From IMG/VR virus record IMGVR_UViG_3300027773_000194, positions 1 through 24,058 of that record: a stretch of 24,058 bases of DNA. The stretch is one strand, 5' to 3'. Both the position numbers and the translations under genes were made by a program. This DNA is from a virus. This document shows positions 1 through 24,058 of this stretch, piece by piece. Under the pieces are notes generated by a model. That model saw only the letters and a list, made by a program, of their open reading frames with translations. It was not told the origin of the DNA and searched no databases. Numbering within the stretch: the first letter of the stretch is position 1; each line of letters opens with the position of its first letter.

Positions 1-153
1 CTCACGGCGGTATCGATCAACCCACTTGCGAACTGTACGCGGGCAGACGCCTGCGGCTTCGGCGACGGCCTTCGGCGCCTGCCCGCTCTCCACCTGCCGT
101 ACAATCCGCTCTCGACCACGCGGCGCGAGCCGGGCATTCTTGTGCACGTTCAT
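1..153 (-). CDS. IS481-family transposase, N-terminal fragment (51 residues in window)
   Basis: Starts with ATG at 153, nine bases from a GGGAGG ribosome site, and reads off the left edge. The N-terminus MNVHKNARLAPRGRERIVRQ followed by GQAPKAVAEAAGV and TVRKWVDRYR is the typical helix-turn-helix leader of IS481 transposases, which binds the terminal repeats. The DDE catalytic domain would lie outside the window, so whether the element is intact cannot be judged. It is transcribed in the same direction as the broken gene it sits in. Confidence 0.88.
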   Translation of the reverse strand, partial: MNVHKNARLAPRGRERIVRQVESGQAPKAVAEAAGVCPRTVRKWVDRYRRE

Positions 154-236
154 CCGGTCCTCCCGAGAATCGCTGAAGCGTCGCAACTCCAGCTTCCTCG
201 GCCAGGACCGGGTGGACAACCTAATGAAAGCTCACA
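1..236 (-). mobile_element. IS481-family insertion sequence, left end only (runs off the window)
   Basis: Read on the minus strand, the element starts at 236 with TGTGAGCTTTCATTAGGTTG, which closely resembles the terminal inverted repeat of Bordetella IS481 (TGTGAAGATTCAATAGGTTG, recalled from memory). A GGGAGG ribosome site and a transposase start follow. The six bases just outside the end are GCTAGT (237-242), matching the NCTAGN target known for IS481. Only about a quarter of the expected ~1 kb element is in view; the other end and the second target copy lie beyond base 1. The element interrupts a decayed ClpP-like gene. Confidence 0.85.
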
Positions 237-560
237 GCTAGTGAACTTGTCGGCACCGGCTGCGAACGCGATTAAGCATGTTGAGGCGTAGGCGGACCCG
301 TTTGGGACGACCGAGGTCATTTTTGCGAATCTGATCGCCTCGGCTAGCTTCGCGCCCCTCCAAGAGGTTTCCGCTTGGAGAGTTGAGGCGGATAGCTGAG
401 ACAATTCTTCCTTGAGCATTGGCGATCTGATAATCTTTTGCAGCTGGTCCATATCACCGGGCACGATTTCGCCAGTTAGGACTGCGACAACGTTCCCTTT
501 TTTGAGATATAGCTCGTGAGTGTCGCCGCGAGTGAAACGGGTGTTAAACCAGGCAAATCG
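237..560 (-). pseudogene. ClpP-like periplasmic serine peptidase, frameshifted and cut by IS481
   Basis: The minus strand reads KKGNVVAVLTGEIVPGDMDQ, then in a second frame IVSAIRLNSPSGNLLEG, then back in the first frame AKLAEAIRFAKM, then SAYASTCLIAFAAGADKF. Joined, these give the order expected for ClpP/crotonase-fold peptidases of Bradyrhizobium relatives: the LNSPGG oxyanion-type motif and a CASACF-type nucleophile motif (here YASTCL, serine kept, cysteine changed to tyrosine). The frame changes lie near 421-424 (one base lost) and near 351-358 (one base gained), so only about 63 bases are out of frame. The rest of the domain is separated by the IS at 236. No convincing intact start is visible upstream. 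It is probably host DNA flanking the prophage, but it could be a cargo gene. Confidence 0.75.
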
Positions 561-631
561 CCGACAGCACTCGGCCTTCGACGAGGCCTGGATGTTGGCG
601 CACCAGCATTAAGGACAGGCGTCGCCAGCAC

Positions 632-1150
632 TCAACCCACCGGCTCCCCGCGTGCATTGAGCATATCGGCAAGGAACGCCAAGGCCTTGGCCCGCTTGCG
701 GAAAAATGTGTGGGGCGCCCATTGCTTTTCGATGCAAAGCGCCTTGAGGGATCGCCCGCGCGCCGCACGCACCGCCCAAAGCGCCGTAACGAGAGCCAAT
801 CCGGGATCGAGGGCGCGCAGCTCTCTTAGCCATTCGAGGGCAGCCTCCATTCGCGCAATCTCGCTCGCCGCCGGGCGTATCAAGGCCCGGTTGGATGCTT
901 GGCCGCGCGCCCGCCGCTCATCCTCCTCGAGTTCGGCCTGAGCGAGCTGATCGGCCCATTCGGTGGCGGTCCGAGGCCAATGCCCGCCTGGTTTGCGCGG
1001 GCCGCGCAAACCCGGCAGCCGGTCGAGGGTTCTGAAGGCTTGCACCAGCCTTTTGCCAACCAAGCCGGCATTCCAAATTGGGGACTCTATTTTAGGACCA
1101 GACGCAGCAGTCTGATTGAGGGAAATATCTACGATCGTGGGCATGATCAT
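632..1150 (-). CDS. DUF6362-like phage protein (172 aa)
   Basis: Starts with ATG at 1150, or the second ATG at 1144; neither has a strong ribosome site. It begins three bases after the GcrA-like gene, so the two form one leftward transcript. Recognisable parts are an N-terminal segment GLVGKRLVQAFRTLDRLPG, a GHWPRTATEWADQL segment, and a C-terminal part SEIARMEAALEWLRELRALDP followed by GRSLKALCIEKQWAPHTFFRKR. This is the layout of the DUF6362 proteins found in alphaproteobacterial prophages, whose C-terminus looks like a helix-turn-helix similar to sigma region 4. The family function is unknown; a role in early or late transcription is inference. It is the last intact gene before the broken host-like flank. 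Confidence 0.65.
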   Translation of the reverse strand: MIMPTIVDISLNQTAASGPKIESPIWNAGLVGKRLVQAFRTLDRLPGLRGPRKPGGHWPRTATEWADQLAQAELEEDERRARGQASNRALIRPAASEIARMEAALEWLRELRALDPGLALVTALWAVRAARGRSLKALCIEKQWAPHTFFRKRAKALAFLADMLNARGEPVG

Positions 1151-1152
1151 GA

Positions 1153-1494
1153 TTAGACGCCATCGTCGAGAATATTGTCGATGAGGTTGGAATCGGCCGC
1201 GACTTCGAGGAGAAGGAGGCGGATCATCGCTTCGCGGGTCAACCCGCGTTTAGCGGCTGCCTGATCGAATTGAGATGCGGCATCGTGCGGCAGCCGCAAG
1301 GCCATCGCCGCTGCAGCGGCCCGGAAGGCAAGTCCAAAACGTTGCGCCTGCCTGTGCACGTTATTTGGAGTTGAGGAAATAATCGGGTCTTCCGCGATGC
1401 GCTTAGCATCCCAGCCAAGCCCGAGGAGAAAACCCAGGCGGGCAATCCGCTCTCCGGTCCAGCGTGATTTGTGGATTTCGGTGGCAACCGTCAC
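1153..1494 (-). CDS. GcrA-like helix-turn-helix protein (113 aa), first leftward gene
   Basis: The start is GTG at 1494, chosen because GGAGGAGC lies just upstream. Residues about 10-55 (SRWTGERIARLGFLLGLGWD, then RIAEDPIISSTPNNVHRQAQ, then RFGL) follow the pattern of the GcrA N-terminal DNA-binding domain (WTDERV...SASQIA...NAVIGKVHRLGL). The rest (RLPHDAASQFDQAAAKRGLT, then REAMIRLLLLEVAAD) looks like a ribbon-helix-helix or dimerisation helix, so this may be a two-part regulator. GcrA in Caulobacter works with sigma-70 at methylated promoters; whether this protein does so is unknown. It is the first gene from the leftward promoter that carries the repressor operators, the position where a Cro-like or early activator gene is expected. 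Confidence 0.6.
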   Translation of the reverse strand: MTVATEIHKSRWTGERIARLGFLLGLGWDAKRIAEDPIISSTPNNVHRQAQRFGLAFRAAAAAMALRLPHDAASQFDQAAAKRGLTREAMIRLLLLEVAADSNLIDNILDDGV

Positions 1495-1544
1495 GGTAGC
1501 TCCTCCTTTTCGACTGCAGGCGGCGGGAATGCCGCGTTGAAGGA

Positions 1545-1574
1545 GGCATACGGTATTATTACCTGTACTGTCAA
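1545..1574 (-). promoter_or_regulatory. Leftward early promoter overlapped by operator O1
   Basis: On the minus strand a perfect TTGACA (1574-1569) stands 18 bases from TATGCC (1550-1545), a weak -10 box. The spacer contains operator O1, so a bound repressor would block RNA polymerase. The promoter would drive the GcrA-like and DUF6362-like genes. The -35 is convincing; the -10 is less so. Confidence 0.5.
1552..1563. promoter_or_regulatory. Operator O1, GGTATTATTACC
   Basis: First of three GGT-N6-ACC sites in the gap between the divergent genes. The same 12 bases recur exactly at 2280-2291. It sits in the spacer of the proposed leftward promoter. Binding by the S24 repressor is inferred from repetition and position. 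Confidence 0.65.
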
Positions 1575-1587
1575 GGTAAATTTACCT
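1574..1587. promoter_or_regulatory. Operator O2, perfect palindrome AGGTAAATTTACCT
   Basis: A 14-base perfect inverted repeat sharing the GGT-N6-ACC core with O1 and O3. Its centre lies 23 bases from that of O1, close to two helical turns. It abuts the -35 box of the leftward promoter, so a repressor here would also block that promoter and could touch the rightward one. Confidence 0.7.
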
Positions 1588-1608
1588 GATGCATTTCGGC
1601 CCGTGTAC

Positions 1609-1620
1609 GGTTATTCTACC
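1609..1620. promoter_or_regulatory. Operator O3, GGTTATTCTACC, next to the repressor start
   Basis: A less symmetrical third member of the GGT-N6-ACC set, ending three bases before the repressor ATG at 1624. Its place suggests autoregulation of the repressor, as the third operator does in lambdoid phages. No ribosome site is visible between it and the ATG, so the mRNA may be leaderless or nearly so. Confidence 0.5.
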
Positions 1621-1623
1621 GCC

Positions 1624-2268
1624 ATGGAACTAGATGACGTCCTCTGCCGAATCGAAAGCCGGTTAAAGGCGGTGGGCCTCTCGGCCCATGCCGCTTCTCT
1701 GGCTGCAAAGAAACCCGATGCCATCCGGAATCTTAAGCGCGCCGTCAAGAATCATGACCGGCGCGGCATCACGACCGAGACGCTGACAGCGCTCGCGCCG
1801 GTCCTAAAGACGACCGCCGCTTGGCTCCTGGAAGGCGCCGGACATCCCTCCCCGGGAAATCTTGTGCGAGTGGTGGGGAGAATTGCGGCCGGCGGTGAAA
1901 TCCTGCCGGAATCGGGGCAGGCCGCCCCTGATGGCCTCTACGGGATCGAAATTCCGTTTCCAATCCCGGAAGACGCAATTGCCTTCGAGGTCGAGGGCGA
2001 TAGTATGTGGCCGCGCTATGATTCGGGTGACGTCATCATCTGCTGGCAGCAAGCGGCCATCGCGGATGAGATCATAGGATCGGAGGCTGCGGTCAGAATC
2101 GTCGGCGGCAAGCGCTATTTGAGGCGCGTCCAACGGGGCGCCGTGAACGGAACATTCGACCTCGAGGCACACAATGCTGCGCCGATCCGGGGAGTGCCCA
2201 TCGAATGGGCGGCAGAAATCAAAGGAGTGGTCAGATACGGTCAATGGCGCCGGAGGTCCCAGGGATAA
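1624..2268 (+). CDS. S24-family phage repressor, CI/LexA-like (214 aa)
   Basis: The frame is open from 1471, but the ATG at 1624 is preferred because the operators lie just upstream and the protein then begins with a normal DNA-binding domain (MELDDVLCRIESRLKAVGLS; helices to about residue 70, ending in TTAAWLLEGAG). The C-terminal half is a peptidase S24 domain: GRIAAGGEI carries an Ala-Gly cleavage-type pair, EVEGDSMWPRYDSGDVI carries the nucleophile Ser127, and HNAAPIRG is a typical S24 end block. The position where LexA/CI have the catalytic lysine (VKR) reads YLRRV, with Arg167; Lys163 is four residues away. It should keep the leftward genes silent in the lysogen. It is the only clear rightward gene in the window. 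Confidence 0.88.
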   Translation: MELDDVLCRIESRLKAVGLSAHAASLAAKKPDAIRNLKRAVKNHDRRGITTETLTALAPVLKTTAAWLLEGAGHPSPGNLVRVVGRIAAGGEILPESGQAAPDGLYGIEIPFPIPEDAIAFEVEGDSMWPRYDSGDVIICWQQAAIADEIIGSEAAVRIVGGKRYLRRVQRGAVNGTFDLEAHNAAPIRGVPIEWAAEIKGVVRYGQWRRRSQG

Positions 2269-2291
2269 TAATCATGTCAGGTATTATTACC
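2262..2291. promoter_or_regulatory. Remote operator pair beyond the repressor gene, possible rightward promoter
   Basis: GGTATTATTACC at 2280-2291 is identical to O1, and a looser copy, GGATAATAATCA, precedes it at 2263-2274. This region lies between two convergent gene ends, where an operator is unexpected. GATAAT at 2264-2269 could be a -10 box, with a poor TCAATG -35 seventeen bases upstream. If active, it would start an RNA running antisense into the end of the late operon. The operator identity is seen; promoter activity is speculative. Confidence 0.45.
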
Positions 2292-2309
2292 CTGTATGCC
2301 GTCGGCTGA

Positions 2310-2327
2310 TCCGGCTTGCAAGCCGGA
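2310..2327. repeat. 18-base perfect palindrome between convergent genes
   Basis: TCCGGCTTGCAAGCCGGA is a perfect inverted repeat without a central loop, in the gap between the end of the repressor gene (2268) and the end of the late operon (2361). No T-run follows on either strand, so it is not a normal intrinsic terminator. It may be a protein-binding site or a bidirectional RNA end-protecting hairpin. Confidence 0.5.
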
Positions 2328-2360
2328 ATCGACCGTTCGCGGCCAACGGCTTGGGGGCAT

Positions 2361-2633
2361 TCACAGGCCCATTCCGCGCCGGGTCCTTGCATCCTCGAGG
2401 GCAGCGGTTAGCGCATCGACCTTTTCCTCGAGTTTCACGATCTCGTCTTGCATAGCAGCGATTCTTTTCTCATAGCTCTCAATCAGAATCCGTATACGGG
2501 CATCGATCAGCGACGCCATAGATCCTCGATGACGGAGCAAAGTGACGACAATCGTGCTGATCGATCCGAAAATCCCTCCAAGGCCAACAGAGGTCCCAGC
2601 GGTAATCCAAAAATCATGATTATCAATTGACAT
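2361..2633 (-). CDS. Small membrane protein with coiled coil, last gene of the late operon (90 aa)
   Basis: Start taken as ATG at 2633 (MSIDNHDFW); an upstream in-frame GTG at 2639 is possible. One membrane-spanning segment (ITAGTSVGLGGIFGSISTIV, residues about 10-30) is followed by a basic loop (RHRGS) and a long heptad-like helix (YEKRIAAMQDEIVKLEEKVD). One membrane helix plus a coiled coil in a lysis cassette suggests an inner-membrane spanin-like or holin-accessory protein. No family is recognised, and the outer-membrane partner is not evident. Confidence 0.65.
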   Translation of the reverse strand: MSIDNHDFWITAGTSVGLGGIFGSISTIVVTLLRHRGSMASLIDARIRILIESYEKRIAAMQDEIVKLEEKVDALTAALEDARTRRGMGL

Positions 2634-2639
2634 CGACAC

Positions 2640-2768
2640 AGTCCCAAACGGGCAGAATTACAACCACAACAGATGCCTCCCGCCCGGACGGCTTTTGCGG
2701 AGGTGCGAAAATTTCTAATCGGATCACGAGCGCAAGGCGTCTAGCGCGACGAGCACCAGACCTCAAAT
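2640..2768. other. Non-coding gap in the lysis region
   Basis: About 130 bases between two leftward small genes. No open frame with a ribosome site, no stem-loop followed by T-run and no tRNA-like fold was found. Confidence 0.4.
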
Positions 2769-3059
2769 CTAAGGAGCCGGAGTGGCGGCGTCAGCAAACG
2801 CGGAAGCCAGCCTGGCCTTGAGTTGAGCGATTTCCTCCAGTGCTGCATCGAGAGACCGCGCATCGGCTTCGGCTTGTGCCTTCGCTGCGTTCGCAGCTGC
2901 GGCCTGAGCGGTTCTAAAATCCGCAAGAATGGTTTCCTGGGCACGCTTAAATTCATTCAAAGCGGCTGCCAGATCGGTAATGGTCGCCATGATCTTTTCC
3001 TGTTCGTCGACAAGGAGGTCGAGAGTCGAAATAATCCGGGTGAAGGGCCATAACTCCAT
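2769..3059 (-). CDS. Alanine-rich coiled-coil phage protein (96 aa)
   Basis: The frame opens at ATG 3059, just after the stop of the upstream gene. An internal ATG at 2990 has a better ribosome site (AGGA six bases upstream) and gives MATITDLAAALNEFKRAQET, a common start for phage coiled-coil proteins. Nearly the whole protein is predicted helix with heptads (FRTAQAAAANAAKAQAEADA, then ALEEIAQLKARLASAF). There are no membrane segments or catalytic motifs. It lies between the lysozyme/holin genes and the last membrane protein, so a structural or lysis-accessory role is possible. No specific function is recognised. Confidence 0.65.
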   Translation of the reverse strand: MELWPFTRIISTLDLLVDEQEKIMATITDLAAALNEFKRAQETILADFRTAQAAAANAAKAQAEADARSLDAALEEIAQLKARLASAFADAATPAP

Positions 3060-3064
3060 AACGA

Positions 3065-3364
3065 TTAGCCCTTCGGCAGGAACTTCCCCGTCCTCGGGTC
3101 AATTCTGCTGTTGGTTGACGGTACGAATCCGCCTCTGCCGTCGGGAACAGCAGAGACGGGGGCTGTGGCTTTGTTAATTGCCAGAAAAATCGCAACCGCT
3201 CTTTCGATCCCAGCAGCTTGTGGAATGGCGGCAGTAAGATCTTGGAGCATCGATCCGGCGATCTCAATTTGCGGATCATAGCCGCCGGTTGCGAGTTTCA
3301 AGAGGATCGCGCTGGCCGCGCCGGTTAGCTCTTGCAGGCTCTCCTGCAGCTCGCCAACAGTCAT
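3065..3364 (-). CDS. Hypothetical phage protein of the lysis region (99 aa)
   Basis: The start ATG (3364-3362) overlaps the TGA of the upstream holin-like gene in an ATGA junction, which supports both genes and suggests coupled translation. The N-terminal two thirds is helical (MTVGELQESLQELTGAASAI), with a moderately hydrophobic stretch IERAVAIFLAINKAT. The end is a short proline/glycine-rich tail (RIDPRTGKFLPKG). The hydrophobic stretch is short for a membrane span. The family is not recognised. Confidence 0.65.
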   Translation of the reverse strand: MTVGELQESLQELTGAASAILLKLATGGYDPQIEIAGSMLQDLTAAIPQAAGIERAVAIFLAINKATAPVSAVPDGRGGFVPSTNSRIDPRTGKFLPKG

Positions 3365-3558
3365 CTTGCCGCTCTTCCGCTGACGTTCGAATCCTTTGCC
3401 ACAATCAGGCCAATCCCGCTGACGATCGCTGGAATATCGGCTTCGAAGTTAGGCAGCTGTCCGGCGCTCAAAGCATGGAGCACATCGGCAAGTGCCGTTA
3501 ACACGGCTGCAAATCCTGAGGCGCTCGTCTTCCAGTTCAATAAGATATTCTGCCACAT
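3361..3558 (-). CDS. Putative holin-like small protein (65 aa)
   Basis: ATG at 3558 follows an AAAGGA ribosome site and lies five bases from the lysozyme stop. Two weakly hydrophobic segments are visible, SGFAAVLTALADVLHAL and IPAIVSGIGLIVAKD, in a layout (MWQNILLNWKTS...GLIVAKD) that recurs in small proteins next to endolysins in proteobacterial phages. Size, hydrophobicity and position suggest holin function, but the polarity of the first segment is high for a classic holin, so this is inference. Confidence 0.55.
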   Translation of the reverse strand: MWQNILLNWKTSASGFAAVLTALADVLHALSAGQLPNFEADIPAIVSGIGLIVAKDSNVSGRAAR

Positions 3559-3563
3559 GAGAC

Positions 3564-4364
3564 TTATCCTTTCAGTTGGGTGACAATCGGCTGTGACTCT
3601 TCCAGGAAGCGCACTGGAACGAGGCTCAGCGCATTTTCGAACTCTTTGGCCTTGGCCCGGATTGCGGCCGCTGTTGTGTCCACACGTTCCTGCGCCCGCT
3701 TCAGATCCTCGAGATCGCTCTTGAGTTGTTCAAGGAGAGAGGGTGAAGGATGTTGGAGAGGCTCCTCTTTGGTTGCCTCTGGGCGTGGCCGCGTTGCGGC
3801 AGCTACAACCGTCCCAATCACAACTGCTGCGATTACAAACAAGAGCGTGCCAACGCCTGGGCCTTGTTGAAGATAGCTCAGCACACTGCCGGCTGCGCTG
3901 GTGGCGGCAACCACTGAACCTGCCTTGGCGTTGATCTGAAGCTTTGCGCCCGAAAGTATTTGCCGGGCGTATTTGATCCGGCGATCGAGCGCTGCCGAGC
4001 TCCTCGCTGGGCGCTCGTATTGCCAGCAAACAGCAGCCGTCAGCTCCGGAAGATCACCACCCCGGCGCAGCTCCGCATCGAGTTGCGGGTAGTCTTTGAC
4101 AAGCTCGTAAATTGCGAACTTAACTTGGGCTGCTAATGTTCCCGAGTGAAGGGAACGCTCCGCACAGAAGCGAATAAGATTATCCAAGCGGTCTAGGCGC
4201 CATTGAAAGATCCCCTGGCTCCCGTGGTCGGTCCTGGCTTGGTAGCCAGAGACGAGATTAACCCCACTCTCCTGACTCGCATTGCCCACAAGAGCGGCAG
4301 CGCCTTCCTTTGAGTAGCCTGCGGCTACAAATTCCCGGAAGGCGCGCATCTGGCGTTCTGTCAT
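3564..4364 (-). CDS. Phage tail-lysozyme-type endolysin with membrane anchor (266 aa)
   Basis: Residues 1-130 form a lysozyme-like domain of the phage tail lysozyme family: YSKEGAAALVGNASQESGVN holds the likely catalytic Glu32, and HGSQGIFQWRLDRLDNL is the family's GxxQW motif. It is followed by a small-residue linker, one membrane helix at about 172-192 (GTLLFVIAAVVIGTVVAAAT) and a C-terminal coiled coil (LLEQLKSDLEDLKRAQERVD). It should cut peptidoglycan glycan strands. Position next to a holin-like gene suggests the lysis enzyme rather than a tail part. A membrane segment after the enzyme domain is unlike the N-terminal SAR signal of many endolysins. No strong ribosome site is seen at the ATG. 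Confidence 0.78.
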   Translation of the reverse strand: MTERQMRAFREFVAAGYSKEGAAALVGNASQESGVNLVSGYQARTDHGSQGIFQWRLDRLDNLIRFCAERSLHSGTLAAQVKFAIYELVKDYPQLDAELRRGGDLPELTAAVCWQYERPARSSAALDRRIKYARQILSGAKLQINAKAGSVVAATSAAGSVLSYLQQGPGVGTLLFVIAAVVIGTVVAAATRPRPEATKEEPLQHPSPSLLEQLKSDLEDLKRAQERVDTTAAAIRAKAKEFENALSLVPVRFLEESQPIVTQLKG

Positions 4365-4413
4365 GCTCGCCCCAAATCGTTACTTGTTATGGAAGTCCGC
4401 TTGGCCCCGCCGC

Positions 4414-5187
4414 TCAGCCGATCTCTTCGCAAACGAGCTGGGTGAGGGTTACGACGTTGGCTGCGGAAGCCACGCTGAATTGCGCGGCCATAGAAAGATT
4501 GGCTGCGCTTTGTGTGTTGACCCCGATCATTCCCGCTATCCCAGTCCCGGGATTAATGAGGTCGAACATGATCGGTGTACCCTGATTCGCGCCGGTCTCG
4601 GCCTTGTTAATGAAACCCTCAGCTTGGAACATCACCTTGCCCGACGAAAACACAATCGTATCGCCGACACCGGCTCCAGTTCCGCTTACCGCTTGGGAAA
4701 GTGTCACCGTAGTTGAAGTCGTCGATGTCACTGTGGTACCAGCAGGAATAACGCTTGGCGCAGTCGAATCTTTGACAAGCATACCGGCAACCACACCAGC
4801 CGGGGTGGAGGCAAAATTCAATGTCGTGCCGCTTGGGGTCGCAGCATTCGTCACGCCAGAAACAGATGTTCCTGTCGTAGCAATCTGCAGATAGCCTTTA
4901 ATCGTCCAACCTGCATTAGCAACGCCAGCCGGAAGCTGAATTGCAGGAACCGTTGCATGCAGCACGGCCGAGCCGAGTTTGAATTTAAAGCTGATAGTTC
5001 CTGGAGTTGATGCTGCCGTCGAGAGCGTGCCATAGGCTTCGATCTTGAAGCTCCTCCCCGCATTCGGGCCTGAGTCCGTGTTTGCCCAAAGAATAGGTAC
5101 AATCGAAGCAAAGCCAGTCTCGACCGAGGTATTGGCGATCTGATTGCCAGCCGGAACCGTGTTATCGGCAAGCCAGAGCATATGCAT
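4414..5187 (-). CDS. Phage virion/adhesin protein with inserted beta module (257 aa)
   Basis: AGGAG lies eight bases before ATG 5187; ATG 5181 is the alternative. The protein is rich in Ser, Thr, Ala and Gly and all-beta in character. Residues about 110-180 (TPSGTTLNFASTPAGVVAGM, then PSVIPAGTTVTSTTSTTVTL, then VGDTIVFSSG) are a repeat-like Ig-type module often inserted in phage surface proteins. Segments before and after it (GTISFKFKLGSAVLHATVPA; KVMFQAEGFINKAETGANQG) seem to belong to one interrupted domain. It follows the SGNH hydrolase gene by 11 bases, so it is probably a tail fibre or capsid surface protein. The family is not named. Confidence 0.65.
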   Translation of the reverse strand: MHMLWLADNTVPAGNQIANTSVETGFASIVPILWANTDSGPNAGRSFKIEAYGTLSTAASTPGTISFKFKLGSAVLHATVPAIQLPAGVANAGWTIKGYLQIATTGTSVSGVTNAATPSGTTLNFASTPAGVVAGMLVKDSTAPSVIPAGTTVTSTTSTTVTLSQAVSGTGAGVGDTIVFSSGKVMFQAEGFINKAETGANQGTPIMFDLINPGTGIAGMIGVNTQSAANLSMAAQFSVASAANVVTLTQLVCEEIG

Positions 5188-5198
5188 GGATACGGCTC

Positions 5199-6962
5199 CT
5201 AAATGATCTTGGCGAGATTGGCGGGCGTGTTGAGATAATTGGCGATCGTCATGTGCCCGAGCGCCGATGGATGCGTGCCATCGTTGCCAGTGTAGCAGTT
5301 ACAGATCACATAGGTATCGCCAACCGATGGCGCGCCGGGCAGCGCATCGACCAAAGTTACAGCGCCAGCCGAGGTGTGATACGCAATATTCGCAACCCTG
5401 TTGATCTGCGATCCTGAGGTAAATCGGGCGGTGTAACCGCGATAGGTGTCCGTGCCCGTGATAGTGGTATCTGTGAAAGCTCCCGTCGAGGGCGCGCCCG
5501 TCACAGAGCCTGTGAAACTCGGCCCCGGTAGGGCCGCCGGCCAAAAGCCCCCATTAAGCGAGGGAGTTCCAGAGGAGTTGACCTCTACAGCCGCCGCAGC
5601 ATCGAAAATATCGGCAACGTTGTACCCTCCCGCCTGAGCGACAAAACCATTCGCGGACGGATCTCTGAGCCAGGAATTGTAGTGTTGCCGGACCGCCTCA
5701 AAAGACGCATTCTGGAAGCTCTGCCCGGAGACCGTTTGCCAGCCGTCGGAACTCGCTGTGCGCGGCAGGATTGTGCAGACAATGAACTTTTTTGCCCGCG
5801 AGATGAACCAACTCGCAATGGTTATCAGGTTCGACTGGAGCGTTGCGAGCGAGGTTCCGCTATAAATATCGTTCGTGCCATACTCAAAGATTACGGTAGT
5901 CGCCATTTCGGCGATCTTCATCGATTTCCAGGAGCTAAGGCGGTTTGCAAATTGTGAGGCTAGAATGCCGCCCTGGGCACAGTGCACGAAAGGAAAATTC
6001 GCGATCGTGTTGCGCTCGATAGTTGAGTTGAGCGTTTGCACCGTATAATTGCGCATGAGCCGGTAAAGATAGCCGCCTCGCGAATATTCGATGCCGCCAT
6101 CATTCAGGCCAACGCAGATGGAATCGCCGACTAAAGCCACGGTGGCTTGCGGCTGCGGTGAAAAACCGAGGACGGCGGCTGGGCCTCCTGAATAGTTCCA
6201 TTGATCAGCAGTCTGCGTAATCGAAGCGGGGCTATCGACATAGTTGCCGGCTATCCATCCCTCGCCATTATTAAGGCCCCCGGCGCCCGTGCCGCCAACC
6301 ACCCCGGTGTGGACATTCACCTGGCAGTTCGGGCCAGCAGTGAAACGGGCATGGTTAATAAAGAAGACCTCGTTGTCCGCCACTTCAAAGGGAACAGGGT
6401 CAGAGAAAAGCGGCCCGTTCTGCGGAATTTCGCCGAAACGGTTGCCGCCGAAGGTGACGGGTACTTGATCGCCGGTTGCATCCGTGTAACCGCCAGCCCC
6501 CATTTTTTGCAAAGCAGCGTAGACGCGAACGCGGTGGCGGCCGGGTTTACCCAACACCCCCGTGGGCTGATCGCCCCAGTTTCCGAAGACAAGCACAATA
6601 TGTGACGCGGGAAACATCGCCCGTACGCGCCAGCGCACGGTGTAGGGGGGCGCGCCGGGCTTGAAGGTGGACAAAGTGATGGGCGTCGCCATGTCCTGGC
6701 AGCACGGCTTGTCGCCTAAAATCTGCCACCCTCCATTGGCCAAAGCCGTCGGCAGCCCTTGGACGGCGTTGAGCGCTGGAGCAAGCCCGTTTGTAGGAGT
6801 CGGCGCGATCCCGGCGAAATACCAGCCGTTGGCTTGCAACGCCGGTTGATCAAATGACGGGACAGTAACGCTCGTTCCCGGCGTACTGAAATAAGTGCGG
6901 CCATTGACGGTAACGGAGTTCCTGCTTCCGTCGTCCGGCGGCAGCATGAGTCTTGCTGGCAT
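5199..6962 (-). CDS. SGNH/GDSL hydrolase tail protein, probable polysaccharide deacetylase (587 aa)
   Basis: GAGGG precedes ATG 6962. The first ~270 residues are beta-rich and probably attach it to the virion. The catalytic domain has block I VALVGDSICVG (Ser281), a block II glycine (CAQGGI), block III YGTNDIY (Asn364) and block V NDGTHPSALGH (Asp561, His564), so the full Ser-Gly-Asn-Asp/His set is present. Such enzymes remove acetyl or other acyl groups from surface glycans. Between blocks III and V lies an extra beta module (FTDTTITGTDTYRGYTARFT...GDTYVICN, about residues 475-555), ending just before the catalytic Asp. It is set off from the upstream adhesin by a terminator, so it may be expressed at a lower level or from its own promoter. 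Confidence 0.85.
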   Translation of the reverse strand: MPARLMLPPDDGSRNSVTVNGRTYFSTPGTSVTVPSFDQPALQANGWYFAGIAPTPTNGLAPALNAVQGLPTALANGGWQILGDKPCCQDMATPITLSTFKPGAPPYTVRWRVRAMFPASHIVLVFGNWGDQPTGVLGKPGRHRVRVYAALQKMGAGGYTDATGDQVPVTFGGNRFGEIPQNGPLFSDPVPFEVADNEVFFINHARFTAGPNCQVNVHTGVVGGTGAGGLNNGEGWIAGNYVDSPASITQTADQWNYSGGPAAVLGFSPQPQATVALVGDSICVGLNDGGIEYSRGGYLYRLMRNYTVQTLNSTIERNTIANFPFVHCAQGGILASQFANRLSSWKSMKIAEMATTVIFEYGTNDIYSGTSLATLQSNLITIASWFISRAKKFIVCTILPRTASSDGWQTVSGQSFQNASFEAVRQHYNSWLRDPSANGFVAQAGGYNVADIFDAAAAVEVNSSGTPSLNGGFWPAALPGPSFTGSVTGAPSTGAFTDTTITGTDTYRGYTARFTSGSQINRVANIAYHTSAGAVTLVDALPGAPSVGDTYVICNCYTGNDGTHPSALGHMTIANYLNTPANLAKII

Positions 6963-6978
6963 AATCCCTCTTTTGGCA

Positions 6979-7005
6979 ATAAAAAGGCCGCCGGACGGCG
7001 GCCTT
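6979..7005 (-). terminator. Intrinsic terminator between adhesin and SGNH genes
   Basis: On the minus strand a 9-base perfect stem AAGGCCGCC / GGCGGCCTT with a four-base loop (7005-6984) runs into TTTTTATT (6985-6978). It lies 26 bases beyond the stop of the Mtd-like gene and ends before the ribosome site of the SGNH gene. It should cut transcription of the late operon, wholly or in part, at this point. Confidence 0.85.
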
Positions 7006-7030
7006 ATAAGAAACGGGCTGGCTTTTGCGC

Positions 7031-7564
7031 TTAAGACGCTGGCGGCGTGATCGCCATTGCTAAGACTGATACGCGCACAGTGCCGCCGCTAAAGCTTGCG
7101 CCGCCGCCAATGGCCGCAAGAGCAAGCGTCGTCACGCCATCGTAGTAAGCACCGGGAGAGGCGACTCCCATATTCGTCGTGCCGGTAGAGACCCCTATGC
7201 CAGATCCCCAGTGGCCGTTGCCGTTCTGGCTATCGTTGACGGTGATCGATGCGCAGCCGGTGATGGCCGTCACAACGCGCAAGGCAACAGCAAAGATAAT
7301 GTAAGTTCCGGCAAGCGGAATGTTCGTTGTTGTCCCCGAACATGTGATGAGCTGCTCGACCCATTGCAACGATGCCGTCGCGCCATTGGCACTGGGCGCG
7401 ACCGGAACCTCGGAGAGTTTTGCCGCCGGAAATCCGTTAGGAGTTACGCCGTCATTGACGATCACGCGATTGTTGGTGGTATCGACCCAAAGCTCGCCCT
7501 GGGCGCCGTGTTTTCCCAATATGTTGGCGGCGGTGTCGCGCCGCATCTGAACTTGGACAGCCAT
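7031..7564 (-). CDS. Tail adhesin with Mtd-like N-terminus (177 aa)
   Basis: ATG 7564 shares one base with the stop of the large hub gene (TAATG), so translation is probably coupled. The start VQMRRDTAANILGKHGAQGE followed by LWVDTTNNRVIVNDG is the short trimeric anchor motif seen in the major tropism determinant N-terminal domain and in many tail fibres. The C-terminus (CSGTTTNIPLAGTYIIFAVA...GGGASFSGGTVRVSVLAMA) is a compact beta domain, probably the exposed tip. Position right after the hub suggests a fibre attached to the tail tip. No template/variable repeats or reverse transcriptase are in the window, so there is no sign of Mtd-like diversification. Confidence 0.7.
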   Translation of the reverse strand: MAVQVQMRRDTAANILGKHGAQGELWVDTTNNRVIVNDGVTPNGFPAAKLSEVPVAPSANGATASLQWVEQLITCSGTTTNIPLAGTYIIFAVALRVVTAITGCASITVNDSQNGNGHWGSGIGVSTGTTNMGVASPGAYYDGVTTLALAAIGGGASFSGGTVRVSVLAMAITPPAS

Positions 7565-10284
7565 TAATGCACCGTGCCTAGATCAATCGTTGCCAGAATA
7601 AACCCGTCGCTCACTGCGCCCCATTGGTCGGCCTCGGAAACGGACGCCGACACCGTCCCTAAATCGAGGTTTTGGTTGAGCGCAAGCGCCTGTGAGACCG
7701 GGCCCAGCGGCGATCCTCCACCTGTTGGCGTGTAAGTATAAACTTGGCATTCAGCGAGATCCTCAACCGCGCGTCCAAATATGTTGAAGCTCTGCAATTT
7801 CACATAGAGGGTCACGCCGACATATCCTGACGGCAATGAGTATTGGAAAACAGAGTTATCGACGCGGACGAAGGGCGTGCCCGAGGCATGAGAGGCTGGC
7901 TGCGTGCCGTAAAGCCCGCGATAAAGTGTCGAAAGCCGATAGGTGTTCGGCGGAGAGGCTTGGAGCGCCGCCGTCTCGTAAGAGAACAGCTCTCCATCGG
8001 CATAGCAAAGCGTGACGCCGTTTTGCGCGTCTATTGCCGTTCCGCTTTGAAGAGTCCCGCCGCTTTCTTGCAGGCTGACCGTGCATGTGTCGGCCGTATC
8101 GGGCACGACGCCGGAATTGCCCATGGCCGCAGTGAGCACGCCTTGGCGAGAAGGGCCCGCGATGACCCCAACCATTTGATAGGCGCTGCCATCGGTCGAG
8201 AGCCACACATTAGCGCCGCCCCAATTCGGATCGGCAACCCCGCTCTGTCCCCCTGGAGTCGCGGCGCCGCTCGTGGCAATTGACGCGCCTGTGACAAGGG
8301 AGAAGGCCGGCAGGAACGTCAGAATTTCATTGCCGGCGGCATATTGCGCGCCCCAGAGATAAATACCGTCCCCGGCAACGCCGGTATAGGTCTGCGTTCC
8401 AAACGGGTTTTCAAGCGAAATATAGAGCGTTGGCGTCCCGGCGGCCTGCATGGGGGCGGAGATAACGATCTGGAACCAGCCGTTTCCGGCGTCGTAGATT
8501 CCCGTCGACATCGAACCGCTCGCGATCGTATCGGGCGCCCCAGAAGTTCCCGCCGAAAGGTCGAAATCACATCCTACCGCGCCGCCGGTGCCGAGATAAA
8601 AACTGAGCCTGGCCGCCGTGCGCGCGCCCGCCTTGGCATAGACCGCAAAGGTAATTTGCGTTCCTGCCTGTTGCGAAGCAACCGCTCCTTGCGCCGTGTA
8701 GTGCTGTCCTGACGTAGCGGTTTCAGTGAGCGTATAGACAGGAGCTACGCCGGCCGAAGCGGCAATAAAGACCTTTGGAATGCCTCCCGTAAGGGTGGCA
8801 GGGGGCTCAAAGATGACCGGCGGATTAACGCGGGACGGAATAACGTTCTGATCGGTTGAGTTCCCGCCCCAGTTCTGAAGCTGGTATTTAACGGGCGTTG
8901 ATACGCCCGCCGGAAACTCCTCGGCCGTGATCGAAAGGAGACCATCCTCGCCCTCCTCGATTTCGGTGATTCGAACGGTCACATTATTGAGCCCAAGAGC
9001 CGAGTCCGTGATGTTCACAAGATCCATCGGCTCCAGCAGGCAGTATTCGAATGAGAGCTTAAATTTGTAGTGGTTGCGGATATAGAGGCCGCGCTGCAAA
9101 ATTGTTTGTGCCGCGATCTGACCAACAGTCGGGTCGCAAATCTCGTTAGAAGTAATGTCTGGGGCCATGCGAAGCCCGTAAGTTTCGATGGCATTTTGGT
9201 CCCAAACATCAATGGGCCACGGCTCATAGGAGTTTTCCCGCTGCCAAAGCACCCAAGGCTCGTTGACATTCAACGGAAGCCATGAAGCGATACGCATATT
9301 GATCTGGATTCTCTGCCAGTTATAGCTCGCGAACGGGTCCGAGCGTTCGACTTCCACCGGGTCTTTGCCGTCCTCGTGAATGAAATCCTCGTCCGTAAGT
9401 GAATAAACCGGCGTGACGTTTGGCGTAAAGGTGACGCCCGATGGGAAAAATTTATTCGGCGTCGGCCCAATGATGCTATCGGCATACGGAACGAACTTGA
9501 GCTTGCCGCCTGACCAAACTGCCGCCGTGTTCGTCAGCTTGAGCCAGCGGGCGAGGATCGCGTTCGCGGGCTCCTGGTTTGTAAGAGCCGGGGAGAGCGC
9601 GAGATAGGCTGCGCGGCAATAACCTTGATAGGAACTGTCCGGGCCTGAAGCGGGCGAGAAGAGCGTTGTCGCGTCAATTGAGGCCGGCGGGAAGCCGACG
9701 CCATATTGCGGGTTCGTCAGAAAATCCTGAATGAGCTGCGCCGGGTCGGCATCGCCGCCATTGATGCCTGATGATCCGAAGAGCAGGCCAAACACCTCCA
9801 TCGAAAATTGCGGGAGGTTCGCGCTCGTTCCAAGATAATAGTTATAAGAAGTGATGTAGGCGAGGCCATGATAGGAGAGCGCCTGGCTGGGGAAGTAGGT
9901 TTGCAGAACTCCCCACGGCGTCTGCGTTTGCGAGCCGTCGTAAAAGGCCCAAATGTCCGCGCCCCATTGGTTCGTTGCACTCTGTCCGGTCCAGATGGTT
10001 CCGAGCCCTTGGATCGGGCCCTCGCAGAGGCCCATGATCCAAGAGGTGTAATACTGCCAAGCTTGCCGACCTTGATTATTGCCGCCCCCGAGGCCCTTTC
10101 CATGTCCCTGACCTTCTGGATAGCCCCAATAGCCGTAAAAGCCGCCCGTCCAGATGCAGTTCGGGGCGATCTTATTGGCGCCCCAAACAATCGAAATCGG
10201 CACGTTCCGGGACGAGGTTTGGATCTGCAGCCCGGTGTAATAAGGGATCTGCCCTTTATTCTGATGCTGGCGGAGAAGACCCAT
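7564..10284 (-). CDS. Large tail hub / host-specificity protein, GTA gp15-like but without TIM barrel (906 aa)
   Basis: The frame is open to 10449, but ATG 10284 overlaps the NlpC/P60 stop (TGATG) and has AAGGAG upstream, so it is the start. The first ~500 residues resemble the phage tail hub region of GTA gp15 and lambda J-like proteins: QTSSRNVPISIVWGANKI, LCEGPIQGLGTIW, AVWSGGKLKFVPYADSIIG, and the hub block ILQRGLYIRNHYKFKLSFEY followed by CLLEPMDLVNITD. The glycosidase-like TIM barrel that RcGTA gp15 carries is absent here and is found instead in the gene at 12290-15259. Residues about 520-662 are an inserted carbohydrate-binding-like module. The C-terminus has DGELFSYETA and RLSTLYRGLYGT motifs typical of these hubs. 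It should form the tail tip needed for host contact and DNA passage. Confidence 0.85.
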   Translation of the reverse strand: MGLLRQHQNKGQIPYYTGLQIQTSSRNVPISIVWGANKIAPNCIWTGGFYGYWGYPEGQGHGKGLGGGNNQGRQAWQYYTSWIMGLCEGPIQGLGTIWTGQSATNQWGADIWAFYDGSQTQTPWGVLQTYFPSQALSYHGLAYITSYNYYLGTSANLPQFSMEVFGLLFGSSGINGGDADPAQLIQDFLTNPQYGVGFPPASIDATTLFSPASGPDSSYQGYCRAAYLALSPALTNQEPANAILARWLKLTNTAAVWSGGKLKFVPYADSIIGPTPNKFFPSGVTFTPNVTPVYSLTDEDFIHEDGKDPVEVERSDPFASYNWQRIQINMRIASWLPLNVNEPWVLWQRENSYEPWPIDVWDQNAIETYGLRMAPDITSNEICDPTVGQIAAQTILQRGLYIRNHYKFKLSFEYCLLEPMDLVNITDSALGLNNVTVRITEIEEGEDGLLSITAEEFPAGVSTPVKYQLQNWGGNSTDQNVIPSRVNPPVIFEPPATLTGGIPKVFIAASAGVAPVYTLTETATSGQHYTAQGAVASQQAGTQITFAVYAKAGARTAARLSFYLGTGGAVGCDFDLSAGTSGAPDTIASGSMSTGIYDAGNGWFQIVISAPMQAAGTPTLYISLENPFGTQTYTGVAGDGIYLWGAQYAAGNEILTFLPAFSLVTGASIATSGAATPGGQSGVADPNWGGANVWLSTDGSAYQMVGVIAGPSRQGVLTAAMGNSGVVPDTADTCTVSLQESGGTLQSGTAIDAQNGVTLCYADGELFSYETAALQASPPNTYRLSTLYRGLYGTQPASHASGTPFVRVDNSVFQYSLPSGYVGVTLYVKLQSFNIFGRAVEDLAECQVYTYTPTGGGSPLGPVSQALALNQNLDLGTVSASVSEADQWGAVSDGFILATIDLGTVH

Positions 10285-10748
10285 CAAAGGCTCCTTGCCC
10301 AATAGCTGAAAACGCGCGGCCTGCGCAAAGGATTGGAAAGCGTAAGATTGGCCGCAACTTCTTCCTCGATGACCGCGCGGGCAGGCTGAAAGGCGTGGAC
10401 AATGGCGAGGGGCTTTGATGCCGTGACGATGCCGCCGTGTGAATAGCACCGGCCGTAGCGGAAGAGCATCACATCGCCGGGGCGCGCCTCTTCAAAGGAG
10501 ATTTCCTCAGCCCGGTCAAAGACGAAACCCAAATATTTCTCCTCCGATCTGTGCATCATCCAATCTTGCGCATAGGGGCGCGGGTCGAACGGCTCGCAAA
10601 GGCCGCAATCGACAAAGACACGGACAAGCAACATGCCGCAATCGACACCGGCTCCCTTTATATCGCCCTGAGGATGATATGGCGTACCAATCCAGCTTTG
10701 TGCTTCTGCAACGGCTGCAGCGCGCTGGACTTGCTCGGAAGTGCTCAT
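10284..10748 (-). CDS. NlpC/P60 tail peptidase, GTA gp14-like (154 aa)
   Basis: A papain-like cell-wall peptidase of the phage TIGR02219 type: AQSWIGTPYHPQGDIKGAG leads to VDCGMLLVRVF with catalytic Cys37, and YSHGGIVTA holds His104, with a further polar residue in IVHAF (His118). It should cut peptide stems of peptidoglycan at the tail tip during DNA entry. It lies between the DUF2163 hub and the large hub, exactly as in the GTA tail module, and overlaps the next gene by three bases. The ribosome site is weak, and about 100 bases of apparently empty sequence precede it. Confidence 0.9.
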   Translation of the reverse strand: MSTSEQVQRAAAVAEAQSWIGTPYHPQGDIKGAGVDCGMLLVRVFVDCGLCEPFDPRPYAQDWMMHRSEEKYLGFVFDRAEEISFEEARPGDVMLFRYGRCYSHGGIVTASKPLAIVHAFQPARAVIEEEVAANLTLSNPLRRPRVFSYWARSL

Positions 10749-10850
10749 TTTTACTGCTGGAAGTATTTTTCACAGATAAGAAAGTGGCGCGCGGTGAAAA
10801 ATGGAGCGGAGTTCGTGCGCCTCAATTTTAGAGCGGGCCGGCGGAGTTAG

Positions 10851-11030
10851 TCAGCGCGCAGCCCTGAGCGCCGCGTCGAGCGCATCGCGTAACTCGCGTG
10901 CCGCCTCAATGCTGAACTCAAACTCGAATTCTTCGCCATCATCATCGCCAAATCCAACATGAATAGAATCATCGGCCGCCACGACGGTCAGATCGTATTC
11001 CACTCCTTCAGCGATATGCTTTATATCCAT
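10851..11030 (-). CDS. Small acidic phage protein (59 aa)
   Basis: The frame extends to 11084, but ATG 11030 is chosen because AGGAG stands nine bases upstream; the upstream part overlaps the end of the DUF2163 gene. The protein MDIKHIAEGVEYDLTVVAAD continues with a very acidic stretch DDDGEEFEFEFS and ends in an alanine-rich helix (REL RDALDAALRAAR). No family is recognised. The strong charge and its place between hub genes suggest a small assembly factor, but this is a guess. Confidence 0.6.
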   Translation of the reverse strand: MDIKHIAEGVEYDLTVVAADDSIHVGFGDDDGEEFEFEFSIEAARELRDALDAALRAAR

Positions 11031-11080
11031 AGCTGTTCTCCTCATTTGCTGATGCGCTATCCGCGCTCGAATGGCAATTA

Positions 11081-11983
11081 TCAAAACAGAGTAAACGTCG
11101 GCTCTGGCACGTAGGGAAAGCCGCGGAAGTTCGCCAGATTGTTAAACCGGCTCTGACAGGTGCCTTGAGTGTGGTCGCAGCCCCAATAGGCGGCGAAAGA
11201 GTCGCCGATAGCAGGCGCGTTCTGAAGAGGGTAAGCGAGCACCAGAGCTCCGCTTCCCGAATAGGTTGTTGCGTATTTGATGCTCGCGGTGACGCCGTTG
11301 TTAGCCCCGGAGGTGAAGGAAATCGACCCCTGGACGTAGTTATTGGGCGGCCCGGAGAAGCCAGACCAAACAATAAAATTGTTGCTCGAACCCGCAGCGA
11401 CGGTTCCGTTTGATGAGAAGGCGTTTCTTACCAGCCCGCAACCGGAATCATAGAGCACATGCTGGCACGACGGCGAGTAAACGTTGCGCGGCATATGCGA
11501 ATCGAGCAGAATGAGATCTGATTGAACTGTGAGTCGCGCGGCCGTGCGCCCAATCGAGTCGATGGTGCCGATCCGCCCCTTAAAAAGGATCACGCTGCCG
11601 ATCGGGTTGCTGCAATCAGCAGGCGCCCAAGAGTTAAGGAATGCTCGCTCCCGCTGAATTTCGGCTCCGTCAAATACGCCATTTCTAAGTGCTTGCAGGA
11701 AAGGAACACTGCCGACGGTGTGGGCGCTCAGCGCCGAGATCGTGATCTGTTGCTGGTCGACTTCAACTCCAGTGGAGCATTTGAACTTGAGGCCGTCGAT
11801 AAGGATCGAGTTGGCGGTGTAGCCATAGCCGTTGAGCGTGATCGGAACATCGGCATTGGTATAGGTAAGAATGAGCCCGGTGCGCAGGGTAAAGGTGTAG
11901 CAATCAGCCATGAACAACTGCGCGTCCGGATCGGCACGCACGGCATTCAAAAGGGCCACGAGAGCGGGCGGGGCGGATCTCAT
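11081..11983 (-). CDS. DUF2163 tail hub protein, GTA gp13-like (300 aa)
   Basis: The N-terminus MRSAPPALVALLNAVRADPD with YTFTLRTGLILTYTNADVPI is the usual start of the DUF2163/TIGR02218 family. The C-terminal third has four cysteines (about residues 169, 180, 267 and 274: PSCQHVLYDSGC, WGCDHTQGTC) followed by FNNLANFRGFPYVPEP, the signature block of the family, where related tail hubs are reported to hold an iron-sulfur cluster. It should form a ring of the tail hub below the distal tail protein. The ATG overlaps the stop of the preceding small gene (ATGA). Confidence 0.88.
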   Translation of the reverse strand: MRSAPPALVALLNAVRADPDAQLFMADCYTFTLRTGLILTYTNADVPITLNGYGYTANSILIDGLKFKCSTGVEVDQQQITISALSAHTVGSVPFLQALRNGVFDGAEIQRERAFLNSWAPADCSNPIGSVILFKGRIGTIDSIGRTAARLTVQSDLILLDSHMPRNVYSPSCQHVLYDSGCGLVRNAFSSNGTVAAGSSNNFIVWSGFSGPPNNYVQGSISFTSGANNGVTASIKYATTYSGSGALVLAYPLQNAPAIGDSFAAYWGCDHTQGTCQSRFNNLANFRGFPYVPEPTFTLF

Positions 11984-12171
11984 TTGAAGGTCCCATGAAA
12001 CCGCAGCAGCCGATTCCTCTGAACAGCAGGAGTTTGCGGCGGGGCCGTCTCATGCCAGTGAGCCGCGCACGCTAGGCGCACGCCGCTTGGGGCAGGCCTT
12101 GATGGGATGAGCGGCTCGCCAAGAAGGCTGGCCGCGAGATGAAAGGCGGAGTTAGATTCCATGGCTTTCAT
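11980..12171 (-). CDS. Small phage protein overlapping the DUF2163 gene (63 aa)
   Basis: The frame is open to 12261, but ATG 12171 is preferred: it overlaps the stop of a 41-residue gene (ATGA) and has a GAGG ribosome site inside that gene. The product (MKAMESNSAFHLAASLLGEP, then HWHETAPPQTPAVQRNRLLR) has no recognised domain. Its stop overlaps the start of the DUF2163 gene, so three genes in a row are joined by 4-base overlaps, which supports real translation. It could be a small chaperone for the hub, but nothing in the sequence proves it. Confidence 0.55.
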   Translation of the reverse strand: MKAMESNSAFHLAASLLGEPLIPSRPAPSGVRLACAAHWHETAPPQTPAVQRNRLLRFHGTFK

Positions 12172-12293
12172 GTTCGCGCCTCGAAAAGCTCGTTGATGAG
12201 GCGCGGAATGGTAATAAGCGCACCCGCATAATTGATCGCAAGAGGCGGCGGCAGTAAGCACGCAAAGCAGGCTAGAAGGTCAAGCGGTGTCAC
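12168..12293 (-). CDS. Very small phage protein (41 aa) between DUF2460 and DUF2163 genes
   Basis: Starts with GTG at 12293, overlapping the TGA of the TIM-barrel/DUF2460 gene (GTGA), and ends in an ATGA overlap with the next small gene. The product (VTPLDLLACFACLLPPPLAI, then NYAGALITIPRLINELFEAR plus a last Thr) is hydrophobic at its N-terminus and could span a membrane once. The overlaps at both ends and the absence of rare codons are the evidence for it. No family is recognised. Confidence 0.6.
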   Translation of the reverse strand: MTPLDLLACFACLLPPPLAINYAGALITIPRLINELFEART

Positions 12294-15259
12294 GGTTTCA
12301 CGCTCCTGAATTTCAATGATTGCACCTGCCACAGCCCGTTCATGAACTCCTCGAAGTCCTCTTGATCATCAAGGAAGCGGCAATTGAAAGCATAGGTGCC
12401 GTCCCAGGTGAGATTGGCGTTGGCCGCGGGCGCGCTCGCGAAGATGAGCGTGTTTGGTTGCATTACAGTCCAATTCGGCCCGGCAAGCGTTGCATGCGAG
12501 CCGGAGGCGATTATGGTTGGAAAGAACGCCGCCGCCACGTTGGCGCAAGAATACATAAGGCTAGAGAAATAGATCCCCTGTCCGGCCGTTCCTGTGTAGA
12601 TGGTCGAGCCGGAACTTTCGAGATAGAGCCGCGCGAGCGGCGTTGTTGCGGCCGCGATGGGGCAGGACGCCGAGATCAGATATGAGCCGTTCGAATTGTG
12701 CGCGATCGATGCGGCCGTGATCCCAGAGCCAGGAACTGCAGTTGCGGCTATAAGATCAAAGTCACAAATATGGAAGAGAGAGCCATCATAGAGTTGCAAT
12801 TGGCACTGCGCGCGTTCAGCAGCCTTCACGTAGCAAGCGACCGTGAAAAGAGCTCCAGCGGAGAGCATTTTCCCGTCTGTCGCGGCGCAGTAATGAGCGT
12901 TATTGGTGCTGTCTTCTTGGAGCTTATATTGCAGCACTGCCAAACCATTGACATAGATCTGCGAGATCCCAGTCACCCATGAGATGGGCTCTGAACTATA
13001 GGCAAGTGAGCGTTGCAAGGTAAAGGCCGTAGCCGTTCCGCTCGCATTTTGAACTCCGGCATAGGCACCTGCAGCCGTATTGTCTGATGGATCGACATAA
13101 AGGAACGTCCCGAGCTGCCCCTGGCACTGAATGTAAAGGCCCATTATTTCCTGCAGCGAATTGACGGCAAGACCTGGAAAGACTCCGTTTGAGTCAAGCC
13201 CCTCAATGGTGAGTTCGAATTCATAAAGCCCCTGAGCGTAAAGCGAGGCGCGCACCTCGCGCCCGGAGACGTGAGAGGCAACGCGCGTCGAATAAGACGG
13301 GCGCTTATGGACGGACCAGCCGCGGCCGGGGAGACTTGGAAACACAAAGGGCATGGGAACCTCTGGAGGCGGATCGGGCACGGGCGGCATGATGAGGGGC
13401 CCCTTGCCATTGAGCCAGTTGCCCGCCTCCCAGCTGCCCGTATCGCCCCACACATTCGAGAGCTGCGGGAAGACCGGAAATGGTCTTGCGTCCCAGTTCC
13501 AAACCGAGCAAAATTCCGGCTGGATCATTTGGACGCCGGCGCCGGATGTGGCATTGTGCCCATCCACAAACCAATATTCGTACAAGGCCTGAAGGGCTAA
13601 GATCTGCAGCGTTTGATCGCGCTTCGGCAGAAAGCCGCCGCCATCGGCCGGGAGCCAGATTGACCAATAGGCCGTTCCGGATTCCGTTGAACCCGCGGAA
13701 TAAAAGAGGTTCGGCTGGTTCGTGCATTTATCATTAGATGGGAACCCATATTCGGCAAATGCAATCGGCTTCGATTGCGGCAGCCACTCCGTTTGCGGGC
13801 CTTGTGGAATCCAGCCGGAGCCCGTGTCGTAGATCGCGTGATGCGGATTGTTCCACCACCAGCGGATTTGCTTATTGGCGAGGATCTGCTGGCCTGAGTA
13901 AAAAGGCTGGCGTGACTGGACGAGCCGGTCGCCCCCAGGGAGCGAAACCTGCAAATCCGTCCCGTTGGGGTCAAACCCGCGCCCCAAATTGTTCGAATCG
14001 GAATACCACCAATAAAACTTCTCGCCGCCCTCGATATTGGCCTTGAGGTAATCCTTCGAATAAATCGTCGGTGTGCCCGAAAGCCCGAGTCCGTTCATTG
14101 CGGAGCTCGAAGGAGGCCAAGAGCCGGCCGGCGCTTGCGCGCTCCAATTCAGAACGTCGACCCCGCCCGTTCCCGTAGTCCAATCGGAGATGGGCATGTA
14201 GTTGTCAAGGCAAACAAGGTCGATGTTATGGTGAGCCCAAAGCTGGTCAAGATGCGGCCATTGCCCCTGCGCGGGCGGAGTCGAGGCGGTGTGTTGATAG
14301 CCCATCCAGTCCGACCAGTCGGCTGAATAGGAGATGAGGTTATGGAAATTGATCGTATCCTTAGTGAGCCCGGCGCCATCGAAGGTGCTGCGCACATCGT
14401 CCGAGAGCTCAATCAGGCCTTGGACGAACGGATAATCCCAGACTGCGTTGCCCGAACCATCCGTTGCTCCAGCCATACTCCAGGCAGGACCACGAATCGC
14501 CTCCAAGCCGCGAAGCTCAGAGCCAAGGAGAAATAGATCGACACCGCCAGCAACGACACAAAGATTCGCATAGTGGAGAATCATCCTCCGGTAGGTCCAG
14601 TCCGTTGCCGGGCCGGAATAGTGCACGGTTTTGTTGCCGTAGTCGCGCGTAAACTGTGAGGCCGCGGCGGGACCTAGAAAGGCATGAACGGCGGCCGCGG
14701 CGGCGCTTGAAACATCTACTCCGTTATAAGTGATCCTCCCGCGCCAAGGCTTACTTGGGGCATCCATAAGGATGAAAGGATAAAACACGACCCGCAGCCC
14801 GCGCGCCTTCAAATCCTGAACGCACTCGACGAGCGATTGATCCGATGGCGTTCCGCCGTAGGTAAAGGAGCCGTAAGCATCCGTTGAGATAGGAATGAGG
14901 CCAGCCGAAAATTGTGTGAGCGAAGAGCATTGCCAGTTTTCGGCAACCCAGCCTGAGCCAGTCCATTTCTGAAATGAGCCGCCAATGTAGGTGGTCGAAG
15001 GATAAATCTGACAGGCTGAAATATTGGTCGAATTACAAAACCAGGAGCAGACCAGGGCGACCGTCTTACATGCTGGGAAGGCCGCTTGCAGCTGATCGAT
15101 CGAAACGGAATAATCGGTTCTACTCGAGGGGGAACCGTTGAAATAATAGTTCACGCCCTTTACCGACGATTCGGTGATGCGCTGGCCTTGGCGCGCCGCT
15201 GTGCCATAGGTGAACTCGCCCGTAGAGGGCAGCAAATTCACGCCATTGATGTAGCTCAT
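12290..15259 (-). CDS. TIM-barrel + DUF2460 fusion tail protein with inserted carbohydrate-binding-like module (989 aa)
   Basis: Start set at ATG 15259 (MSYINGVNLLPSTGEFTYGT), preceded by GGGAG; the frame is open further upstream, to 15376. Residues 1 to about 630 match the glycosidase-like TIM barrel of RcGTA gp15 in order: TDYSVSIDQLQAAFPACKTV, VVFYPFILM, PWRGRITYNG, YRRMILHYANLC, FLLGSELRGLEAIRG and AFAEYGFPSNDKCTNQPN. Glu248 (GSE) and Glu503 (AEYG) are placed like the acid/base and nucleophile of GH-A glycosidases. Residues about 635-785 and 918-989 are DUF2460 (GTA gp12, distal tail protein: FPSLPGRGWSVHKRPSYSTR; LWQVQSLKFRSVKP), split by a carbohydrate-binding-like module. It probably forms the distal tail ring with an attached glycan-acting domain. 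Confidence 0.82.
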   Translation of the reverse strand: MSYINGVNLLPSTGEFTYGTAARQGQRITESSVKGVNYYFNGSPSSRTDYSVSIDQLQAAFPACKTVALVCSWFCNSTNISACQIYPSTTYIGGSFQKWTGSGWVAENWQCSSLTQFSAGLIPISTDAYGSFTYGGTPSDQSLVECVQDLKARGLRVVFYPFILMDAPSKPWRGRITYNGVDVSSAAAAAVHAFLGPAAASQFTRDYGNKTVHYSGPATDWTYRRMILHYANLCVVAGGVDLFLLGSELRGLEAIRGPAWSMAGATDGSGNAVWDYPFVQGLIELSDDVRSTFDGAGLTKDTINFHNLISYSADWSDWMGYQHTASTPPAQGQWPHLDQLWAHHNIDLVCLDNYMPISDWTTGTGGVDVLNWSAQAPAGSWPPSSSAMNGLGLSGTPTIYSKDYLKANIEGGEKFYWWYSDSNNLGRGFDPNGTDLQVSLPGGDRLVQSRQPFYSGQQILANKQIRWWWNNPHHAIYDTGSGWIPQGPQTEWLPQSKPIAFAEYGFPSNDKCTNQPNLFYSAGSTESGTAYWSIWLPADGGGFLPKRDQTLQILALQALYEYWFVDGHNATSGAGVQMIQPEFCSVWNWDARPFPVFPQLSNVWGDTGSWEAGNWLNGKGPLIMPPVPDPPPEVPMPFVFPSLPGRGWSVHKRPSYSTRVASHVSGREVRASLYAQGLYEFELTIEGLDSNGVFPGLAVNSLQEIMGLYIQCQGQLGTFLYVDPSDNTAAGAYAGVQNASGTATAFTLQRSLAYSSEPISWVTGISQIYVNGLAVLQYKLQEDSTNNAHYCAATDGKMLSAGALFTVACYVKAAERAQCQLQLYDGSLFHICDFDLIAATAVPGSGITAASIAHNSNGSYLISASCPIAAATTPLARLYLESSGSTIYTGTAGQGIYFSSLMYSCANVAAAFFPTIIASGSHATLAGPNWTVMQPNTLIFASAPAANANLTWDGTYAFNCRFLDDQEDFEEFMNGLWQVQSLKFRSVKP

Positions 15260-15353
15260 CGGCTCCCAAAATTTCCAATAATTTCCGTGTGCAGCGAAAT
15301 TTCTGCACTGCGTAAGTGATGGCCGGCCATAGCTGCCTGGCAGCAAAACGGGC

Positions 15354-15605
15354 CTAAGCGCTATTGGTAAAAACAACGCGCGTCTGTCCGGCTAGGCACC
15401 TAGCGTAAAGATTGCCGCTTCCGGTATTGATGAGAAGCGCCGGACCCTCGGGCGCTAGCGTAATGCCATCCAAGCCCGTTGGCGGCGTTGTTCCAAAGGC
15501 GATCAGGGCAGGGCCGCTGTGCGCTTGAACAGCAGAGGGAAGGTTCATGCTTCCGAGTAACTGCCACCCTTGTGCCGGTGTCAAAGTCAAAGCGGCGACC
15601 GCCAT
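15354..15605 (-). CDS. Small phage structural protein (83 aa)
   Basis: ATG 15605 has AAGGAA upstream and lies 42 bases beyond the tape measure stop. The product is beta-rich (MAVAALTLTPAQGWQLLGSM, GITLAPEGPALLINTGSGNL, YARCLAGQTRVVFTNSA) and looks like a small, single-domain virion protein. Its place between the tape measure and the distal tail protein suggests a tail-end or adaptor part. There is no named family that I can recognise. A gap of about 95 bases follows, which may encode a longer N-terminus of the next gene. Confidence 0.6.
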   Translation of the reverse strand: MAVAALTLTPAQGWQLLGSMNLPSAVQAHSGPALIAFGTTPPTGLDGITLAPEGPALLINTGSGNLYARCLAGQTRVVFTNSA

Positions 15606-15647
15606 AGTCTGTTTCCTTCTGAGGGATAGGCCTGATCAGTTTGGGGA

Positions 15648-16904
15648 TTACAAAGATGTGAGCTTGCTCAAACCGAGATGCGCTCCCGCGCGAACCCCCT
15701 CGTTTACAGTGCGCATAATGGCTTGGGCATTGTTCTTTAGAAAAGCGCGAACGCCCTGCGCATCAATTGCAGACACATTGAAATGAGTAGAGTGGTGAAC
15801 CTGCAGAGCACGGGCAGGGCCATCGCTAGAGCCTAGCATGGTACGAAGTGCAGCTGCAGGACCGGCGGGTACGATCATTTCGCCCTTGTGAATTTGAGCA
15901 ATCATATCCCGAGGCAGTTCCCAGACTCCCGTTGCAAAGGAGGCAAGTCCCGCTCCAGCCGAAAGCACGGCGGCTTCACCTGCTGCGGCAGGGCCCGCCG
16001 CGGCAGGACCCATTACTGGAGAAAGGAAACCGAAAATGCCTGCAAAAGTCTCTGCTGCAGAGGCAGCGATCGATCTGAGCATCCCGGGGATTACTGCCGC
16101 CATAGATGCGTGGGCGCCAGCAGACTCCGCGCTGGTCCTTGCCGAAACCCCTGCGAGTACGGCTGTGGTTTTGGCGCCCTCCCCAGCTTGCGTGCCCGCT
16201 GTCTGTTGGGCAACGCCTGCCAGCCAATCGGCAACCATTCTGGTCCGCGTCTGGACGAAGATCTGAATCAAATGGGTTAGCACATTTTGAGCGGCGTCTC
16301 GCAGCCTCATATGGCCCGTAATCATTCCCATGATTGCTGAGGAGAACCCGGATCCAATCTGCTGGAAGCTGCGCTTGTAGTCATTGCATATTTGATTGCT
16401 GCCAGCCCGCTCGATCTCGATCCTCCTTGAGCTGGATTGGCTGGCCAGGCCATCGATGTGCCGTTGAGCTGCTTCATATGCAGATGTGCTTTGCTGCAGC
16501 GTGCTTTGAATGAATTGAAGATGCCGGAGCCCGAAGCTTTCTTTCTGTCTCTCGGTCCCTGAGGCGTCAGAAAGCTCCTGCTTCCGGCCAACCTGCCTTG
16601 CCTGCGCAATCTCTTTTTCCAAGGCTTCGCGCTGCTCCCTACCAGCGAGCGCGATGCTGTATTGCGTGAGTTCACTTTGACGGGCGATGTTGACAGCTGA
16701 GTCGTTTGAGCTCTGGGCGACAGCAAGCTTCTGTGCCGCAGTGTTCGCGTAGGCCTGCGGAATTGAAGCGAAGTTAGAATTGATTTGCTCCGCCCCGCCC
16801 TGTATCGCAGCTGAGGCCGTTTGCACGGCACTTGCGGCCTGCCGCATTCCGTCCTGCAACGACGATATATCGGCAGTGAACCTTATGGAGACCTCGTCTG
16901 CCAC
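15648..16904 (-). CDS. Tail tape measure protein, short (418 aa)
   Basis: Starts with GTG 16904 (VADEVSIRFTADISSLQDGM), a typical tape measure opening. Residues 15-190 are a long helical stretch rich in Ala, Gln and Ser (AVQTASAAIQGGAEQINSNF; REALEKEIAQARQVGRKQEL). The middle (FQQIGSGFSSAIMGMITGHM) and a Gly/Ala-rich hydrophobic part near residues 265-330 could cross the host membrane. The end (SDGPARALQVHHSTHFNVSA, AFLKNNAQAIMRTVNEGVRA) is the usual C-terminal block of phage tape measures. At about 1.5 angstrom per residue, 418 residues would mean a tail of only about 60 nm. It sets tail length and leaves with the DNA. Confidence 0.85.
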   Translation of the reverse strand: MADEVSIRFTADISSLQDGMRQAASAVQTASAAIQGGAEQINSNFASIPQAYANTAAQKLAVAQSSNDSAVNIARQSELTQYSIALAGREQREALEKEIAQARQVGRKQELSDASGTERQKESFGLRHLQFIQSTLQQSTSAYEAAQRHIDGLASQSSSRRIEIERAGSNQICNDYKRSFQQIGSGFSSAIMGMITGHMRLRDAAQNVLTHLIQIFVQTRTRMVADWLAGVAQQTAGTQAGEGAKTTAVLAGVSARTSAESAGAHASMAAVIPGMLRSIAASAAETFAGIFGFLSPVMGPAAAGPAAAGEAAVLSAGAGLASFATGVWELPRDMIAQIHKGEMIVPAGPAAALRTMLGSSDGPARALQVHHSTHFNVSAIDAQGVRAFLKNNAQAIMRTVNEGVRAGAHLGLSKLTSL

Positions 16905-16935
16905 TTTTGCGAATCCTTTTGCGAATCCTTTTCGA
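16905..16935 (-). repeat. Tandem 12-base repeat that duplicates the tape measure ribosome site
   Basis: On the minus strand AAAAGGATTCGC occurs twice in tandem directly before the GTG start. Each copy holds an AAGGA ribosome site; the nearer one is at normal spacing, and the outer is 12 bases further. The duplication could raise or buffer translation, or may be recent replication slippage. Confidence 0.65.
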
Positions 16936-17024
16936 AGTCACGCGTGTACGGCACCGCCGAAGCGGACAAATCGGCCGGCGCGCCACGCCGAGAACAGAAG
17001 ATGGGGAAGCTTTCGAGAGAATCA

Positions 17025-17258
17025 CTAAGGTTCGCGCAGGCGCACGAATCCATCCGGGTGGCGGGCGATGAGGCCTCCAATTCCGCTTGGATCACTTTCG
17101 TTTTTGCTAACTGCCCGGTCTGACTTTTGGGCAAGGCCGAAAGCGATCGTTAATATCTCATGGAGCGGCGGGTATTCACGCCAATATGAAAAGAGCGACT
17201 TGATATCGTGAATTGTCATCTCGTCTATTTGGTTGGGTGTATAGCCGCAAGCCGTCAT
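17025..17258 (-). CDS. Second tail assembly chaperone-like protein (77 aa)
   Basis: ATG 17258 begins MTACGYTPNQIDEMTIHDIK and continues with LFSYWREYPPLHEI, the small helical pattern of tail chaperones encoded just before the tape measure. The frame is open upstream of the ATG without a stop (reading FDLIYARL before the Met), and this upstream part also looks like family sequence. The frame lies one base back (-1) from the preceding gene, so a lambda G/GT-type frameshift is possible, though no classic slippery heptamer is seen. The C-terminal half (SESDPSGIGGLIARHPDG region) is probably disordered. Confidence 0.65.
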   Translation of the reverse strand: MTACGYTPNQIDEMTIHDIKSLFSYWREYPPLHEILTIAFGLAQKSDRAVSKNESDPSGIGGLIARHPDGFVRLREP

Positions 17259-17272
17259 GAGCCTGGCATAGA

Positions 17273-17620
17273 TTAAATCGAAGCTGGTGCGGGCGGGTTC
17301 AGCGGAATCTCGCCCGCGAGTGCTTCCCCCGGGTCGGATACTCCGCGTGCATCTATAAATCCGCCAAGGCGCAGGACAGTCTCCATGGCGCGCCCGACCT
17401 CCGCCGCCGTTGCTTCTATATTTTCAAGAGAAGAAACAGCATCTGGGTAATCGCGGCGCAAAGCTATACTCAGGATTGCTATCGCGGAACTGATATTACC
17501 CTTGCCACCGTTCGCGTTCGCAATGAGAACCGGCTCAATTTCTTGCACTTGGCGCAAGGTCAGAGGGCGTACTTCCCACGTATGTGAGCCAAGGTGAATT
17601 GTTTGGGGCAGCGGGCGCAT
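17273..17620 (-). CDS. Tail assembly chaperone, gpG-like (115 aa)
   Basis: ATG 17620 lies just after the major tail protein stop, with AGAGG inside the end of that gene as ribosome site. The product (MRPLPQTIHLGSHTWEVRPL, then TLRQVQEIEPVL, AIAILSIALRRDYPDAV, ENIEATAAEVGRAMETVLRL) has the beta-start plus helical body of chaperones that coat the tape measure before the tail tube forms. Its place between major tail protein and tape measure supports this. The C-terminus EIPLNPPAPASI is flexible and ends 15 bases before the next start. Confidence 0.72.
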   Translation of the reverse strand: MRPLPQTIHLGSHTWEVRPLTLRQVQEIEPVLIANANGGKGNISSAIAILSIALRRDYPDAVSSLENIEATAAEVGRAMETVLRLGGFIDARGVSDPGEALAGEIPLNPPAPASI

Positions 17621-17621
17621 T

Positions 17622-18359
17622 TTAGGAGGCCTCTGCGAACGACCATGTCATCACGTTTCCTGCTGTATCCGCGAAGCAGGAGAAATCAAATTCGGGAATC
17701 GTGAAATCCTCAAGCTTCGTTTGGAAGCTGAGCTTTTTGGACGTGCAGTTGTTGAGCTTTAACGAGACGGCCTGCCCCTGAAAGGTCGTATAGAACAGCG
17801 CTTGAAATGTCGGAGTCACTCCGAGGAGCTGATTCGACACGGTAAACTTTTGTCCCGAACCGCCGACGGTGTAAGTATAGCTGACGAGAATGGCCTTTCC
17901 CGCGTCGGCCGAATTGAAACTGTAGACCCCAGATGTCACGGAGTATTGCCCAGCGGCGGGCGATGAGGCAACCTTCGTGAGCGGCAGTCCAGTCGCGGCG
18001 AAAAGGACACCTCCATCGTCAACGAAAGTAGCGGCGTTGGCCGCTGTATAATTGAAGGGAGTTGAAGCAGGAATAGCGCCCGCCTCAGCAAACGACGTCG
18101 CGAGCTGGCCAGGCGATGGCGTGACTCCATAGAAGAGATTGGCGAACGCCAAGCCGGAGATACGGGCAACTTTTGCTTTGCCTGAAGTCTTGATGGTTCC
18201 GCGGGCAATCGCCACCGGCCGCTGAAATTGGCCAGTGAGCTCTTTTATCGTCGCTGTTTCTTCAATCGTGACTTCTTGGACCAAGCCAAAGTTCATTGGC
18301 GTCGCGTTCGGGATATCGGTGCGAGTCCCAAGTAGAACACCGGAGCCAAAGCTATACAT
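17622..18359 (-). CDS. Major tail tube protein with inserted Ig-like module (245 aa)
   Basis: Start set at ATG 18359 (MYSFGSGVLLGTRTDIPNAT), ten bases after GGAG; a TTG at 18389 would give ten more residues but has no ribosome site. The flanks (FGLVQEVTIEETATIKELTG and SLKLNNCTSKKLSFQTKLED, DFSCFADTAGNVMTWSF) are typical for tail tube proteins. Between them, about residues 105-170, sits a module (LFAATGLPLTKVASSPAAGQ, YSVTSGVYSFNSADAG) that also occurs in the head-tail connector at 19446. Hexamers of this protein should stack into the tail tube, with the module exposed outside. Confidence 0.82.
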   Translation of the reverse strand: MYSFGSGVLLGTRTDIPNATPMNFGLVQEVTIEETATIKELTGQFQRPVAIARGTIKTSGKAKVARISGLAFANLFYGVTPSPGQLATSFAEAGAIPASTPFNYTAANAATFVDDGGVLFAATGLPLTKVASSPAAGQYSVTSGVYSFNSADAGKAILVSYTYTVGGSGQKFTVSNQLLGVTPTFQALFYTTFQGQAVSLKLNNCTSKKLSFQTKLEDFTIPEFDFSCFADTAGNVMTWSFAEAS

Positions 18360-18479
18360 GTGGTAGCGTCTCCAATTTGATTGTGCCAAAACGGCCCTGA
18401 AATAGTGAGGGAACCGGCAGCAGAGATAATGCTATTGCGCGGCCTTCAGCTTGTGAGCTGGACCGACCCGTCCGGCTGA

Positions 18480-18926
18480 TTATGCGAGCACTAGTTTAAC
18501 CGGCGCAATCAATAATGCGTCGCCGTCGATATCGCCCGGATCCTTCAAGACCTTGCCTTCTATCCGGCAGCTATAAACGGTCCCCCCAAGCGTATTTCGT
18601 CCGGTGAGGGCATCCGTCCCTTTGATCGCGAATGCCGAATCGAGTGCATCCATGACCGTATTGAGCAGTAGACCGCCAGTGATGCTGGGATCCTTGGCGT
18701 TTAAATAAACGAACAGTTTGATATCGATCACCCGCTTAGGAACAGCGCCCTCTGTCCAAGAATAAGTGTCCTGGCCACCCTCAAAGAGGAAACAAGCGGG
18801 CCTGCTGCTCGCAGGGACGTCGTTCCAGAGTTTAAGGCGTCTTGATGGCCCGAGCTTCCAAGGATACGCACCGGCGAGAACACCGAGCAGCGCAGCAATT
18901 GCACTCTCGCGGGAAGTCCCCGGCAT
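18480..18926 (-). CDS. Tail terminator / minor tail protein (148 aa)
   Basis: ATG 18926 follows a strong GGAGG. The product opens with a helical segment (SAIAALLGVLAGAYPWKLGP) and goes on with beta strands (FLFEGGQDTYSWTEGAVPKR, VIDIKLFVYLNAKDPS, DGDALLIAPVKLVLA), the alpha-beta pattern of lambda gpU/HK97 gp11-like terminators. These cap the finished tail tube and join it to the head. It stands between the gp10-like gene and the major tail protein, which is the standard place. Family assignment is by pattern and position. Confidence 0.65.
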   Translation of the reverse strand: MPGTSRESAIAALLGVLAGAYPWKLGPSRRLKLWNDVPASSRPACFLFEGGQDTYSWTEGAVPKRVIDIKLFVYLNAKDPSITGGLLLNTVMDALDSAFAIKGTDALTGRNTLGGTVYSCRIEGKVLKDPGDIDGDALLIAPVKLVLA

Positions 18927-19002
18927 TTTCCCTCCTTCTCAAAAATCATTGATAGGCAAAAGACATCGGTGTGCCAGACCGGTAATCTGCAGAGTCGTGC
19001 AC

Positions 19003-19449
19003 TTAATCTTGCATGAGCGCGTTCAGAATGGCCTGCTTGAGGTTCGAAATCAGCTCATCTTGTGATTCGGTCAGCGAGCTTCGAAAATAGGAGCGTGAGG
19101 GTACGACGGAACCTGGGTGTTGCACGCGCCTCGCAAAAATCTGATCGCTGCTCGCAGCAAATGCGAGAGCTCTGGCCCTTTGAGCAAGAATTTCATGAGC
19201 GGCGGTTTTGCCACCGAATTCTTGGATTTCGGCATAGGGCAGGTTGGTGCTCGAATAGGTAATGCTGGTTTCTGCATCCTTCTGATCGACAGAAGATGAC
19301 ACCGAAGCTGCTATAGCACCGAAACGGGCCTGAAGGATCTCACCAGAAAGCTTTTGCCGGATGCGAACATCGAGCCGGCTGCGGACGGATTCGACCGCAG
19401 CACAGAGAGCATCTTGCAAAGAGCGCGCATCAAATTCGGCCACCATCAT
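19003..19449 (-). CDS. HK97 gp10-like head-tail joining / minor tail protein (148 aa)
   Basis: The frame is open to 19605, but the ATG at 19449 overlaps the stop of the connector gene (ATGA) and is taken as start (MMVAEFDARSLQDALCAAVE). The product has an N-terminal helix (VRSRLDVRIRQKLSGEIL), a DAETSITYSSTNLPYAEIQE strand block and the usual FGGKTAAHE segment, then RSYFRSSLTESQDELISNLK. NLPYAxIQEFGG and SRSYFRSSL are the characteristic parts of HK97-gp10-type proteins. It joins tail to head. The C-terminal helix ends in LNALMQD. Confidence 0.75.
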   Translation of the reverse strand: MMVAEFDARSLQDALCAAVESVRSRLDVRIRQKLSGEILQARFGAIAASVSSSVDQKDAETSITYSSTNLPYAEIQEFGGKTAAHEILAQRARALAFAASSDQIFARRVQHPGSVVPSRSYFRSSLTESQDELISNLKQAILNALMQD

Positions 19450-20273
19450 GGCATGAAAACCCGCCGGTAGGGCGACAGAGCAGTTCTCACAAAGTCCGGA
19501 ATATCTTTCACGATAAACGCCAGTGTCTCCTGTCCCCCGAGCGATTTTGTGCGTTGACCGATCCTTGACCGGTAAGCATAACGATCGGCAATCCAGTCCA
19601 TGCAAGATAGTGCAAGATCATAAGGGACGTAGCCATAGGCCAAAGAGACTGCTGTGCCTGCATCTGCCTGAGAGAAACTATATAGGCCACTTGTAACCGA
19701 GTACTGAGCCGCAGCCGGGCTTGCTTGGACTCCGGTGAGGGGCTGGCCGCTGGCATAAACAACGCCCACATCGCTTGCCCAAGCCCCGTAGGGACACTGC
19801 GCCTGAATGGTATAAGGCGGGGAGGCAGGAACAGCGGCGTTCTCATTCGTGATTTGGTAGCCAGCCGCATAGGAGACAACGACATTCTGAATGCCGCCTG
19901 TAAAAACGCGGCCTCGCAGTGAAAGCCGCTGCATGGCTCCGGGGGGCGCAGAATCGCTAGGGTCGAGAAAATAGCCAGGCTGCGCGGCGTTTCCGCCAAA
20001 TAAGGGCGGCGCTGGAGGGATCAGAACTCCGTCGATTGCGCAGGAAATGACATCGTTGACCGGCCATTGACGCAGCACAATTGAGGCCTCACCGCCGCCA
20101 TCGTAAGTCTCGGTATAAGTCGAAGGCAAGATAGCGGGTCTTTCGAGAATGTTGAGAATCGCGCGGCTGATTTGCGAAATCAACTGTGCTAAGAGGAGAT
20201 CATCCTCGGCTCCAGTGATGTCAAGCCAGCTTTTGAGATTAGCAAGGTTGACGAGATCAAAAGGTGAGGCCAT
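19446..20273 (-). CDS. Head-tail connector (HK97 gp6-like) with inserted Ig-like module (275 aa)
   Basis: Start set at ATG 20273 (MASPFDLVNLANLKSWLDIT), with AGGGA upstream. LANLKSWLDITGAEDDLLLA, AQLISQISRAILNIL and TETYDGGG are the opening of phage gp6-like/QLRG connector proteins. The end (DLALSCMDWIADRYAYRSRI, VRTALSPYRRVFMP) is also typical. The family is usually near 100-200 residues; the extra length is a module at about 175-245 (YTIQAQCPYGAWASDVGVVY, SPAAAQYSVTSGLYSFSQAD) nearly the same as one in the major tail protein. It should form a ring below the portal. Confidence 0.75.
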   Translation of the reverse strand: MASPFDLVNLANLKSWLDITGAEDDLLLAQLISQISRAILNILERPAILPSTYTETYDGGGEASIVLRQWPVNDVISCAIDGVLIPPAPPLFGGNAAQPGYFLDPSDSAPPGAMQRLSLRGRVFTGGIQNVVVSYAAGYQITNENAAVPASPPYTIQAQCPYGAWASDVGVVYASGQPLTGVQASPAAAQYSVTSGLYSFSQADAGTAVSLAYGYVPYDLALSCMDWIADRYAYRSRIGQRTKSLGGQETLAFIVKDIPDFVRTALSPYRRVFMP

Positions 20274-20296
20274 GTTCAGCGTCCCTATCTGTCCGG

Positions 20297-20446
20297 CTAA
20301 TGCGCTTGGCAGTCTGGGTTGCAGGAAGCCAGTACGCGGCCTGCCCATTTCTCTTCAGTGGTGCGCCATCGCCGGGCATGCTGATTGAGAAGGCCCCCGG
20401 CACCGGGCAGACTTAAATAAGCTGTCTGCGGCGCATTCGACGGCAT
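20297..20446 (-). CDS. Possible 49-residue gene between capsid and connector genes
   Basis: ATG 20446 is preceded by AAGAG at suitable spacing. It reads MPSNAPQTAYLSLPGAGGLL, then NQHARRWRTTEEKWAGRVLA, and ends in a TAG 23 bases before the connector start. It fills most of the gap after the capsid gene. It is short and has no recognised family, so it may be chance. Confidence 0.4.
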   Translation of the reverse strand: MPSNAPQTAYLSLPGAGGLLNQHARRWRTTEEKWAGRVLASCNPDCQAH

Positions 20447-20483
20447 GAAGCTCTTTCTCTGAGCTGCGAAATGAGGGATTACG

Positions 20484-20510
20484 CCGGCGAGCTTGCGATG
20501 AGCTCGCCGG
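20484..20510. other. Stem-loop downstream of the capsid gene
   Basis: A perfect 10-base stem CCGGCGAGCT / AGCTCGCCGG with a 7-base loop lies 56 bases beyond the capsid stop. There is no T-run on the minus strand, so it is more likely an mRNA 3'-end stabiliser or partial (Rho-type) terminator, which would raise capsid output over downstream genes. Confidence 0.55.
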
Positions 20511-20566
20511 GTTCGAAGTCAGCGGCAGAGGGTCAGCCAGGAACTCCCGCGTGCCTTAAGCCAGGA

Positions 20567-22084
20567 TTAGCCGTTGCCAATATTGGTGATCAGCGCCATT
20601 GACGGCGGGAAATAATGCTGCAGCACCTCGTCGGCATAGACCCCATATTCGTAGCGCCGGGTCCGGAGCGGCCATTCGATCTGGTAATAATCTTGGCGCG
20701 TCCTGATCTGCATGACATTGCCTACGCCCGCGAGCGGATAGGGCAGGGATTTAGCGGTCATTAAGATGGTGCCCGCCGGCATATTGGGATGGACCCTGAC
20801 ATCGACAACGCTGCCGCCCTGCATTGAGAATCGATTGAGATAGGTGCGGACCATAATGCCGCCGCCAATCATCTCCTGAGAAGACTCGAAAATGAAGCGC
20901 TGGGCGGCAGTTTGGGAGCCCGAGAGAATTTTCCGCGAGATGTTCAAGGCCTCTTGCGAGTTGACCCACATGGTGTCGGGAGAAAGCCGGTAAGTGTCCC
21001 ACATAAACTTCAAGGCGGTATCAATTTCGATAATGCCGCCCGCACTATCCGACGTAAGAGGCGTGCCAACCCCCGGGCTCCCGGAAGGCATTGTATAGGT
21101 GTATGATCCAGAATTGGGGATCAGCGCTTGGTAGATGAGACCATCAAACGCTAGGGGATTCGTTGAGTTGTCGCCAGTGCCCAAGCTGGACGCATTCTGA
21201 GTGCCACCCGCGGCCGCGGTAATCACCACAGAGTTAATGCCCGTAATAGCGCCAAGGAGTTCCGAGCCAGGAGCACCCCAAAACCAAGCATAGCCAAGGG
21301 CGCCAGGCACCGGAGTGACGCTTGCGGTGATCGATCCGGTGCTGCCTGTTGTTGGCACGGTAGAATTTGCACTCTTCTTGGCAACGCCGCCGCCGAACTG
21401 ATCCTGTGAGCCGTCGGCATTGGTGCGCGTGATCTGGCCCTGGACGCCGCCGGCAATGCTTCCGTTCATCACGCCATCAAGCGTCAGTGCGGCGCAAATC
21501 ACAGACCAGGTTTGAGCCGTTAATGTGCCCCCAGTAGACGACGCCGCTAGCGTTGGTTGCGGGGTCGTGCCTAACGGGAGTGAAGCGCAGCCGCCGAGGA
21601 TCATGGCCTCCTCGCCAAGCATTAAGGCCTCTAGCCCAGTTTTTGCGGCAAGCGCGCGGATATCATCGAATTCCTGGCCGGCATATTGCGCTTCGAAATC
21701 GACGCTCGTCTCGATGCCAATGCCTTTGTAATTGGCGGTGTAATCTTGCGTCTTCACAGCCATCACGCCGCCGCGATTCGCCGCAGAGACGCCAAAGCGC
21801 AGACCGGTCGTATTGACCGCCGTGATCGCGCGCCAAGAAGCCTGAATGCCGCCTCTACCCGAAACGCGCGGGATCATGTTCCGCAGCGGCGTCAAGACCG
21901 GATAAAGGAACTTGGCGCCGAGTTCGAGGTCATAGAAGGTAAGGCCGGATGTGGCACTTGGATTTTCTGAAAACGTGCTTTTTTCGAGCCCGAGGAGGCT
22001 CTTGAACCGTGGATCCCCGAGCGGTTTTCCTTGCGCGGTCTTAAGCCGGTCCAGAATATCCTGAACATCGGTCTGAATCGTCAT
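20567..22084 (-). CDS. Major capsid protein, HK97 fold, with large insertion (505 aa)
   Basis: ATG 22084 follows AGGAG. The N-terminal part (DVQDILDRLKTAQGKPLGDP, then SGLTFYDLELGAKFLYPVLT, PLRNMIPRVSGRGGIQASWR) and the C-terminal part (QEALNISRKILSGSQTAAQR, VVDVRVHPNMPAGTILMTAK, QDYYQIEWPLRTRRYEYGVY) look like the E-loop/spine-helix and A-domain parts of HK97-type capsids. In between, about residues 190-345, is a Thr/Ser/Gly-rich Ig-like insertion (GSTGSITASVTPVPGALGYA, GTQNASSLGTGDNSTNP) likely to project from the capsid. At 505 residues it is longer than HK97 gp5. It follows the protease gene, as expected. Confidence 0.82.
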   Translation of the reverse strand: MTIQTDVQDILDRLKTAQGKPLGDPRFKSLLGLEKSTFSENPSATSGLTFYDLELGAKFLYPVLTPLRNMIPRVSGRGGIQASWRAITAVNTTGLRFGVSAANRGGVMAVKTQDYTANYKGIGIETSVDFEAQYAGQEFDDIRALAAKTGLEALMLGEEAMILGGCASLPLGTTPQPTLAASSTGGTLTAQTWSVICAALTLDGVMNGSIAGGVQGQITRTNADGSQDQFGGGVAKKSANSTVPTTGSTGSITASVTPVPGALGYAWFWGAPGSELLGAITGINSVVITAAAGGTQNASSLGTGDNSTNPLAFDGLIYQALIPNSGSYTYTMPSGSPGVGTPLTSDSAGGIIEIDTALKFMWDTYRLSPDTMWVNSQEALNISRKILSGSQTAAQRFIFESSQEMIGGGIMVRTYLNRFSMQGGSVVDVRVHPNMPAGTILMTAKSLPYPLAGVGNVMQIRTRQDYYQIEWPLRTRRYEYGVYADEVLQHYFPPSMALITNIGNG

Positions 22085-22200
22085 ATGTTGCTCCTGCCAC
22101 AGAAGGGCGTTGGTGGAAAATGGTGAATCGAATCCTGGACCCGGCGTGTCAGAACGCCAAAATTGAAGAGCCGTCGAAAAAATATGAGGTCAGAGCTGGT

Positions 22201-23298
22201 CTACCGGCCTTTTCGTTGGGCCAGTTTGATGGCGAGAACTGAGAGAGCTTCTGGTCTTGAGAGCAATTCCTCTATGCTACTATTAGGGTCAGTATCGTTG
22301 CCGTCTTCGGCTTTCGAGATTGCCCTGGCAGGGCCCAGGAAAGGCAACGGAAGCGGCTGCTCCTCGATTTTCCTCACTCGCTGCAGCACATCTGCAAGAG
22401 TTTCGGCGAGCATATCGAACCGCTTCTCAATGGCGCCTTTTGCAGCTTTGCCTGACCCACAGCTCGCGCCTAGGACAACCGCGGAGTCATGGAGCTGCTG
22501 AATTATTGCTTCATCGGACGCATTCGTCTTCTCACCGGCTTTGCAGATCGGCGATCGCCGGCCCGGGGCCGCTTTTAGCCTCCCGCCATAAAATTTGCGA
22601 GGCTGCGCGCCCTGTGCGGCGTCTGGCGGACTGACATTCATGGCAGCCCGTAAAATCGCCGCCATTCGGCCAGCAAGCTCGCGCAATTCGGCCGTTGCCT
22701 GATCGTCATCACGTTCGTTTGTTTCGTCCGCGAAAGGTAAATTATGCAGCCAGCCCAAATCCTCGATGATGCGCGCAAGCCGGGCAGCTTTCTCTTCCGG
22801 ACTTCTGAAATGCCGCTTCTCCCTGGTGCCATCAGCCTTAATCATTTCAAACATCGCTTGTGGCAAGCAGGGCAAGTCGACAAGCGAGATTTCGTTTGGC
22901 GCGGCGGTATACCGGCTGCGGCCGTCAGCATCGGTCCAGCGCCGCTCGTAAGTGCCGCCTTGTGAAAAACCGGTATAAACGCCCTCTTGCACCTTTACCC
23001 ATTCGCCGTCGTCGACGACCTTCGCGCAGATTTCAATCTGCTTTGCTTCGTCATTAAAGTTAATGGCCGTTATTTTACCAGCGGCGACGGGGCCGTGCAT
23101 CGCGCGGAGATTGCCGAGAGATTTTCCGCCGCTCGATCTCGCGATCTCCTCTGACCACTTCTGATAAAAGGGTTTGGTCGAGGCATAGTCGCAGATTTCC
23201 CCCGCGCGATCCTCTATTTCTGCGGTGGCAACGCCGTACACAAGGCGCTGCGCCGCATCGACCTTAGTTATTGGAATGAACATACGCAGCGCTGGCAT
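22201..23298 (-). CDS. XkdF/S78-like prohead maturation protease (365 aa)
   Basis: ATG 23298 has AGGAG upstream. Residues 1-150 form the protease-like domain: VYGVATAEIEDRAGEICDYA, then NLRAMHGPVAAGKITAINFN with His68, then VQEGVYTGFSQGGTYERRWT with Ser112, and PNEISLVDLPCLPQAMFEMI. His-Ser spacing and the GFSxGG motif match XkdF/HK97-type (S78) proteases. The following ~200 residues are charged and helical (ELAGRMAAILRAAMNVSPPD, MLAETLADVLQRVRKIEEQP), which suggests a fused scaffold; no separate scaffold gene is visible. It should cut capsid and scaffold during head maturation. Confidence 0.78.
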   Translation of the reverse strand: MPALRMFIPITKVDAAQRLVYGVATAEIEDRAGEICDYASTKPFYQKWSEEIARSSGGKSLGNLRAMHGPVAAGKITAINFNDEAKQIEICAKVVDDGEWVKVQEGVYTGFSQGGTYERRWTDADGRSRYTAAPNEISLVDLPCLPQAMFEMIKADGTREKRHFRSPEEKAARLARIIEDLGWLHNLPFADETNERDDDQATAELRELAGRMAAILRAAMNVSPPDAAQGAQPRKFYGGRLKAAPGRRSPICKAGEKTNASDEAIIQQLHDSAVVLGASCGSGKAAKGAIEKRFDMLAETLADVLQRVRKIEEQPLPLPFLGPARAISKAEDGNDTDPNSSIEELLSRPEALSVLAIKLAQRKGR

Positions 23299-23392
23299 AG
23301 CTACTCCTGAAAGTGAAACTGATGTTCCGATGCATTCCTTGGCTCTGGTAAAACAGCGTCTGAGCAGAGTAATTCAAATTAAAATCCAAGAC

Positions 23393-24058
23393 TCAGAGAG
23401 CGTCTGGCCCGTTTGCACCCCGGATCTCTGACACACAATTGCTGACCGGCGCTCTCGGTTTGCGTAGGCTGGAGAACTCCAAAATTCCAGGACGGTCCCA
23501 ATCGCCTTCAGGACGCAGAATCACCATTGGGCCGCTCTCGAGCGAAATTTGATTTTCGGGGGAGTCGACGTCGAGCATCATTTCGGTATAGCGGTAATCA
23601 GAGAATACAAATGGGCCGCGGCCCGGGATCGGCTTTGCGCCAAATCGCCTCCAAAAGGAATCCAAACCTTGGCGCGAATGGCCATATAGGCGCTTAAACC
23701 CTTTCCGCCGTGCATGGGCGATTCCAGCCCGCACAAGATCGAACGCGAGACTAGAGCTGCGGTAGCGTTTGCGTACGGCAAGCCGCTCGATCTTGGCAAA
23801 GCCGCCGAAAAATCGGACGCGCAAACATCCTGCTGGCTCACCGTCGATGAGACCGAGGAAATGTGTTGCACAATGGTCGTTGCCGTCGAACTCTTCTCCG
23901 TAAGGACAATCCTGCTCCGCCATATAAACCGACGCGCGGATTGAAAAAACCATGAGAAGGTCGTCAAATCCTCGCGCGACCCTGATTTCGGGATGCCGCC
24001 TGGGCTCGGGGGCGGTATCATTTGCAGCCGGCGCGCCGGAATGATGTACCTTAGACAT
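23393..24058 (-). CDS. GNAT-family acetyltransferase, AHL-synthase-like type (221 aa)
   Basis: ATG lies at the last three bases of the window; its ribosome site is not visible. The core has the GNAT/autoinducer-synthase layout: FDDLLMVFSIRASVYMAEQD, HFLGLIDGEPAGCLRVRFFG, then GFAKIERLAVRKRYRSSSLA (acetyl-CoA loop; the usual glycine is poorly kept in RSSSLA), AHARRKGFKRLYGHSRQGLD and FWRRFGAKPI. About 60 residues follow the domain (SLESGPMVILRPEGDWDRPG). It could acetylate a virion or host protein or a small molecule; the substrate is unknown. It is an unusual member of a head-gene operon and is separated from the protease gene by 94 bases. Confidence 0.75.
   Translation of the reverse strand: MSKVHHSGAPAANDTAPEPRRHPEIRVARGFDDLLMVFSIRASVYMAEQDCPYGEEFDGNDHCATHFLGLIDGEPAGCLRVRFFGGFAKIERLAVRKRYRSSSLAFDLVRAGIAHARRKGFKRLYGHSRQGLDSFWRRFGAKPIPGRGPFVFSDYRYTEMMLDVDSPENQISLESGPMVILRPEGDWDRPGILEFSSLRKPRAPVSNCVSEIRGANGPDAL

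Follow-up and report, generated by a model that had tools for sequence, protein, structure and literature searches.

A GTA_TIM barrel fused to a DUF2460 domain in the RcGTA-like tail gene cluster of a virus

The window analyzed here, by which we mean the whole stretch of 24,058 nt, is an incomplete virus record (IMG/VR IMGVR_UViG_3300027773_000194), and a second distal tail gene may lie outside it. Its tail genes (Table 1) follow the RcGTA order: tape measure, fusion gene, gp13-like, NlpC/P60-like, and gp15-like gene. For a 93-aa frame at 11980–12261, homologues are absent outside the same virus. The fusion gene is a single open frame of 989 codons whose ATG is preceded by a Shine-Dalgarno-like sequence. 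That its product combines a barrel with DUF2460 is nearly certain. A preliminary description had placed both domains in one chain, and Pfam finds both there; the barrel motifs it quoted are present.

Table 1. Tail genes of the window and features of the fusion gene
Feature	Position	Strand	Basis or remark
gp15-like hub, 906 aa (P0002), without barrel; jelly-roll-like insert at residues ~501–690	7564..10284	-	
NlpC/P60-like peptidase, gp14-like	10284..10748	-	NLPC_P60 5.1e-4 (below Pfam cut-off); phrog_329 1.1e-11
gp13-like baseplate hub	11081..11983	-	Phage_phiJL001_Gp84_N, BR0599
Fusion gene, 989 aa: GTA_TIM barrel, Pro-rich linker, DUF2460 with jelly-roll-like insert	12290..15259	-	
Barrel, residues 4–620	13400..15250	-	phmmer against 6tba_8A; VIA structure alignment
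E248, candidate acid/base, after modelled strand 4	14516..14518	-	Invariant; strand 242–247
E503, candidate nucleophile, in modelled strand 7	13751..13753	-	Invariant; strand 499–504
Pro-rich linker, residues 621–635, GPLIMPPVPDPPPEVP region	13355..13399	-	Low pLDDT 621–633
GAGG, Shine-Dalgarno-like, 5 nt 5' of codon-636 ATG	13360..13363	-	dG -7.0 with anti-SD
In-frame ATG (Met636), where the free DUF2460 gene of two-gene relatives starts	13352..13354	-	
DUF2460 first part, residues 644–778	12926..13330	-	Pfam
Jelly-roll-like insert, residues ~776–928	12476..12934	-	Sequence similarity
DUF2460 last part, residues ~921–988	12296..12499	-	Profile match
Tape-measure-like protein, upstream of fusion gene	15648..16904	-	phrog_2854 2.1e-17

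Pfam assigns residues 221–598 of the 989-aa protein to GTA_TIM (PF13547; 1.5e-93), with the profile matched over its full length (1–299; 313.9 bits, cut-off 27). In a phmmer search of the PDB, residues 5–620 align with residues 221–761 of the RcGTA megatron Rcc01698 (6tba_8A; E 2e-64), and the R4C megatron aligns with the same block. As this alignment starts at residue 5, the barrel block begins near residue 4, well ahead of the Pfam boundary; and as the megatron peripheral domain of RcGTA comprises residues 230–744 (Bardy et al., PMC7296036), the whole of that domain is present here, beyond the Pfam core. GTA_TIM sits in the gp15/megatron protein in RcGTA, whereas here it is found on the DUF2460 protein. 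The GH113 profile (PF22612) also scores above its cut-off (31.6 versus 27 bits), in a short match restricted to residues 132–185, and relatives of the protein stay under the cut-off.

An AlphaFold2 model of the protein was built from an 84-row alignment of the window and fetched loci, with rows from phage collections excluded. Its overall pLDDT is 80 (61 in a first run with 18 sequences), mostly above 90 in the barrel, mostly 67–93 in the DUF2460 core, and below 50 in the insert. Using VIA-align 2, the modelled barrel superposes on the R4C megatron 8gtc_M (Z 32.9, 509 residues aligned, 3.0 Å) and on GH113 mannanases (Z 23–25, ~290 residues, 2.6–3.1 Å, 18%–21% identity), for instance 5ylh (Z 24.7, 291 residues, 2.6 Å, 19% identity). 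Other clan GH-A enzymes come next at Z ~14, and because barrels fill this list, the absence of distal tail proteins from it means nothing. Within clan GH-A, GH113 enzymes are retaining and use a Glu/Glu pair (PMC9032380). The glutamates at 248 and 503, reported earlier as kept, are invariant in all barrels covering the respective columns: E248 in 57 of 57 fused to distal tail proteins and 16 of 16 megatron-type or stand-alone barrels, E503 in 59 of 59 and 15 of 15. Of the eight modelled barrel strands, E248 lies right behind the fourth and E503 within the seventh. By position and invariance, the pair is predicted to match the clan GH-A layout, and the barrel as modelled has a GH113-like fold and is clan GH-A glycosidase-like; a glycosidase activity is likely.

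DUF2460 is matched in two stretches, residues 644–809 and ~921–988 (4.7e-30; 105 bits, cut-off 30.4). At this part the profile A1 finds the distal tail proteins Rcc01695 of RcGTA (3.4e-7) and 8gtc_G of R4C (2.2e-7), which bears out the earlier identification of DUF2460 as the distal tail (gp12) block. A Foldseek search with the model also returned 8gtc_G (E 2.7e-4, probability 1.00, TMt 0.63), with T5-type distal tail proteins further down the list. Both halves of the predicted chain can thus be assigned by sequence and by modelled fold, and the 989-aa protein is very likely a structural distal tail protein. Inside DUF2460 lie ~150 residues (~776–928) that the preliminary description had passed over and that, as judged from similarity, are a jelly-roll-like insert within the distal tail protein. 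They resemble the insert of the 906-aa hub (37% over 143 aa), and the hub copy in turn matches the RcGTA head spike fibre Rcc01080 (5.8e-12).

In the hub itself Pfam matches Phage-tail_3 and Rcc01698_C. GTA_TIM was looked for in this protein and not found, which rules out a second barrel in the hub and agrees with the earlier statement that the gp15-like gene has none; the HMM check suggested there thus gave a DUF2460 match within residues 635–989 and no barrel in the hub. Compared with the megatron profile, the hub profile aligns only behind the barrel; the front part was matched by HMM. P0002 shares 34%–39% identity over ~500 aa (249–335 bits) with barrel-less hubs of Brevundimonas, Acinetobacter, and Pseudomonas phages, versus 22%–31% over ~150–170 aa (at most 58 bits) with megatrons.

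Relatives were gathered from scans of IMG/VR and GTDB genomes and from genome surveys, and they fall into three arrangements. In the two-gene form (61 fetched loci), a barrel-DUF2460a protein of ~750–850 aa is followed by a free DUF2460b of ~205 aa, or in some loci of 350–400 aa with an insert; the insertion region has been lost in 21 of 62 DUF2460a copies. The single-gene form is represented by eight lineages, of which the window (= L003), L005, L096, and L098 are intact and L004, L006, L054, and L088 have broken frames. In the third arrangement (L026 and L055, the carrier of the latter being Methylocella silvestris TVC), the barrel is found independently on a distal tail protein of a different family, phrog_1302 (1.1e-26 and 8.4e-23). 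The hubs found with two-gene and single-gene forms were searched for a barrel, and none is present. A threshold of E <= 1e-140 is reached by barrel-distal tail proteins and not by megatrons. Among 248 genomes of the Beijerinckiaceae, the family of Beijerinckia mobilis, 36 have such matches, as against only one of 297 genomes sampled from its order; most of the remaining strong matches there are ~1300-aa frames, that is, megatrons. One Methylobacterium genome (G003) holds both a fusion and an ordinary megatron. Barrel-distal tail fusions are widespread among Hyphomicrobiales prophages and recur in viruses of Beijerinckia-related soil bacteria, much as the preliminary description had supposed for rhizobial phages. 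Isolated phages were considered as carriers: 68 phage records match, none of them over 80% of the 989-aa protein, and Acinetobacter phage L030 has a DUF2460 without a barrel. A literature search for fusions of the barrel with a distal tail protein found no description.

Trees place the window-type form within this diversity. In an IQ-TREE analysis of the DUF2460 domain, the barrel-bearing a copies form one group (support 100/98), and the free b copies and the single-gene forms are grouped together (97/96), with one long-branched phage row inside. The eight single-gene forms are one clade (99/87) beside the free b copy of L104 (100/97), and in the barrel tree their barrels nest among those of the a copies. 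There is one fusion lineage, in most members of which one DUF2460 copy is reserved for the barrel and a free copy comes next. In the window-type form, which is derived, the barrel is attached to what used to be the free copy, and the other DUF2460 copy has disappeared. The simplest history starts from a tandem pair with the barrel on one copy; this copy would then have been lost and its barrel linked to the remaining one. AU tests of trees that unite the window-type DUF2460 with the barrel-bearing copies gave p values of 0.11 and 0.086 (lnL 33–35 worse), both above 0.05 and thus not rejecting the alternative, so that the derived-form history rests on branch support and not on formal rejection.

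The first observation is therefore confirmed, and its interpretation is supported in part. The preliminary description proposed a barrel that had crossed three genes, leaving the gp15-like hub of this phage for the distal tail gene. The barrel block does correspond exactly to the megatron peripheral domain, and the hub is without it, but the closer relationship of P0002 to phage hubs that lack any barrel than to megatrons speaks against a move within this genome. Distal-tail and megatron barrels also form two separate groups in the barrel tree, which gives neither root nor direction, and we regard such a relocation as improbable. A chimeric assembly or annotation artefact, to which the broken frames of some relatives might point, has a negligible chance of being correct and is ruled out by independent intact copies: L005, L096, and L098 come from other metagenomes, an identical copy of the window's gene lies on another contig (L003), and the two-gene form is also carried by cultured bacteria, among them Beijerinckia mobilis UQM 1969, Roseiarcus fermentans DSM 24875, Methylocapsa sp. 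S129, and Beijerinckia sp. L45. A further alternative is a non-catalytic barrel that binds carbohydrate or acts as a spacer, the glutamates being kept for binding. What the peripheral barrel does in RcGTA is described as unknown (PMC13420450), no report of activity exists, and the loops differ from those of GH113. Nonetheless, one glutamate follows strand 4 and the other lies in strand 7, the clan GH-A pattern, and both are invariant in all covering barrels whatever the carrier protein; we consider a non-catalytic barrel unlikely, if less so than relocation.

The number of barrels per ring may turn on codon 636. An in-frame start codon stands where the free copy began in all eight single-gene forms (ATG in six, GTG in two), each time behind a Shine-Dalgarno-like sequence with an anti-SD energy between -5.3 and -10.7. 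Energies of -5.9 or lower are seen at seven of these eight positions but at only 6.4% of 172 other in-frame internal ATG or GTG codons of the same genes; the mean is -6.0 at the start codons of free copies versus -1.4 at the homologous places in barrel-DUF2460a linkers. These sequence signals may reflect a working internal start yielding a 354-aa distal tail protein, a suggestion we make tentatively. It is equally tentative that one gene would then give a mixed ring of barrel-bearing and bare subunits, perhaps three of each (3+3) in keeping with the three-fold baseplate. Alternatively, codon 636 is a fossil start, with a lone 989-aa product and six barrels per ring, which we judge to have a nearly even chance. 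Because the two reading frames were joined where the free gene began, the ATG and Shine-Dalgarno sequence would simply have been inherited; the eight forms share a single origin, the amino acids of the linker are conserved in part, half of the frames are broken, and L098 reads GTG ACA ACG CCG at this point, like the starts of free copies. Against a fossil, the signal is kept in all eight forms at near-saturated synonymous divergence (37%–60% identity at fourfold sites), and the residues ahead of the internal Met vary (EVP, GVQ, GVP, VPA). Given a possible start at codon 636, six barrels per ring should not be assumed.

We are fairly confident that the 989-aa protein serves as distal tail protein in a siphophage tail tip of the RcGTA type and that it bears an N-terminal clan GH-A glycosidase-like barrel. 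In RcGTA and R4C the distal tail protein forms a hexameric ring at the end of the tube (PMC7296036, PMC10276861), and by analogy DUF2460 would form a six-fold ring there. The N-termini of the RcGTA ring take part in baseplate contact; together with long loops they hold the three-fold baseplate, with odd and even subunits differing (PMC7296036). An N-terminal barrel would therefore hang close to its place on the megatron, which casts doubt on the earlier proposal of a ring higher up the tail, possibly with six barrels. The copy number is doubtful for other reasons as well: most relatives have two distal tail paralogues with the barrel on one, and the conserved internal start could supply barrel-free subunits. 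Since the tailspike TspA of RcGTA contacts the OB domain of the distal tail protein as well as the peripheral domain of the megatron (PMC13420450), these two are neighbors. We propose that the barrels would be arranged around the tube end close to the baseplate, held by Pro-rich linkers of ~15 residues, and would bind and cut host capsule or exopolysaccharide while the phage adsorbs, with the jelly-roll-like insert helping to hold the sugar. If ribosomes also started at codon 636, a free distal tail protein would be made, and one gene would supply both subunits that relatives make from two. Whether there would be three barrels or six depends on whether the ring subunits are mixed.

The 989-aa protein belongs to a variant RcGTA-type tail tip and may be an 'evolved' distal tail protein. 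With the megatrons of RcGTA (Rcc01698; 6tba/6teh) and R4C (8gtc_M) it shares the full-length barrel, the glutamate pair, the kind of tail tip, and the neighboring distal tail, hub, NlpC/P60, and gp15 genes; there, however, trimeric gp15 carries the barrel as an insertion, while in the window the barrel forms the N-terminal part of the distal tail protein and is absent from gp15. Rcc01695 and 8gtc_G share the DUF2460 core and the place in the gene order but have ~210 aa and no barrel, in contrast to 989 aa with barrel and jelly-roll-like insert. The GH113 beta-mannanases AaManA and BaMan113A share the fold (Z 23–25) and the Glu/Glu pair at strands 4 and 7, yet they are free enzymes with 18%–21% identity to the window's barrel. 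As in the 'evolved' distal tail proteins of Gram-positive siphophages (for example those of skunaviruses, PMC10688798), the ring would act as a platform for sugar domains; those proteins carry inserted carbohydrate-binding modules, whereas here a glycosidase-type barrel is found in an unrelated phage group.

The occurrence of the same barrel and glutamate pair on DUF2460 and phrog_1302 proteins argues for an autonomous working module, and we argue that the position of the barrel around the tube end matters more than the chain that hosts it. The fusions bear on what this barrel does in RcGTA-type baseplates, a question still under discussion (PMC13420450), as they would provide proteins for assay that are soluble and can be separated. 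Ring composition at the joint between six-fold and three-fold symmetry likewise becomes directly testable through the two paralogues and the conserved candidate start at codon 636. The Brevundimonas phages Strzyga (ON529867) and Polewnik (ON529863) were considered as carriers of the same fusion. As in the window, they have a large N-terminal domain ahead of DUF2460, but it is another domain, a glycine-rich ALK_LTK_GRD in place of the barrel; their hubs are barrel-less and related to the window's.

The phrog_1302 distal tail family, which is different from DUF2460, is a second kind of chain carrying the barrel (relative loci L026 and L055). Two stand-alone barrel proteins of 714–780 aa (phrog_19101; L081 and L082) are neither hub nor DUF2460, and their barrels fall into the group of the megatron barrels, those of the RcGTA gp15-type hub. 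DUF2460 itself has an N-terminal glycine-rich ALK_LTK_GRD domain in two cultured Brevundimonas phages (L028 and L029), where the protein is annotated as hypothetical.

The jelly-roll-like inserts of the window's distal tail protein and hub are homologous to each other, the hub insert is also related to the RcGTA head spike fibre Rcc01080, and the single-gene relative L005 has two such inserts in tandem within its distal tail protein. In the two-gene form, the insertion region is absent from about a third (21/62) of the barrel-bearing DUF2460a copies (L009, L020, L025, L036, L040, L047, L048, L052, and others) and is kept in the free paralogue. Reading frames are broken in the single-gene relatives L004, L006, L054, and L088, reflecting either sequencing errors or prophage decay.

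Beside the window's tail genes, the GDSL esterase/lipase-like protein has a weak C-terminal match to Phage_BR0599 (0.02). Mtd_N, found in a neighboring protein, is the N-terminus of the major tropism determinant.

Coordinates of inserts, neighboring genes, and fusions
Feature	Location	Remark
Jelly-roll-like insert	window 12476-12934	in distal tail protein
Jelly-roll-like insert	window 8215-8784	in hub
GDSL esterase/lipase-like protein, 587 aa	window 5199-6962	downstream of tail genes
177-aa protein, Mtd_N at its start	window 7031-7564	directly after hub gene
Barrel–phrog_1302 fusion	L026:8001-10475	
Barrel–phrog_1302 fusion	L055:10001-12574	
Stand-alone barrel	L081:3775-5919	
Stand-alone barrel	L082:4254-6596	
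ALK_LTK_GRD–DUF2460 fusion	L028:6399-8849	
ALK_LTK_GRD–DUF2460 fusion	L029:6399-8849
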